Part shown: one piece after another, positions 1 to 64,000 of the stretch
How the letters are laid out: every line of letters starts with the position of its first letter
How positions within the stretch are numbered: the first letter of the stretch is position 1
Source: Polynucleobacter paludilacus
GTDB lineage: Bacteria > Pseudomonadota > Gammaproteobacteria > Burkholderiales > Burkholderiaceae
Length of the DNA stretch: 64,000 nucleotides
Assembly (NCBI RefSeq): GCF_018687595.1
Contig: NZ_CP061298.1
Coordinates: forward strand, 186,001-250,000
Direction: 5' to 3'
Made by a program: the position numbers and the translations under genes
The notes under the pieces: generated by a model
Database searches by the model: none
Told to the model about the DNA's origin: nothing
What the model saw: the letters and a program-made list of their open reading frames with translations, nothing else

Positions 1-2
1 AC

Positions 3-578
3 GCTGGTAAATCAACCCTGATTACCGCCGTTTCTAATGCGCGCCCTAAAATTGCAGATTACCCATTTACAACCTTGCACCCGAATTTGGGTGTGGTGCG
101 TGTAGGCAGTGAGCGAAGCTTTGTGATTGCCGATATTCCTGGTCTGATCGAGGGTGCCGCAGAAGGTGCCGGCTTAGGTCATCGCTTTTTACGTCACCTT
201 CAGCGTACCGGTGTCTTATTGCATCTCGTAGATCTTGCGCCCTTTGATGAAAATATCGATCCTGTTGCAGATGCCAAGGCAATTGTGAACGAGTTGCGTA
301 AGTACGATGAGGCTTTGGTTGAAAAACCACGTTGGTTGGTGCTCAATAAGGTTGATATGATTCCCGAGGAAGATCGGGCTAAAGCGGTCGCTAATTTTGT
401 GAAGAAATTTAAGTGGCAAGGCCCTGTTTTTGAAATCTCTGCATTAACAGGCTTGGGTTGCGATAAGCTCTGTTATGCCTTACAAGATTATTTAGATTCC
501 GTTCGCCGTGATCGTGACGAGGCAGATGAACGTGCTGAGGACCCACGCTATCAAGTAGAAGATAAGAATCCAGATTAA
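3..578 (+). CDS. obgE: GTPase Obg/CgtA, 5' end cut by the window
   Basis: The open frame runs in from the left edge and encodes the last 191 residues of Obg, an essential ribosome-associated GTPase of 50S assembly and stress control. Visible G-domain motifs in order are the P-loop end AGKSTL, the Obg-type G3 [10 protein letters not shown]4 NKVDM and G5 EISALT. The N-terminal glycine-rich Obg fold is outside the window. A TTG at 75 falls inside the G domain, so it is not the start. The acidic C-terminal tail is usual for proteobacterial Obg. proB follows after 13 nt, and the two are adjacent in many Burkholderiales. The family call is secure. Confidence 0.95.
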
Positions 579-591
579 AGTATTCACGCAT

Positions 592-1374
592 ATGAATAGC
601 AGACAATCAAAACGTGTCGTTGTCAAAGTTGGATCTAGTCTTGTTACCAATAATGGTGAGGGCTTAGACCGTGCGGCGATTGCGAAGTGGGCAGAGCAAA
701 TTGCTGCACTGTTAAAAGCAGGGCACCAGGTGCTGATGGTGAGCTCAGGTGCAATTGCTGAAGGCATGCAGCGCTTAGGTTGGACTACTAGACCACAAGA
801 AATTCATCAGCTGCAAGCAGCAGCAGCGGTTGGGCAAATGGGCTTGGTTCAGGTGTACGAAAGCTGTTTTGCACATTTCAATTTACGGAGTGCGCAAATT
901 CTATTAACGAACGCAGATCTAGCAAATGATGAGCGCAATGCTAATGCCAAGGCGACTCTAGAAACGCTATTAAAGCTGGGTGTGATACCCATCATTAATG
1001 AAAACGATACTGTGGTGACCGATGAAATTAAATTCGGAGATAACGATAACTTAGCTGCATTAGTAAGTAATTTAATTGAGGCGGATCTTCTGATTATTCT
1101 GACGGATCAGGGCGGTTTATATACTGCTGATCCACGCCATGATGTATCTGCCCATATAGTCAGTCAAGGTATGGCTGGTGATCCAGCCTTAGAAAAAATG
1201 GCGGGTGGTGCAGGCAGTCATCTGAGTAAGGGTGGAATGTTGACTAAAGTATTGGCTGCGAAAGTGGCGGCTCAAACTGGAGCCTCTACAGTGATTGCCT
1301 CTGGCAAGGAGGCGGATATCCTGACTCGCCTACTAGTAGGCGAAAGTATTGGCACTCTCTTAAGTGCTAATTAA
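592..1374 (+). CDS. proB: Glutamate 5-kinase, short form without PUA domain
   Basis: This enzyme phosphorylates L-glutamate to gamma-glutamyl phosphate, the first step of proline synthesis. proA, the next step, lies far away at 42364. The 260 residues form one amino-acid-kinase domain. Near the N-terminus is VVVKVGSS, in the middle NENDTV, and towards the end [12 protein letters not shown] and the lysine of GGMLTKV. The protein stops at the end of the kinase domain (IGTLLSAN). Most proteobacterial ProB enzymes are near 370 residues with a C-terminal PUA domain, and no PUA-like sequence follows here in any frame before the convergent gene. Kinase-only ProB proteins exist in other phyla. The start ATG follows obgE by 13 nt, so the two are probably cotranscribed. 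Confidence 0.93.
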
Positions 1375-1377
1375 TAT

Positions 1378-1947
1378 TTAGTTGCCGATTACACCAAATG
1401 AATTAGAGGGTTGTGTCCCACCAGTAAATTTCTCAGGGTTAAGAGCACGCAAAACTGCCGGCAGATGGGTCTCTTGACTATTAAAGCTGCATAAGGCGCC
1501 CTGAGCTAGTGCTGCTTGATAGCGGTTTGGGGTATGGAGCTTTATGTCTTTCCACTCGCTTAATGGGTTTGGTTTCCAGGCCCCCTGTTCAAAAGTTCCA
1601 TATAGTCGCCATTGATAGCTATCGCAGCGAATTCCTTCGTATTGCGCTTGTTGTTGGCCGCTAGGATTAGTCATGACTACGATATACCGAGTCACACCAT
1701 CAGCTCCAATCAAGATGGCACTCGTATCAATTGAAAACTTGAAAACAGTTTCTCTAGAAACGTAAAAAGACTGAAGCTTTTCAGGGTTTGGGGGATTTAA
1801 GGGCATAGTAGTTTTACCCTCTTTAAACACGGTTGGTGCAAAAGGGTCTACTCCGCTCACCATTGGGTCACCACTGCACGCAGTCAAAATCAAACAAGCG
1901 AAAGTGCTCAGCATGCATAAGCGGTTTTTTGGAAAGGATTTAATCAT
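1378..1947 (-). CDS. CNP1-like family lipoprotein
   Basis: This is a predicted lipoprotein of 189 residues. The N-terminus has basic residues, a hydrophobic stretch and the lipobox LTAC, with the acylated cysteine at about residue 24. The body resembles the CNP1-like family (a Burkholderiales/Neisseria protein of unknown role), with the conserved region around [15 protein letters not shown]. The open frame extends upstream to 2016, but the ATG at 1947 puts the signal peptide at the N-terminus and overlaps the rppH stop as ATGATTAA, which suggests translational coupling. It converges on proB with a 3-nt gap. The function is unknown; the location is probably the outer-membrane inner leaflet or the periplasm. 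Confidence 0.8.
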
Positions 1948-2539
1948 TCGAGTATTTGCCCTCTTTTGCGTCTTTGACAGAGCCCTCTTTGGGATAAAAA
2001 GATTGCATGAGTTCAAGAGGAGATCCCCAGACCAATTCTTGCATTTTGCTACTCCGACTCAGATATCGAGCCAGTTCAGAAAGAGCGAGCTGATAAACCT
2101 CACGTTTGAATTCAATAACGGAATTGAGCTCAATCCAGAATGGAACCCAGCGCCAAGCATCAAATTCTGGGTGCTCAGATGCTCTTAAATGAATATCACT
2201 ATCTAGCCCGACTAAACGCAATAGAAACCAGATTTGCTTTTGACCACGATAGGCGGGTCGATGAACGCGGGTAGGGTGTTGTCGCCGCAAGTACTCTTCA
2301 GGGACGTCATAGCGAAGCCAATCCCGGGTTCGCCCAATAATTTGGACGTGCTCAGGCAGTAAGCCTACCTCCTCATGCAATTCGCGATACATGGCCTCTT
2401 CTGGACTCTCGCCATGCTGAATTCCGCCCTGCGGAAACTGCCACGAATGCTGCCCAACACGTTTTCCCCAGAAAACCTCGTTGTGGCCATTGAGGAGGAC
2501 AATGCCAACATTGGCTCTATATCCTTCACGGTCAAGCAT
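1940..2539 (-). CDS. rppH: RNA pyrophosphohydrolase RppH (Nudix)
   Basis: RppH removes pyrophosphate from 5'-triphosphate RNA and so opens transcripts to RNase E decay. The 199-residue protein starts [15 protein letters not shown], as RppH does. The Nudix box spans about residues 38-60, from [12 protein letters not shown] to REL, HEEVGL, with the catalytic glutamates present. Downstream are W and Y residues ([18 protein letters not shown]) typical of RppH. It is divergent from proS across 48 nt, and its stop overlaps the start of the CNP1-like lipoprotein gene. The C-terminus is longer and more charged than in E. coli RppH (about 176 residues), which is common in betaproteobacteria. Confidence 0.95.
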
Positions 2540-2587
2540 GATCGTGCCCCAAATCCTTTAAAATCAACGATTTGATTATATCCATAC

Positions 2588-4330
2588 ATGAAAGCTTCAC
2601 AATCATTTCTCGCGACGCTAAAAGAAGCCCCCTCGGATGCGGAGGTGGTCTCGCACAAGCTTATGGTGCGCGCAGGGCTTATTCGAAAATTAAGCGCTGG
2701 TATTTATAACTACCTCCCTTTGGGGTTAAAGGTGATTCGTAAGGTAGAAAACATCATTCGCGAGGAAATGAATCGCGCAGGTGCAATTGAATTATTAATG
2801 CCCATGATTCAACCTGCCGAGCTTTGGCAAGAAACTGGCCGTTGGGAAAAAATGGGCCCAGAGTTACTCCGCATTAAAGATCGCCATGAGCGTGATTTTT
2901 TAATTCAGCCTACATCAGAGGAGGTGATCACTGATTTGGCACGAAATGAGATCAAGAGTTACAAGCAACTGCCCATCAATTTCTATCAGATTCAAACAAA
3001 GTTTCGGGATGAGCGTCGCCCCCGTTTTGGAATCATGCGTGGGCGCGAGTTCAGCATGAAGGATGCCTATTCTTTCGACCGTGATGTAGAAGGCCTAAAG
3101 AAATCCTATCAAATGATGTTCGATGCCTACACGCGCATTTTTCAAAGAATGGGTCTCAAGTTCCGTGCTGTAACTGCAGACAACGGGGCGATCGGTGGCT
3201 CTGGTAGCCAAGAATTCCATGTGATTGCAGATACGGGCGAGGATGCGATCGTCTATTGTCCAAGTTCGGATTACGCAGCAAATCTAGAGGCCGCTGAATC
3301 TTTAGCCTTGATTGCCAGCAGAGCAGATGCAAAACAGGCAATGCAAAAGGTGGCGACTCCAGATAAGACGAATTGTGCAGAAGTGGCGGCTCTTTTAAAT
3401 ATCCCACTTGAGACAACAGTGAGGTCTCTCTTATTTGCTGTCGATCAAGAAAAAGGCCCGGCTAAATTATTTATGTTGCTATTGCGTGGTGATCACGAGC
3501 TCAATGAAGTGAAAGCGAGCAAGATTCCTGGCATGGCGGATTCTCGATTTGCAACAGAGGCCGAAATTTCAAAAGCCTGTAATGCTCCAGCGGGTTACCT
3601 AGGTCCTGTTGGTGTTGGTGCCGATGTCACAGTTGTGGCAGATCGTACTGTCGCCAATATGTCCGACTTTGTTTGTGGCGCCAATCTAGCAGGTCATCAC
3701 TTGACCGGTGTGAATTGGGTGCGCGACCTACCTGAGCCTTTGGTGATGGATTTGCGCAATGCGGTCATTGGCGATCCATCGCCAGACGGTAAAGGCGTTG
3801 TGGATATCTGTCGAGGGATTGAAGTCGGCCACGTTTTTCAATTGGGAACACGTTATTCAGAGGCAATGGGCTGTACCTATCTTGATCAGCAAGGTAAATC
3901 TCAGCCAATGGTCATGGGTTGCTATGGTATTGGCGTCACGCGTCTTCTCGGGGCTGCTATCGAGCAAGGTCATGATGAGCGCGGTATTGTTTGGCCGATT
4001 TCGATGGCGCCATTTGAAGTCGTGATCTGTCCGATGAATTACGACAAGTCTGAGCAGGTTAAGACCGCTGCTGACGAATTGCATGAACAGTTAATCGCGG
4101 CAGGTATTGACGTGATCCTTGATGATCGTGGTGAGCGTCCGGGCGCGATGTTTGCAGACTGGGAGTTGATTGGTGCACCATTCCGGGTAGTGATTGGCGA
4201 TCGTGGCTTAGCAGATTCGCTGGTGGAATTTAAAGGACGTACTGATGCAGAGTCCCAAAATATTCCGATTGCAGAAATCAAAGATAAAGTAATTGCTGCT
4301 GTGAATACAGCAAAGCAACTCGTCGCTTAA
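2588..4330 (+). CDS. proS: Prolyl-tRNA synthetase, bacterial type
   Basis: ProRS charges tRNA-Pro and edits mischarged Ala-tRNA-Pro. The 580-residue length fits the bacterial class IIa enzyme with an inserted editing domain (E. coli 572). Class II motif 1 lies near [19 protein letters not shown], motif 2 is in [16 protein letters not shown], and motif 3 is near [13 protein letters not shown]. The editing insert covers roughly residues 225-390. The anticodon-binding domain holds [18 protein letters not shown]. It ends immediately next to the convergent ffh gene, with no base between the two coding regions. Confidence 0.98.
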
Positions 4331-5713
4331 TTACTTTTTAAATAAGCCGCCGATACCCTTGGCGGCTCCTTTAGCGGCCATGCCCGCCATGGCGCGTGCC
4401 ATCTTACCGCCCTTGAATTGCTTCATCATGGTTTGCATTTGCTCAAACTGTGCGAGCAAGCGATTGACCTCTTGAACTTCAACGCCAGCCCCTGCAGCAA
4501 TACGACGTTTACGACTGGCTTTCAGAAGTTCAGGTTTGCTGCGTTCCTTTGGCGTCATGCTATCAATGATGCCGCGCATCCGTACAATTTGTTTGTCAGC
4601 TTGACCCATATTGGCTTTACTAGCTGCCTGAGCCATATGACTTGGGAGCTTATCCATTAGGCTGGCCATACCACCCATTTGCTGCATTTGAGAAATTTGA
4701 TCTCGGAAGTCTCCCAGATCAAACCCTCCCTTAGAAATTTTTGTTGCTAGCTTTTCTGCTTTAGCAACATCCACACTTTGTTGGGCCTGTTCTACCAGAG
4801 CCAAAATATCGCCCATGCCCAAAATACGGTTCGCCATACGCTCGGCATCGAATGCTTCGAGCCCATCCATTTTTTCAGCAGTGCCAATGAACTTGAGGGG
4901 TACGCCCGTTACTTGGCGAACTGAGAGCGCAGCACCTCCACGTGAATCACCATCCAGTTTGGTGAGAATGACGCCCGTCAGTGGCAACGCATCATGAAAA
5001 GCTTTGGCGGTGTTGACCGCATCTTGACCAAGCATGGCATCGACGACAAATAGGGTCTCAATCGGGTTGAGTTTGTCATGCAGATCTTCAATCTCTTGCA
5101 TGAGTACCTCGTCGATACCCAGTCGGCCAGCAGTGTCTACCAGCAGGACATCAAAGTAATGACGACGTGCCCAATCTAAGGCTGCAAGCGCAATAGCAGC
5201 GGGCTTTTGATCGACGCTACTCGGAAAGCACTCGGCACCAACTTGTTTGCTAACGGTAGCGAGCTGTTCTATAGCAGCCGGGCGGTACACGTCACATGAG
5301 ACGGTGAGCACTTTCTTTTTCTTTTTTTCTTGCAGCCATTTAGCCAGTTTGCCTACCGAAGTGGTTTTACCAGCACCTTGCAGGCCAGCCATCAGAATGA
5401 CTGCTGGAGGTTGGGTTGCTAAATTGATTTCACCGCTCTTTAACCCATCACCAGACATTACCTGAGCGAGTTCTCGTTGGACTAACCCGACTAAGGCCTG
5501 CCCAGGACTCAGACTTCCAACCACCTCTTCACCAAGGGCTTTAAATTTAATTTGCTCAAGAAGCGTTTTAACGACTGGAAGGGCTACGTCAGCCTCTAAT
5601 AGGGCTAAGCGGATTTCCCGAAGCATTTCTGTAGTGTTGCTTTCGGTCAGGCGGGCTTGTCCCCGCATGGTTTTCACAACACGAGATAGGCGATCGGTCA
5701 GGTTCTCTAGCAT
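4331..5713 (-). CDS. ffh: Signal recognition particle protein Ffh/SRP54
   Basis: Ffh binds 4.5S RNA and the signal sequences of nascent inner-membrane proteins and delivers them to FtsY. The 460 residues hold an N domain, a G domain with GLQGAGKTT, DTAGRLGID, TKLDGDSRGG and GTAEK, and a methionine-rich M domain from about residue 300 (MQQMGG; RKRRIAAGAGVEVQEVN for RNA binding; MQTMMKQF). The C-terminal glycine/alanine/lysine tail is common in betaproteobacteria. The gene diverges from the CcsA/YpjD-like gene across 20 nt and converges on proS without a gap. Confidence 0.98.
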   Translation of the reverse strand: MLENLTDRLSRVVKTMRGQARLTESNTTEMLREIRLALLEADVALPVVKTLLEQIKFKALGEEVVGSLSPGQALVGLVQRELAQVMSGDGLKSGEINLATQPPAVILMAGLQGAGKTTSVGKLAKWLQEKKKKKVLTVSCDVYRPAAIEQLATVSKQVGAECFPSSVDQKPAAIALAALDWARRHYFDVLLVDTAGRLGIDEVLMQEIEDLHDKLNPIETLFVVDAMLGQDAVNTAKAFHDALPLTGVILTKLDGDSRGGAALSVRQVTGVPLKFIGTAEKMDGLEAFDAERMANRILGMGDILALVEQAQQSVDVAKAEKLATKISKGGFDLGDFRDQISQMQQMGGMASLMDKLPSHMAQAASKANMGQADKQIVRMRGIIDSMTPKERSKPELLKASRKRRIAAGAGVEVQEVNRLLAQFEQMQTMMKQFKGGKMARAMAGMAAKGAAKGIGGLFKK

Positions 5714-5733
5714 TTATGGATTAGACTTTCTAG

Positions 5734-6582
5734 ATGGACATTTTAGGTTACCTCAGCTGCAGTTGGCTCACACCAGCCCTTTATCTTCTGCTTTTAGTCT
5801 TTTTGACCTTAAGTGCACAGGCTTTGGCGCAATCCCCATTCTTTATTGGGTTGGTTCGCATCAGCATCTTTTTTATCCTGATCGTTCACGGTATCCAGTT
5901 GCATGAATCGGTTTTTACGGCTCAAGGCTTTGTTTTTGGCTTTGCTCAAGATCTCTCCCTGATTGCGTGGGCGGGCCTGGTCTTTTATTGGTTCCAGTCT
6001 TGGTTTTTGCCCATCGTCAGTTTGCGTTGGATGGCCTTAATCTTTGCGATGGTTTGCTCCGCGCTACCAGGCCTTTTTCCAGGCACTCTCCTGTCCCCGG
6101 CTGCGGTCTCTGATCCTTGGTTCAAGGGGCACTTTATTGTTGCCACGCTATCAGTGGGCCTGTTGAGTCTGGCAGCAATGCACGCTATGTTGATGAGTAT
6201 TCAGGATCGGGCCTTGCATAGACAGCTCAGTATTCGGCCTAATGGATTTTTGGCGCATTGGCTAGAAGATCTGCCGCCCTTGCTCACCATGGAAAACCTA
6301 TTGTTTAGCCTTCTCTATGTTGGCTTTGCGCTCTTGAGTTTGACAGTGTTTTCAGGCTTATTTTTTTCCCAAACCCTGTTTGGCAGACCTTTGGTGTTTG
6401 ATCACAAAACCGTTTTTGCCCTGATCTCTTGGGTTTTATTTGGCGCCCTGTTAGCAGCGCGCTGGCGAGTTGGGTTACGCGGCAGAGCGGCAGTGCGTTG
6501 GGTGTTAAGTGCCTATAGCGCATTGTTGTTGGCATACGTAGGGAGCCGATTTGTTTTGGAAGTCATCCTCCATAAGGTCTGA
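5734..6582 (+). CDS. CcsA/YpjD-like integral membrane protein (cytochrome c assembly family)
   Basis: This 282-residue protein is almost entirely hydrophobic, with about eight predicted membrane spans. It resembles the CcsA/ResC/YpjD cytochrome c assembly family that sits next to ffh in many proteobacteria. Membrane-associated histidines that could serve in heme handling are seen near residues 47-52 (HGIQLHE), near GHFIVATLSVG and near DHKTVFALISW. The genuine cytochrome c maturation role is unproven for the ffh-linked YpjD branch, some members of which have been linked to divalent-cation transport phenotypes. It starts 20 nt from ffh on the opposite strand and is followed after 2 nt by the ampD fusion gene. 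Confidence 0.75.
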   Translation: MDILGYLSCSWLTPALYLLLLVFLTLSAQALAQSPFFIGLVRISIFFILIVHGIQLHESVFTAQGFVFGFAQDLSLIAWAGLVFYWFQSWFLPIVSLRWMALIFAMVCSALPGLFPGTLLSPAAVSDPWFKGHFIVATLSVGLLSLAAMHAMLMSIQDRALHRQLSIRPNGFLAHWLEDLPPLLTMENLLFSLLYVGFALLSLTVFSGLFFSQTLFGRPLVFDHKTVFALISWVLFGALLAARWRVGLRGRAAVRWVLSAYSALLLAYVGSRFVLEVILHKV

Positions 6583-6584
6583 AC

Positions 6585-7397
6585 TTGATTAAGTGGCTAC
6601 TTTTAGTGCTGGGCGCTGCTTACTTCTACTATTGGTTTAAAGGTAAGGAGCGGGTTGCACAAGCAAGACACGCTCAAGCTCAGCTTGAGGCCCAAAGGAA
6701 AGGCGCCACGCCGCAGCCAATGGTGCAGTGTCAGCTTTGCCATGTACACCTTCCAAAATCTGAGGCGATTAAACAAGAAGACCGTTTTTATTGTTCAGCT
6801 CAGCATCTGTCCGCTCTAGATCATTCCGGTTGGCTTGGGGCAGCCCTGTGGCGACCTTCCCCAAACCATGATTCCCGTCCAGAGGGCTGTATTCCGGACT
6901 TGGTGGTGATGCATCACATTAGCTTGCCGCCCAGCGAGTTTCAGAGGCGCGCGAGTACTCAATACATCATTGATTTTTTTCAAAACAAGCTTGATCCGAC
7001 TGCTCACCCTTACTTTGAAGAAATTGACGGCCAAAAAGTATCTAGTCACTTTTTAATTTCTCGCCAGGGTCAAGTCTTTCAATTGGTCTCTGCCAAGCAA
7101 AGGGCCTGGCATGCGGGGGTCTCTGAGTTTTTGGGTAGAGAGCGCTGTAATGATTTCTCGATCGGGATCGAAATGGAGGGGGACGGCGATTCTCCATTTG
7201 AAGAAATTCAGTATCAAGAGCTCGGCTCATTGCTTCAATATTTGGAGAAAGCATTTCCCCAACTCCAATTTGCAGGACATAGTGATATCGCACCTCAACG
7301 AAAAACAGACCCTGGAAAATATTTCGACTGGGCTAAGTTGCAGAAAACAACACTCATTCCTGAGAAAAATTTCCCATTTGGACTGGATTCTCGCTAG
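6585..7397 (+). CDS. ampD: PP0621-type zinc-ribbon protein fused to AmpD amidase
   Basis: Two families are joined in 270 residues. Residues 1-80 look like the small PP0621 family: a membrane segment (about 2-18, IKWLLLVLGAAYFYYWF), a basic linker and a probable zinc ribbon with Cys49, Cys52, Cys70 and His74. Residues 85-255 are AmpD, a 1,6-anhydro-N-acetylmuramyl-L-alanine amidase of cell-wall recycling. Expected zinc ligands are His110 (VVMHHISLPP), His232 (GHSDIAPQRK) and Asp242; Lys240 and a glutamate in GIEMEG fit the catalytic pair. In other Burkholderiales the two are neighbouring separate genes. The start is a TTG 2 nt after the previous stop. An ATG inside the open frame would cut off the membrane segment. 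Confidence 0.88.
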   Translation: MIKWLLLVLGAAYFYYWFKGKERVAQARHAQAQLEAQRKGATPQPMVQCQLCHVHLPKSEAIKQEDRFYCSAQHLSALDHSGWLGAALWRPSPNHDSRPEGCIPDLVVMHHISLPPSEFQRRASTQYIIDFFQNKLDPTAHPYFEEIDGQKVSSHFLISRQGQVFQLVSAKQRAWHAGVSEFLGRERCNDFSIGIEMEGDGDSPFEEIQYQELGSLLQYLEKAFPQLQFAGHSDIAPQRKTDPGKYFDWAKLQKTTLIPEKNFPFGLDSR

Positions 7398-7531
7398 TCA
7401 AAAATTTTGATGTGAGGATCTACTCACTTCTCTAGCCCCATTGAAAAGGGCTCAAATATTTCAGTTTAAAAATGACTCAAATTGGTGCTGAAGACTAGTG
7501 AAAATACTTACGCAAATTTGTAATAAAAGTC

Positions 7532-7560
7532 TTACTAAACTGGAAATATTTCCCTATACT
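7532..7560 (+). promoter_or_regulatory. Candidate sigma-70 promoter for nrdA
   Basis: A TATACT -10 element lies at 7555-7560 and a weak TTACTA -35 at 7532-7537, with a 17-nt spacer. The -10 lies inside the left NrdR box, the arrangement expected for repression. The -35 matches poorly, so the promoter is a candidate only. Confidence 0.5.
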
Positions 7561-7566
7561 TAGTAT
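7551..7566 (+). promoter_or_regulatory. NrdR box 1 upstream of nrdA
   Basis: The 16-mer TCCCTATACTTAGTAT fits the NrdR consensus acaCwAtATaTwGtgt at most positions, including the central C-t-A and A-G-t. It begins exactly 31 bp before box 2, the usual NrdR pair spacing that puts both boxes on one face of the helix. It overlaps the candidate -10 element. Confidence 0.65.
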
Positions 7567-7581
7567 CAAATGAATAAAAAA

Positions 7582-7597
7582 ACACTAGATGTAGTGT
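7582..7597 (+). promoter_or_regulatory. NrdR box 2 upstream of nrdA
   Basis: ACACTAGATGTAGTGT is close to the full NrdR consensus and is nearly a perfect inverted repeat (ACACTA/TAGTGT). NrdR is the ATP/dATP-sensing repressor of ribonucleotide reductase genes. A weaker partial match, TCACTATATATAAGTA, lies at 7643-7658, about two further 31-bp steps downstream, close to the ribosome-binding site. Confidence 0.8.
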
Positions 7598-7666
7598 TTT
7601 CTGTAGACAATAGCCCTTTGTATTTAAAGACTTTTTACCCGATCACTATATATAAGTAGGAAAAAC

Positions 7667-10648
7667 ATGACATACGCCAATCCACAAACCGCTGACCAAC
7701 AAGCTGGGGTAGCCAATCAGGGCTCGAACCCTGGTAGTTCAGTAAGTCAGACGCCTTCCGCTGGCTTTGTGGCCGGCGGGGTAGGTGGGACCCAAGCAAC
7801 CCAGCTTTCGGACTACAAAATCATTCGTCGTAACGGTTCTGTAGTGGCTTTCGAGCCATCAAAGATTGCCATTGCCGTTACCAAAGCCTTCTTGGCGGTC
7901 AATGGTGGTCAAGGCGCTGCTTCTGCTCGTGTGCGTGAACAAGTTGAGCAATTAACCCACGCAGTTGTCCGCGCTTTATTGCGTAGCCGTCCAAATGGTG
8001 GCACTTTCCACATTGAAGATATCCAAGATCAAGTGGAATTGGCATTGATGCGCAGTGGCGAGCACAATGTGGCCCGCGCTTATGTGCTTTACCGTGAAAA
8101 GCGCAATCAAGAGCGCGCAGCCCAACAAGGCGTTTCACAAGAAGCCCAGGCAGCTACCCAGGCAGCTGAGTCAGGTATTAAGGTGACCGATAACGGCCAA
8201 GAGAAGTGGTTGGATATGGCTGCTTTGCGCACCGTCATTGAAGCTGCTTGCGAAGGCCTTGGCAATCACATCGATGCCACACCCATCATTACTGAAACCA
8301 TCAAAAATCTGTATGACGGTGTGCCAATGGCGCAGGTGTATGACTCTGCGATCTTGGCTTCACGCACTTTGATCGAAAAAGATCCAGCCTATAGTCAAGT
8401 GACAGCACGCATTCTGATGCACGTGATTCGTAAAGAAATTTTGGGTCGTGAAGTATTGCAAGGTGATATGCAGGCTGAATACAGCACTTACTTCGCTAAG
8501 TACATCAACGAAGGTATTGCTGCTGAATTGTTAGATCCGCGCATGCGTGAATACGATTTACCAAGACTGGCTGCAGCTTTGAATGCAAATCGCGATTTGC
8601 AATTTAACTACCTTGGCTTGCAAACCTTGTATGACCGCTACTTCTTACATATCGAAGATCGTCGCATTGAAATGCCACAAGCCTTCTTCATGCGGGTTGC
8701 TATGGGCCTGGCTTTGAATGAAATGGACCGTGAGCGTCGTGCAATTGAGTTCTATGAAATCTTGTCTACATTTGATTTCATGTCCAGCACACCAACTTTG
8801 TTCAACTCAGCTACCACTCGTCCTCAGCTCTCAAGCTGTTATCTGACAACAGTTGATGATGATTTGGATGGCATCTATGAAGCTTTGAAAGAGAACGCTT
8901 TGCTGTCTAAGTTTGCTGGTGGTCTTGGCAATGACTGGACTAACGTGCGTGCGCTCGGTAGTCACATTAAAGGTACTAACGGTAAGTCACAAGGTGTTGT
9001 GCCATTCTTGAAAGTGGTGAACGACACCGCAGTTGCGGTTAACCAAGGCGGCAAGCGTAAGGGCGCGGTGTGTGCCTACCTCGAAACATGGCACTTGGAT
9101 ATTGAAGAGTTCTTAGAGTTGCGTAAGAACACTGGCGATGATCGTCGTCGTACTCATGATATGAATACCTCAAACTGGATTCCAGATTTGTTCATGAAGC
9201 GCGTTATGGAAAATGGTGACTGGACTTTGTTCTCCCCATCCAACACGCCAGATTTGCACGACAAGTATGGCAAAGCGTTTGAAGAGGCATATGTTGCCTA
9301 TGAAAAGAAAGCCGATGCTGGCGAGATCAAACCTTTCCGCAGAATTCCGGCGCAGCAGTTATGGCGCAAGATGCTCGGTATGTTGTTTGAGACCGGCCAT
9401 CCTTGGATTACTTTCAAAGATCCTTGTAACATCCGTAGCCCACAGCAGCATATTGGTGTGGTGCACTCATCTAATCTATGTACTGAGATCACTCTCAATA
9501 CCAATGAGTCTGAAATCGCGGTTTGTAACTTAGGCTCAGTGAACTTAACTGCGCACATGACCACAGATGCATCAGGCAAGATGATTTTGGATCACGAGAA
9601 GTTGCACAAGACGATCCGCACTGCAATGCGCATGTTGGATAACGTGATCGATATCAACTATTACGCAGTAGCTAAAGCACGCAATTCTAATCTCAAGCAT
9701 CGTCCAGTGGGTTTGGGCATCATGGGCTTCCAGGATTGCTTGCATATGCTGCGCATTCCTTACGCTAGCGATGAAGCGGTGAAGTTTGCAGATTCTTCAA
9801 TGGAAGCAATTTGCTATTACGCCTATTTAGCGTCTAGCGAGTTGGCTGAAGAGCGCGGTACCTACAGCACCTATAAAGGCTCTTTGTGGGATCGCGGCAT
9901 CCTCCCGCAGGACTCGGTAGCTTTGTTGGCGCAAGAACGTGGTGGTTATCTTGAGGTTGATGCTTCCTCCCAGATGAATTGGGATAGCTTGCGTAGCCGG
10001 ATCAAGCAGCATGGCATGCGTAACTCCAACTGTGTGGCGATTGCCCCAACCGCAACGATCTCAAATATCATCGGCGTTTCTGCTTGTATCGAGCCTACTT
10101 TCCAGAATCTATTTGTTAAATCGAATCTTTCTGGTGAATTTACGGTTGTAAATGAGTACTTAGTGCGTGATTTGAAAGATCGCGGACTATGGGATGAGGT
10201 CATGATTGCCGATCTGAAGTATTTCGATGGCACCTTGTCCAAAATCGATCGTATTCCACAAGATTTACGTGATTTGTATGCAACTGCTTTTGAAGTGGAG
10301 CCAAGCTGGTTGGTTGAGGCCGCTTCCCGCCGTCAGAAATGGATTGACCAAGCCCAGTCTTTGAATATTTACATGGCCGGTGCATCCGGTAAGAAATTAG
10401 ACGACACTTACAAGTTGGCATGGTTACGCGGTTTGAAGACAACCTATTACCTTCGCACGATGGCTGCAACCCACGTTGAGAAATCCACTGTTGCTAGTGG
10501 CCAACTCAACTCAGTTTCTAGTGGTGGTGGCGTAAATGGTACCGATGCAGCTGCAGCAAGTGCTGCTGGTGCAGTAGAGGCGGACGGTCCAGTTTGCACA
10601 ATGCGTCCAGGCGACGCTGGTTTCGAAGAATGTGAAGCATGTCAATAA
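7667..10648 (+). CDS. nrdA: Ribonucleoside-diphosphate reductase alpha subunit with two ATP cones
   Basis: This is the large subunit of class I ribonucleotide reductase, which reduces NDPs to dNDPs. At 993 residues it is much longer than E. coli NrdA (761). The extra N-terminal part is a low-complexity lead of about 40 residues, an ATP cone (about 45-150, from IIRRNGSVVAFEPSKIA) and a second cone-like region (about 165-265, ending HVIRKEILG). The barrel has TRPQLSSCYL and NLCTEITLNT with active-site cysteines, NESEIAVCNLGSVNL, and PTATISNIIG. The C-terminus ends CTMRP..FEECEACQ; the CxxC-type tail re-reduces the active site. The ATG follows AGGA at good spacing. nrdB lies 41 nt downstream. 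Confidence 0.97.
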   Translation: MTYANPQTADQQAGVANQGSNPGSSVSQTPSAGFVAGGVGGTQATQLSDYKIIRRNGSVVAFEPSKIAIAVTKAFLAVNGGQGAASARVREQVEQLTHAVVRALLRSRPNGGTFHIEDIQDQVELALMRSGEHNVARAYVLYREKRNQERAAQQGVSQEAQAATQAAESGIKVTDNGQEKWLDMAALRTVIEAACEGLGNHIDATPIITETIKNLYDGVPMAQVYDSAILASRTLIEKDPAYSQVTARILMHVIRKEILGREVLQGDMQAEYSTYFAKYINEGIAAELLDPRMREYDLPRLAAALNANRDLQFNYLGLQTLYDRYFLHIEDRRIEMPQAFFMRVAMGLALNEMDRERRAIEFYEILSTFDFMSSTPTLFNSATTRPQLSSCYLTTVDDDLDGIYEALKENALLSKFAGGLGNDWTNVRALGSHIKGTNGKSQGVVPFLKVVNDTAVAVNQGGKRKGAVCAYLETWHLDIEEFLELRKNTGDDRRRTHDMNTSNWIPDLFMKRVMENGDWTLFSPSNTPDLHDKYGKAFEEAYVAYEKKADAGEIKPFRRIPAQQLWRKMLGMLFETGHPWITFKDPCNIRSPQQHIGVVHSSNLCTEITLNTNESEIAVCNLGSVNLTAHMTTDASGKMILDHEKLHKTIRTAMRMLDNVIDINYYAVAKARNSNLKHRPVGLGIMGFQDCLHMLRIPYASDEAVKFADSSMEAICYYAYLASSELAEERGTYSTYKGSLWDRGILPQDSVALLAQERGGYLEVDASSQMNWDSLRSRIKQHGMRNSNCVAIAPTATISNIIGVSACIEPTFQNLFVKSNLSGEFTVVNEYLVRDLKDRGLWDEVMIADLKYFDGTLSKIDRIPQDLRDLYATAFEVEPSWLVEAASRRQKWIDQAQSLNIYMAGASGKKLDDTYKLAWLRGLKTTYYLRTMAATHVEKSTVASGQLNSVSSGGGVNGTDAAAASAAGAVEADGPVCTMRPGDAGFEECEACQ

Positions 10649-10689
10649 GCCATTTGCTGATTGACTGACAAGAAAGAATTAAGGAGAGC

Positions 10690-11871
10690 ATGATGTTGAA
10701 TTGGGAAGAAGAAGTTGCGCCAGCCCTGGCAAGAACCGGTCTTGCACCGCAGCCTGTAGTTGCTGAAGTACAGCGCCCACAGCCAGACCAAGTTGCTATC
10801 GCACCGCAGCAAGCTGCACCAGTGCAATCTGCCCCTGCGGCAGGCGGCGCAGCATTGCGCGTCAATGCTGCCGATAAGCGCGTGATTAATGCCAAGACTG
10901 ACGTTAATCAGTTGGTTCCATTTAAATATAAGTGGGCTTGGGAAAAGTATTTGGCGGGTTGTGCAAACCACTGGATGCCACAAGAGATCAATATGAACCG
11001 CGACATTGCGCTTTGGAAAGATCCTAATGGCCTGACAGAAGATGAGCGTCGCATTATTAAACGCAATCTCGGTTTTTTTACAACGGCCGACTCTTTGGCT
11101 GCGAACAACATTGTTTTGGGTACTTATCGCCACATTACGGCTCCAGAATGCCGCCAGTACCTCTTGCGCCAAGCTTTTGAAGAGGCAATTCATACCCATG
11201 CGTACCAATATATTGTGGAATCTTTGGGTCTAGATCAGGCTGAAATCTTCAATGCGTACAACGAAATTGAATCTATTCGCGCTAAAGATCAATTCTTAAT
11301 TCCATTTATTGATGTCTTAACTGACCCGAATTTTCAGACTGGCACATTAGAAAATGATCAGAAACTACTTCGTTCGCTGATTGTTTTTGCTTGCGTAATG
11401 GAAGGTTTGTTCTTTTATGTTGGTTTTACGCAAATACTTGCAATGGGTCGCCAAAACAAAATGACGGGTGCTGCTGAGCAGTATCAATACATCTTGCGCG
11501 ATGAGTCGATGCACTGCAATTTTGGGATTGATTTAATTAACCAAATCAAGCTGGAGAACCCGCAGTTATGGACTTCTGCATTCAAAGACGAGATCAAATC
11601 CATCTTTGAAAAAGCAGTCGAATTAGAGTATCGATATGCAGAGGATACGATGCCTCGCGGAGTGCTCGGATTGAACGCGCCAATGTTCAAAGGTTACCTA
11701 AGATACATCTGTAATCGCAGATGTTTGCAAATAGGACTTGACGCAATGTTCCCAAATGAAGAGAATCCATTCCCATGGATGTCAGAAATGATAGATCTGA
11801 AGAAAGAACGAAACTTTTTTGAGACACGCGTTATTGAGTATCAAACCGGTGGTGCGCTAAGTTGGGAGTAG
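10690..11871 (+). CDS. nrdB: Ribonucleoside-diphosphate reductase beta subunit
   Basis: The small subunit houses the diiron-tyrosyl radical cofactor and pairs with NrdA. The protein has 393 residues. After a Pro/Ala/Gln-rich N-terminal extension of about 60 residues comes the ferritin-like fold. [13 protein letters not shown] carries the pattern E-x-x-H-x-x-x-Y expected for two iron ligands and the radical tyrosine. [13 protein letters not shown] carries a further E-x-x-H pair. The C-terminus ends with an NrdB-like peptide that docks into NrdA ([10 protein letters not shown]). The ATG at 10690 follows AAGGAGAG. A second ATG directly follows it. Confidence 0.97.
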
Positions 11872-12203
11872 TCAGTCAGTAATAGTGCACATCCGGCTAA
11901 ATAGGAGATTAGACGGTTGGATAGTATTCAGAGTCAGTTAAACCAGGCGAAATTCCGAAAACCCTTGCTCAAGGGTGTCTGGGCTACTCTCCCTATTTTT
12001 TTCACCACATTTAAAAAGCCGTTGCCCTTTGGGGCCGCGGCTTTTTTTCCAAGATTCATTAGCGTGCAGTACAAAGCATCAAGCCGCGCGCCGATGAATG
12101 GCTCGCTCGCCAACTCTTTAATGCCGCAAGGCCTTATGGAATGGAGTGGTCGGGTCTTCTTAAACGGTAGTTTGTACTAATCCTCACGTGAAGGAGCAAT
12201 ATT
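11872..12203. other. Spacer between nrdB and the H1-like gene
   Basis: This 332-nt stretch holds a strong intrinsic terminator (12013-12048) and, close to its right end, the ribosome-binding site AAGGAG for the H1-like gene. An open frame of 87 codons from a TTG at 11917 runs straight through the terminator hairpin and resembles nothing, so I do not count it as a gene. The H1-like promoter probably lies at 12050-12190, but no clear -35/-10 pair stands out. Confidence 0.6.
12013..12048 (+). terminator. Intrinsic terminator after nrdAB
   Basis: A 9-bp stem AAAAAGCCG / CGGCTTTTT encloses a G/C-rich loop and is followed by a T run. The A-rich left arm makes it potentially bidirectional. It lies about 140 nt after the nrdB stop. 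Confidence 0.85.
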
Positions 12204-12479
12204 ATGGCAATCGCCAAGAAAAAAACCGCTGCAAAGAAACCAGCTGCTAAGAAAGTTGCAGCTAAGAAGCGTCCAGCTGCTAAGAAGCGTCCAGCAGCTA
12301 AAAAAGTAGCTGCTAAGAAGCGTCCAGCTGCTAAGAAGAAGGTTGCTGCTAAGAAGCCTGCTGCTAAGAAAGTAGCTGCTAAGAAGCGTCCAGCTGCTAA
12401 GAAGAAGGTTGCTGCTAAGAAGCCTGCTGCTAAGAAAGTAGCTGCTAAGAAGCGTAAACCAGCTGCAAAAAAAAAGTAA
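12204..12479 (+). CDS. Histone H1-like Lys/Ala-rich DNA-binding protein (0-frame product)
   Basis: This encodes 91 residues made almost only of Lys, Ala, Pro, Val and Arg, in AAKKPAAKK / AAKKRPAAKK repeats. It matches the H1-like nucleoid proteins of Burkholderiales, which bind DNA through charge and condense it. The ribosome-binding site AAGGAG and the ATG at 12204 are clear. The reading frame ends at TAA 12477-12479 directly after GCA AAA AAA AAG. The family's usual C-terminal tail is not in this frame but in the -1 frame from 12476 to 12601. The gene contains a perfect 66-bp tandem duplication. Either the short protein is real, or frameshifting or slippage makes a 132-residue form, or the A9 run carries an indel. 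Confidence 0.85.
   Translation: MAIAKKKTAAKKPAAKKVAAKKRPAAKKRPAAKKVAAKKRPAAKKKVAAKKPAAKKVAAKKRPAAKKKVAAKKPAAKKVAAKKRKPAAKKK
12318..12449 (+). repeat. Perfect 66-bp tandem duplication inside the H1-like gene
   Basis: Bases 12318-12383 and 12384-12449 are identical, each beginning AAGCGTCCAGCTGCTAAG. The unit encodes 22 residues, so copy-number change keeps the frame. Perfect identity, including codon third positions, suggests a recent duplication. Confidence 0.9.
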
Positions 12480-12509
12480 GTAAGCCTGCTGCGAAGAAAA
12501 AAGCGGGCT
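12470..12509 (+). promoter_or_regulatory. Candidate -1 frameshift signal (A AAA AAG plus hairpin)
   Basis: The heptamer A AAA AAG lies at 12470-12476 in the correct phase: 0-frame codons are AAA, AAG, then TAA. It is part of an A9 run (12467-12475). Six nucleotides after it starts a hairpin AGCCTGC (12483-12489) / GCGGGCT (12503-12509), 7 bp with one G-T pair and a 13-nt loop. This is the layout of dnaX-type -1 frameshifting. The same A9 run could also allow RNA polymerase slippage. Confidence 0.6.
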
Positions 12510-12601
12510 CTGTTAAAAAGCCTGCTGCCAAAAAAGCTGCAGCTTCAACTCCGTTGAATCCTGCTGCTGCTTGGCCCTTCCCAACTGGCACACGTCCATA
12601 A
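12476..12601 (+). CDS. -1 frame continuation: C-terminal tail of the H1-like protein
   Basis: Read from 12476 in the -1 frame, 41 codons encode VSKPAAKKKAGSVKKPAAKK and then a tail ending NPAAAWPFPTGTRP, stopping at TAA 12599-12601. Continued KPAAKK repeats show it belongs to the same gene. From family knowledge, Burkholderiales H1-like proteins end in a very similar AAAWPFPTG-R-P motif. There is no start codon or ribosome-binding site of its own, so it can only be made by frameshifting, slippage or repair of an indel in the A9 run. Confidence 0.7.
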   Translation, partial: VSKPAAKKKAGSVKKPAAKKAAASTPLNPAAAWPFPTGTRP

Positions 12602-12629
12602 GCTTCGGCTTGTAGGTGTGTGAAGTTCC

Positions 12630-12658
12630 AAGGGGTCTCTTATGAGGCCCCTTTTTTA
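12630..12658 (+). terminator. Intrinsic terminator after the H1-like gene
   Basis: A 10-bp stem AAGGGGTCTC / GAGGCCCCTT (one G-T pair) with loop TTAT is followed by a T-rich run. It lies between the H1-like tail stop and the end of the convergent PfkB kinase gene, and its A-rich left flank could let it serve both. Confidence 0.88.
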
Positions 12659-12671
12659 TTGCCCAAACGCA

Positions 12672-13631
12672 TTAGAAGTGAAAGCCAAAAGCAGTTTTGA
12701 ACTGGGCGCTAATCTCATCTTTGGAGGGTTTGTGGTTTTGCGGCCCTTGGTGGGTAATTTTGATGGAGCCCATTAGGCTAGCCAGTCGGCCAGTGGTTTC
12801 CCAGTCCATGCCATTTTCGAGGCCATAGAGGAGACCACCTCTGAATGCGTCGCCACAGCCGGTAGGATCAACAACTTTGGCGGCGGGTACTGGGGGAATA
12901 GCAATCTTTTTGCCGCCTGAATAAACTTCAGCACCTTCGGCACCCTTGGTCACAATCAGCGCCTTCACCCGCTCAGCAATTTTGTCTAGACTCATCCCGG
13001 TTCTTTTGGCAAGCATTTCACCTTCGTAGTCATTGACTGCAAGGTAGCTAGCCAAATCGATCAATTCTAATAATTCAGGGCCATTAAACATGGGCAAACC
13101 CTGTCCCGGATCAAAGATGAATGGGATTTCTGCGTTAGCCAATTGATGACAGTGTTCCCACATCCCTTGACGACCATCTGGGGCCACAATACCGATTTTG
13201 GCTTGTCCCTTTTTGCTTTGGGTGCGTTCGTCAACTACGCTAGAGACTAAATTGAGGTGCGATTCATTCATGGCGCCAGGATGAAAGGCCGTAATTTGAT
13301 TGTTGGATTGATCGGTCGTGATCATTGCTTGCGCTGTAAAAGCATCTTTGATCTGGCGAATATGGGTGGCATCAATCTCGAGTGCTTGGAAATGATGTAG
13401 GTAAGGATCAGCATCACCACCGACTGTTGCCATGATGATGGGATCCCCGCCGAGGAGATGCAAGTTATAGGCAATATTGCCTGCACAGCCCCCGAATTCT
13501 CGACGCATAGTGGGTACTAGAAAGGCCACATTGAGAATATGAATTTGCTCAGGAAGAATTTGATCAGCAAATTTGCCTTCAAAGTTCATGATGGTGTCGT
13601 AAGCGACTGAACCGCAAATTAAGCTGGCCAT
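12672..13631 (-). CDS. PfkB-family sugar/nucleoside kinase
   Basis: This 319-residue kinase has the PfkB/ribokinase fold. N-terminal signature-like residues are GGCAGNIAYNLHLLGG, and the C-terminal PfkB signature is DPTGCGDAFRGGLLYGL with the catalytic aspartate of GCGD. Substrate residues cannot be read from sequence; related Burkholderiales proteins are annotated as carbohydrate or adenosine kinases, so adenosine is a candidate. It lies 26 nt downstream of the prmA fusion and is the last gene of the aroQ-accB-accC-prmA run. Confidence 0.85.
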   Translation of the reverse strand: MASLICGSVAYDTIMNFEGKFADQILPEQIHILNVAFLVPTMRREFGGCAGNIAYNLHLLGGDPIIMATVGGDADPYLHHFQALEIDATHIRQIKDAFTAQAMITTDQSNNQITAFHPGAMNESHLNLVSSVVDERTQSKKGQAKIGIVAPDGRQGMWEHCHQLANAEIPFIFDPGQGLPMFNGPELLELIDLASYLAVNDYEGEMLAKRTGMSLDKIAERVKALIVTKGAEGAEVYSGGKKIAIPPVPAAKVVDPTGCGDAFRGGLLYGLENGMDWETTGRLASLMGSIKITHQGPQNHKPSKDEISAQFKTAFGFHF

Positions 13632-13657
13632 AAAAAGATTCCGTTTAAGAGAAAAAA

Positions 13658-15181
13658 TTAGTGAGAAGGATAAAACAGTCGAACACGGTAGCCCGCCACT
13701 TGATTGGGCAGGGTAATTACTAGTTCAGTATGAATATTTTCTAAAGCAGGTGCGCCAGTGCGCAAAAAGTTGGGATGAAGTTCTTGAAACTGAGCAGGGA
13801 TCCATTCGGAGGGAGAAAATTCAATCGTTTGAATTACGGTTTCCTCGGGATCTGTCAAAGAAATTTCTAAATTGGGCCATAAAACAGCAATTCCAATGCG
13901 ATTGTTGATGTCAACTCTCAAAATAGATTGCTTAGAAGGATTTATAAGCCCCTCTTGAGCGTGATCGAGTGCAAGACTGGCAGAGTTGATCTTCCATGCT
14001 GAAAAATCGCTTACAGGGCGATCTATGCAGCCTAAGGCGCTACATAATTTGCGATCAATTTGTTGCAGCACAAAAAAAGCACGGTGTGAAAACGTATTTG
14101 CATTGTTATCTGAGATTGGTGCTAATGCTGGGAGTAGGGTTTGTCTAAACATATGCTCGCCAAACAAGAGAGTCAGAATCAAAAACAAGACTAACAAGAC
14201 TGGCCTAACTTTTTTTTTGAGCCCGACTAAAAAATGACCCTGAGATTTGCTTGGTAGAGTTCCCTGCAAACAAACCCATCCATCACTTTCTTTCCAGATC
14301 GATAGCTCTAGCCATTGGCGATAGGTCGCTACGACCTCATCTGCTTGGCGCGCCAAGACCCCAGACAACACAATTTGGCCGCCGGGACGGATTTTGTTGA
14401 CCAAAGCTGGCGCTAGAACTTGAAGAGGGTTGGCAAGGATGTTCGCCATCACAATGTCGTATTTGACCTCAGGTGCAAGTTCAAGCGCTCCCTCATTCGG
14501 AAGAACAAATTGAATATCGACCTGATTGATCTGGGCATTACTTCGAGCGGCGACGATCGCTTGCGGATCAATATCAGTTCCAACGACGGCAGTGCATCCA
14601 AGTTTTGCAGCCGCGATTGCCAATATGCCTGAGCCACATCCGTAATCGAGCAAGGTTTGATTAAGCAATTGAGTATGTTGCTCTAGCCAGAGCAAACAGA
14701 GGTGGGTGGTGGGGTGACTGCCAGTGCCAAACGCTAACCCCGGGTCTACTGCAAGACAAATCGCTTGAGGATCGTTCGACGGCGTCTCATGCCAAGAGGG
14801 AACTACCCAGATGCGTTTACCGATCTGAATTGGTGCAAATTGACTTTGTGTCAGCCGCACCCAATCTTGTTCTTCAACACGCTTTTCCTCGGGAGCTTGA
14901 ATCTCAAAACCCAGATCCTTTAGAGCAGCCAACAAGTTGTTGATGAAATCCGGCGCATCGGATTGATCCATTTCGGGATTGAAGAGCGCTGTGACGGATG
15001 AGCGATCCCAAGCTTGAACTTCGGGAGATAAACCAGGCTCACCATACAGCGGGTTTTCATCATAGCCACCTGCTGCGTCATCTTCTACGGTGACAGAGAG
15101 GGCTCCGAGTTCGAGCAGTGCATCCCCCAAGGGTTCTGCAATTTCAGCAACGACCGTAAAAATGAGTTCACGATAGGCCAT
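13658..15181 (-). CDS. prmA: Ribosomal protein L11 methyltransferase fused to membrane-anchored DUF3426
   Basis: The 507-residue product joins two proteins. Residues 1 to about 308 are PrmA, which trimethylates ribosomal protein L11: PGLAFGTGSHPTTH, the SAM motif LLDYGCGSGILAIAAAKLG, VVGTDIDPQA and MANILANPL. After WVCLQGT comes a short linker, KKK (322-324, coded by A9), a membrane span at about 325-345 (VRPVLLVLFLILTLLFG) and a DUF3426-like domain to the end. In related genomes the next gene is a separate DUF3426 protein with an N-terminal CxxC zinc ribbon. That ribbon is absent here. The expected topology is a cytoplasmic enzyme and a periplasmic DUF3426. accC ends 2 nt upstream. Confidence 0.88.
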   Translation of the reverse strand: MAYRELIFTVVAEIAEPLGDALLELGALSVTVEDDAAGGYDENPLYGEPGLSPEVQAWDRSSVTALFNPEMDQSDAPDFINNLLAALKDLGFEIQAPEEKRVEEQDWVRLTQSQFAPIQIGKRIWVVPSWHETPSNDPQAICLAVDPGLAFGTGSHPTTHLCLLWLEQHTQLLNQTLLDYGCGSGILAIAAAKLGCTAVVGTDIDPQAIVAARSNAQINQVDIQFVLPNEGALELAPEVKYDIVMANILANPLQVLAPALVNKIRPGGQIVLSGVLARQADEVVATYRQWLELSIWKESDGWVCLQGTLPSKSQGHFLVGLKKKVRPVLLVLFLILTLLFGEHMFRQTLLPALAPISDNNANTFSHRAFFVLQQIDRKLCSALGCIDRPVSDFSAWKINSASLALDHAQEGLINPSKQSILRVDINNRIGIAVLWPNLEISLTDPEETVIQTIEFSPSEWIPAQFQELHPNFLRTGAPALENIHTELVITLPNQVAGYRVRLFYPSH

Positions 15182-15183
15182 CT

Positions 15184-16548
15184 TTAGGCTTTACCGCGAC
15201 TAGCTGCTTGCTCTTCTAGGCGGTGCTCTAGGTAATGAATACTGGTTCCACCCTCGATGAAGTTCGGATCAAGCATCAACTCCCGATGCAGCGGGACATT
15301 GGTTGTGATGCCATCGATCACCATTTCTGAGAGAGCGATTTGCATGCGACGAATTGCTTGCTCGCGAGTATTGCCGTAGGAAATCAGTTTGCCGATCATC
15401 GAGTCATAGTTTGATGGCACTACATAGCCGCTGTAAGCATGAGAGTCAACCCGAATACCAGGACCTCCTGGCATATGCCAAGACTGAATTCGGCCAGGGC
15501 TGGGTGTGAACTTGAAGGGGTCTTCGGCATTGAGGCGGCACTCGATAGCATGTCCACGAAAGACAATATCTTTTTGACGGTAGGCTAACTTCAGACCGGC
15601 TGCAATCCGAATTTGCTCTTGCACAATATCTACACCCGTAATCATTTCGGTAACAGGATGCTCAACCTGTACACGGGTGTTCATTTCAATGAAGAAAAAT
15701 TCGCCATCTTCATACAGAAACTCAAATGTGCCAGCACCACGATAGCCAATTTTTCTGCAGGCCTCGGCACAACGCTCGCCGATCTTGGCAATCAAGCGAC
15801 GATCAATTCCAGGAGCTGGTGCTTCCTCAATCACTTTTTGGTGACGGCGTTGCATCGAGCAATCGCGTTCGCCTAACCAGATGGCATTGCCATGGGTATC
15901 AGCGAGTATCTGAATCTCAACATGGCGTGGCTTCTCTAAAAACTTTTCCATGTAAACCTCTGGATTGCCAAAGGCCCTGCCCGCTTCTTCACGCGTCATA
16001 TTGACGGCATTAATCAGGGCCGCTTCAGTATGTACCACTCGCATGCCGCGTCCACCACCACCGCCAGCTGCTTTAATAATCACTGGGTAACCAACCCGTT
16101 TTGCTGTTGCAATAATTTCTTTAGGATCATCAGGTAGGGCACCTTCTGAACCAGGTACGCAGGGAACGCCCGCTTTGATCATGGCCCGTTTGGCAGAGAC
16201 TTTATCGCCCATGAGGCGAATGGACTCCGCTTTGGGTCCGATAAAAGCAAAACCAGATTTCTCAACACGCTCTGCAAAGTCAGCATTCTCGGAAAGAAAA
16301 CCGTATCCAGGATGAATCGCCTCAGCATCAGTGACTTCTGCAGCAGAAATAATTGCCGGCATATTGAGGTAACTTAAGGGGGACGGTGGCGGGCCGATGC
16401 AAACCGCTTCATCGGCCAGCTTGACGTACTTTGCCTCTTTGTCGGCAGTGGAATAGACCACAACTGTTTTGATACCCAATTCTCGGCAAGCGCGTTGAAT
16501 CCGCAGAGCGATTTCGCCCCGATTAGCAATCAGAATCTTATCGAACAT
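15184..16548 (-). CDS. accC: Acetyl-CoA carboxylase biotin carboxylase subunit
   Basis: AccC carboxylates the biotin on AccB with ATP and bicarbonate, the first half-reaction of fatty-acid synthesis. Length is 454 residues against about 449 in E. coli. Visible motifs include the N-terminal [14 protein letters not shown], the ATP-grasp loop [48 protein letters not shown] with catalytic Glu, Asn and Arg, and the C-terminal biotin-carboxylase domain. It sits between accB (12 nt upstream) and prmA. Confidence 0.98.
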
Positions 16549-16560
16549 GGAGACCTAAAG

Positions 16561-17034
<474 letters not shown>

Positions 17035-17059
17035 GGTTTAACCCTTTTTCTATGAACAG

Positions 17060-17509
17060 TTATTTTTGTATGCGGGTAATTGCCGCTGTCATTGCTAATT
17101 CGTAACCAAGTGCGCCAAGACCGCAAATCACTCCGATAGCAATGTCGGATAAATAAGAATGTTTCCGGAATTCTTCTCGCTGGTGAATATTTGAGAGATG
17201 AACTTCAATGAAGGGAATAGCTACGCCTGCCAGGACGTCCCTAAGGGCAACGCTCGTATGAGTAAAAGCACCTGGGTTAATGATGATGAAATCCACCCCA
17301 TCCTGTTTGGCTTTCTGAATGCGATCAATTAGCTCGCCTTCATGGTTACTTTGAAAGGTATCTAGACTCACAGCGTGGCTTTTAGCCAATTGCTCCAACT
17401 TTCGGTGGATATCTTCCAGGGTGGTTTTGCCATAAACCTCGGGCTCGCGACTACCTAGTAGATTGAGATTAGGTCCTTGAACTACCAGAATTGAAGGATT
17501 TTTTGACAT
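17060..17509 (-). CDS. aroQ: 3-dehydroquinate dehydratase, type II
   Basis: AroQ converts 3-dehydroquinate to 3-dehydroshikimate in the shikimate pathway; aroE for the next step is at 23342. At 149 residues it is the standard type II dodecameric enzyme. It shows [19 protein letters not shown] with the catalytic tyrosine, [26 protein letters not shown] and [17 protein letters not shown] with the catalytic histidine. It is the first gene of the run aroQ-accB-accC-prmA-pfkB. Confidence 0.97.
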
Positions 17510-17747
17510 AGATAAGTGTTTTTAAGCGCTTTTGAGATCAGTTGATTAATTTGGCTTTTAGCTAAAAAGGCTGATTTAAGGGGTTTTTGAGGCCGTCCAG
17601 TTCCAGCTCAGTATACCCTTTCAGGAGGTTTAAAAACCAACCTTTTAACTATGAATCACCCTAATATGAAAGGAATTTTGCTTAAAAAGTAGGCAAAATG
17701 CCATCAATATCTGATGAATGAATCACAGTAAATTTGTCTAAGATCTT
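17510..17747 (-). promoter_or_regulatory. Upstream region of the aroQ-acc operon
   Basis: This 238-nt gap lies between the end of the TlpA-like gene and the start of aroQ, both on the minus strand. It holds no convincing gene. Read on the minus strand it carries GGGTATACT, a plausible -10 (17610-17615), about 100 nt before the aroQ start, preceded by an AT-rich TTGGTTTTTAAA stretch as a possible -35 region. No clear terminator for the TlpA-like gene is visible. Confidence 0.4.
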
Positions 17748-18275
17748 CTATAAATTAGCTTTTATGATGCTTTTTAGCTCATCTTCGCTTATTTTTCCTA
17801 ATTTACTACTAACGGCTTTCCCTTGAGAGTTAATGACAACCGTAAAGGGAAGGGCTCCTTGAGTATTCCCCATCTCTTTGCTGATATTGCTGCCATCCAT
17901 TCCGCCAATCACTATCGGGTAAGTAACTGGAGTCTTTTTAAGGAATTCGCGAATATTAGAGGGTGAATCGATACCGATACCGACAAATAGGACATTTTGT
18001 TGCTTAAACTCGGTTTGAAGGCGGCTCAAAGCCGGCATTTCTTCAACACAGGGTGGACACCAGGAAGCCCAAAAGTTGACTACCAAGAGCTTGCCTTGCC
18101 AATTGGCACTGTTGGCTGGCTTGCCATCAGGATCTTGCCAATCATGTCCCAAAAAATGCTCAATAGCGACCTCACTGGCTAGCTGGGGTTGGTTGATCCA
18201 GTGCGAGCTGAATACTCCAGCGAGGAGGGCAAAAAAACCAATTGCGATGATAGTGAGCCACTGTCTGCGATTCAT
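17748..18275 (-). CDS. TlpA/ResA-like membrane-anchored thioredoxin
   Basis: This 175-residue protein has an N-terminal membrane anchor (about 5-24, QWLTIIAIGFFALLAGVFSS) and a periplasmic thioredoxin domain with the redox motif NFWASWCPPCVEEMP. CPPC with a preceding W is typical of TlpA/ResA/DsbE proteins, which reduce disulfides during cytochrome c or copper-centre assembly. The C-terminal cis-proline region is GALPFTVVIN. It is divergent from mpl with 26 nt between starts. No cytochrome c maturation genes lie nearby, so the partner is unknown. Confidence 0.87.
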   Translation of the reverse strand: MNRRQWLTIIAIGFFALLAGVFSSHWINQPQLASEVAIEHFLGHDWQDPDGKPANSANWQGKLLVVNFWASWCPPCVEEMPALSRLQTEFKQQNVLFVGIGIDSPSNIREFLKKTPVTYPIVIGGMDGSNISKEMGNTQGALPFTVVINSQGKAVSSKLGKISEDELKSIIKANL

Positions 18276-18301
18276 TACTAGTCCTTAGCTAAAATTCCTT
18301 C

Positions 18302-19690
18302 ATGCATATTCATATCTTAGGCATTTGCGGCACCTTCATGGGCGGCATTGCTGCTATCGCCAGGCAGGCAGGCCATCGTGTAACGGGGTGTGATGCAAAC
18401 GTCTATCCACCAATGAGTACCCAGCTTGAAGCGCAGGGTATTGAATTGATAGAAGGATATTCCCCAGAACAATTATCTCAGTTTGAAACCATGCCCGATC
18501 TATTCGTGATTGGTAATGTGGTTTCTCGTGGGAATCCGTTGATGGAGGCTATCCTCAATCAAGGCCTGCCTTATATCTCAGGCCCACAGTGGTTGGGAGA
18601 GCAAGTTTTATTTGGTCGTCATGTTTTAGCAGTTGCGGGTACGCATGGAAAAACGACCACCTCCGCTATGCTCACATGGATTTTGGAATACAACAATTAC
18701 AAACCAGGCTACTTAATTGGTGGGGTGCCTCTCAACTTTACGGTATCAGCACGTTTAGGCGAGAGTCCATTTTTTGTCATCGAAGCGGATGAATACGACA
18801 CTGCCTTTTTTGATAAACGCAGTAAGTTTGTTCACTATCGACCCCGTACTGCAATTCTGAATAATTTGGAATTTGATCACGCCGATATTTTTTCTGATCT
18901 GGCAGCAATTGAAACTCAATTTCATCATTTGGTGAGAACAGTGCCTAGTAGCGGTTTGGTCGTTGTTAATGGCGAAGAGCCTGCATTAGAGCGTGTCATT
19001 ACTCGAGGAGCTTGGGCTCCAGTAGAGACATTTGGTCAAGAGTCACAAAATACGTGGGGGCTGATTTCCTTGCCAGGAGACGATTTCACTGTCTTACATT
19101 CCGGTAAAGAGGTGGCCACGGTCAGATGGGCAATAGATTCTGGAGTAATGGGACGCCATAACCAACTCAATGCCTTAGCAGCGATTGCGGCTGCAAATCA
19201 TATTGGCATTCGTCCTGAGGACGCTGCAAACGCCTTGGGTGAATTTAGGAATGTGAAGCGTCGTTTAGAAACGATTGGCATGGCAAATGAGATCACCGTC
19301 TATGACGATTTTGCGCATCATCCCACAGCCATTGCCACCACCCTAGATGGTCTGCGTCGCAGAGTGGGTAATGCCAGAATTTTGGCTGTACTTGAACCTC
19401 GTTCTAACACCATGAAGCTTGGCGTGATGAAAGCACAACTCCCTGCCAGCTTAGACAAAGCCGATTTGATTTTTGCCTATGGCGCCAAATCTGGTAAAGA
19501 GAGTTTAGGCTGGGATTTAGCAGCAGTCTTGTCGCCCTTGAATCAACAGTCGGCTAGGGCTCAGGCGCATGATGACTTAAATGTTTTGGTCAAAGCAATC
19601 ACCAAAGAAGCAAAGCCAGGGGATCATATTTTGGTGATGAGCAACGGTGGCTTTGGCGGCGTGCACCAAAAGATTTTGCAAGCACTATGA
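18302..19690 (+). CDS. mpl: UDP-N-acetylmuramate:L-alanyl-gamma-D-glutamyl-meso-diaminopimelate ligase
   Basis: Mpl reattaches recycled murein tripeptide to UDP-MurNAc. The 462-residue Mur ligase has the N-terminal UDP-binding HILGICGTFMGGIAAIARQ, the ATP loop AVAGTHGKTTTSAM, the central EADEYDTAFFDKRSKF and the C-terminal DDFAHHPTAIATTL. GICGTFMGG rather than the MurC glycine loop, and the length, separate Mpl from MurC. It acts in the same recycling pathway as the AmpD at 6585. Confidence 0.96.
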   Translation: MHIHILGICGTFMGGIAAIARQAGHRVTGCDANVYPPMSTQLEAQGIELIEGYSPEQLSQFETMPDLFVIGNVVSRGNPLMEAILNQGLPYISGPQWLGEQVLFGRHVLAVAGTHGKTTTSAMLTWILEYNNYKPGYLIGGVPLNFTVSARLGESPFFVIEADEYDTAFFDKRSKFVHYRPRTAILNNLEFDHADIFSDLAAIETQFHHLVRTVPSSGLVVVNGEEPALERVITRGAWAPVETFGQESQNTWGLISLPGDDFTVLHSGKEVATVRWAIDSGVMGRHNQLNALAAIAAANHIGIRPEDAANALGEFRNVKRRLETIGMANEITVYDDFAHHPTAIATTLDGLRRRVGNARILAVLEPRSNTMKLGVMKAQLPASLDKADLIFAYGAKSGKESLGWDLAAVLSPLNQQSARAQAHDDLNVLVKAITKEAKPGDHILVMSNGGFGGVHQKILQAL

Positions 19691-19731
19691 ATGTGTTCAA
19701 TGAAGTCTTAAGTAAAGAAAAGAAGATCTAA

Positions 19732-20466
19732 ATGAGCGAAAGACTGAAAGATAAGGTTGCCATCATTACTGGTGCCGCTAAAGGTATTGGCTTTGCAACT
19801 GCCAAGCGTTTTGCCGAGGAGGGCGCAAAAGTAATGATTGCCGATGTCAGCCTCGAAGCTGTCAAGTCTGCGGCTGCCCAGATACCCAATGCAGAGCCTT
19901 ATATAGTGAATGTCACTGATCGGGCCAGTATTCAGTCAGCGGTAGATCAAATTCTGGAGCGTCATGGAAAGATCGATATTTTGATCAATAATGCCGGTAT
20001 TACACAGGACGCCAGACTCGTAAAAATGACCGAGGCTCAGTTTGATGCCGTCATTGATGTCAACCTCAAGGGTGTTTTTAATTGCACTCAACTCGTCGTG
20101 CCGCACATGTTAGAAAAAGGTAAAGGTGCTGTTGTCAATGCATCGAGTGTGGTTGGCATCTACGGAAATTTTGGACAAACCAATTATTCGGCGACGAAGT
20201 TCGGCGTCATTGGATTCACTAAGACTTGGGCTCGCGAACTCGGGGCCAAGGGCGTACGAGTAAATGCTATCTGCCCTGGTTTTATTTCGACGGAGATGGT
20301 GAAAGCAATGCCAGAAAATGTTCTCCAAGATATTGAAAAACGGAGTTGGCTTGGTCGTTTGGGTACTCCAGAAGAAATGGCGAATGTGTATTTATTCTTA
20401 GCTAGTGATGAAGCAAGTTATGTCAATGGCGTTGCACTCGAAGCCAGCGGCGGAATCTCCCTTTAA
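19732..20466 (+). CDS. fabG: 3-oxoacyl-ACP reductase-like short-chain dehydrogenase
   Basis: This 244-residue SDR has the NAD(P) loop [21 protein letters not shown], the catalytic serine in [27 protein letters not shown] (Tyr and Lys of the catalytic triad) and a C-terminus ending [14 protein letters not shown], as in FabG. Such proteins reduce 3-ketoacyl-ACP, though some act on acetoacetyl-CoA or other ketones. It is not in a fab cluster, so the exact substrate is uncertain. mpl lies 41 nt upstream, and the RNB nuclease gene starts 2 nt after its stop. Confidence 0.85.
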
Positions 20467-20468
20467 AC

Positions 20469-22457
20469 ATGCATCTTTTATTCGAAGAGGGTGGCGATCT
20501 CAAGATTGCTACCACTCAATCTGCCAGCGGTTCAGGAGATGCAGAATCGTGGCAAGCTACAACGCTCTCAGGTAAAAAAATCAAACTCAAGGCAAAAGAG
20601 GTTTGGTTGCGCTTTGAAAATGCGGATGCGCATACTGTCATGAGTGAGGCCAATGATTTGTCGGCCAGTATTGATTTGCAATTATTGTGGGACTGTGCTC
20701 CTGATGAGGAATTTGGTTTAGTTGATGTTGCGCAAGAGTATTTTGGTAATCAAGCTAGTATTGCGCAACAACTGGCTCTCGGTCTCGCATTGCAAGGTGC
20801 CCCCGTATTTTTTCGGCGCAAGGGGCGCGGACGTTTTCAGCGAGCCCCTTTAGAACAATTGCAGGCAGGTTTGGCAGCGATTGAGCGTAAGAAAAAAGAA
20901 TTAGAGCAGCAACAAGTTTGGCAACAGGATTTGATTGCAGGCCAATTTCCGGAAACTTTGCGTTCTATCGCGAAGCAGTTGTTATTCAATCCTGATAAAA
21001 ATACCAATGCCTACAAGGCACTGCAAGCTGCATGTGTAGAGACCGGTGAGTCTGCAGTCCAATTGATGATTCGTTGTGGAGCTATAGACTCTCCACTGGC
21101 CTTTCATCAGGAAATGTTTCTCAAGACCCATTTCCCGCATGGCGCTGAGCATCATGAGCAAACCGTCATTGACCAAGCTCTTTGTGACTCTGCTTTTGCT
21201 GAGTTGCCTCTGGCGCAGGTCAAAGCATTTTCTATTGATGACTCTGGCACCACAGAGATTGATGATGCTCTATCTGTTACTCCGCTAGAGGGTGGTGGTC
21301 ACCGCATCGGCATCCATATTGCAGCCCCTGGATTAGTGATTGCAAAGGATGATCCAGTTGATTTGGTAGCACGTCATCGGATGTCGACGGTCTATTTTCC
21401 CGGTGACAAGATGACGATGTTGCCTGATTCCGTCATTGCACAATTTTCGCTTGATGAGGGTGGGGAGCGTGCCGCACTCTCAATGTATGTAGACCTTGAT
21501 GAAAATGATGTAATCCAGCAGGGCACTCTCGAGATTCTGGTTGAGCGTGTACCGATTGTTGCTAACTTACGCCTTGAGGATCTCGAGCATTTAGTGACCG
21601 AAGAAGCGCTTGCGCAAAATGGGGCATTCCCATTTCAAGCGGAGTTAGCAATCTTATGGAAGGGCGCCCAACATTTGCATGCTGCTCGCCAAGAGCGACG
21701 CGTGGCAAACGGTCTGCGAGCTGAACAATTAGGCCTCATCGATCCTAATGCGCTCGCAAGAGATTTCTATTTTGAGATTCAGGAACGCTCTGGTGAACAG
21801 TGCGTTGAAATTGTGCCACGTCAGCGCGGTTCAATATTGGATACGATTGTTGCTGAGTGGATGATCTTTTGTAATAGCAGAGCAGGACATTTGCTATCAG
21901 AGCACGGCTTACTCGGTTTGTTTAGAGCCCAAAAAGGTTGGGGTCCATTGCGCACTCGGATGCAAACGACGCCAGGCCCTCATGAGGGTTTAGGTTTGGA
22001 TTACTATGCTTGGTCTACGTCGCCATTGCGCCGCTATACCGATTTAGTGAATCAATGGCAATTGATTGCCTTGGCTAAGCATGGTGTTACCGCCAAAATG
22101 GTGGCACCTTTTTCTCCAAAGGATGCCAGCTTGATGGGAATCGCTGCGGATTTTGAGACCTGCTATCAAGCTTATGGTGAGTTTCAGGATCGCCTAGAAA
22201 AATATTGGTGTCTACGCTGGTTGCAACAACAGGGTTTACCTAAAACCGTTTTTGTACGACACCTCAAGGAAGGGATGTCGCGTCTTGAGGCAGTACCTTT
22301 GCATATCGCGATTCCTGAGTTAGCGACCCATCCCCGTATGACAAGAGCTGAGGTTGAAATTACGGATCTCGATTTACTGCAGCTGAGCGCAAGTGCTCGG
22401 GTATTGCAGATTGAGTCTGCACCAGTGATTGGTAGGGATGATGCCAGCGCTTCCTAG
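20469..22457 (+). CDS. RNB-domain exoribonuclease (RNase II family)
   Basis: This 662-residue protein has a central RNB domain whose signature begins FSIDDSGTTEIDDALSV; the aspartates bind catalytic magnesium. Further motifs are HIAAPGLVI, RHRMSTVYFPGDKMTMLP, AEWMIFCNSRAGHLL and YAWSTSPLRRYTDLVNQWQ. These are hallmarks of RNase II/R enzymes that degrade RNA 3' to 5'. The N-terminal part (about 1-230) does not show obvious cold-shock domains, unlike RNase R, and the C-terminal S1 region is hard to see. The Burkholderiales relatives form their own subgroup next to tonB-like and aroE genes, as here. Confidence 0.9.
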   Translation: MHLLFEEGGDLKIATTQSASGSGDAESWQATTLSGKKIKLKAKEVWLRFENADAHTVMSEANDLSASIDLQLLWDCAPDEEFGLVDVAQEYFGNQASIAQQLALGLALQGAPVFFRRKGRGRFQRAPLEQLQAGLAAIERKKKELEQQQVWQQDLIAGQFPETLRSIAKQLLFNPDKNTNAYKALQAACVETGESAVQLMIRCGAIDSPLAFHQEMFLKTHFPHGAEHHEQTVIDQALCDSAFAELPLAQVKAFSIDDSGTTEIDDALSVTPLEGGGHRIGIHIAAPGLVIAKDDPVDLVARHRMSTVYFPGDKMTMLPDSVIAQFSLDEGGERAALSMYVDLDENDVIQQGTLEILVERVPIVANLRLEDLEHLVTEEALAQNGAFPFQAELAILWKGAQHLHAARQERRVANGLRAEQLGLIDPNALARDFYFEIQERSGEQCVEIVPRQRGSILDTIVAEWMIFCNSRAGHLLSEHGLLGLFRAQKGWGPLRTRMQTTPGPHEGLGLDYYAWSTSPLRRYTDLVNQWQLIALAKHGVTAKMVAPFSPKDASLMGIAADFETCYQAYGEFQDRLEKYWCLRWLQQQGLPKTVFVRHLKEGMSRLEAVPLHIAIPELATHPRMTRAEVEITDLDLLQLSASARVLQIESAPVIGRDDASAS

Positions 22458-23316
22458 GCAGACATGGCTCCATCTGGGCAAAGCCCAGACCTTATTTGAG
22501 CAAGCTTGGCGCCGTCATCCTTTGGGATTAGCGATCTGCGTTTCTTTGATCATCCATCTGATCTTTTTATCGTTTCGCTGGGGTTTGGGAGAAATTCAAG
22601 CTCGGCGACTCAATACCCCATTGAGCGTGGTTCTAGTGAACGCGACTAGTCATGCGAAAACTCAAGAGGCAAACAAATTAGCACAAGTTGATTTACAGGG
22701 CGGCGGTTCTACCTTGGATCGGGACGCCACAGCCTTGCATCGAGCGCGCTTGGGTGCTGAGGCGCGTCTGGAGGTATTGGAGAAACAGCAAAAGCAAATG
22801 CTGGCGAAATTAGAGACCGAACGATCCAAGTCTGGCGGTCAAAAAAGTGGCGAAGCACAGCATATTGCTCCCCAGTTCAACTCCTTGGAAGCTGAGTTAG
22901 CAAAACGGCTACAAATTGAGGGGCAAGGGATGCGCCATCAAGTCATGACTAGTGCAAGTACTAAGTCAGTGGTCTTTGCCCATTACTACGACGCGATGCG
23001 ACAAAAGATAGAGGCCTATGGCAGCAGCTTCTTTCCTCGCGCTAATGGGCACCCCCTCTATGGCAGCCTCGTGATTGTCGTGAGCGTTGATTCTCAGGGG
23101 CGAATTATTAATAACCCCCAAGGAAAGGATGGCCTGAGTATTGGCCGTAGCTCTGGAAATCCTGAGCTGGATCGTCAAGCTCTCGCGATTGTGCGAGCCT
23201 CGGCTCCGTTTGGCGCGTTCCCAGAGCCGATGCAAAAACAAATTGATATCTTGGATTGGATTGCCACCTTTGACTTCACTCGAGATAGCGCTGACCGCCT
23301 AGAGTTGCGTCATTAG
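22438..23316 (+). CDS. TonB-like energy transducer protein
   Basis: Starting at the ATG at 22438, the protein has 292 residues and overlaps the RNB nuclease gene by 20 nt (a second ATG follows at once). It has a short cytoplasmic N-terminus, one membrane span at about 30-48 ([20 protein letters not shown]), a charged coiled-coil-like middle ([20 protein letters not shown]) and a C-terminal TonB-type domain ([16 protein letters not shown] through [17 protein letters not shown]). No exbB or exbD gene is adjacent. It may energise an outer-membrane receptor, or be a cell-envelope protein of the same fold. Confidence 0.8.
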
Positions 23317-23341
23317 CAAATTCGCTTATCCTCTAGTTAAG

Positions 23342-24250
23342 ATGAGCTCGAACCACACCCCCATTCATTTGGACACCGACCCTAGTCACTTTCCAGACCT
23401 AGATGTGTATGCCGTAGTCGGAAATCCGATTGCACATAGCAAGTCGCCGCAGATTCATGCGCAATTCGCTCAGCAATCTCAGCAAGCAATGCACTATGGA
23501 TATCTTGCAGCGCCCTTAAATGGTTTTATGCAAACCGCAACCGCATTTTTTGCTGCGGGTGGCAAGGGCATGAACGTCACCGTTCCCTTCAAGCTAGATG
23601 CAACAGCATTTGCAGATATTGTTACGTCAAGAGCTGAGTTAGCAGGTGCAGTAAATACTTTGTGGATTGAGTCTGGGAAAATCCATGGGGACAATACCGA
23701 TGGGTCTGGTTTGGTCAAGGATCTATTGGCTCAGGGTATTCGTTTGCAGGATGCACGCATTTTGTTAGTCGGTGCTGGCGGTGCTGCACGCGGTGTCTTG
23801 GGGCCGCTCTTAGATCAAAAGCCACAAGCTTTAGTCATTACCAATCGCTCGCTTGATAAAGCACAAGACTTGAGTAAGCTTTTTTCAGGCACAGCCAAAG
23901 TGCTGAATGTTGTTTTATCAGTTCGGTCTTTAGATAACCTTGAGAACGCTGCAATTACAGACACCCCATTTGATCTGGTCATCAATGCCAGTGCCGCGGG
24001 TTTAACAGATGAATCCCCACTAAGCGATCAGGCTGCAGCTAATATTTTTACACCTGCTAGCTTTGCCTATGACATGGTGTACGGCAAGAGTACGCCATTG
24101 ATGAAGCAGGCCCTGCAGCGGGGTGCGCGAGTGAGTGATGGCTTGGGGATGTTGGTTGAGCAAGCTGCTGATGCATTCCAGATTTGGCGCGGACCTGAAG
24201 TGAGTGCCCATATTCAACCCCGTTCAGTCTTAGCTCAATTACGTTCTTGA
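23342..24250 (+). CDS. aroE: Shikimate dehydrogenase
   Basis: AroE reduces 3-dehydroshikimate to shikimate with NADPH. The 302-residue enzyme has the substrate residues of [15 protein letters not shown], catalytic Lys in NVTVPFK, catalytic Asp in [10 protein letters not shown] and the NADP loop [14 protein letters not shown]. It follows the TonB-like gene by 25 nt and precedes mtgA by 7 nt. The N-terminus is about 20 residues longer than in E. coli; internal ATGs do not fit the first beta strand, so the ATG at 23342 is kept. Confidence 0.97.
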
Positions 24251-24257
24251 TTCAGTA

Positions 24258-24989
24258 ATGCGTTGGTTTGCTTATCTTGCAAAATGCTTGCTCAGTGGCT
24301 TGATTGTCATGCAGCTCTATTTTGTTCTGCAGATCAGTCTGTGGTCTTGGTTCAATCCTAGCAATACCGCTTTCGAGAGAGCAGAGCGCTGGCGCTTATG
24401 TGGCATGCATTGGTCTTGCGGATTGCATTCCGACTGGGTTCCCTACCAGCAGATTTCCTCAAACTTAAAACGTGCTGTGCTGGTCAGTGAAGACGATATC
24501 TTTTTTCAGCACCATGGTGTCCGTGTAGAAGATATGGAAAAAGCCTGGGAAAAGAATCAGCAGCGAAAAGGACAATCTAAGACAGCCTTACGAGGTGGCT
24601 CAACGATTACCCAGCAGCTTGCTAAAAACTTATTTCTGTCCTCAGAGCAGGATTACTTGCGTAAAGGTCAAGAGCTTCTCATTACTGCTTATTTAGAGCT
24701 CATTCTTCCCAAAAAAAGATTATTTGAGATCTATCTCAACTCCGTCGAGTGGGGTGAGGGCGTCTTTGGCGTGGGGGCAGCGAGCCAACATTATTTTGCG
24801 ATTAGTCCAGCAGCCTTATCTCATGAAGAGTCTGCAGCCCTAGCCTCGGCGCTACCGGCACCAAAGTGTTTTGATAAGGCCCAATATTGTCGTAGGGGCA
24901 GTATTGATTACCCCCTTCGTCAAGAATTTATTCTGGAGAATATGGATCGGGTTGCCTTGTCACCAAACCCAAAAAGTCACTCTCGTTAG
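24258..24989 (+). CDS. mtgA: Monofunctional peptidoglycan glycosyltransferase
   Basis: This GT51 enzyme polymerises lipid II into glycan strands at the outer face of the inner membrane. The 243 residues comprise an N-terminal membrane anchor (about 8-30) and the GT51 domain, with the catalytic glutamate motif VSEDDIFFQHHG, RGGSTITQQLAKNLFL, RKGQELLITAYLELILPKKR and LNSVEWGEGVFGVGAA. There is no transpeptidase domain, which separates it from PBP1. It is the last gene before the convergent pyrF, one base away. Confidence 0.97.
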   Translation: MRWFAYLAKCLLSGLIVMQLYFVLQISLWSWFNPSNTAFERAERWRLCGMHWSCGLHSDWVPYQQISSNLKRAVLVSEDDIFFQHHGVRVEDMEKAWEKNQQRKGQSKTALRGGSTITQQLAKNLFLSSEQDYLRKGQELLITAYLELILPKKRLFEIYLNSVEWGEGVFGVGAASQHYFAISPAALSHEESAALASALPAPKCFDKAQYCRRGSIDYPLRQEFILENMDRVALSPNPKSHSR

Positions 24990-24990
24990 T

Positions 24991-25833
24991 TCAAGCTACA
25001 GCGGCGTTTAGAGCATCCCTTGTGCTCAGCGCTACTTTTCTTGCAGCTTGTGCAAAGTCTTCACCACCACTTGCATACAAAATTGCTCGAGAGGAATTAA
25101 TGATCATGCCAGTGCCGGGTTTTTGAGTAACGCTTCCGGCTTTAACGGTTGCTTCAATATCGCCACCTTGCGCCCCAATTCCAGGAATGAGCAGTGGCAT
25201 ATCGCCGACTAGATTTCTGACCTTAGCAATTTCCTCTGGGAAGGTAGCGCCAACGACTAATCCAATTTGACCCGAGGTATTCCATTTGCTTGCAGCGAGC
25301 TTAGCTACCTCGATATAGAGCGGTTCACCAGATGATGCATTCTGGAGAAATTGCAAATCAGACCCCCCTGGATTGGAGGTGCGACAAAGAACAATTACGC
25401 CCTTCTCAGGGTAACGCAAATAGGGCTCAATTGAATCGAATCCCATATAGGGATTTACAGTCACTGCATCTGCACCATAGCGCTCAAATGCCTCAAGAGC
25501 GTAATGTTCTGCGGTACTACCAATGTCTCCCCGCTTGGCATCCAGAATGACCGGAATATGGGGGTAATGCGTCTTGAGGTGGGCAATGAGTTTCTCGAGT
25601 TGAGCCTCCGCGCCCTGCGAGGCAAAGTAGGCAATTTGGGGTTTGAAGGCGCAGACGAGATCTGCAGTGATATCGGCAATTGCTTTGCAGAATTCAAAAA
25701 TAGGCTCAGGTTTGTCGGCTAAGGAGGCCGGCATTCTTTTGGGGTCGGGGTCAAAACCCACACACAGCATGCTGCCTTGAGAAGCCCATGCAGCTTGGAG
25801 TTGCTGGGTAAAGCTAGGGGACTTGGTATTCAT
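24991..25833 (-). CDS. pyrF: Orotidine 5'-phosphate decarboxylase, type 2
   Basis: PyrF makes UMP from OMP, the last step of de novo pyrimidine synthesis; pyrR and pyrB are at 50561-52026. The 280-residue length and the signature [15 protein letters not shown] (catalytic K-D-K-x-x-D set) define the longer type 2 family found in mycobacteria and betaproteobacteria. An N-terminal [13 protein letters not shown] and C-terminal PGIGAQGGD phosphate-binding loop are present. It is divergent from corA across 74 nt. Confidence 0.96.
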
Positions 25834-25907
25834 CGGCTTCAGCCTTCATTTATCGAAACTGTCATGAGCTATAGGATAAACTAGCGTACATTCCTTAGGA
25901 GTTCACC

Positions 25908-26873
25908 ATGATCAACTTGTTCGTCCTGCAAAATGGCCGCCTCTCTCAAGAGCAAGTCGAAGATCGCAATGAATTATTGCAATATACCAACCCCATTTGG
26001 ATTGACGTAGTTGATCCAGAAGAAGAGGAGCTCCTCTGGATTAAAGAGGCCTTTGGTGTCTTGCTCCCAGAATTGGATGATTTGGGCGACTTAGAGGCGT
26101 CCGCTCGCTATTTTGAGGCGGATGATGGTCATCTACACATTCGTACTGATTTCTTATTGGATGAAGAAGAAGTCTCCCGCAACATTCGGGTCGCTTTTGT
26201 CCTAACTAAGCAAGTTTTATTTTCGATTCATGACGAAGATTTGCCGGTCTTTAGATTGGTCCGTTTGCGCGCGCGTTTGCGTCCGGGATCCGTCAGTAAC
26301 GCCAAAGATGTTTTGCTGGATTTATATTCAACCGATGCTGAGTATTCTGCTGATGCTTTGGAAGAAGTCTACGAGAACCTTGAGCGTGCAGGACACCAAG
26401 TGTTATCGGATGACATCAACGATGCCACCGCAGCTGAAGTGTTAGAGACAATCGCTAAGGAAGAAGATACCAACGGCCATATTCGTCGCAATGTGATGGA
26501 TACCCGCCGTGCACTTTCTTTTTTAATGCGCAGCAAACTACTCTCAGATGAGCAGCAAGAAGAAGCGCGCCAAATTCTGCGTGACATTGACTCTCTTGAA
26601 AACCATACTGCTTTCCTCTTCGATAAGATTAACTTTTTGATGGATGCGACGGTAGGTTTCATTAACTTGAACCAAAGTAAGATCATTAAGATCTTCTCCG
26701 TGGTATCGGTTGCCTTAATGCCGCCAACCCTGTTAGCCAGTATTTGGGGTATGAACTACAAGTACATGCCTGAGTTGGATCTCTTTTTGGGATACCCAGC
26801 CGCATTGGGCTTAATGGTGGTATCAGCCATTATTCCTTTATGGTATTTCCACCACAAAGGTTGGATGAAGTAA
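25908..26873 (+). CDS. corA: CorA-family magnesium/cobalt transporter
   Basis: This 321-residue protein has a large acidic cytoplasmic N-terminal funnel domain, then two membrane spans close to the C-terminus. The loop between them contains GMNYKYMPELD with the diagnostic GMN selectivity motif. The first span is about FSVVSVALMPPTLLASIWG and the second about AALGLMVVSAIIPLWYF. The ATG follows TTAGGAGTTCACC, a strong ribosome-binding site. It ends directly against the convergent pncC gene. I see no Mg-sensing leader in the 74-nt upstream gap. Confidence 0.96.
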   Translation: MINLFVLQNGRLSQEQVEDRNELLQYTNPIWIDVVDPEEEELLWIKEAFGVLLPELDDLGDLEASARYFEADDGHLHIRTDFLLDEEEVSRNIRVAFVLTKQVLFSIHDEDLPVFRLVRLRARLRPGSVSNAKDVLLDLYSTDAEYSADALEEVYENLERAGHQVLSDDINDATAAEVLETIAKEEDTNGHIRRNVMDTRRALSFLMRSKLLSDEQQEEARQILRDIDSLENHTAFLFDKINFLMDATVGFINLNQSKIIKIFSVVSVALMPPTLLASIWGMNYKYMPELDLFLGYPAALGLMVVSAIIPLWYFHHKGWMK

Positions 26874-27353
26874 TTATTTCAGCAGCGTCAGCAGTTCTGT
26901 TAAAGCGTAAGCACAAGCCTGCTCTCGAATCGCTTGTCGATCGCCAGTAAATAATTGGGTTTTGCAAACTGTCGACTCCATCACCGACCAGGCAAAGCAG
27001 ACCGTTCCAACTGGCTTCTGTGGTGATCCACCCGTAGGACCCGCGATGCCGGTGATGGCAACGCCCACATTGACTGCTGCATTTCTTCGGGCACCTTCAG
27101 CCATCGCTTTAGCCACTGGCTCACTCACTGCCCCAAATGATTCAATCGTTTCAGGAGGCACCCCAAGACACTCTGCTTTAGCTACATTGCTATAGGTGAT
27201 GTAGCCTCTCTCAAACCAATCGCTTGATCCAGCTAGCTCGGTTAGCGTGGCACAAACGAGGCCGCCAGTACAGGATTCTGCAAGCGCAATCTTCCACGAT
27301 TTTTGGATCAGGACGATGGATAACGCTTTTGCCAAGCTGGATGATGAATTCAT
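26874..27353 (-). CDS. pncC: Nicotinamide-nucleotide amidase (CinA C-terminal family)
   Basis: PncC hydrolyses nicotinamide mononucleotide to nicotinate mononucleotide in pyridine-nucleotide recycling. The stand-alone CinA-C domain has 159 residues from the ATG at 27353, one base after the pgpA stop. An in-frame upstream ATG at 27377 would overlap pgpA by 23 nt. Motifs are AESCTGGLVCATLTELAGSS, GYITYSNVAK, GVAITGIAGPTGG and KPVGTVCFAW. There is no CinA N-terminal domain. Confidence 0.92.
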   Translation of the reverse strand: MNSSSSLAKALSIVLIQKSWKIALAESCTGGLVCATLTELAGSSDWFERGYITYSNVAKAECLGVPPETIESFGAVSEPVAKAMAEGARRNAAVNVGVAITGIAGPTGGSPQKPVGTVCFAWSVMESTVCKTQLFTGDRQAIREQACAYALTELLTLLK

Positions 27354-27354
27354 A

Positions 27355-27918
27355 TTATTTGAGTAAAGATTGTCCAAGTGCGATCACGAGAAGCGTAAAA
27401 AAAGCAGCAGCGAGATCGTCAATCATGATGCCAAAGCCCTGCCATAGATTGGCTTTCAGCGAGTAGGTACTGGCCGATTGAGCATCTTCAGAAGCTTTGA
27501 AGTAACGATCGATCATCCCGATCGGACCAGGCTTGATGGCATCAAAAAACCGAAAGAGAATAAATGCAATCGCTTGCAGCCAAATTGCGGTTGGCATGAT
27601 GATGACTAGCACTAGCCAGAAGGCCACAATCTCATCCCAAACAATACCGCCGAAATCTTTTTTGCCCAACTCTTCGCTAACTTGACCGCAGACCGAGCAG
27701 CCCAGTACAAAGCTCAAAGCGATGACCCAAAGCCAATCTTCTGAAGAAAAAATAGATTGCCCAAGGTAGAAGGCCCCCCATGCCCACAGCGTGCCTGCGG
27801 TGCCCGGTGCGATGGGGCTGAGACCGCTGCCAAAACCAAATGCGAGTGTGCGACCCGCAGTTTGAAATACCCACTTAAAGGAGGGTGAGTTGCTGGGAAG
27901 TTTGATGGGGAGCTTCAT
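27355..27918 (-). CDS. pgpA: Phosphatidylglycerophosphatase A
   Basis: PgpA dephosphorylates phosphatidylglycerophosphate to phosphatidylglycerol in the inner membrane. The 187 residues show the conserved FGFGSGLSPIAPGTAGTLWA at about 31-50, DFGGIVWDEIVAFW with acidic catalytic residues, and RFFDAIKPGPIGMID, plus several membrane spans. It overlaps thiL by 4 nt (ATGA), so the two are translationally coupled, the same thiL-pgpA arrangement seen in E. coli. Confidence 0.96.
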   Translation of the reverse strand: MKLPIKLPSNSPSFKWVFQTAGRTLAFGFGSGLSPIAPGTAGTLWAWGAFYLGQSIFSSEDWLWVIALSFVLGCSVCGQVSEELGKKDFGGIVWDEIVAFWLVLVIIMPTAIWLQAIAFILFRFFDAIKPGPIGMIDRYFKASEDAQSASTYSLKANLWQGFGIMIDDLAAAFFTLLVIALGQSLLK

Positions 27919-28940
27919 GCGAAGTGATCAAATGATTGCATTAATTTTGCCCCAGCTTCGGCACTCCATTGTTGACCATCCCGACCAATCAAGGTGATCT
28001 TCGCTTCGGTAGATGCGGGAGTGTGGATTTCTCCAATGCGAGTTAGTGCTAGGGACAGTTCTTTACTTAGCGCTTCAATTGCTGAGGTATTTTCGGCGGC
28101 GGCAGTAAAGCAGATTTCATAATCATCGCCACCATTGGCTGCGCATTGATCCTGTAATGCTTGACTCTGTTGTAGAAGTATTCTGGATTTGGGTAAGTTT
28201 TCCAAGAAAACATTGGCATCCACATGAGAAGCATCCAGAATGTGTTGTAGGTCGCCCAGAAGGCCGTCTGAGATGTCTAGGGCTGCACTAGCAAAATTCT
28301 GTAACGCGATTCCCAATGCCACTCTAGGGGTGGGTTGATGTAGACGAGCCTCAATCATTTTGAGTTGATCGGCAGGCAAATCAATTTCATGACGCAGTGC
28401 AGCAAGTGTGAGTCTTGCATCACCTAAGGAGCCTGAGACCCAAATCTGATCACCGGGCTTAGCTCCTGAGCGTTTAATGGCAGCCCCCTTTGCAACAGTG
28501 CCTAGGGCGCTAATACAAATATTCAGTGGTCCCTTGCAGGTGTCTCCACCAATTAAAGGGCAAGAAAATTCCTTGGCCGCTTGAAATAGGCCATTACTAA
28601 AGGATTCCAGCCAGAGGCTATCGGCTTGAGGGAGGGCCAGCGCAAGCGTAAAGCCTAAGGGCTTAGCACCCATCGCTGCGAGGTCTGAGAGGTTGACTGC
28701 AAGGGCTTTGTAGCCCAGCCATTCGGGGTTGGCATCGCTAAAAAAGTGCCGACCTTCAACTAGCATATCGCTGGTCACTGTCAGTTCTTCATGGGTTTTG
28801 GTAGCTACTAACGCGCAATCATCCCCAATGCCCATCACAATCCCTGAGTCATCTGAAAAACCCATGGCTTTTGCCTTGGATTTAAAAAATGCCTCAATCA
28901 GCTCAAATTCAGAAATTGGCTTACTGGAAGGAGAAGTCAT
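27915..28940 (-). CDS. thiL: Thiamine-monophosphate kinase
   Basis: ThiL phosphorylates thiamine monophosphate to the active cofactor thiamine diphosphate. The 341-residue protein has IGDDCALVATKTHEELTVTSD with metal- and substrate-binding aspartates, NLSDLAAMGAKPLGF, LIGGDTCKG and DISDGLLGDLQHIL. Transketolase at 32891 uses the product. It is the first gene of a thiL-pgpA-pncC run and diverges from maeB. No TPP riboswitch-like element is seen upstream. Confidence 0.96.
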   Translation of the reverse strand: MTSPSSKPISEFELIEAFFKSKAKAMGFSDDSGIVMGIGDDCALVATKTHEELTVTSDMLVEGRHFFSDANPEWLGYKALAVNLSDLAAMGAKPLGFTLALALPQADSLWLESFSNGLFQAAKEFSCPLIGGDTCKGPLNICISALGTVAKGAAIKRSGAKPGDQIWVSGSLGDARLTLAALRHEIDLPADQLKMIEARLHQPTPRVALGIALQNFASAALDISDGLLGDLQHILDASHVDANVFLENLPKSRILLQQSQALQDQCAANGGDDYEICFTAAAENTSAIEALSKELSLALTRIGEIHTPASTEAKITLIGRDGQQWSAEAGAKLMQSFDHFA

Positions 28941-29025
28941 GCCCTCATTTTAGGGTGCTTGGAAGTAAGTCATCTAGGAGGAATAGAATTACAGTCTTCA
29001 TTCTGTTTTATTGACGAGTAATTTC

Positions 29026-31350
29026 ATGAGTTCATCTGGCGATACCAAAGAGCAACAAATTGCATCCCTAAGAGAAGCAGCCCTTCACTATCACGAGTTT
29101 CCAGTGCCCGGCAAGATTGAAATTGCCCCCACTAAACAGCTCACCAATCAACGCGATCTAGCGCTAGCCTACACCCCGGGTGTTGCCGCTGCCTGTGAGG
29201 AGATTGCTAAAGACCCCGCAAATGCATTTCGTTATACCGCTCGCGGTAACTTGGTAGGCGTCATCACCAACGGCACCGCAGTCTTAGGATTAGGCAATAT
29301 TGGACCGCTTGCAAGTAAACCGGTAATGGAAGGGAAGTCTGTCCTCTTTAAAAAATTTGCAGGCATTGATGTTTTCGATATCGAAGTTAATGAAAACGAT
29401 CCCGATAAATTAGTGGAGATCATTGCAGCACTCGAGCCTACCTTCGGCGGCATTAATCTTGAGGATATCAAGGCGCCTGATTGTTTCGTGGTTGAACGCA
29501 AACTTCAGGCGCGCATGAAGATCCCCGTCTTTCATGATGACCAGCATGGCACTGCAATTGTGGTCGCTGCGGCGATTATTAATGGCCTTAAGGTAGTCGG
29601 CAAAGAGCTTGGTAAGGTCAAGCTGGTAACTTCTGGAGCTGGAGCGGCAGCTTTGGCTTGTTTAGACTTGCTGGTAGATTTAGGAATTGCTCGTGAAAAT
29701 ATATGGGTAACCGATTTAGCGGGTGTGGCTTACAAAGGCCGCAAGGAGTTAATGGATCCCGAGAAAGAGCCATTCTGCCAAGACACTAAATTAAGAACAT
29801 TGGCGGAAGTGATCGAGGGTGCGGATATTTTCTTGGGCTTATCTGCTGGCGGCGTACTAAAGCAAGACATGGTCAAGAAAATGGCTGATAAGCCATTAAT
29901 TTATGCGCTTGCTAACCCCACTCCAGAAATCTTACCTGAGGAAGTCAAGGCAGTCCGTCCAGATGCTGTCATGGCAACAGGACGTACCGATTATCCCAAT
30001 CAAGTAAACAACGTTCTGTGTTTCCCATTTATTTTCCGTGGGGCTCTAGACGTTGGCGCCACGACGATTACCCGCGGCATGGAAGTGGCTGCAGTCAAGG
30101 CTGTCGCTGAGTTGGCACAGGCAGAGCAGAGCGAAGTAGTCACATCGGTTTACGGTAATGACAACTTATCCTTTGGCCCTGATTATTTGATTCCGAAGCC
30201 ATTCGATCCCCGCTTAATTACGGCAATTGCACCAGCAGTAGCTAAAGCGGCTATGGATGATGGCGTTGCACTTCGTCCAATTAAAGACTTCGACGCTTAT
30301 CGCAATCAGTTGCAGCAATTTGTGTACCACTCTGGTACTTTGATGAAACCCTTATTCAATATTGCTAAACGGGTTCCTGCAAATCAAAAACGCATTGTCT
30401 ATGCCGAAGGTGAGGATGAGCGTGTGTTACGCGCAGTTCAAATTGCGCTGGATGAGAATTTAGCAGTACCAATTTTGATTGGTCGCCCTGAGGTGATTGA
30501 GTATCGGATTGATAAATTTGGCCTGCGCATGAAACCGGGCGTTGACTTTGAGATTGTGAATCCTGAAAGTGATGCTCGCTTTAGAGATTTCTGGCAGACC
30601 TATCTTGCGCTTACCGAACGCAAAGGTGTCACACAAACCTTTGCCAAGCTCGAGATGCGTCGCCGTCATACATTAATTGGCTCGATCCTGATCAGTAAAG
30701 GTATGGCTGATGGGATGATTTGTGGCACGGTTGGTAATTCGGCAACGCACCTCAAGTACATCGATGAAGTAATTGGTCACGAAGCTGGTGCGACTGTCTA
30801 TGGCGCAATGTCTGGATTGGTTTTGCCTGGTCGCCAAGTCTTCTTGGTCGATACCCACATTAATCTTGATCCGAGTGCCGCAGAGTTGGCTGAAATTACC
30901 TTGATGGCTGCAAGTGAAATGCGCAAGCTTGGAATTGCGCCTAAAGTTGCCCTGTTGTCGCATTCGAACTTTGGCTCTAGTAATGCGCCTTCAGCAGTCA
31001 AGATGCGTGAAGTCTTGGCCTTAATTCAGAAGTCTGATCCTACTCTTGAAGTGGATGGAGAGATGCATGGGGATAGCGCTTTAGATGAGTCCATTCGTTC
31101 TAGTGCGGTAACCTCATCACCGCTCAAAGGTGACGCGAATCTATTGGTCCTTCCCAATATTGATGCTGCCAACATTTCATACAACTTGTTAAAGACTGCG
31201 GCTGGTAATGGTGTTTCCATTGGACCTCTGCTTTTAGGGGTGGCTAAGCCGATTCATATCTTGACCCCGGCTGCCACAGTCCGCAGGATTGTGAATGTGA
31301 CCGCTTTGACTGTTGTAGAGGCTGCTAGCAACGCACGCGGGCTTTCCTAA
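29026..31350 (+). CDS. maeB: NADP-dependent malic enzyme with phosphotransacetylase-like C-terminus
   Basis: This large malic enzyme converts malate to pyruvate and CO2, supplying NADPH. From the ATG at 29026 it has 774 residues; an upstream TTG at 29011 gives five more and lacks a better ribosome-binding site. The N-terminal malic domain has [13 protein letters not shown] and [12 protein letters not shown]. The NAD(P) domain has [11 protein letters not shown]. The C-terminal part from about residue 440 ([14 protein letters not shown]) resembles phosphotransacetylase and in such hybrids is usually regulatory. A possible promoter, TTGGAA (28959) with TAGAAT (28984), has a long 19-nt spacer and is weak. 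Confidence 0.95.
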
Positions 31351-31355
31351 ACGGG

Positions 31356-31395
31356 ATTAATATATGTAAGTTAGTATTTACTTACATATATTAAT
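31356..31395. promoter_or_regulatory. 15-bp perfect AT-rich inverted repeat after maeB
   Basis: The arms 31356-31370 and 31381-31395 (beginning ATTAATATATG) are perfect complements over 15 bp around the 10-nt loop TTAGTATTTA. The stem is nearly all A/T and has no GC core or T tract after it, so it is a poor intrinsic terminator; an operator or cruciform is more likely. It ends on the first base of the next dyad. Confidence 0.6.
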
Positions 31396-31423
31396 ATTAT
31401 ATAAATCAATGACTTATATAATA
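31395..31423. promoter_or_regulatory. 29-bp near-perfect dyad over a TATAAT element
   Basis: TATTATATAA (31395-31404) mirrors TTATATAATA (31414-31423), and the centre TCA-A-TGA shares the same axis at 31409. Only one position pair (31405/31413) breaks the symmetry. The right arm contains a consensus -10, TATAAT, at 31417-31422, 57 bp before the barstar-like start. A protein binding here would compete with RNA polymerase. No good -35 is visible. Confidence 0.6.
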
Positions 31424-31478
31424 AGCACATAATTCGGGCTTGATTTGATGACGTGATCGGGGTAACCTAGCATCCATC

Positions 31479-32099
31479 ATGAATAATCAACCTGAAAACA
31501 CCAGCTCAGCAGTCTGGGATGAACATAGTCGGGCTGAAAGTTGGGATAGCTCAGATCGTCTTGAGACCGAATCTTCAGCAGCCAACGTTTATGCCCAAGG
31601 CGGTTTATCCCGTTTGCAAAATTTTGCAGCTAACCAAGCTACCGGAAAAAAAGTGACCGCTTCGTGGCGTGCTGCTTTAGCAGTCCGCGATGCTGGACCG
31701 CCTGCAATGTTACGTAGCGTGCGCACTAATATTGTTCAGTCCATCCGCGCGTTCCGTACGCCAGATTTGGCTGAGGCCGCTAGTGAACTTGGTCAACATT
31801 TCATTTATGCAAATTGCGCAAACGCGATGACTAAGGGCGAGGTTTTAGAAGCCATTGCTAATGCGTATATGTTTACTAAACAACAGGCTAAAAATTTCGA
31901 TCCATTGTTAGATTCTTTGACAACGATGGTCGATAAGGCGGGTCCTCAGCCTGGTTTCGTAGTAGTATTGGAAGGCTTGCCTTGTACTCAGAAATTTGAC
32001 AAAGAAGCCCGCGAGACTTTGCTTGATGTATTCCGTGATGCTGTTGACTTCTGGTCAGAGCGTCGCATCCCATATCGAGTGTTCTACTCTTTCGCTTAA
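31479..32099 (+). CDS. Barstar-like protein
   Basis: The 206-residue product has a hydrophilic N-terminal region of about 105 residues (acidic, Ser/Glu-rich for the first 40) and a C-terminal barstar-type domain at about 110-206. That domain shows the family layout: MTKGEVLEAIANAY, then NFDPLLDSLTTM with the short acidic helix, FVVVLEGL and a last strand YRVFYSF. Barstar inhibits the RNase barnase; Burkholderiales relatives lie near rsmE, as here, without a partner RNase. No ribonuclease toxin is visible within several kb. The function is therefore open. It ends 4 nt from the convergent rsmE. Confidence 0.75.
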   Translation: MNNQPENTSSAVWDEHSRAESWDSSDRLETESSAANVYAQGGLSRLQNFAANQATGKKVTASWRAALAVRDAGPPAMLRSVRTNIVQSIRAFRTPDLAEAASELGQHFIYANCANAMTKGEVLEAIANAYMFTKQQAKNFDPLLDSLTTMVDKAGPQPGFVVVLEGLPCTQKFDKEARETLLDVFRDAVDFWSERRIPYRVFYSFA

Positions 32100-32103
32100 G
32101 CCT

Positions 32104-32847
32104 TTAGGAGCCTAGGCTCCAGACAGTATTGACGGCCGTAATCGCAACGATTCCGGCCGTTTCTGTTCTCAGAACCCGCTCTCCCAAAGAAACCTTTTGA
32201 TAGCCCGCAGCCTGCGCTAGCGCTTCTTCTTCAGGTGAATGCCCTCCCTCTGGACCAATTAACAAAATGACATCTTGTGGCGGCATTTTTCTCAGCACCG
32301 AGACTATGCTAACGGTAGCGTCTGGACTCAGAAGCAGTTTTAAGGAGGTAGCAGGGCTCTGCAAAAATTCCTCAAAGTTTTGGATATGCTCCAAAGCAGC
32401 TAGGACGGTTCGATCGCATTGTTCGCAAGCCGCTTGAATGATTCCTTGCCAATGTGTCAGCCTTTTCTGGGCCCGCTCCGCATCGCTCGGACGATTTAAT
32501 TTGATGACTGAACGCTCACATTGCAAGGGAATGATTTTCTGGGCACCAGTTTCAACCACTTTTTCAACGATCCAATCCATTTTGTCGCCGCCAGCCAGTG
32601 CTTGAGCCAAAGTAATGGCGTAAGGGGTTTCTCGATGGATGTCGGTCCGAATAGCGCTTAATTCAACTTCGCCCGTTTTTTTGCCCAAAGAGAGCAATTT
32701 GGCGCTGGCTACCTGGCCTTGTCCATCAAAGACGGGAAAGGTCTCTCCAGGCTCAATGCGCCTGACGCGGAGATGATGAGCCACCTCCGGATTAAGGGTA
32801 GTCGGCTTTTGGGTTTCCCATGGCCCGGGAAGATAAAATTGAGGCAT
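32104..32847 (-). CDS. rsmE: 16S rRNA (uracil1498-N3)-methyltransferase
   Basis: RsmE methylates U1498 in the 30S decoding region. The 247-residue SPOUT enzyme has an N-terminal PUA-like domain (HHLRVRRIEPGETFPVFDG) and the knotted SAM-binding C-terminus LLIGPEGGHSPEEEAL followed by VSLGERVLRTETAGI. KMDWIVEKVVETG also fits the family. It diverges from tkt across 43 nt and converges on the barstar-like gene. Confidence 0.96.
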   Translation of the reverse strand: MPQFYLPGPWETQKPTTLNPEVAHHLRVRRIEPGETFPVFDGQGQVASAKLLSLGKKTGEVELSAIRTDIHRETPYAITLAQALAGGDKMDWIVEKVVETGAQKIIPLQCERSVIKLNRPSDAERAQKRLTHWQGIIQAACEQCDRTVLAALEHIQNFEEFLQSPATSLKLLLSPDATVSIVSVLRKMPPQDVILLIGPEGGHSPEEEALAQAAGYQKVSLGERVLRTETAGIVAITAVNTVWSLGS

Positions 32848-32890
32848 TACTGAAATATAGCCAATTTATTTTCCAAGAGAGCCTTTTACG

Positions 32891-34882
32891 ATGTCAAACC
32901 TTCAAATTCGAATGGCTAATGCCATTCGCGCTCTTTCAATGGATGCAGTTCAACAAGCAAACTCGGGGCATCCAGGTATGCCGATGGGCATGGCAGATAT
33001 TGCTGTTGCCTTATGGAACGATCATTTGCAACACAATCCAACTGATCCACATTGGATGAATCGCGATCGCTTTGTTTTATCCAATGGCCATGGTTCGATG
33101 CTGCTCTACTCTTTGTTGCATCTCACCGGCTACGACTTACCAATTGGCGAGCTAAAAAATTTCCGTCAATTGCATAGCAAAACTCCCGGACATCCTGAGT
33201 ATGGAATCACCCCCGGGGTGGAGACCACGACAGGTCCATTGGGTCAAGGCATCTCTAATGCGGTTGGCATGGCGCTTGCTGAAAAATTATTAGCAGAAGA
33301 ATTTAATCGCCCTGGTCACGAAATCGTCAATCACTTCACCTACGTATTTTTAGGTGATGGTTGTTTGATGGAAGGTATTAGTCATGAAGTCTGTTCATTG
33401 GCAGGTACTCTCAAGTTAAATAAACTCATTGCCTTATGGGATGACAACGGTATCTCAATTGATGGCAAGGTCGTGTCTTGGTTCAATGAAGATACGCCTA
33501 AGCGTTTTGAAGCCTACGGCTGGAATGTGATTCGCAATGTGAATGGTCATGATGCTGAAGCAGTATCTGCGGCAATTGCACAGGCGAAGAAGAGCGACAA
33601 ACCCTCCTTAATATGCTGTAAGACTGCGATTGGTCAGGGTGCGCCTAATATGGCTGGCAGCGATAAGGTGCATGGCTCCCCATTGGGCGCAGACGAAATT
33701 GCCGCTACCCGTGTGGCTCTCAACTGGCCTTATGCGCCCTTTGAAATTCCGCAAGATATTTATCAAGCCTGGGATTTTAAAAAGCGTGGTCAAGCGGTAG
33801 AGCATGAATGGAATAAAGATTTTCAGTCCTACAAAATAAAATATCCTGAGCTTGCTTCTGAATTGCAGCGTCGTATGCAGGGGGATTTATCAAAAGATTT
33901 TAGTAAGACAGTTAAAGAATATTTAGAGCGTTGCCAAAGCAAGGCAGAAACAATTGCGACTCGTAAGGCAAGTCAAAATGCGATCGAGGCTTTAGCTCCC
34001 GCACTTCCAGAATTCATGGGCGGCTCTGCTGATCTCACTGGATCCAACTTAACCAATTGGAGCGCTTGTAAACCCGTTCGAGCGAATCAATGGGGTAATC
34101 ACATTAATTACGGTGTTCGCGAATTCGGTATGAGCGCCATCATGAATGGCATTGCTCTGCATGGTGGCTACATCCCTTTTGGTGGTACCTTTTTAACTTT
34201 CTCAGACTACAGTCGTAACGCCATCCGAATGGCAGCGTTGATGAAGTTGCGGAGTATCTTTGTTTTCACCCATGACTCTATTGGCTTGGGAGAAGACGGT
34301 CCGACACATCAATCCGTTGAGCATGTTGCCAGCTTGCGTTTAATTCCGAATCTCATGGTTTGGCGTCCTTGCGATACCTCTGAAACAGCCGTGGCTTGGG
34401 CCTCTGCAGTAGAGCGTAAGCATGGGCCAAGTGCCTTAATTTTCAGTCGGCAAAACTGCCCCTTCGTAGCTCGCAGTGCGCAGCAAATTAAAGATATTGC
34501 GCGGGGCGGCTACGTCTTGCGTGATTCCAAATCTACACCGGCTGCGGTGATCATGGCGACGGGCTCTGAAGTGGGATTGGCATTACAAACTGCAGAACGT
34601 TTAGAGGAAGAGGGTATTGCGATTCGGGTTGTCTCGATACCATCTACTACCGTATTTGATCAGCAAGATCCTGCATACAAAGCGAGCGTCTTACCGGCTG
34701 GTATACCTCGCATTGCAGTTGAGGCAGGCGTCAGTGATTTTTGGTGGAAGTATGCTTGCGCAGCAGTCCATGGTGTGGATACCTTTGGTGAGTCTGCACC
34801 TGCTACACAACTGTATGAATACTTTGGTTTAACTGTCGACCAGATTTCAAAAACAGTTCGACAAGTCATTAGTCAGCAATAA
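32891..34882 (+). CDS. tkt: Transketolase
   Basis: Transketolase moves two-carbon units between sugar phosphates in the pentose phosphate pathway and needs thiamine diphosphate. The 663 residues match E. coli TktA in length. Motifs are [16 protein letters not shown], the ThDP motif [35 protein letters not shown], and in the pyrimidine domain [13 protein letters not shown] with a conserved glutamate upstream (YGVREFGM). gap follows 43 nt downstream, so both are likely in one operon. Confidence 0.98.
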
Positions 34883-34925
34883 GTTCTGATTAACGAATAG
34901 ATTTAAGATTAGCAAGGAAAAGAAG

Positions 34926-35954
34926 ATGACGATTCGTGTTGCAATTAATGGTTATGGAAGAATTGGGCGCATGGTTTTACGTGCCCTTTATGAGGATCAA
35001 GCCAACGGTAAGCCAAGGCGTGATATCAAAATTGTAGCGATCAATGCGATGGGCGATATTGATATCAATGCCCATCTCACGCAATATGATTCTGCCCATG
35101 GACGCTTTCCTGGTGAGGTGAAAGTAGACGGCGATTGCATGGTGGTGAATGGTGATCGCATCAAGATGTTTTCGACCCGCAACCCATTGGAAACCCCTTG
35201 GGGCGAGTTGGGCGTTGATTTGGTGTTGGAATGCTCTGGCAAGTTCACCTCCAAAGAAAAAGCGATGGTACATATTCAGCAGGGCGCTAAGAAGGTGTTG
35301 ATTTCTGCTCCAGGCGAAAAGGATGTTGATGCGACGATTGTCTATGGCGTGAATCAAAATGTATTGAAGCCAAGTGATATTGTTGTTTCAAATGCGAGTT
35401 GCACTACAAATTGCTTGGCGCCATTAGTCAAACCTTTGCTCGAAAAAATTGGTATTGAATCTGGTTTGATGACCACGATTCATGCCTTTACGAATGATCA
35501 AGTGCTCACCGATGTGTATCACAAGGATATGCGTCGAGCACGCTCTGCAGTCAGTAGCATGATTCCAACCAAGACCGGCGCTGCCAAAGCAGTAGGTTTG
35601 GTACTGCCTGCATTGGCTGGACGTTTTGATGGATTTGCGATGCGTGTCCCAGTGATCAATGTGTCAGTGGTCGATCTCACTTTTGCAGCGAGTCGTGCAA
35701 CCAGTGTGGATGAAGTGAATACGATCTTGAAGGCTGCGAGTGAGGGCGAATTAAAAGGCATTTTGGGATTCAATACCTTGCCTTTGGTATCGATCGACTT
35801 CAATCATGACCCCCGTCCCAGCATTTATGACGCTTCACAGACCCGAGTTTCTGCTGACGGTAAGTTAGTGAAAGTCTTGGCTTGGTACGACAATGAATGG
35901 GGTTATTCAGTACAGATGCTCAACGCCGCCGAAGCCTTGATGGCAGTCAAATGA
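34926..35954 (+). CDS. gap: Glyceraldehyde-3-phosphate dehydrogenase, type I
   Basis: Gap oxidises glyceraldehyde-3-phosphate to 1,3-bisphosphoglycerate with NAD. The 342-residue protein shows the NAD fold [15 protein letters not shown], the catalytic cysteine in [12 protein letters not shown], the catalytic histidine in [10 protein letters not shown], and WYDNEWGYS at the C-terminus. A ribosome-binding site AAGGAAAAGAAG precedes the ATG. A terminator shared with fur follows. Confidence 0.98.
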
Positions 35955-35995
35955 GTTCCATGGCTTAAAAAGGCTAAAAAGTGCCTGTTTTATGT

Positions 35996-36025
35996 GAAAA
36001 AGACCTCAAATTGAGGCCTTTTTTA
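35996..36025 (+). terminator. Bidirectional intrinsic terminator between gap and fur
   Basis: An A-rich left arm AAAAAG and CCTCA pair with TGAGG and CTTTTT around an AAT loop, with one internal A/C mismatch. The right end runs into T6. The mirrored A and T tracts make it usable from both strands, fitting the convergent gap and fur genes. It just touches the fur stop. Confidence 0.85.
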
Positions 36026-36481
36026 TTGTTTCTGCTTATTTCTACAGTTTCTTTTGAGGCAGTGCCCATACATTGCTAGAGCGTGCTCCTGAAGCGTGAA
36101 GCCCAGATTTTTGGCAATATCCTTTTGTCTTTTTTCAATCGCCTCATCGACGAATTCTTCTACGTGGCCGCAGTCAAGGCAAACCAGGTGATCATGGTGC
36201 TGTCCTTCATTGAGCTCATAAATTGCCCTACCATCACCTTTGCTGGACTCAAAATGGCTCCTCAGGAGCAACCCAGCTTGCTCAAACTGGGTCAGTACCC
36301 GATAAACGGTGGCTAAACCAATTTCATGGTCATCTTTTGCCAAGGCAACGTGGACATCCTCAGCACTGAAGTGGGTGCCCGCATTTTGATGGAAAAAATC
36401 CAAGATTTTCATTCTTGGACCAGTGGCTTTGAGGCCAATATCGCGTAAATCTGCAGTAGTAGGGTTTTGGTTCGTGGCCAT
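36023..36481 (-). CDS. fur: Ferric uptake regulator Fur
   Basis: Fur represses iron-uptake genes when bound to Fe(II). From the ATG at 36481 it has 152 residues; a TTG at 36502 in frame is less likely. The winged helix covers LKATGPRMKILDFF to the recognition helix GLATVYRVLTQFEQAG. The metal sites include the histidines of HHDHLVC and the cysteines of CLDCGHVEEF. The C-terminus ends CLKRNC, a second Cys pair common in betaproteobacteria. It is divergent from bamE, its usual neighbour in this group, with only about 40 nt between starts. Confidence 0.96.
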   Translation of the reverse strand: MATNQNPTTADLRDIGLKATGPRMKILDFFHQNAGTHFSAEDVHVALAKDDHEIGLATVYRVLTQFEQAGLLLRSHFESSKGDGRAIYELNEGQHHDHLVCLDCGHVEEFVDEAIEKRQKDIAKNLGFTLQEHALAMYGHCLKRNCRNKQKQ

Positions 36482-36524
36482 GGCTTTGGGAGCTAAAATC
36501 AATGTCTTAATGATACGGCCAGCT

Positions 36525-37166
36525 ATGCAAAATTGCTCTCAACTTTTTAGTCGTTTTTTAAAACCCTCTGCCGAAGGTTTTTATGCACCTTTACGTCTAA
36601 TTGGCTTTCTTGGGCTTTTGCTGGGAGTGCTTGGCATGAGTGCTTGCTCTACCGCGGTAGATGACACTCAGCGTGTTTGGGCTAATAAGATTTTTCAACC
36701 CTATGTTCCTGACGTGGTTCAGGGAAACTTTATATCCAGCGAACAGTACTCCAAGTTGGAATTAGGGATGTCCCGTGAACAGGTTCGCCAAATCATGGGA
36801 ACCCCTTTGCTTGCAGACTACTTTCACGCCAACCGTTGGGACTACGTGTTTGAATTTAAGCGTGATGGTCAGAAGATCGCAAAAGATCGTCGTGTCACGA
36901 TATTTTTTGATGGAAACAAGGTCGTGAAATTTGATGGCGACGCACTGCCAACTGAGGTGGAATTGGTGGCTGAGATTGATGGTTACTCTAAAGTCAAACG
37001 CAGCTTTTGGCAAAGAATTACAGGTACTGGCAAAGGTCCAGTGACCCCTCCTTTGCAACAGCCTGAATTATTAGTTCCTAGCAAAACAGAAGCCGTGTCG
37101 ACAAGCTCAGCCGCTCCTGCTAGCGCTACAACAACGAGCGATAACAATACAACTACCACTAAGTAG
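36525..37166 (+). CDS. bamE: Outer membrane protein assembly factor BamE
   Basis: BamE (SmpA/OmlA) is a lipoprotein of the BAM complex that inserts outer-membrane proteins. From the ATG at 36525 it has 213 residues: a basic N-terminus, a hydrophobic signal ending GMSAC with the acylated Cys at about residue 41, and the BamE fold around [19 protein letters not shown] and [14 protein letters not shown]. The C-terminus is a Pro/Ser/Thr-rich tail. An ATG at 36510 gives five more residues and is a fair alternative; longer open-frame starts would run into fur. It is the first gene of the bamE-dapB-leuS run. Confidence 0.92.
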
Positions 37167-37177
37167 TAGACAAAGAG

Positions 37178-37984
37178 ATGACGATGAAAATTGCAATTGC
37201 CGGCGCTACTGGTCGGATGGGAAAGATGCTCATCGAGGCAGTGCTCAACACGCCTGACGCGCAACTGGTTGGAGCCCTTGAGCATACTGGCTCTACCCAG
37301 GTCGGCGAGGATGCCGGTGCATTTTTAGGTAAGAAAACAGGAGTCACGATCACCGCAGACATCGCTGCTGCGCTGAGCGATGCGGAATACTTGATTGATT
37401 TCACCCGCCCTGAAGGAACGATGGCGCATTTGGCAGTTGCGCAAAAGACCGGTAGCAAAATGATTATTGGCACTACCGGCTTGAATATTGAGCAGCTCGA
37501 TTCCCTCAAGATCGCTTCTAAAAATTTAGCAATCGTGTTTGCGCCCAATATGAGTGTGGGCGTGAATGTCACATTTAAGTTATTGGAAGTCGCAGCAAAA
37601 ATGTTGAGCGAGGGCTATGACATTGAAGTTATCGAAGCGCATCATCGCCATAAAGTGGATGCTCCGTCCGGTACCGCTTTGCGCATGGGCGAGGTGATTG
37701 CTAAGGCTCTAGGAGAGAGGCTTGATGATGTTGCGGTCTATGCTCGTGAAGGTCACACTGGTGAGCGCAAGCAGGGCAGTATTGGCTTTGCGACTATTCG
37801 GGGTGGCGATATTGTGGGGGATCACACGGTCTTATTCGCAGGCGAAGGTGAGCGAATTGAGATTAGTCACAAATCGTCCAGTCGTCAGTCTTACGCTCAA
37901 GGCTCTTTGCGGGCTGCACGTTTTCTGCAAAAACAACAAACCGGCTTATTCGATATGCAGGATGTATTGGGCTTGCGTAATTAA
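37178..37984 (+). CDS. dapB: 4-hydroxy-tetrahydrodipicolinate reductase
   Basis: DapB reduces 4-hydroxy-tetrahydrodipicolinate in lysine and diaminopimelate synthesis. The 268-residue enzyme has the cofactor loop [49 protein letters not shown] with catalytic His/Lys, and the C-terminal [15 protein letters not shown]. The start at 37178 is followed by another ATG two codons later; either is possible. It starts 11 nt after bamE and ends 25 nt before leuS. Confidence 0.97.
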
Positions 37985-38009
37985 AACTAGAAGAAAAGAG
38001 TTGTACTGA

Positions 38010-40688
<2,679 letters not shown>

Positions 40689-40717
40689 CAAACTTATTAA
40701 ATTGAAATACCGGGCAA

Positions 40718-41278
40718 ATGAAGAGAACCAGCAAGCCACAACTTGAAATCGCATTGCTTAGTCCCCAAAGAAGGTCTTTACTTGCTTTGTTTGGAGCCTG
40801 GCCAATCCTTTCTCTTGCAGGCTGTGGTTATCGCATGCGGGGGATGGTCGCAATCCCATATAAGGTTATTGCTATTACTGGTAATCCATCCCCACCATTG
40901 CGTGCAGATTTGCAAAGAGTGATTCTGACGGGAACGGATGCCAAGGTGGCGATCAACCCTAAGGATGCCGATCTGATTCTGGAGATTATTAACGATACTT
41001 CAGGTGAAGAAATTTTGGCTTACAACTCGAACGGCCAAGTTTCCGCCTATCGCCTGAATATTCGAGCAGGCTTTAGGGCCTACGATACAGCCGGTGGTGA
41101 AATCGTTCCCGATTCAGAAATTTATGTGACACGAGACTTGGACTTCTCGGTGTCAACCGTTTTGGCGGTGGACGCTCAAAAGCAGCAATTTCTCGGTGTC
41201 ATGCGGTCTGATTTAGCAATTCAAATTTTGCGTCGCGTTGCTGCATCAGCTAAAGCCCCACAAGCTAAAAGCTTCTAG
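40718..41278 (+). CDS. lptE: LPS-assembly lipoprotein LptE
   Basis: LptE plugs the LptD barrel that inserts lipopolysaccharide into the outer membrane. The 186-residue protein has a long signal region ending LSLAGCGYRMRG, with the lipobox LAGC at about residue 35, then the LptE/RlpB fold with NDTSGEEILAYNSNGQVSAY. The leuS-lptE-holA order is conserved in proteobacteria and supports the call. Confidence 0.93.
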   Translation: MKRTSKPQLEIALLSPQRRSLLALFGAWPILSLAGCGYRMRGMVAIPYKVIAITGNPSPPLRADLQRVILTGTDAKVAINPKDADLILEIINDTSGEEILAYNSNGQVSAYRLNIRAGFRAYDTAGGEIVPDSEIYVTRDLDFSVSTVLAVDAQKQQFLGVMRSDLAIQILRRVAASAKAPQAKSF

Positions 41279-41296
41279 AGCATACGAATATCTCGC

Positions 41297-42355
41297 ATGG
41301 TTAAAACGGATGCCTTTCAGGCTCATCTCAAGTCATTAACTGCAGCTAGTCATTTTTCTCCGCTATATGTTTTTAGTGGCGATGAGCCCTTATTGATGAT
41401 GGAAGCAATGGATCAATTGCGCTCCAAGGCAAGACAGCTAGGGTATACCGAGCGTGAGGTGATGTTACAAGAGCGTGGTTTTGATTGGAGTGCACTACTC
41501 AATGCAGGGCAAACAATGTCCTTATTTGGTGATCGGCGCTGGATCGAATTGCGGATGCCGACAGGCAAGCCTGGTCGGGATGGCGCAGACGCACTGAAAC
41601 AATTTGCTGCACAAGTCGCCTCTCAAACGAATCCAGACGGTCCAGAGACAATTGTGTGTATTGTTTTGCCTAGACTGGATATGAAGACTAAATCTTCACC
41701 ATGGTTCGGTAGTCTCGACGAAGCAGGTATGGCGATTCAAATCGACTCTCTAGATCGTAGTCACTTACCCCATTGGATTGCAGGACGCCTGCAAAAACAG
41801 GGACAAACCGTTCAAAGCGGGCCTGAAGGTCAGCGCGCCCTGGAATTTATTGCGGAGCAGGTTGAAGGTAACTTGATTGCTGCCCATCAAGAAATTCAGA
41901 AACTAGGGCTTCTGTATCCTGCAGGCCAGCTATTAGAGGAGCAAATTCGTTCAGCGATTTTGAAGGTCGCTCGATACAACGTATTTGAGCTCAGCGAGGC
42001 GATGCTGGCGGGAGATCTGCCCCGGATCAATCGGATGCTGGACGGTCTCAAGGGTGAGGGTGAGCCTTTAGTGCTGATTCTCTGGAGCGTAACCGAAGAG
42101 CTTCGGCTAATATCTAAGCTAAAGGCAGCAAGTGATGCTGGTGAGTCTGTTCAGCAATTATTGCGGGCTAATCGGGTTTGGGGCAATAAAGAAAGACTCT
42201 ATCTTGCCGCATTAAAGCGGGTTCAGGCTTCCCGAATACGTCAGGCTATTCAGGTCGCGGCTGGCTTAGATCGTCAGTCAAAGGGATTGCATGCTGCCGA
42301 ACTTCCGGGGGATCCTTGGGATGGTTTGCGTTTAGTCGGTAATTTATTGCGTTAA
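41297..42355 (+). CDS. holA: DNA polymerase III subunit delta
   Basis: The delta subunit opens the beta sliding clamp as part of the clamp loader. The protein has 352 residues (E. coli 343). The N-terminal region has [19 protein letters not shown], then an AAA+-like fold without an ATP-binding P-loop, as expected. [20 protein letters not shown] and [18 protein letters not shown] are typical. It lies 18 nt after lptE and 8 nt before proA. Confidence 0.95.
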
Positions 42356-42363
42356 GAAAATAT

Positions 42364-43641
42364 ATGAGTACTTCTATTAAGCAGATGATGCAAGAAATGG
42401 GTCAAAGAGCTCGAGTAGCATCGAGAGCAATGGCGCGTGCATCAAGCGAACAAAAAAACCAAGCCCTTACTCAGATTGCTAAGGTCATACGCGAGAACGC
42501 TGCTGAAATTATGCGCGTCAATTTGCTTGACGTTGAACAAGCAAAAGAAAATGGTCAGGATGCCGCCTTTATCGATCGTTTAACTATGACGTCCAAAACG
42601 ATTGAAAGTATGGCTTTAGGGTTAGAACAAATTGTTTCGCTTGCAGATCCGATTGGTCAGTTGAGCGCAGCAAAAAAGCAGTCCTCTGGAATCGAGATCT
42701 CACAAATGCGCGTGCCATTAGGAGTGATTGGCATCATCTATGAATCGCGTCCAAATGTCACAATTGATGCTGCCGCTCTTTGTCTCAAATCTGGTAATGC
42801 GGTGATATTACGTGGCGGTTCCGAGGCACTTCACTCGAATACCCTTTTGGCAAAAATGATCCAAACCGGCTTAAGTGCCGCTGGTTTGCCTCAAGATGCT
42901 GTGCAGGTGGTCGAGACGGTAGACCGAGCTGCGGTTGGTGAAATGATCACCATGACTGCATATATCGATGTCATCGTACCTCGGGGTGGTAAGAGTTTGA
43001 TTGCGCGTTTAATGTCAGAAGCGCGAGTGCCCATGATTAAGCACTTGGATGGTATTTGTCATACCTATATTGATGCTGACGCTGATTTAGCAATGGCTGT
43101 GAAGGTTTGCGATAACGCTAAAACGCAGCGCTATGCGCCATGTAATGCCATGGAAACTTTATTGGTTAATCAGAGTGTTGCTTCCCAAGTTTTGCCCACC
43201 CTTTGCAAGATTTACCAAGATAAGGGCATAGAGTTGCGTGTAGATGCCACTACCCGTAAGACGCTGGAGTCTGCAGGCTTTAAAGGCTTGGTAGATGCTC
43301 AAGAGGAAGATTGGTCAACGGAGTATCTGGCGCCTATCTTATCGATTAAAACGGTCGCAAATCTTGATGAGGCTATGAGTCATATCGAGCGTTATGGCAG
43401 CAAGCATACTGATGCCATCATTACAAATAATCAAGCTCATGCCAATCGCTTCTTGCGGGAAGTGGATAGTGCAAGCGTGATGGTCAATGCCAGTACTCGT
43501 TTTGCCGATGGCTTTGAATATGGTCTAGGTGCTGAAATCGGAATATCAAACGATAAGTTGCATGCCCGCGGCCCAGTTGGCTTAGAGGGCTTAACTTCAT
43601 TGAAGTACATCGTGATGGGTCACGGTGAAATTCGCACTTAA
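42364..43641 (+). CDS. proA: Gamma-glutamyl phosphate reductase
   Basis: ProA reduces gamma-glutamyl phosphate to glutamate-5-semialdehyde in proline synthesis, using the product of proB at 592. The 425-residue enzyme has the aldehyde-dehydrogenase fold: [46 protein letters not shown], and the catalytic cysteine in [12 protein letters not shown]. The C-terminal half has [20 protein letters not shown]. proA and proB are 41 kb apart, so they are not an operon here. Confidence 0.97.
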
Positions 43642-43656
43642 GATTAAAGGTTAAGC

Positions 43657-44082
43657 ATGGGTAACGGGTATCTCTGGACTAAGACGATCCATATCGTTTT
43701 GATTGCTTCCTGGTTTGCTGGGCTGTTTTATTTGCCTCGTATTTATGTCAACTTGGCTGAAGAAAAAAATACTGAAGCCTATGCACGTCTTTTAGGGATG
43801 GCAGAGCGCCTGTTTCGTTTTATGACTATCCTGGCGATTCCGGCACTTTTATGCGGTTTATTGCTATGGTTATATTTTGGAATTGGGATAGGCGATGCCT
43901 GGTTGCATGCCAAATTATTCTTTGTGATTCTGGTGATTGGCTACCACCATGCTTGCTGGAGTCTATTGCAAAAATTTCGTCAGGGACGTAACGCTCGCTC
44001 AGGCATTTGGTATCGCTGGTTTAATGAAGTGCCAGTCCTTCTCCTGCTTATCATCACTGCATTGGCAGTGATCAAACCGTAA
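43657..44082 (+). CDS. hemJ: Protoporphyrinogen oxidase HemJ
   Basis: HemJ is a small four-helix membrane protein that oxidises protoporphyrinogen IX in many proteobacteria. The 141-residue product shows the family pattern KTIHIVLIASWFAGLFYLPR with the conserved histidine, a lysine-containing helix LHAKLFFVILVIGYHH and the C-terminal FNEVPVLLLLIITALAVIKP. It lies 15 nt after proA. With hemL at 45790 it is the second heme gene in the window. Confidence 0.92.
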   Translation: MGNGYLWTKTIHIVLIASWFAGLFYLPRIYVNLAEEKNTEAYARLLGMAERLFRFMTILAIPALLCGLLLWLYFGIGIGDAWLHAKLFFVILVIGYHHACWSLLQKFRQGRNARSGIWYRWFNEVPVLLLLIITALAVIKP

Positions 44083-44105
44083 TCACTTTATAGATCGCCA
44101 GCCTC

Positions 44106-45536
44106 ATGAGATTTTTTGTTGTTTGTCCTGGAGGCTTAGAAGCCCCACTTGCGCAAGAGTTGGCAGCGATTGCCGCGCGCCCAGATGCAAAAGCGTTAGG
44201 CAGTTGGGTCATTGATCCAACACCCACCAGCCCAACGGGCGGAGTGGGTTTGGCAGGCCCGATCTCTGCCGCAATGGCTTTAAATCTCCACTCTCGAATT
44301 GCCAGTCGGGTGCTTCTACAGCTTGCTGAGGCTCCTTATCGGCTGGAAGAGGACTTATACCGCCTTACGCATGGCTTGGCTTGGGAAGATTGGTTTACGC
44401 CACAGCAAACCTTGCGGGTTGATGTGACTGCCCATCGTTCACCGCTCAAGAGTCTCAATTTTGCGACACTCAAAGTGAAAGATGCGATTGTTGATCGATT
44501 GCGCGAGGTATCAGGTGATCGTCCTAGTATTGATACTGCCTTTCCAGATGTGCGCGTGCAGGTTCATTTGACTGCAAACCAGATGACAATTTACCTTGAT
44601 ACTTCTGGTGAAGCCTTGTTTAAGAGAGGCTGGCGTGATGAAAAAGGTGATGCACCGCTGAAGGAGAATTTAGCGGCAGGTATTTTGTCCATTACGGGAT
44701 GGCAGCCCTCACAAACTTTATTTGATCCGATGTGCGGCAGTGGTACTTTCCTGATTGAAGCTGCGCAAATGGCCTTAGCCATTCCTCCCGGAGGCATTCG
44801 GGCTGGTTTATATGGAGAGGGCGCCAAACCCAGCAAGCTGGCTTATCGACCGCTGGTCACTTCAGAGCATGGCTTTGGTTTTGAGCGCCTCAAGCCATTT
44901 CAAGTGGATGCTGAAGTCAAGAAGTGGACTGCACTCAAAGAGTCGTCGAAAGCTGAAATGCTGGTGAAGCGCAAACAATTTCCTACTGCAGAGTCTTTGC
45001 AAATCAGTGGTAGCGATATTAATGAAAAACTGGTCGCGATGTTTAAAGGTAATTGGCAACGGGCTCAACTGCCAGATATGCCCGTTGTTCGTCAAATTGA
45101 TGCGATGGCGAGCAAGCCGCCTGCAGCTGCTCAAAACCCCATCATGTTGCTGAACCCACCCTATGGCGAGCGTCTGGTGATTAAAGGTGGTAGGGGACGA
45201 TCTGCTGCAGACGAGCAATCAGCAGAGCCAGAGGATCGCTTCAGTCAGAATTTAGAAACGGGTCGACAAATCGCTAAGCGCTCAAGTCGTGAATCCTTAA
45301 AACGTTTACAAGCGGAAGAGGAGCGGGATCCTCAGTTTGTGGAGTTCTTGCGCCAATTTGGTCAGCATTTAAAGGATGCTTTTGGAGGTTGGAGCGTTTT
45401 TGTTCTCACAGCCGATATGGCTTTACCAGGCCAACTCAGAATCAAAGAGTCTAAGCGCACCCCCTTATTTAATGGTCCTCTAGAATGCCGTCTCTTTAAA
45501 TTTGAGATGCACGCTAAAAGAGACTCAGTTGCGTAG
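44106..45536 (+). CDS. rlmL: THUMP-domain 23S rRNA methyltransferase, RlmL-like
   Basis: This 476-residue protein has an N-terminal THUMP-type region (about 1-165, with FVVCPGGLEAPLAQEL) and a Rossmann methyltransferase domain. The SAM motif is LFDPMCGSGTFLIEAAQ and the catalytic motif is LLNPPYGERL, typical of N2-guanine methyltransferases such as RlmL (m2G2445). The RlmK half of the E. coli RlmKL fusion is absent. A charged insert of about 50 residues (GRGRSAADEQSAEPEDRF to QAEEERDP) follows the NPPY motif. The exact target base is inferred from family resemblance only. Confidence 0.85.
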   Translation: MRFFVVCPGGLEAPLAQELAAIAARPDAKALGSWVIDPTPTSPTGGVGLAGPISAAMALNLHSRIASRVLLQLAEAPYRLEEDLYRLTHGLAWEDWFTPQQTLRVDVTAHRSPLKSLNFATLKVKDAIVDRLREVSGDRPSIDTAFPDVRVQVHLTANQMTIYLDTSGEALFKRGWRDEKGDAPLKENLAAGILSITGWQPSQTLFDPMCGSGTFLIEAAQMALAIPPGGIRAGLYGEGAKPSKLAYRPLVTSEHGFGFERLKPFQVDAEVKKWTALKESSKAEMLVKRKQFPTAESLQISGSDINEKLVAMFKGNWQRAQLPDMPVVRQIDAMASKPPAAAQNPIMLLNPPYGERLVIKGGRGRSAADEQSAEPEDRFSQNLETGRQIAKRSSRESLKRLQAEEERDPQFVEFLRQFGQHLKDAFGGWSVFVLTADMALPGQLRIKESKRTPLFNGPLECRLFKFEMHAKRDSVA

Positions 45537-45598
45537 TGAGCCGATTTGTTGGCAATAGTGAATAATTAAGCTAAATCAAATAAAAAATGGAGTGAGTA

Positions 45599-45769
45599 AT
45601 GGAATTTAAGACCTATATGTGCCTTATTTGCGGCTGGGTTTATGACGAAGCAGTGGGATGTCCAGAAGAAGGTATTGCCCCTGGCACGCTATGGAAAGAT
45701 GTGCCAATGAACTGGACTTGCCCTGAGTGCGGAGCGCGTAAAGAAGATTTTGAAATGATGGCTATTTAA
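45599..45769 (+). CDS. Rubredoxin
   Basis: This small gene of 56 residues starts at an ATG preceded by GGAGTGAG. The protein has two CxxCG iron-binding loops, CLICGW at about residues 8-13 and CPECGA at about 41-46, with the usual WVYDEAVG and P-G-T-LW-DVP-NWTCP between them. Rubredoxins carry a single Fe(Cys)4 centre and shuttle electrons in the cytoplasm. The partner is unknown. It lies 20 nt upstream of hemL and could be cotranscribed. Confidence 0.95.
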   Translation: MEFKTYMCLICGWVYDEAVGCPEEGIAPGTLWKDVPMNWTCPECGARKEDFEMMAI

Positions 45770-45789
45770 GTCTGCGACAGGAATAGATC

Positions 45790-47085
45790 GTGGGACAAAA
45801 CGAGGTTTTATTTGAGCGTGCGCAAAAAGTCATTCCAGGAGGCGTCAACTCGCCTGTAAGGGCATTTCGACAGGTAGGTGGAGTGCCGCGTTTTGTTAGT
45901 AAGGCCAATGGCCCTTATTTTTGGGATGTAGACAACAAACGCTATATCGATCTCATTATGTCCTGGGGCCCGATGATTGCAGGACATGCCCATCCTGAAA
46001 TTGTGGAGGCAGTTCAAAAAGCAGCAACCAGCAGTTTTAGCTTTGGTGCTCCTACGGAAGGCGAGATTGAATTAGCCGAACGCATCTGCAGCTTGATGCC
46101 CAGTATCGAGCAGATCCGCATGGTATCAAGCGGCACCGAAGCAACGATGAGTGCCTTGCGATTGGCGCGCGGATATACCGGACGGGATTTGATTGTGAAG
46201 TTTGAGGGTTGTTATCACGGCCATGCCGATAGCTTATTGGTTAAAGCAGGTTCTGGTTTACTTACATTTGCTGACTCTACTCAAAATGCCCCCTCTTCAG
46301 GAGGTGTCCCACAAGATGTCGTCAAACACACATTAGTCCTGCCTTATAACGATACGTCTGCCATAGAGGCCGTCTTTCAGAAGCAGGGTGATCAAATTGC
46401 TGCAGTGATTCTGGAGCCCATTGCCGGCAATATGAATTTGATTAAAGCTAAACCAGAGTTTTTAGCTGCGATCAGAAATCTCACCACCAAGCATGGCGCT
46501 GTGCTGATTTACGATGAAGTGATGACCGGATTTCGTGTGGCATTAGGCGGAGCCCAGTCACTACAAGGCATCACTCCTGACCTCACCTGCTTGGGTAAGG
46601 TGATGGGTGGTGGCATGCCGATGGCGGCCTTTGGTGGCAAGCAGGAGATCATGTCAAAGCTTGCGCCACTCGGGACTGTATACCAAGCCGGCACATTGTC
46701 TGGTAATCCAGTTGCAGTGGCAGCAGGATTAAAAACCTTAGAGATTGTGGCAAGAGAGGGCTTTTATGGGTGCCTTGCTGGGCAGACAGAAAAACTGATG
46801 TTGGGATTAAAGAAGGCCGCTGATCAAGCAGGAGTCCCTTTTGCAGTCGATAGCGTAGGCGGTATGTTTGGTTTTTACTTCACACCAACAGTACCAACTT
46901 CATTTGCTGAAGTCACTCAATCAAATATTGAAGCATTCAAGCTATTTTTTCATGCGATGCTCGATGAAGGTGTGTACTTGGCGCCTTCAGCCTATGAGGC
47001 AGGTTTTACTTCGATTACGCACGACAATGCGGTTGTGGATCAAATTATTCAAGCGGCAGAAAAATCTTTTCAGAAGATTCAGTAA
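45790..47085 (+). CDS. hemL: Glutamate-1-semialdehyde 2,1-aminomutase
   Basis: HemL forms 5-aminolevulinate, the C5-pathway precursor of heme. The 431-residue PLP enzyme has [11 protein letters not shown] near the N-terminus, [32 protein letters not shown], and the PLP-binding lysine in [16 protein letters not shown]. The start is a GTG at 45790; no in-frame ATG lies near the family's expected N-terminus. It converges on apaH with an 18-nt gap. Confidence 0.97.
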
Positions 47086-47103
47086 GTAGCAATGCTGCGA
47101 TGT

Positions 47104-47943
47104 TTACATCCTTAGTGGGTGATCGTAGCCAGCCACTTGAACGAGTTGGAGTTTTCGTGAACTTGTGCCAGATTCCGGAATTTCTAGAGCGCTGAGTTTT
47201 CCACCCCACACACAGCCCGTATCCAAACCAATGACATTGCCACGCTTGAGCAGTCCGAGTGTGGACCAATGCCCAAAGTAGATTAAGGCATCCTTGGTTT
47301 TTCGATTGGGGACCATAAACCAAGGCATATAGCCTTTAGGGCCAGCCTTTAAGCCTTCTTTGCTGACAAATTCCATGCGACCTGTTGAGGTACAGAAGCG
47401 TAAGCGAGTTAAGGCGTTCGTGATGACACGCAGGCGCTCATACCCACTGAGTGAATTGCTCCACTTTGTAGGAGTGTTGCCATACATATTGGCCAAGAAA
47501 TCTTTATACGTTTTTTTGCGCAGCGCTTTTTCTACTTCTTGGGCATATTCAATCGTCTGATCGATGGTCCATTGAGGCAGCACACCAGCGTGTACTGCTA
47601 AGAACTTGCCTTTATTGAGCGCTAAGGGGCGATTTCGTAACCAATGAATCAATTCTTTACGATCAGGCGCCGTGAGAATTTTGTCTACGGTATCTAGACC
47701 ACGGGGTTTGCGAAGTCCAGCATCAATTGCCAAGAGATGAAGATCATGATTGCCGAGAATGCATTCGACCCGACCCTTCTCTTGAAGCCGTTTAAGCAGA
47801 CGCAAGCTTCCCAAAGAATCGGGACCACGATTTACCAAGTCTCCTAAGAAAATCATTTTTGATTTTTCAGGCAGCTTGCTAACCAACTTTTTGAGAGAAG
47901 GGGTGCATCCCTGGACGTCGCCCACCGCAAAGATTTTGCTCAT
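47104..47943 (-). CDS. apaH: Symmetrical diadenosine tetraphosphatase ApaH
   Basis: ApaH splits Ap4A to two ADP and can remove Np4 caps from RNA, which links it to RppH at 1940. The 279-residue phosphoesterase has the metal motifs GDVQGC, GDLVNRGPDS, GNHDLHLLA and VHAGVLPQW, and a C-terminal GHWSTLGL and LDTGCVWGGKLSAL. It lies 37 nt downstream of phr on the same strand. Confidence 0.97.
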   Translation of the reverse strand: MSKIFAVGDVQGCTPSLKKLVSKLPEKSKMIFLGDLVNRGPDSLGSLRLLKRLQEKGRVECILGNHDLHLLAIDAGLRKPRGLDTVDKILTAPDRKELIHWLRNRPLALNKGKFLAVHAGVLPQWTIDQTIEYAQEVEKALRKKTYKDFLANMYGNTPTKWSNSLSGYERLRVITNALTRLRFCTSTGRMEFVSKEGLKAGPKGYMPWFMVPNRKTKDALIYFGHWSTLGLLKRGNVIGLDTGCVWGGKLSALEIPESGTSSRKLQLVQVAGYDHPLRM

Positions 47944-47980
47944 GCCAAATTCTAAAGCGGAATCAAAAAATCATCAGGCA

Positions 47981-49453
47981 CTATGCCGCCTTTTTAACAA
48001 CGTTATAGCGAACCAGAGTCTTTTTACGAGCCTCATCATGATCGACAATCGGCATGGGGTAGTCACGCCCTAACAGCAGTCCCGCAGCCTCAAGTTCAAT
48101 ATGACCTGCTAGCCAGGGAGCATGAATCGATTTATTGGAGAGTTTCTCGAGCTGAGGCAGATAGCGTCGAATGAATTTACCCTCGGCATCAAACTTCTCA
48201 GATTGCGTAATCGGGTTGAAGATTCTGAAGTAGGGCTGCGCATCACAACCTGAAGAGGAGGCCCACTGCCAGCCACCATTGTTGGACGAAAACTCAAAGT
48301 CATTAAGGTGCTCAGCAAAATAAGCTTCGCCCCAGCGCCAGTCAATGCCAAGATCCTTAGTCAGAAAACTTGCTACAACCATGCGCAGACGATTATGCAT
48401 GTAGCCACTTTGATTGAGTTGATGCATTGCTGCGTCCACTAAGGGATAGCCTGTTTTACCCTCGCACCAAGCCGTAAAGAGTTTCTTAGCAGTAGCACCA
48501 CTTTCCCAATCAATCTTGTCATAGTCGGGCTTGAAAGCTTCTCCACTCGCAAGACGAGGGTGATTAGCCAAAATCATGAAATAAAAATCACGCCAGATAA
48601 GCTCACTTAACCAAATGGTTGCACCCATGCTCCCTGCCAACATACGACGATGGGCTTCTCTAACCAAGCCCCGAATCGAGAGCATGCCAAAGCGAAGATG
48701 TGTTGAGAGATAGCTGACACCTTTGATCGCTGGAAAATCTCGACCCATCTGATATTGATCAATGCGATGTAAAAAATCTTTTAAAAAATGTTCCCCACCT
48801 ACTGCTCCGGGGGGTAAGTATGTCTCGATTCCGGTTTGAGTAAAGCCCATCGACTTCAAAGAAGGAATCCCTCGGTCAAGCTTGGCGGGGATTGAAGCAA
48901 ACTGACCTTTCTTAGCAACGCAGTCATAGGGCGCCAGATCTTTTGCTTGCAAAGTTTTCAGCCAGTTATTTTTGTATGGAGTAAAGACTGAAAAAACCGT
49001 ATTGGAATTGGTGAGGATTTCTTTTTTCTCAAAGATCACCTGATCTTTGAAGCTCTCAAAGGCAATACCTGATTTTGTGAGAGAGGATTGAATTTGTTCA
49101 TCGCGCGCAATGGCCGTTGGCTCGTAATCATGGTTAGTAAAAACGGTTTCAACCCCAAGCGCTTTGGCAATTTCGGGAATGCTTTCACTAGGCTTATTAA
49201 ATTGAACGATGAGTCCACCGCCTTGTTTGCGCAGTTCTTGATCCAGTTGCTCTATACCGTGCCATATGAAATCCACCCGACGGTCTGCTTTGAGGCCTTG
49301 CTCATTTAAGCCCTGCTTTAGGAGCGGGGAAAGAATGGTCTGATCAAAGATAAAAGCTACCCAAACCTGTTGGCTGTTCTTCAGGGCGTGATGGAGGGCT
49401 GCATTGTCATACAGGCGAAGGTCGCGGCGGAGCCATACAAGAGCTTTTTGCAT
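47981..49453 (-). CDS. phr: Deoxyribodipyrimidine photolyase
   Basis: Photolyase repairs cyclobutane pyrimidine dimers with blue light using FADH. From the ATG at 49453 (MQKALVWLRRDLRLYDN) the enzyme has 490 residues; the open frame extends 23 codons upstream, but that lead does not fit the family. The N-terminal antenna domain is followed by the FAD domain, with STHLRFGMLSIRG, ELIWRDFYFMIL, EGKTGYPLVDAAMHQL, MHNRLRMVVASFLTKDL, DWRWGEAYFAEHLND and NNGGWQWASSSG. These last blocks are diagnostic of class I CPD photolyases. It is divergent from yqgE with 69 nt between starts. Confidence 0.96.
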   Translation of the reverse strand: MQKALVWLRRDLRLYDNAALHHALKNSQQVWVAFIFDQTILSPLLKQGLNEQGLKADRRVDFIWHGIEQLDQELRKQGGGLIVQFNKPSESIPEIAKALGVETVFTNHDYEPTAIARDEQIQSSLTKSGIAFESFKDQVIFEKKEILTNSNTVFSVFTPYKNNWLKTLQAKDLAPYDCVAKKGQFASIPAKLDRGIPSLKSMGFTQTGIETYLPPGAVGGEHFLKDFLHRIDQYQMGRDFPAIKGVSYLSTHLRFGMLSIRGLVREAHRRMLAGSMGATIWLSELIWRDFYFMILANHPRLASGEAFKPDYDKIDWESGATAKKLFTAWCEGKTGYPLVDAAMHQLNQSGYMHNRLRMVVASFLTKDLGIDWRWGEAYFAEHLNDFEFSSNNGGWQWASSSGCDAQPYFRIFNPITQSEKFDAEGKFIRRYLPQLEKLSNKSIHAPWLAGHIELEAAGLLLGRDYPMPIVDHDEARKKTLVRYNVVKKAA

Positions 49454-49522
49454 AGGGAGTATCTTAGGGCTTATTGGTAAAAAGCGCTGAAACAGGGCTG
49501 ATATTCTGTAAAATGGCCCCAT

Positions 49523-50155
49523 ATGACTTCGGCCAATAAAGCTACCCCAGCTTCAGACCCAGCGTCTCCGATTTCCTATTCTGCAGACCACTTAGCGAAT
49601 CAGTTCTTAATCGCAATGCCGGGCATGCTGGATGCCAATTTTGCTGGTTCCGTCATTTATCTTTTTGACCACACCGAACGGGGCGCGATGGGTTTGGTGA
49701 TTAATCGACCCACTGAAGTTGATTTAGCCAGTCTGTTTGACAGAATAGAGCTCAAACTTGAAATTACCCCCCTGCTAGAGCAGCCTGTTTACTTTGGTGG
49801 GCCGGTTCAGGTCGAGCGAGGCTTTGTATTGCATGAAACTGTGCCTGAATCAGCTTACCGTTCTTCTTTGGTGGTGCCGGGCGGCTTGACCATGACTACC
49901 TCTAAAGATGTTTTAGAAGATGTTGCAATCGGTAATGGGCCTAAGCGATTCTTGATGACCTTAGGTTATGCTGGCTGGAGCGCAGGTCAACTTGAAGAAG
50001 AGATCACTTTGAATGGCTGGATGAATGTCCCCGTATCTCAAGCTCAAATCAGCGACATCATTTTTGACACGCCATCGAGTCAGCGCTACGAGAGAACCAT
50101 GGGGCATCTGGGTTTTGATATCTCACATCTCTCAGGTGAGGCTGGTCATGCCTAG
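49523..50155 (+). CDS. yqgE: YqgE/AlgH family protein (UPF0301)
   Basis: This 210-residue member of UPF0301 has the characteristic FLIAMPGMLDANFAGSVIYL, ERGAMGLVINRPTE, VYFGGPVQVERGFVLH and FLMTLGYAGWSAGQLEEEI. The molecular function is unknown; the Pseudomonas relative AlgH has been linked to control of alginate and other traits. It overlaps ruvX by 8 nt, the yqgE-ruvX arrangement found across proteobacteria. Confidence 0.93.
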   Translation: MTSANKATPASDPASPISYSADHLANQFLIAMPGMLDANFAGSVIYLFDHTERGAMGLVINRPTEVDLASLFDRIELKLEITPLLEQPVYFGGPVQVERGFVLHETVPESAYRSSLVVPGGLTMTTSKDVLEDVAIGNGPKRFLMTLGYAGWSAGQLEEEITLNGWMNVPVSQAQISDIIFDTPSSQRYERTMGHLGFDISHLSGEAGHA

Positions 50156-50558
50156 TCCCCTTACTGTAATGGGATTTGACTATGGCACCCGCAGAATTGG
50201 GGTTGCGATCGGAAATACATTGAGTTGCACTACGCAAGCATTGGCGGTTATTGCCAAAGATCGTGATGATGCGCGTTTTGCCGCCATTGATGCTTTATTA
50301 AAAGAATGGACTCCCAATCTCTTGGTGGTCGGGCTACCAACCCACCCCGATGGAGCCGCACATGAAATGACGAGTAAAGCCCAGCGTTTTGGCAATCAGC
50401 TTGCCGGCCGGTTCAAATTGCCTGTGGAATGGGTCGATGAGCGCTATAGCTCGGTAGTTTTAGAGGGCGATTCCCAGATGCGGGACAATTTGGATGCGCA
50501 CTCTGCAGCATTGCTCCTGGAGCAGTATTTTGCAGAGCACCCCTTAAACGGAAATTGA
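50148..50558 (+). CDS. ruvX: Holliday junction resolvase-like RuvX/YqgF
   Basis: This 136-residue RNase H-fold protein has GFDYGTRRIGVAIGN at the N-terminus with the first catalytic aspartate, VVGLPTHPDGAAHEM and VEWVDERYSS with further acidic residues. Current evidence for the family points to pre-16S rRNA 5'-end processing. The ATG at 50148 overlaps the yqgE stop; the open frame extends upstream inside yqgE, but that part does not match the family. Confidence 0.94.
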   Translation: MPSPLTVMGFDYGTRRIGVAIGNTLSCTTQALAVIAKDRDDARFAAIDALLKEWTPNLLVVGLPTHPDGAAHEMTSKAQRFGNQLAGRFKLPVEWVDERYSSVVLEGDSQMRDNLDAHSAALLLEQYFAEHPLNGN

Positions 50559-50560
50559 AT

Positions 50561-51058
50561 ATGACGAATGCTGAAGACTTATATGCCAAGCTACTCAAGC
50601 ATTTGCGTGAGCGTAAAGCCCCCTATGAACTAGCCGGATTAGCCATGGGTGGCGCTTGGATCGCAGAGCGCTTAGCACGGGATTTGGCTTTGCCACACTA
50701 CGGCGTGATTAATGTCGCCTTTCATCGCGATGACTACGCAGAGAAGGGGATGACTGCATTACGCACTGCCAGCACAATGCCTACTGATCTGCCATTTGAA
50801 GTAGCGGGCGCCCATATTATTTTGCTAGATGATGTCTTGTTGACTGGTAGAACCGTGCGTGCTGCGCTCAACGAATTATTTGATTTTGGCCGACCTGCTA
50901 GTGTTGAGCTGATGGTTTTAGCTGATCGAGGTAAGCGTGAGCTACCAGTGATGGCAGATTTTGTTGGCGAAGCAGTGAGTATTCCGGATCACCAAATTTT
51001 GGTCTTAGATAAAAATCCATCAGGACAATTTCGTTTTCAAATTGAGGAGCGTGCTTGA
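50561..51058 (+). CDS. pyrR: Pyrimidine regulatory protein PyrR / uracil phosphoribosyltransferase-like
   Basis: This 165-residue phosphoribosyltransferase-fold protein has the PRPP-binding motif [18 protein letters not shown] and [16 protein letters not shown] near the N-terminus. PyrR proteins control pyr genes, by RNA binding in Firmicutes, and can have uracil PRTase activity. Its position before pyrB is as in Pseudomonas and Burkholderia. I see no attenuator-like hairpin before pyrB: the pyrB ATG overlaps the pyrR stop. A TTG at 50555 is the only other possible start. Confidence 0.92.
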
Positions 51059-52026
51059 TGAGCGAAGCAAGTAAAACCGTGAATCAATTGAATGCCGAAG
51101 GCAATTTAAGACATCTCTTAACTCTTGAGGGAATGCCAAAAGAGCAGATTATTTACATCCTGGATACCGCAAAACAATTTGTGAGCGTTACTGATCCAGC
51201 TAGAGAAGTCAAGAAGGTTCCTTTGCTGCGTGGTAAGAGTGTATTTAATCTCTTCTTTGAAAACTCGACTCGCACTCGCACCACTTTTGAGATTGCTGCC
51301 AACCGTTTATCCGCAGATGTCATCAATCTCGATATCTCGACCTCATCAACTGCAAAGGGTGAGAGTCTATTGGATACGATTGATAACTTGGTCGCAATGC
51401 AGGCTGATATATTTGTAGTGCGCCATAGTGTTTCTAAAGCCCCAATTGAGATCGCTCAACATGTGCCAGATCATGTGCATGTAGTCAATGCGGGTGATGG
51501 CAGCCATCAACATCCTACTCAGGGTTTGTTGGACATGTATACGATGCGCCACTTTAAGAAAGAATTTAAAGGCTTGAAGGTTGCCATCATTGGAGACATC
51601 GTGCATAGCCGTGTGGCTAAATCCAATATCTTTGCTTTAAGAACATTGGGTTGTGAAGATATCCACGTGATCGGCCCTGAAAGTCTGTTGCCAAAAGATT
51701 TGGATATGTTGGGTGTGAAAGTTTTCCACAATATGGAAGAGGGTTTGAAGGGTGTTGATGTTGTAATGACTTTGCGCATCCAGAAGGAGCGCATGGAAGT
51801 AGGCCAAGTGCCTGAGGGCGATGCCTTCTTTAAGCAGTATGGTTTAACGCCTACTAGATTAGCCCTTGCAAAACCGGATGCGATTGTGATGCATCCTGGC
51901 CCCATGAATCGTGGGGTGGAGATTGATTCTGCCGTTGCTGATGGACCTCAATCGGTGATTCTGAATCAAGTTACTTTTGGCATCGCAGTGCGGATGGCAG
52001 TGATGTCGATTGTGGCTGGTAACTAA
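51058..52026 (+). CDS. pyrB: Aspartate carbamoyltransferase catalytic subunit
   Basis: PyrB makes carbamoyl-aspartate, the committed step of pyrimidine synthesis. The ATG at 51058 shares its A with the pyrR TGA, giving 322 residues. Motifs are the carbamoyl-phosphate site [50 protein letters not shown] and [12 protein letters not shown]. In Burkholderia relatives pyrC (dihydroorotase) usually comes next; here a glycosyltransferase follows after 28 nt. Confidence 0.97.
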
Positions 52027-52054
52027 ACCTGTATTTAGTAAAGCTAGCCTAATC

Positions 52055-53377
52055 ATGTCTGCAGATCAGCGCTGGCTCATTTTGTCGCATGGCTTCAATA
52101 TGGATGGCCGCGCTGCGAGTCAAACCATTACTGACAAAATGCCTTATCTTTTAGAGGCGGGTATCCAGCCAATCGTTTTCAGTGCAATTACTGGTATTCA
52201 GGATCAACGCTTTCCGCATCGACAATTTCTGGCTTGGGGACCATCTGCTTTTCGCTTTGACTTCCGCCATTGGTTTGCAAATCAATATGGGCGAGGTATT
52301 GCATATAAAGTGATTACCGGCGCGATCTCCATCTGCCTGTCGCCCTTGATTGCCTTAGAAAAATTGTTCTTGGGTTACTCGAGCCAGTGGTCATGGGCGA
52401 TGCCCGCTTTTTTACATGGACTCAAATTCATCAGAGCAGGCCAGATCGATTTGGTCTACAGCACCGGCGGCGCATGGTCTGCACACCTTGCTGCCTTATG
52501 GCTTAAGAAAGCAACTGGGGTGAAATGGTTGGCAGAGATTCATGATCCGATGGTTATTCGCAGCAGTCCTGAAGATATTGGCACTGCGATACCCAAGAAT
52601 CGGGATGCACGATTTAGGCAATATCTAGAGCAGCAGATTATTGGATATGCAGATGAGGTTTGGTGGTTTACTGAAGGCGCTTTACATTTCGCTAAGCAGC
52701 GCAATCCCGCCTTGAATACAGCAGGACATGCGCATGGTTTTGTAGTCTTGCCTGGAGCCGAGCCACCCGGGGGTTTAAGTGCCACAAAGCCGCACGTTTA
52801 TTCCAATAAACTCAATCTGTCCCACTCTGGATCTTTGGCAAGCGATCGTTCACTATCTATCATCTTGACGGCCTTGGATACTTTGTTGAAAAAATATCCT
52901 GAGGCGCGCAATGATATTCGCATTCATGCCTACGGAGCAGCTCTAGATTCACTCAGCCAGGAGGCGATTCAGAAAGGAAGCTATCAAGATATTCTGATTG
53001 CTCATGGCCGCCTTGAGAGAGATCCTCAAACCGGTAAGTCTGGGCGTGAGCGCGTAGTTGAACAAATGCAGGAAGCAGATGTTCTGATTCTTTTGCATGG
53101 AAATGATGAATGGTGCGCAGAATACATTCCCTCGAAGTTCTATGAGTATCTTTGGACAGGAAGGCCGATTTGGGGTATTACCCATCACAATCCTCAGCTT
53201 GATACTATGCTTAATGAACGTGGCGCCTATATCAGCCAAGTGGGAGATGATTCGGGAATTGCAGCAACTTTAGAGAAAATCTGGCTAGACTGGAAAAATC
53301 AGGCTTTAATAGAGCCACAGTGGCAGCCGATCGGTGTTGATCAGGCAGTTGTTAGAATACTGAATCATCAAAAATAA
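52055..53377 (+). CDS. Glycosyltransferase, GT4-like
   Basis: From the ATG at 52055 (MSADQRWLILSHGFNMDG) the protein has 440 residues. Its layout suggests a GT-B glycosyltransferase: an N-terminal domain with LVYSTGGAWSAHLAALWLKK and WLAEIHDPMV, a second domain with LNLSHSGSLASDRSL, and a C-terminal nucleotide-sugar region YIPSKFYEYLWTGRPIWGI, which resembles the E-x7-E region of GT4 enzymes. A hydrophobic patch at about 88-110 could attach it to the membrane. Sugar and acceptor are unknown. It is the first gene of the surface-glycan block. Confidence 0.78.
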   Translation: MSADQRWLILSHGFNMDGRAASQTITDKMPYLLEAGIQPIVFSAITGIQDQRFPHRQFLAWGPSAFRFDFRHWFANQYGRGIAYKVITGAISICLSPLIALEKLFLGYSSQWSWAMPAFLHGLKFIRAGQIDLVYSTGGAWSAHLAALWLKKATGVKWLAEIHDPMVIRSSPEDIGTAIPKNRDARFRQYLEQQIIGYADEVWWFTEGALHFAKQRNPALNTAGHAHGFVVLPGAEPPGGLSATKPHVYSNKLNLSHSGSLASDRSLSIILTALDTLLKKYPEARNDIRIHAYGAALDSLSQEAIQKGSYQDILIAHGRLERDPQTGKSGRERVVEQMQEADVLILLHGNDEWCAEYIPSKFYEYLWTGRPIWGITHHNPQLDTMLNERGAYISQVGDDSGIAATLEKIWLDWKNQALIEPQWQPIGVDQAVVRILNHQK

Positions 53378-53387
53378 GCTGCTGACC

Positions 53388-54314
53388 ATGTTCAATCTTG
53401 TTCTCTACTGCTGCACCTTCCGCAAAGATTTAAAAAGAACAGTCAAGCTGGCCGAAAGTGTTCGTAAGCACAATAAAGCGCACATCCCTTTTTATATTTC
53501 AGTGCCTGCTGAAGATGTCGATCTATTTAAGACCCATTTAGCTGGATTCAATGTTCTCATTTTTGATGAAAAAGATATCTTTAAGGCAAACCCTAAACTG
53601 GATGCTCAAAAGCTATATTCCATTCGAGGTGGATTGCGTCAGCAAGTCATTAAGTCTGAGTTTTGGCGTTTGGGAATTTCAGAGAATTATTTGGTCTTAG
53701 ACTCAGACTGTATTTTTATTAGAGACTTTGACGAAATCGATTTTATTGCGCTTGGTAATACACCTTATTCTGTGATTCATGAAGGACGTGATGTTCTTCA
53801 GGCTGCTGAGCGCTTTGGCCCCAAGAAAATTCGTCAACACTTCTTAGCTGATCGTGAGCCAATTAAGCAGGCGCTGGGCCGCACTGGCGTCACATATGAC
53901 TTTGGATATGCCCCCTTTTTATGGAGCAGAAAGGTTTGGGAATCTCTTGATATCAATTATTTGACACCAAATGGTATGAATTTCTTAGATGCCGTCTTGC
54001 TCTGTGGCTCAGAATTTACTTGGTACGGTGAATCCTTAATTCACTATAGGGCAATCCCCATTTTTCCTCGTGAGCAGCTGTTCAAGCATTATCACTATGA
54101 GCATCAATTGTGGGCGGATCAGATCTTAGGGTACAAAGAAAAAGTATTAGCCTATGATTATTTGGGTGTGGTTTACCAATCCAATTGGGAGAGCTGGGGA
54201 GACTTTGGTCCTTCTAATAAAAGTGTTCCATCAAGACTCTGGCGCTCAATCAAACGGCTTATTAAAAAAGCTTGGTTCAAGATAAAGCTTCTGTCTGGTT
54301 TGATAGTCCAGTAG
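53388..54314 (+). CDS. DUF6492-like putative glycosyltransferase
   Basis: This 308-residue protein begins FNLVLYCCTFRKDLKRTVKL and carries LVLDSDCIFIRDFDEIDF at about 100-117, a DxD-type motif as in GT-A glycosyltransferases that bind a metal-nucleotide-sugar. The pattern matches DUF6492, found in polysaccharide clusters. The C-terminus is basic (RSIKRLIKKAWFKIKLL), suggesting membrane contact. It starts 10 nt after the preceding gene. Donor and acceptor are unknown. Confidence 0.7.
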   Translation: MFNLVLYCCTFRKDLKRTVKLAESVRKHNKAHIPFYISVPAEDVDLFKTHLAGFNVLIFDEKDIFKANPKLDAQKLYSIRGGLRQQVIKSEFWRLGISENYLVLDSDCIFIRDFDEIDFIALGNTPYSVIHEGRDVLQAAERFGPKKIRQHFLADREPIKQALGRTGVTYDFGYAPFLWSRKVWESLDINYLTPNGMNFLDAVLLCGSEFTWYGESLIHYRAIPIFPREQLFKHYHYEHQLWADQILGYKEKVLAYDYLGVVYQSNWESWGDFGPSNKSVPSRLWRSIKRLIKKAWFKIKLLSGLIVQ

Positions 54315-54325
54315 AAAAGCTGGTA

Positions 54326-55117
54326 ATGCTCAATTTATCCTCTGTCACTCTGCTTTGCGTTGAAACCCGAGACCCCAAGCTTGCAGAGTGGGCAATAGAG
54401 CGCTGCTTGCAAGGTGTTCAATTTGCTAAAGTTATTTTATTTACCGATCTTGAGCGCATTGACACTAGGCAGCCTGGCATTGAGTATGTTCAGGCTCCAG
54501 TGATTAACAATACGAAAGACTATTCTCTTTTTCTGCTACAGGGAATTGAACCTCATGTACAGACCAGTCACGCTTTAGTGATTCAGTGGGATAGTTTTAT
54601 TATTCACCCAGATCTGTGGCGGGAGGAGTTTCTGCAATATGACTACATTGGACCAGTGTGGCCCCATCATCCACAGACCCCGGTAGGTAATGGCGGATTT
54701 TCATTGAGATCAAAGAGGTTACTGCAAGCAATAAAACTCCCAGGCTTTGTTCCTAAACATCCAGAAGACTATTGCATCGCCGCCGATAACCAAGAATTTC
54801 TCAAAAGGCATGGAATCCAAATTGCTCCTAAAGAGATTGCAGAACAGTTTGCAGTAGAGCGGACCCACTGGCATGAGGCTTTTGGTTTTCATGGCTTCTT
54901 TAACTTTGCGCGCGTACTGGATGATGTGTCTCTGAAACAATTCTTAGCAATGCTCCCGACTTCCTACCTAGGAGGCTTGGATACATATGATCTAGTTACA
55001 TATCTCCTTGAACAAAATCGAATGATGCTTGCAAAGCAAATCATCGAAAATATTCCTTTCCGGTGGAAAATGAGAAAATGTTTTTTCAAAGCCAAGTTTA
55101 GGATGCTGACCCATTAG
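54326..55117 (+). CDS. DUF5672-like putative glycosyltransferase
   Basis: From the ATG at 54326 the protein has 263 residues. It has an N-terminal beta strand LSSVTLLCVETRDPKLAEWA, WDSFIIHPDLWREEFLQYDY in place of a classical DxD region, and IGPVWPHHPQTPVGNGGFSL, the glycine-rich conserved block of DUF5672. DUF5672 proteins occur in polysaccharide clusters and are thought to be glycosyltransferases. An in-frame TTG at 54272 would overlap the previous gene and lacks support. Confidence 0.7.
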   Translation: MLNLSSVTLLCVETRDPKLAEWAIERCLQGVQFAKVILFTDLERIDTRQPGIEYVQAPVINNTKDYSLFLLQGIEPHVQTSHALVIQWDSFIIHPDLWREEFLQYDYIGPVWPHHPQTPVGNGGFSLRSKRLLQAIKLPGFVPKHPEDYCIAADNQEFLKRHGIQIAPKEIAEQFAVERTHWHEAFGFHGFFNFARVLDDVSLKQFLAMLPTSYLGGLDTYDLVTYLLEQNRMMLAKQIIENIPFRWKMRKCFFKAKFRMLTH

Positions 55118-55126
55118 GATAAAAAT

Positions 55127-56470
55127 ATGCAGAAGATCTATTTGACTCAAAGAAATTGGGCTAGTCTGTCGGCCTTGAGCGTATTTGCTTTAATGTTTAT
55201 TTGGGTATTGCCGAATACGATTGCCTTGAGACATGCCCTGCTTGGGGTAGGCGCTATTGCAGGCTTATTTTTAATTCAAGGGCATTGGCCGATATTCAAT
55301 CGACTCAATCCTCGACTCATTCCGCTGTATGCCATTTTGGGCTTATTTATTTGGGTCTTGGTGCACTACTGTTTCGTTTCCTTAAATCCCAGCCTTGAAC
55401 TGAGTGAAATTAAAGGCCTTTGGATGCGGACCGTGGCCGGATTCATTATGGCGATCGGTTTTGGCATTACCTTAAGCCAATTTGAGAGTCTCCGTAAGTA
55501 TTTCTATCTGGGAATTTTTTCTGTTCCTGCGATTAATCTGATTGCGTATTTATACGATTGCTATTCAGTAGGTGCTTTTATTGGCCCCGAACAATTTGTA
55601 CGTTTTTTCTTTGCGAAGATTGAGACTGCCTATTTTGGCGGAGTTGCCGCATCGGTCGCAGTAGCTAGTATTATTTACTTTGTTATTCATGCTAATGAAG
55701 CAAAAAGATATCAGCAAATTTTTGTATATGCATTGGGACTATTGCTGGTGTTGCTTTCTGCCACTTTATCAAATACCAAGAATGGCGTGCTGATTGCTAT
55801 GCTTCTGTGCATACTATTGGTAGTAGTGATATTTTTTCATTCCTTTTTTTACACCAAGGGCAAAAATACCAAAATTCTTGGCATAGTGATTGTGGTGTTT
55901 ATCTTAATCTCATCGGGATTTGTCTGGCACGCCCAAAAGCAGTTAGCAACGCGAGGCTGGAATACGGTATTCCAAGACACCCAACTTGCAATGGATATTG
56001 ATAAAAATACTCAATGGCAATTTGCGGAAGGATCCCGCCCCTTGCCACTCAATTCTGCCGGACTTCCGCCTGCAGTCAATACTTACTCTAGAGTTGCCTG
56101 GGCAACTGTTGGAGTCCGTTTAATATCCCAATACCCATTGGGATATGGTTCGGTAAACCAATCTTTCAATGGATTGCAAAACTACCTGAATATTTATCAT
56201 GAGCACACAGGACAGACCCATAGCGGCTGGATTGATTTTGGTTTAGGATTTGGCTTGCCAGGCCTGTTTTTGATCTTTCTTGCCATTTTTTCAATTATTG
56301 TCTTATCGCTTATGAGGCCTACTCGCTTAAATCTGATTGCAGCGACGATTTGTGTGATGTTGCTACCATTTTGTCTAACCTCTGAGATGAGCTATAAGCA
56401 GTATTTTGAATCCATGATTTTTTTCTTAGGCATGTGTGGAACTATCGTAGTCTTTAGTCGACCTCATTAA
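55127..56470 (+). CDS. O-antigen ligase / polymerase family membrane protein
   Basis: This 447-residue protein has about 11-12 hydrophobic spans and one large periplasmic loop at about 285-360 containing SRVAWATVGVRLISQYPLGY and HTGQTHSGWIDFGLGFGLPG. The H-x-x-W-I-D-x-G-L-x-x-G-L-P-G segment is typical of the Wzy_C/WaaL family. It could ligate O-antigen to lipid A-core or polymerise repeat units; sequence alone does not separate the two. No Wzx flippase gene is seen in the window. Confidence 0.82.
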   Translation: MQKIYLTQRNWASLSALSVFALMFIWVLPNTIALRHALLGVGAIAGLFLIQGHWPIFNRLNPRLIPLYAILGLFIWVLVHYCFVSLNPSLELSEIKGLWMRTVAGFIMAIGFGITLSQFESLRKYFYLGIFSVPAINLIAYLYDCYSVGAFIGPEQFVRFFFAKIETAYFGGVAASVAVASIIYFVIHANEAKRYQQIFVYALGLLLVLLSATLSNTKNGVLIAMLLCILLVVVIFFHSFFYTKGKNTKILGIVIVVFILISSGFVWHAQKQLATRGWNTVFQDTQLAMDIDKNTQWQFAEGSRPLPLNSAGLPPAVNTYSRVAWATVGVRLISQYPLGYGSVNQSFNGLQNYLNIYHEHTGQTHSGWIDFGLGFGLPGLFLIFLAIFSIIVLSLMRPTRLNLIAATICVMLLPFCLTSEMSYKQYFESMIFFLGMCGTIVVFSRPH

Positions 56471-56497
56471 TAAATTACTGAATACAGAGAAGATAAA

Positions 56498-57409
56498 GTG
56501 CTCCCATCTAAGCTGGCCATTTCAATTTGCTGTCACTTCAAGGAAGAACGTCTTCAGTATTTAGAAAAGATGAGTATTCAATTTGCTGGACTTGCATCTG
56601 AAGTGCTCGTGATTGTTGTTAGTAACACCAATCAGCCAGGAGACTTAAGTCAGTTCGACGCAGTGTTGCGTAATAAAGGATTCGAGTATCGCTTCTTCAC
56701 CCCGGATACTTTAGGGCATCCACTGCTCCTAACTTGGGCTCATTTTCCTGTTTTTAAAGAGTTGTTGGCGGACGAGTCCTTTAGTCACTTTATGTATCTA
56801 GAAGACGATACCCTCATCACTCCCATCAATCTGGGCTACTGGATGGAGGCAAGGGAGAGCTTGAAACCATATGGCCTCATTCCCTCTTTCTTGCGGGTTG
56901 AAAATAAAGCCCATGATTCCGCTTGGTATAGCTCAGACTGCCCACATCCATTTTTTGTATATGGATTGCCTAGGGTGAAAGTCAGTAATCGTCTCGGCTT
57001 TATCAATTTTCCAGAGTTGTATCAGGGCATGTATTTGCTAGATAGAGAATTAATGCTTGAGCATTTACATGGTCAATCCTATAACCCGAATTTCGGTCGT
57101 TGGGGTATTCAAGAAAAGGCCGCACAAGGAGTCACCTTTTTAAATGTGCCCAAAGGATTTACTACCAGGAATGTCATTCCTTATGATCTCAGTAGCTATC
57201 AAATAGATGGCCGTTGTTTTATTCATCACTTGCCGAATAACTATGCTCAACCAGTGGATGGCCAGAAAATTATTAAAACAATGCCGGTTCAAAAACTATT
57301 GCGTCCTTGGCCAACTAAAGTATTTTTAAAGCCTAAAAATTTAAGAAAAATTCTTAAAGAATTTATCAAGCTTGAGTCAATTGCGGCATCTCGTACCAAT
57401 AAGCATTGA
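56498..57409 (+). CDS. Putative GT-A-type glycosyltransferase of unknown family
   Basis: The start is a GTG at 56498, 27 nt after the ligase-like gene. The 303-residue product begins LAISICCHFKEERLQYLEKM, a GT2-like opening strand. It has FMYLEDDTLITPINLGYWME at about 98-117, where EDD may serve as the metal-binding motif. An aromatic C-terminal half with GFINFPELYQGMYLLDRELM follows. I cannot place it in a named family; the genomic position and the EDD motif support a sugar transferase. Confidence 0.6.
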   Translation: MLPSKLAISICCHFKEERLQYLEKMSIQFAGLASEVLVIVVSNTNQPGDLSQFDAVLRNKGFEYRFFTPDTLGHPLLLTWAHFPVFKELLADESFSHFMYLEDDTLITPINLGYWMEARESLKPYGLIPSFLRVENKAHDSAWYSSDCPHPFFVYGLPRVKVSNRLGFINFPELYQGMYLLDRELMLEHLHGQSYNPNFGRWGIQEKAAQGVTFLNVPKGFTTRNVIPYDLSSYQIDGRCFIHHLPNNYAQPVDGQKIIKTMPVQKLLRPWPTKVFLKPKNLRKILKEFIKLESIAASRTNKH

Positions 57410-57415
57410 TACAAA

Positions 57416-58309
57416 GTGAATCAAGCCAGAAAAAATATATGTTTTATTAATAATTTCAATAATGAAAAATTTATTGATGCCTGCCTAAGCTCGGTATTCC
57501 AGCAATCTACCCCCTTTGATCACGTGCTAGTGATAGATGACGGATCAGCTGATCGTTCTTTGGAGATCATTCAAAGTTATGGTCAACATCATTCCAATTT
57601 GCGCTTGATTAGCAAAAAAAATGAAGGCCAATTTTCCACCTTTAATACGGCCGCTTCAGTTCTAACGGACAATGCCCAGATATTTTTATTGGATGGAGAT
57701 GATATTTACCCTCACGACTACTTGGAAGCTAGCCTGAAGGCTATTGGGAGGGATCAGTGGGATTTCGCTTTTTGTGAACAACAAAGATTTACTGAATCGT
57801 CTGATACCCCACAGTCTGCAATCATCAATCACGAGCCGGTCTATTTTTTCGCCAGTACTTCTGCCTTAGTAAGGAGTAGGGAGTGCTGGATTGGTAACCC
57901 AACTTCCTGTATTTCGCTGTCATCAGAATTATTTAAAAAGATCTTCCCTTATCCGCACTATCAAGAGAAGGCATTCTGGGCTGACAATTTAATGATCTAT
58001 GCGGCATCCATCCTGGGGGCTCGAAAGATTTATTTACCCAGCCTAGGGATTGGTTGGCGAGCACACCAAAACAATGACAGCAGAAAAATCTATTCTCAGG
58101 ATGATGTGTCGCGAAGAGAGAAGGCAATTTCACAAGCTTTTAGTTGGTTTTGTCAGAAATATGACATTCCTCGCTATCCCAGCGTGGTTGAATTTTTTAA
58201 TGAGTATGATGCGCTTGGAAAATACTGGCAGAAACGATTAGATTTGCCTAGTCAATACAAGATGTTCAATCGGCTCCTGCGCCAGCAAATCAAAAATATC
58301 TTTACTTAA
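57416..58309 (+). CDS. Family 2 glycosyltransferase
   Basis: The start is a GTG at 57416, 6 nt after the preceding stop. The 297-residue protein is a GT-A enzyme: INNFNNEKFIDACLSSVFQQ, VLVIDDGSADRSLEII with the nucleotide-binding aspartates, and FLLDGDDIYPHDYLEA with the DxD-type metal motif. This is a standard GT2 pattern. There is no membrane span. The sugar is not readable from sequence. It ends 3 nt before the convergent GT17-like gene. Confidence 0.88.
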   Translation: MNQARKNICFINNFNNEKFIDACLSSVFQQSTPFDHVLVIDDGSADRSLEIIQSYGQHHSNLRLISKKNEGQFSTFNTAASVLTDNAQIFLLDGDDIYPHDYLEASLKAIGRDQWDFAFCEQQRFTESSDTPQSAIINHEPVYFFASTSALVRSRECWIGNPTSCISLSSELFKKIFPYPHYQEKAFWADNLMIYAASILGARKIYLPSLGIGWRAHQNNDSRKIYSQDDVSRREKAISQAFSWFCQKYDIPRYPSVVEFFNEYDALGKYWQKRLDLPSQYKMFNRLLRQQIKNIFT

Positions 58310-58312
58310 TAT

Positions 58313-59179
58313 CTAGCCGCAATACGGCAGATACTTTTTAATGGCGGATAGAACTTCTTGAGGTATTTGATACTGTTCTTGATCGCTCAGAATTCTCTCG
58401 CGATCATAGAGATCCTGTTTGCTAGCGATCTTATTTCTAATTTCTGCAGTGGAGAGATTTTTATAAGCGCTTAAGTTTTCGACGTCGCTGACTGCTTTAA
58501 TCTTATTGAGTATCTTCTCTTCATCCATAAAGTAAGAGAAGTGCCATCCGCCATGGTCAATATGTAAGAGCTCATCTTTTGAGCTCCGAAGCTTATGGGG
58601 AAGCCGCTTTCTAAAAGTTCCTAGATTAGCAAAAATGGAGCCATAAAACTGATCCTGGGGAGCTGCGTTATGTAGGTTGTAATAGTAAAAAGTTTGATCA
58701 CAGCTGTAGGCGATCAGGTCTTTACTGGCGTTTGGCTGACTTAATAAATCTCGAGCTTCTTGCAGGGCGAATGGGCTGGGAAATTCATCTAGATCGCTAA
58801 AGATTACGATATCGCTTGATTTGAAGCAGGCAAGTGGCTTCAGCGTAGAATTGCGTTGAGCATCTTGAATTTTCCAGAGCAGTCGATTTTTACGATTGCG
58901 ATAGCGTAATTTCTTAATCAGCCAGGGTAAGGAGTTCAGATGAATGTACTCTTGATGATAGATGATTTTTTCAGAAAAAGGGAAGCTTGCAATCAATTCT
59001 TTACTTAGTAGAAATGGTTTTTTTCTTCCGGCAAAATCGATATTGGCCTCTGAAATAATGAAGTAATCGACAGATGGCCCTAAGTACTCTAAACGTGCTT
59101 TCAGAAGATCGATCTCGTTATAAAACAAGAAAGCATCGAGGAGTAAAGGCTTCACAGAGTGGTGATTACTGTGTGCCAT
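58313..59179 (-). CDS. Glycosyltransferase family 17-like protein
   Basis: This 288-residue protein resembles GT17, the family of beta-1,4-mannosyl-glycoprotein N-acetylglucosaminyltransferase. It opens LLLDAFLFYNEIDLLKARLE, then VDYFIISEANIDFAGRKKP, and has the metal motif DIVIFSDLDEFPSPFALQEA (SDLDE). HIDHGGWHFSYFMDEEKIL near the C-terminus is also typical. Bacterial GT17 members occur in surface-polysaccharide clusters. Its ATG overlaps the stop of the upstream minus-strand gene (59179..59955) by one base, so they are coupled. Confidence 0.8.
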   Translation of the reverse strand: MAHSNHHSVKPLLLDAFLFYNEIDLLKARLEYLGPSVDYFIISEANIDFAGRKKPFLLSKELIASFPFSEKIIYHQEYIHLNSLPWLIKKLRYRNRKNRLLWKIQDAQRNSTLKPLACFKSSDIVIFSDLDEFPSPFALQEARDLLSQPNASKDLIAYSCDQTFYYYNLHNAAPQDQFYGSIFANLGTFRKRLPHKLRSSKDELLHIDHGGWHFSYFMDEEKILNKIKAVSDVENLSAYKNLSTAEIRNKIASKQDLYDRERILSDQEQYQIPQEVLSAIKKYLPYCG

Positions 59180-59955
59180 TATTGAAACTCAGAAAGAAAG
59201 CGCGCGGGATCGGTAGGATTAAGGTAGCTTTGCTCTAGATGTAGTGAAAGACCCGGTATGCAAATGCCTAAGTAGCGTTTGGGTTTTGATAGAAACTGTA
59301 GTCTTCTTGGGATTTGTTTAAGGAAGCGCGATTTTGGAAGCAAGGCTTGTTTGGTCAGTACGCAGAAGTTATCGAAGTCAAAATCTTTTTTTGCGGTTTT
59401 GGTAATAGACCAGATATCACTATCAGCCCTTAAGGTTTTGCCTGTGACGGCAAATGTCATGGTGGTGGAGTTCGACGTTCTCCAGATTTGGCTTGGTCCT
59501 TTGACGATCTCGGTAGATTCAGAAAAGCGGTTTGCTTTGGCATAAGGATTCAGGGGTCCTCCTGATAGCTTATATTTATCTGAGTGATCGTAGAGGGTCA
59601 CATAATCAAAATAGGCCAATCCCTCTTCAATTGCTTGGGGTGCCTCAGGGAGATGTAAATAATCATCTTCCGCAAAATACAAAATATCATCATCTTTAGC
59701 AATTGAAAGCCCGATTTCATATAACTTCCAAAAGGACCCTGGATTGCCTAATTGGGTTTCGATGAGCTGATCAAACTGATAATCTTGCTTTAGGCGGGCG
59801 AGGAGCGCTTCATCGCAATTGTCAGCTACGCAAATGAATTCCCAGTCCTTAAAAACGCGCCTGAGATTATCTAGAGAATCAAACTTATTAATTCCTTCAA
59901 CCTTGACTTTGGGGTATCCTTTACTGCTGATTCGAAACAGAACAATTTTGCGCAT
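59179..59955 (-). CDS. Putative glycosyltransferase (GT2-like)
   Basis: This 258-residue protein opens RKIVLFRISSKGYPKVKVEG, has WEFICVADNCDEALLARLKQ and then DILYFAEDDYLHLPEAPQAI, an acidic EDD motif in the position of the GT-A metal site. GNPGSFWKLYEIGLSIAKDD fits a GT2-like core. The specific family is unclear. It is the first gene of a two-gene minus-strand unit and is divergent from rfbB, with 100 nt between starts. Confidence 0.68.
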   Translation of the reverse strand: MRKIVLFRISSKGYPKVKVEGINKFDSLDNLRRVFKDWEFICVADNCDEALLARLKQDYQFDQLIETQLGNPGSFWKLYEIGLSIAKDDDILYFAEDDYLHLPEAPQAIEEGLAYFDYVTLYDHSDKYKLSGGPLNPYAKANRFSESTEIVKGPSQIWRTSNSTTMTFAVTGKTLRADSDIWSITKTAKKDFDFDNFCVLTKQALLPKSRFLKQIPRRLQFLSKPKRYLGICIPGLSLHLEQSYLNPTDPARFLSEFQ

Positions 59956-60055
59956 TGATAGGATTTTTCTTTTAAATCAGTTGGTTATAGATTTTATAGC
60001 AAGGTCGGTTGCTCGACGTTGATAATGATTGCATAAATGTATTTTAAGGCTTTAT

Positions 60056-61114
60056 ATGATTTTAGTAACTGGTGGTGCGGGCTTTATTGGTGGTAATTTT
60101 GTCTTAGACTGGCTGTCTAATCCAAGCGCTGAAAGCATTATCAATTTAGATAAATTGACCTATGCAGGCAATTTAGCAACTCTTGATTCTCTTAAAGAAG
60201 ATCCTCGTCATATTTTCATTCATGGAGATATTGGTGATAAAGCGTTGGTCACTCATTTACTCAATCAGCATCAGCCTCGAGCGATTGTCAATTTTGCGGC
60301 AGAGAGCCACGTTGATCGCTCGATTCATGGTCCAGCGGAGTTCATTCAGACCAATATTCTGGGTACCTTTAATTTGCTGGAATGTGCCCGTGAATATTGG
60401 AGCAAGTTAGAGGAACAAGCTCAAGAACAATTTCGTTTTCATCATGTCTCAACCGATGAGGTCTATGGTTCGCTTTCACTGACAGATCCTGCATTTACTG
60501 AAACCAATCCCTACGAGCCAAATAGTCCTTACTCAGCATCAAAAGCGGCATCAGACCATTTAGTAAGAGCATGGTTTCATACCTACGGATTCCCGGTGGT
60601 GACAACCAATTGCTCGAATAATTACGGCCCTTATCATTTTCCTGAAAAATTAATTCCATTGGTCATTCTTAATGCCTTAGCTGGTAAGCCTTTGCCTATC
60701 TACGGTGATGGTCAACAAATTCGCGACTGGTTGTATGTCGGAGATCATTGTTCAGCAATCCGCGAGGTTTTAGCTAAAGGTAAGTTGGGTGAGACCTATA
60801 ACATCGGTGGCTGGAACGAAAAACCCAATATCGAAGTGGTGAAGACGATCTGTCAAATTCTGGATGAGCTGAAGCCTCGCGCCGATGGTAAGTCTTATGC
60901 TGAGCAAATTACTTTCGTCAAAGACCGTCCAGGCCATGATCGTCGCTATGCCATTGATGCTAGCAAAGTAGAGCGTGAGCTAGGCTGGCGTCCAGCGGAA
61001 ACCTTTGATACCGGCATTCGGAAAACAGTTCAATGGTATTTGAACAATCCAGTATGGGTTGAAGGAGTCGTGAGTGGTTCTTACCGTGACTGGTTGCAAA
61101 AACAATATCAATAA
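60056..61114 (+). CDS. rfbB: dTDP-glucose 4,6-dehydratase
   Basis: RfbB (RmlB) converts dTDP-glucose to dTDP-4-keto-6-deoxyglucose, the second step of dTDP-L-rhamnose synthesis. From the ATG at 60056, which follows AAGG, it has 352 residues. It shows the NAD loop [55 protein letters not shown] with catalytic Tyr/Lys, and [15 protein letters not shown]. The open frame extends nine codons upstream, but MILVTGG matches the family start. rfbD begins 4 nt later. Confidence 0.97.
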
Positions 61115-61118
61115 TCGA

Positions 61119-62075
61119 ATGAAAGTTCTCGTATTCGGAGCGGGCGGCCAGTTGGGTAAAGCTTTTCATGCCTTACTGAGCGCACGTAAAGACTTGGACG
61201 TGAAGTGTGTAGGTCGCGCTGAATGCGATCTGACTGATCCATTGGCAATGACGCAGGTATTAGAGCAATCGCAAGCGCAGCTCATCATTAATGCCGCGGC
61301 TTACACAGCAGTGGATCAGGCTGAGACTGATACTGAGTCAGCATATGCGGTCAATGCCCACGCTCCTGAAGTGATGGCTCAGTATGCCGCTAAACATAAG
61401 GCGACCTTTCTGCATTACTCAACTGATTATGTATTTGATGGCAGTAAGTTAGGCTTTTATCTCGAAGATGATGTCTGCAATCCTCTGGGGGTCTACGGTA
61501 AGAGTAAGCGGGCCGGTGAAGTAGCGATTCAAAAAGTATTTGAGAGTAGCCCAGCAGGACAGTACGCTATTTTGCGAACCAGCTGGGTATATGGTGATGG
61601 TGGTAATTTCATCCGCACGATTTTGCGCTTAGCTAAAGAGCGCGAAGAGCTCAAAGTGATCAATGATCAATATGGTGTACCCACTAGCGCCGCTTGGTTA
61701 GCCTGTATTAGCTTAGAGCTTGTTTTAGATGCGCATTCACAGATCAAGACCTTTCCGTCGGGTATTTACCATGCGGTTCCTGCAGGTGAAGCAACTTGGT
61801 ATGGTTTGGCAACCCAAGTCCTTCATAGCGCGATCGAGGCTGGCATGATTCTGAAGCTGAAACCAGAAGCGGTCAAACCGATTCCCGCGATTGAGTACCC
61901 ACTGCCCGCTCCAAGACCTCAAAATTCGAGGATGGGAACCCAAAAATTGCGCATCGTCCTGGCTGATAAAAAGCCCAATGATTCAAGCTCTTATAATGAA
62001 ACAGCTCAAATTAGCGCTTTTCCCGATTGGCGCAAGATGGTAAAAAAGTACGTCAAGGATTTAAGTGCGAAGTAA
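61119..62075 (+). CDS. rfbD: dTDP-4-dehydrorhamnose reductase
   Basis: RfbD (RmlD) makes dTDP-L-rhamnose, the last step of the pathway. From the ATG at 61119 it has 318 residues: FGAGGQLGKAFHALLS, NAAAYTAVDQAETD, HYSTDYVFDGS, YGKSKRAGE and RTSWVYGDGGNF. It is about 20 residues longer than typical RmlD, because a polar stretch (ADKKPNDSSSYNETAQ) is inserted between the PRPQNSRMGTQKL region and the last helix FPDWRKMV. The active-site part is intact. Confidence 0.95.
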   Translation: MKVLVFGAGGQLGKAFHALLSARKDLDVKCVGRAECDLTDPLAMTQVLEQSQAQLIINAAAYTAVDQAETDTESAYAVNAHAPEVMAQYAAKHKATFLHYSTDYVFDGSKLGFYLEDDVCNPLGVYGKSKRAGEVAIQKVFESSPAGQYAILRTSWVYGDGGNFIRTILRLAKEREELKVINDQYGVPTSAAWLACISLELVLDAHSQIKTFPSGIYHAVPAGEATWYGLATQVLHSAIEAGMILKLKPEAVKPIPAIEYPLPAPRPQNSRMGTQKLRIVLADKKPNDSSSYNETAQISAFPDWRKMVKKYVKDLSAK

Positions 62076-62101
62076 TTCAATGGATTTGTGAAGGATAGGT
62101 A

Positions 62102-63028
62102 ATGAGCTTAAATCGTAAAGGCATTATTTTGGCTGGCGGTTCTGGTACGCGTTTGTATCCAGTAACTCAAGCGGTATCTAAACAGCTTATGCCCGTGTAT
62201 GACAAGCCCATGGTCTATTACCCACTCAGCACCCTGATGTTGGCTGGGATTCGAGATATCTTATTGATTTCAACACCGCACGATACGCCCCGTTTTACTG
62301 AGCTATTAGGCGATGGCTCGCAGTGGGGCTTAAACATTGAGTATTGTGTTCAACCTTCACCCGATGGATTGGCGCAAGCATTTACCTTGGGTAAGAATTT
62401 CATTAATGGACATCCCAGTGCTTTAGTGTTGGGCGACAATATTTTCTATGGTCATGAATTAGTAGATCAGCTGGACAGTGCAGATGAGCGTAATAGTGGT
62501 GCAACCGTATTTGCCTATCACGTCAATGACCCTGAGCGTTATGGTGTAGTGGAGTTTGATCGGACCTACAAGGCTCTCTCGATTGAAGAAAAGCCTTTGA
62601 AACCCAGAAGTAGTTATGCAGTTACCGGACTCTATTTTTACGACAATCAAGTCTGTGATATTGCTGCATCCATTAAGCCTAGCGCCCGCGGCGAATTAGA
62701 AATCACCGATGTCAATCGCGTCTATTTAGAGAAGCAAGAATTAAGTGTCGAAATCATGGGGCGGGGTTTTGCTTGGTTGGATACCGGGACGCATGATTCT
62801 TTGTTGGATGCAGCCGGCTTTATTGCGACCTTGCAAAAGCGTCAGGGTCTGATGGTGGCTTGTCCTGAAGAAATTGCCTATCGACAAGGATGGGTTTCCG
62901 CAGAAGCTGTTGAAAAGGTGGCGGCGCAACTCAGTAAAAATAGCTATGGGCAATACCTGAGCAAGATTCTGAATGAACTCAATACCTCATCTCAGCCGAT
63001 GAGCTTGTCGAATAAGAAAGGGCTCTAA
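62102..63028 (+). CDS. rfbA: Glucose-1-phosphate thymidylyltransferase
   Basis: RfbA (RmlA) couples dTTP to glucose-1-phosphate, the first step of dTDP-rhamnose synthesis. The 308-residue enzyme has the nucleotidyl-transfer motif [72 protein letters not shown] and [16 protein letters not shown]. Its stop overlaps the rfbC start by one base. Confidence 0.97.
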
Positions 63029-63594
63029 TGGCTGGCAGTGGAAAACTTCAAGTAACGCCAACGGCAATTCATGATGTATTGGTGATAGAGCCCAAAATAT
63101 TTGGTGATGAACGTGGCTGGTTTACTGAGTCCTTTAATGCAGAGGACTTTGCCCAAGCTACCGGCCTCAATCTCAATTTTGTTCAAGACAATCATTCATT
63201 CTCTCGGCAGTGGACCTTGCGCGGTCTTCACTACCAACTCGAGAAGACTCAGGGTAAATTGGTCAGAGTGGTTGCAGGTAGCGTATTTGATGTGGTGGTG
63301 GATATTCGTAAAGATTCACCTACCTATGGCAAGTGGGTCGGGCTTGATCTGAGTGCTGAAAACCATAAGCAACTGTGGATTCCTGCTGGCTTAGCCCATG
63401 GCTTTTTGGTACTTTCTGAAACTGCTGAGTTTTTGTATAAAACGACAGATTATTACCACCCACAAAGCGAAGCCTGTTTGGCCTGGAATGATCCTGAGAT
63501 TGCCATTGAGTGGCCTCTGCCACAGGGTGTTTCACCCAATATGAATGCCAAAGATAGCGCTGGTTTAGCTTGGGAAGTAGCCCCCAAGTTTTAA
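63028..63594 (+). CDS. rfbC: dTDP-4-dehydrorhamnose 3,5-epimerase
   Basis: RfbC (RmlC) epimerises the 4-keto sugar at C3 and C5. The cupin of 188 residues has GWFTESFNAEDFAQ, VQDNHSFSRQWTLRGLHYQ with the catalytic His region, GSVFDVVVDIRKDSPTYGKW, and IPAGLAHGFLVLSETAEFLYKTTDYY (second catalytic site). The four rml genes are complete and in the order B-D-A-C, and waaC follows. Confidence 0.97.
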   Translation: MAGSGKLQVTPTAIHDVLVIEPKIFGDERGWFTESFNAEDFAQATGLNLNFVQDNHSFSRQWTLRGLHYQLEKTQGKLVRVVAGSVFDVVVDIRKDSPTYGKWVGLDLSAENHKQLWIPAGLAHGFLVLSETAEFLYKTTDYYHPQSEACLAWNDPEIAIEWPLPQGVSPNMNAKDSAGLAWEVAPKF

Positions 63595-63624
63595 GCTGAG
63601 CCAAAACCATTGGATAATGCTCCG

Positions 63625-64000
63625 ATGGGCAATCCAAAAATCTTACTCGTGAAGTTATCTTCACTTGGGGACGTACTCCACAACTTACCGATCGTTTGGG
63701 ATTTGCGCGCTCGCTTTCCCGATGCACAGATTGATTGGGTCGTTGAGGAGGGTTATGTCAACCTGCTTAACCCTCTTCTTTCAAATCAGCACTTTCGAGG
63801 CATTGACCGAATCATTCCCTTTGGCTTGCGAGGCTGGAAAAAATCGCTCTTTTCACTGAAAACTTGGCAAGCTTTCTCTCTCTTTAAAAAAGATTTACAA
63901 GCACAGACCTACGATATCGTGATTGAGACTCAGGGCTTGCTGAAGTCAGCCCTGGTGTGTGCTCTAGCGAATAAAAGTTCTCACGTCGTAGTTACTGGCT
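63625..64000 (+). CDS. waaC: Lipopolysaccharide heptosyltransferase I, 3' end cut by the window
   Basis: The visible 125 codons encode the N-terminal domain of a GT9 heptosyltransferase. It opens PKILLVKLSSLGDVLHNLP, the highly typical WaaC start, and continues DAQIDWVVEEGYVNLL and YDIVIETQGLLKSALV. WaaC adds the first L-glycero-D-manno-heptose to Kdo2-lipid A on the cytoplasmic face. The ATG at 63625 is preferred; a TTG at 63610 in frame is an alternative. The gene continues past the right edge. Its position ties the rhamnose cluster to LPS core synthesis. Confidence 0.92.
   Translation, partial: MGNPKILLVKLSSLGDVLHNLPIVWDLRARFPDAQIDWVVEEGYVNLLNPLLSNQHFRGIDRIIPFGLRGWKKSLFSLKTWQAFSLFKKDLQAQTYDIVIETQGLLKSALVCALANKSSHVVVTG

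Follow-up and report, generated by a model that had tools for sequence, protein, structure and literature searches.

We found that the prmA gene of Polynucleobacter paludilacus, like that of most of its genus, continues in one frame into a membrane span and a DUF3426 domain, and that the joint between the two parts carries an uninterrupted run of nine A's (A9). From comparison of the sequences we think it probable that this A9 is a programmed slip site, used mainly by RNA polymerase, from which a soluble PrmA and a membrane-anchored PrmA-DUF3426 protein would both arise. With somewhat less confidence, we propose that such a site splits PrmA into soluble and anchored pools across the genus, with recoding in the place of two genes, and that lineages have regained the run or moved it to another codon phase, with the default product exchanged in one of them.

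A prmA-DUF3426 fusion across Polynucleobacter

The window, by which we mean the whole analysed stretch of 64,000 nucleotides of the P. paludilacus genome, carries the fused gene and its neighbors on the minus strand:

12672..13631, minus strand: pfkB-type sugar kinase, the downstream neighbor (found there in 174 of the 178 genus loci)
13658..15181, minus strand: fused open reading frame PrmA-TM-DUF3426, 507 aa, with an ATG start and a TAA stop
13679..14191, minus strand: DUF3426 domain, residues 331-501 (PF11906), predicted to be periplasmic and without a preceding zinc ribbon
14162..14200, minus strand: core of the membrane span, residues 328-340, VLLVLFLILTLLF, predicted from sequence, with a basic N-terminal side
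14191..14193, minus strand: TAG stop after one lost A or a +1 shift, product ...GLKKKLGQSC*, read from sequence
14205..14207, minus strand: TAG stop after one added A or a -1 shift, product ...GLKKKS*, read from sequence
14210..14218, minus strand: A9 run, AAA AAA AAA, encoding KKK 322-324; proposed slip site, from sequence and conservation
14258..15175, minus strand: PrmA domain, residues 3-308 (PF06325; motifs FGTGSHPTT, DYGCGSG and NILANPL)
15184..16548, minus strand: accC (biotin carboxylase), the upstream neighbor (found there in 177 of the 178 genus loci)

The 507-residue frame has no internal stop. Its first part matches the Pfam PrmA model PF06325 over residues 3-308 (E = 1.8e-83; 280.9 bits, cut-off 22) and passes the NCBIfam prmA equivalog TIGR00406 over residues 3-303 (234.1; cut-off 183.15), and the closest solved structures to it are L11 methyltransferases (3grz; 1ufk/2nxc). 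By these full-length model matches it belongs to the PrmA family, with L11 methylation as its putative activity. The sequence GLKKKVRP then leads into VLLVLFLILTLLF, a predicted membrane span at which a low-confidence structure model (mean pLDDT 43.9; three input sequences) places a helix over residues 327-353. The DUF3426 match is located at the span (PF11906; E = 1.1e-12; 48.7 bits, cut-off 27.7) and covers profile positions 3-146 of 147. A whole-genome search returned no DUF3426 besides this one, and a consensus scan of the coding strand found no internal sigma-70 promoter. The first-pass annotation of the window had read the gene as a fusion of PrmA with DUF3426 through a membrane span preceded by basic residues, and the single 507-residue frame with its two Pfam matches confirms the fusion, as the sequence at the joint does the basic residues and the span.

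We retrieved the locus from nearly all of 186 Polynucleobacter genomes, which gave 178 distinct loci, and found one fused reading frame in 155 of them; the fusion is no peculiarity of a single genome but the state of the genus. In a tree of the PrmA part, all fused genes fell within one clade of 163, and the sister clade consisted of 15 with two genes. In these 15 species DUF3426 is encoded by a short TM-DUF3426 gene (about 142-159 residues), which starts at the prmA stop or up to 72 bases beyond it. In other Burkholderiaceae genera, where DUF3426 was found, prmA is accompanied by a second gene, whose DUF3426 protein has a CPxC...CGxC ribbon and a long linker, and the order accC-prmA-(ribbon and DUF3426)-pfkB that had been expected of relatives is indeed present. 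The separate genes we compared more closely (L205, L213 and L222) share with the fused gene their homologous domains and the order accC-prmA-DUF3426-pfkB, but have a stop between the two genes, the ribbon with its long linker, and no A9. Among the matches listed for 299 genomes of the family and 150 of the order, no fusion was found outside the genus.

Nine-base homopolymers are prone to error, and a sequencing or assembly mistake at the A9 might have created the fusion, or its frame, out of what are really two genes. Two separate genes, which had been put forward as the mark of such an artefact, do occur in the more distant relatives, but do not turn the fusion into one: 155 loci from different species share the open frame, many of them in single-contig genomes, and L109 and L125 are fused without any A-run. 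With well over 100 independently assembled species repeating the fused frame, we rejected this explanation as extremely improbable.

A zinc ribbon (CxxC...CxxC; PF13717/PF13719) is present in the outgroup DUF3426 proteins. In the fused frame a Pfam scan found none and no CxxC pair is left, and Zn_ribbon_4 (PF13717) had no match anywhere in the window's genome. Loss of the ribbon had been described as part of the merger; this does not agree with the 15-species sister clade, which already has a separate, ribbonless DUF3426. With neither the sister nor the fused clade having a ribbon, the simplest reading is that it was probably lost before prmA and the DUF3426 gene merged. Two independent losses are also possible, since the sister form also lacks the beginning of the DUF3426 profile: its matches begin at profile position 45-46, and three of four fused proteins scanned alongside match from position 1-2.

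In three loci (L108, genome G017; L101, genome G023; L036, genome G129) the DUF3426 part is disrupted by frameshifts or stops with PrmA intact. L108, from a genome of 1.55 Mb, also has A8 instead of A9, and looks like a case of decay of the second domain.

Conservation of the A9 run and of the stops beyond it

The coding (minus) strand has exactly nine A's at 14218-14210, where the plus strand reads T9. Exact A9/T9 runs number five in the entire 1.67 Mb genome, the window accounting for two, and the A9 at the junction exceeds chance. In 792 kb of genus loci there was no other sense-strand A9 outside the junction; the junction A9 of L135 lies at +983, beyond our junction search box, and was counted as that locus's own junction run. 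The other A9 of the window lies at the 3' end of a histone H1-like, Lys/Ala-rich gene (12204-12479, plus strand; terminating GCTGCAAAAAAAAAGTAA), whose exact A9, a T9 as seen from the prmA strand, is repeated in about 125 genus loci.

Between PrmA and the membrane span, the longest A-run was nine in 131 of the 155 fused genes and ten in one; the remaining 23 had shorter runs. The A9 occurs in all three codon phases (phase 1, n = 121; phase 2, n = 6; phase 0, n = 4, among them the gene of the window), in the context CAA AAA AAA A in phase 1 and GTA AAA AAA AAC or CTA AAA AAA AAG in phase 2, and its residues differ with phase (QKKS, EVKKN, LKKK). That the run recurs in three phases with different residues indicates that the nucleotide run was kept, and not one peptide; in the phase-2 genes, moreover, it lies well ahead of the membrane span. 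Twenty-three fused genes in several lineages have no A9, including that of the window's relative L003. Among the genomes compared, the window's closest relative (98% identical) has the same A9, and the next (88%) reads AAG AAA AAA, without an A9. Because these 23 genes lack the run, it must be dispensable there and an all-anchored PrmA viable.

Constancy of the length of the run proves little by itself, because a change of one base would break the fused frame. Silent sites are more informative. In the phase-1 set both Lys codons of the A9 were AAA in 121 of 121 genes, and the Lys codon three positions further on was AAA in 55 and AAG in 54; the share of AAA among all Lys codons of the fused genes was 77%. 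Parsimony on a tree of ~120 genomes counted no change at either of the two A9 Lys columns; the Gln column had 2, probably alignment offsets. The median at 92 conserved two-fold control columns was 15 changes, and few of these columns reached zero. The first base of the codon after the run was always A in this set, be the residue Ser, Thr or Arg. These comparisons indicate that the A9 is conserved beyond what the peptide needs, as slippage of the Thermus dnaX type would require.

The stops beyond the run were kept along with it. In the usual genus pattern an added A leads to KKKS* and a lost A to KKVLS*. Of the 132 genes with the run, 115 had stops in both other frames within nine codons, against 1 of the 23 fused genes without it, a difference whose significance the Fisher tests overstate because the sequences share ancestry and the tests ignore kinship. 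The run-less genes form several separate branches of the tree, and the stop pair, too, is absent from nearly all of them, so that run and stops are lost jointly. Within six codons, both frames stopped in 85 of the 132 genes with the run (64%), against a mean of 5.7% and a maximum of 46% at PrmA control positions. The -1 frame stop was the better kept of the two (within six codons in 119/132). The Leu codon that gives the +1 stop was TTA in 69 of 77 genes, in which TTA makes up 20% of Leu codons overall. Conservation of run and stops thus lends strong comparative support to the earlier suggestion that the A9 could release a soluble PrmA.

One clade (L027, L029, L072, L201 and L241) has a shorter run in place of the A9. 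In L027 and L029 this is an A7 followed by G's (CAA AAA AAG GGG), where an in-frame A AAA AAG heptamer is kept and the close -1 stop is lost.

Proposed slippage at the joint and competing readings

In the mechanism we propose, prmA fused in a single frame with the TM-DUF3426 gene downstream of it in the Polynucleobacter fusion clade, and the A9 at their joint would act as a slip site, mostly for RNA polymerase. An mRNA with nine A's would, in the frame of the window, yield the full protein, with PrmA in the cytoplasm, an anchor in the inner membrane and DUF3426 in the periplasm, and an mRNA with one A extra or missing would meet a stop a few codons on and yield a soluble PrmA with a short basic tail. 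Slippage would then set the ratio of soluble to anchored form from one gene, an equivalent of the division that the sister clade would obtain through separate genes. The first-pass annotation had PrmA tethered to the membrane, which stands in so far as an anchored form is expected; the tethering is probably not total, a soluble form being expected too where the A9 is present.

We proposed RNA polymerase as the slipping enzyme because of the precedent of Thermus thermophilus dnaX and because of the length of the run. In T. thermophilus, tau and gamma arise from dnaX by transcriptional slippage, which has been measured and gives ~50% short product (PMC1088944, PMC5009743), and in many bacterial genomes it is at a length of nine that selection against runs begins to show (PMC1088944). 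Like Thermus dnaX, the fused prmA has nine A's on the coding strand, a long product encoded by one open reading frame, nearby stops in both other frames, and a predicted short product that is the N-terminal part of the long one. It differs in gene and purpose, the proposed short product being a soluble methyltransferase and the long one its membrane-anchored form, and in that the prmA run stands in different codon phases in different clades, some of which lack it; and whereas slippage was measured for Thermus dnaX, for the fused prmA we infer it from sequence.

Three species (L132-L134) have their frames exchanged. Here the DNA frame terminates as GQLKKKLLN* directly past the A9, and DUF3426 comes into frame via one extra A. 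This out-of-frame DUF3426 has a dN/dS of 0.09-0.20 and is under purifying selection. In L116, a relative of the three, the run is A10 and the gene is in frame. Both states follow from slippage with nothing else assumed: in the three species the soluble form would be the default frame, and slippage would give the anchored form. Initiation of DUF3426 from a TTG inside prmA is possible; in L134 we found no ATG, GTG or TTG in the DUF3426 frame from the run to the end of the span, and the only start-like codons upstream in that frame are TTG inside prmA.

The same two products could be made without polymerase slippage, if ribosomes shifted into the -1 frame at an in-frame A AAA AAA. Because this heptamer lies within every A9, in any phase, ribosomal shifting could contribute or even be the main route; its short product would be identical to that from one added A, and the stop in the -1 frame is the one kept more often (119/132 within six codons). 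Such a shift would, however, need no more than seven A's in the right phase, and the genes retain nine whichever of the three phases the run is in; they also retain the +1 frame stop, for which a -1 shift has no use. In E. coli dnaX, where -1 frameshifting takes place at A AAA AAG, an A-rich site likewise gives a short and a long product, as proposed here, but the fused prmA differs in keeping nine A's instead of a heptamer, in its possible lack of a clear stem-loop, and in that none of 131 genes has a Shine-Dalgarno-like stimulator in the 20 nt upstream. Folding downstream of the run was only weakly stronger than in base-composition shuffles (mean z -1.28 in 40 genes, 15 of them below -1.5). 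The missing stimulator, the weak folding, the nine rather than seven A's and the kept +1 stop lead us to favor the polymerase, and we consider the ribosomal reading rather unlikely.

Less likely still, in our estimate, is that no recoding takes place, and that only anchored PrmA is made, with lysines that mark the cytoplasmic side of the span and are encoded by AAA as a common codon. Basic residues ahead of a membrane span are ordinary, AAA does supply 77% of the Lys codons in the fused genes, and the fusion is kept in lineages without an A9. Codon usage and topology would not, however, account for silent AAG being absent within the run yet common in the Lys codon that comes three positions later, for stops in both other frames that accompany the run and are nearly absent without it, or for a phase-2 run that sits well before the membrane span, and in L132-L134 the DUF3426 is out of frame in the DNA yet still selected.

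Possible DUF3426 partners and wider implications

Caulobacter ZitP consists of a zinc_ribbon_5 domain, a TM span and a DUF3426, which is periplasmic and recruits a pilus-assembly partner (PMC5182063). The fused protein is predicted to be bitopic in the same manner, with a cytoplasmic N-terminal part, one span and a periplasmic DUF3426, but has a whole PrmA in place of the cytoplasmic zinc ribbon and no CxxC pair. Because the DUF3426 of ZitP recruits a partner, that of the fused protein may by analogy bind a partner in the envelope.

Our literature search did not find PrmA together with transcriptional slippage. Papers found for Polynucleobacter and transcriptional slippage concern chlD or Euplotes, those found for PrmA with membrane treat other topics, and the main text of a frame-transition survey of 1106 genomes mentions neither L11 nor DUF3426. 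If our proposal of slippage is correct, prmA would join the few housekeeping genes on bacterial chromosomes in which a slip site is conserved, and its many natural variants would lend themselves to comparison (A9 in each of the three phases, A10, an A9 whose frames are exchanged, and losses). The gene offers a test of how a fusion can be tolerated when slippage gives back the free enzyme, and raises the question of why an L11-modifying enzyme should sit at the inner membrane. Annotation from DNA only would then miss one prmA product in most of the genus, and likely misread DUF3426 in the three exchanged-frame species.

In the part of the gene that encodes DUF3426, at about 13860-14035 (minus strand), synonymous change fell to about 0.34-0.83 of expectation among 120 phase-1 fused genes, a reduction that could reflect an element embedded there or an effect of the region on rate.
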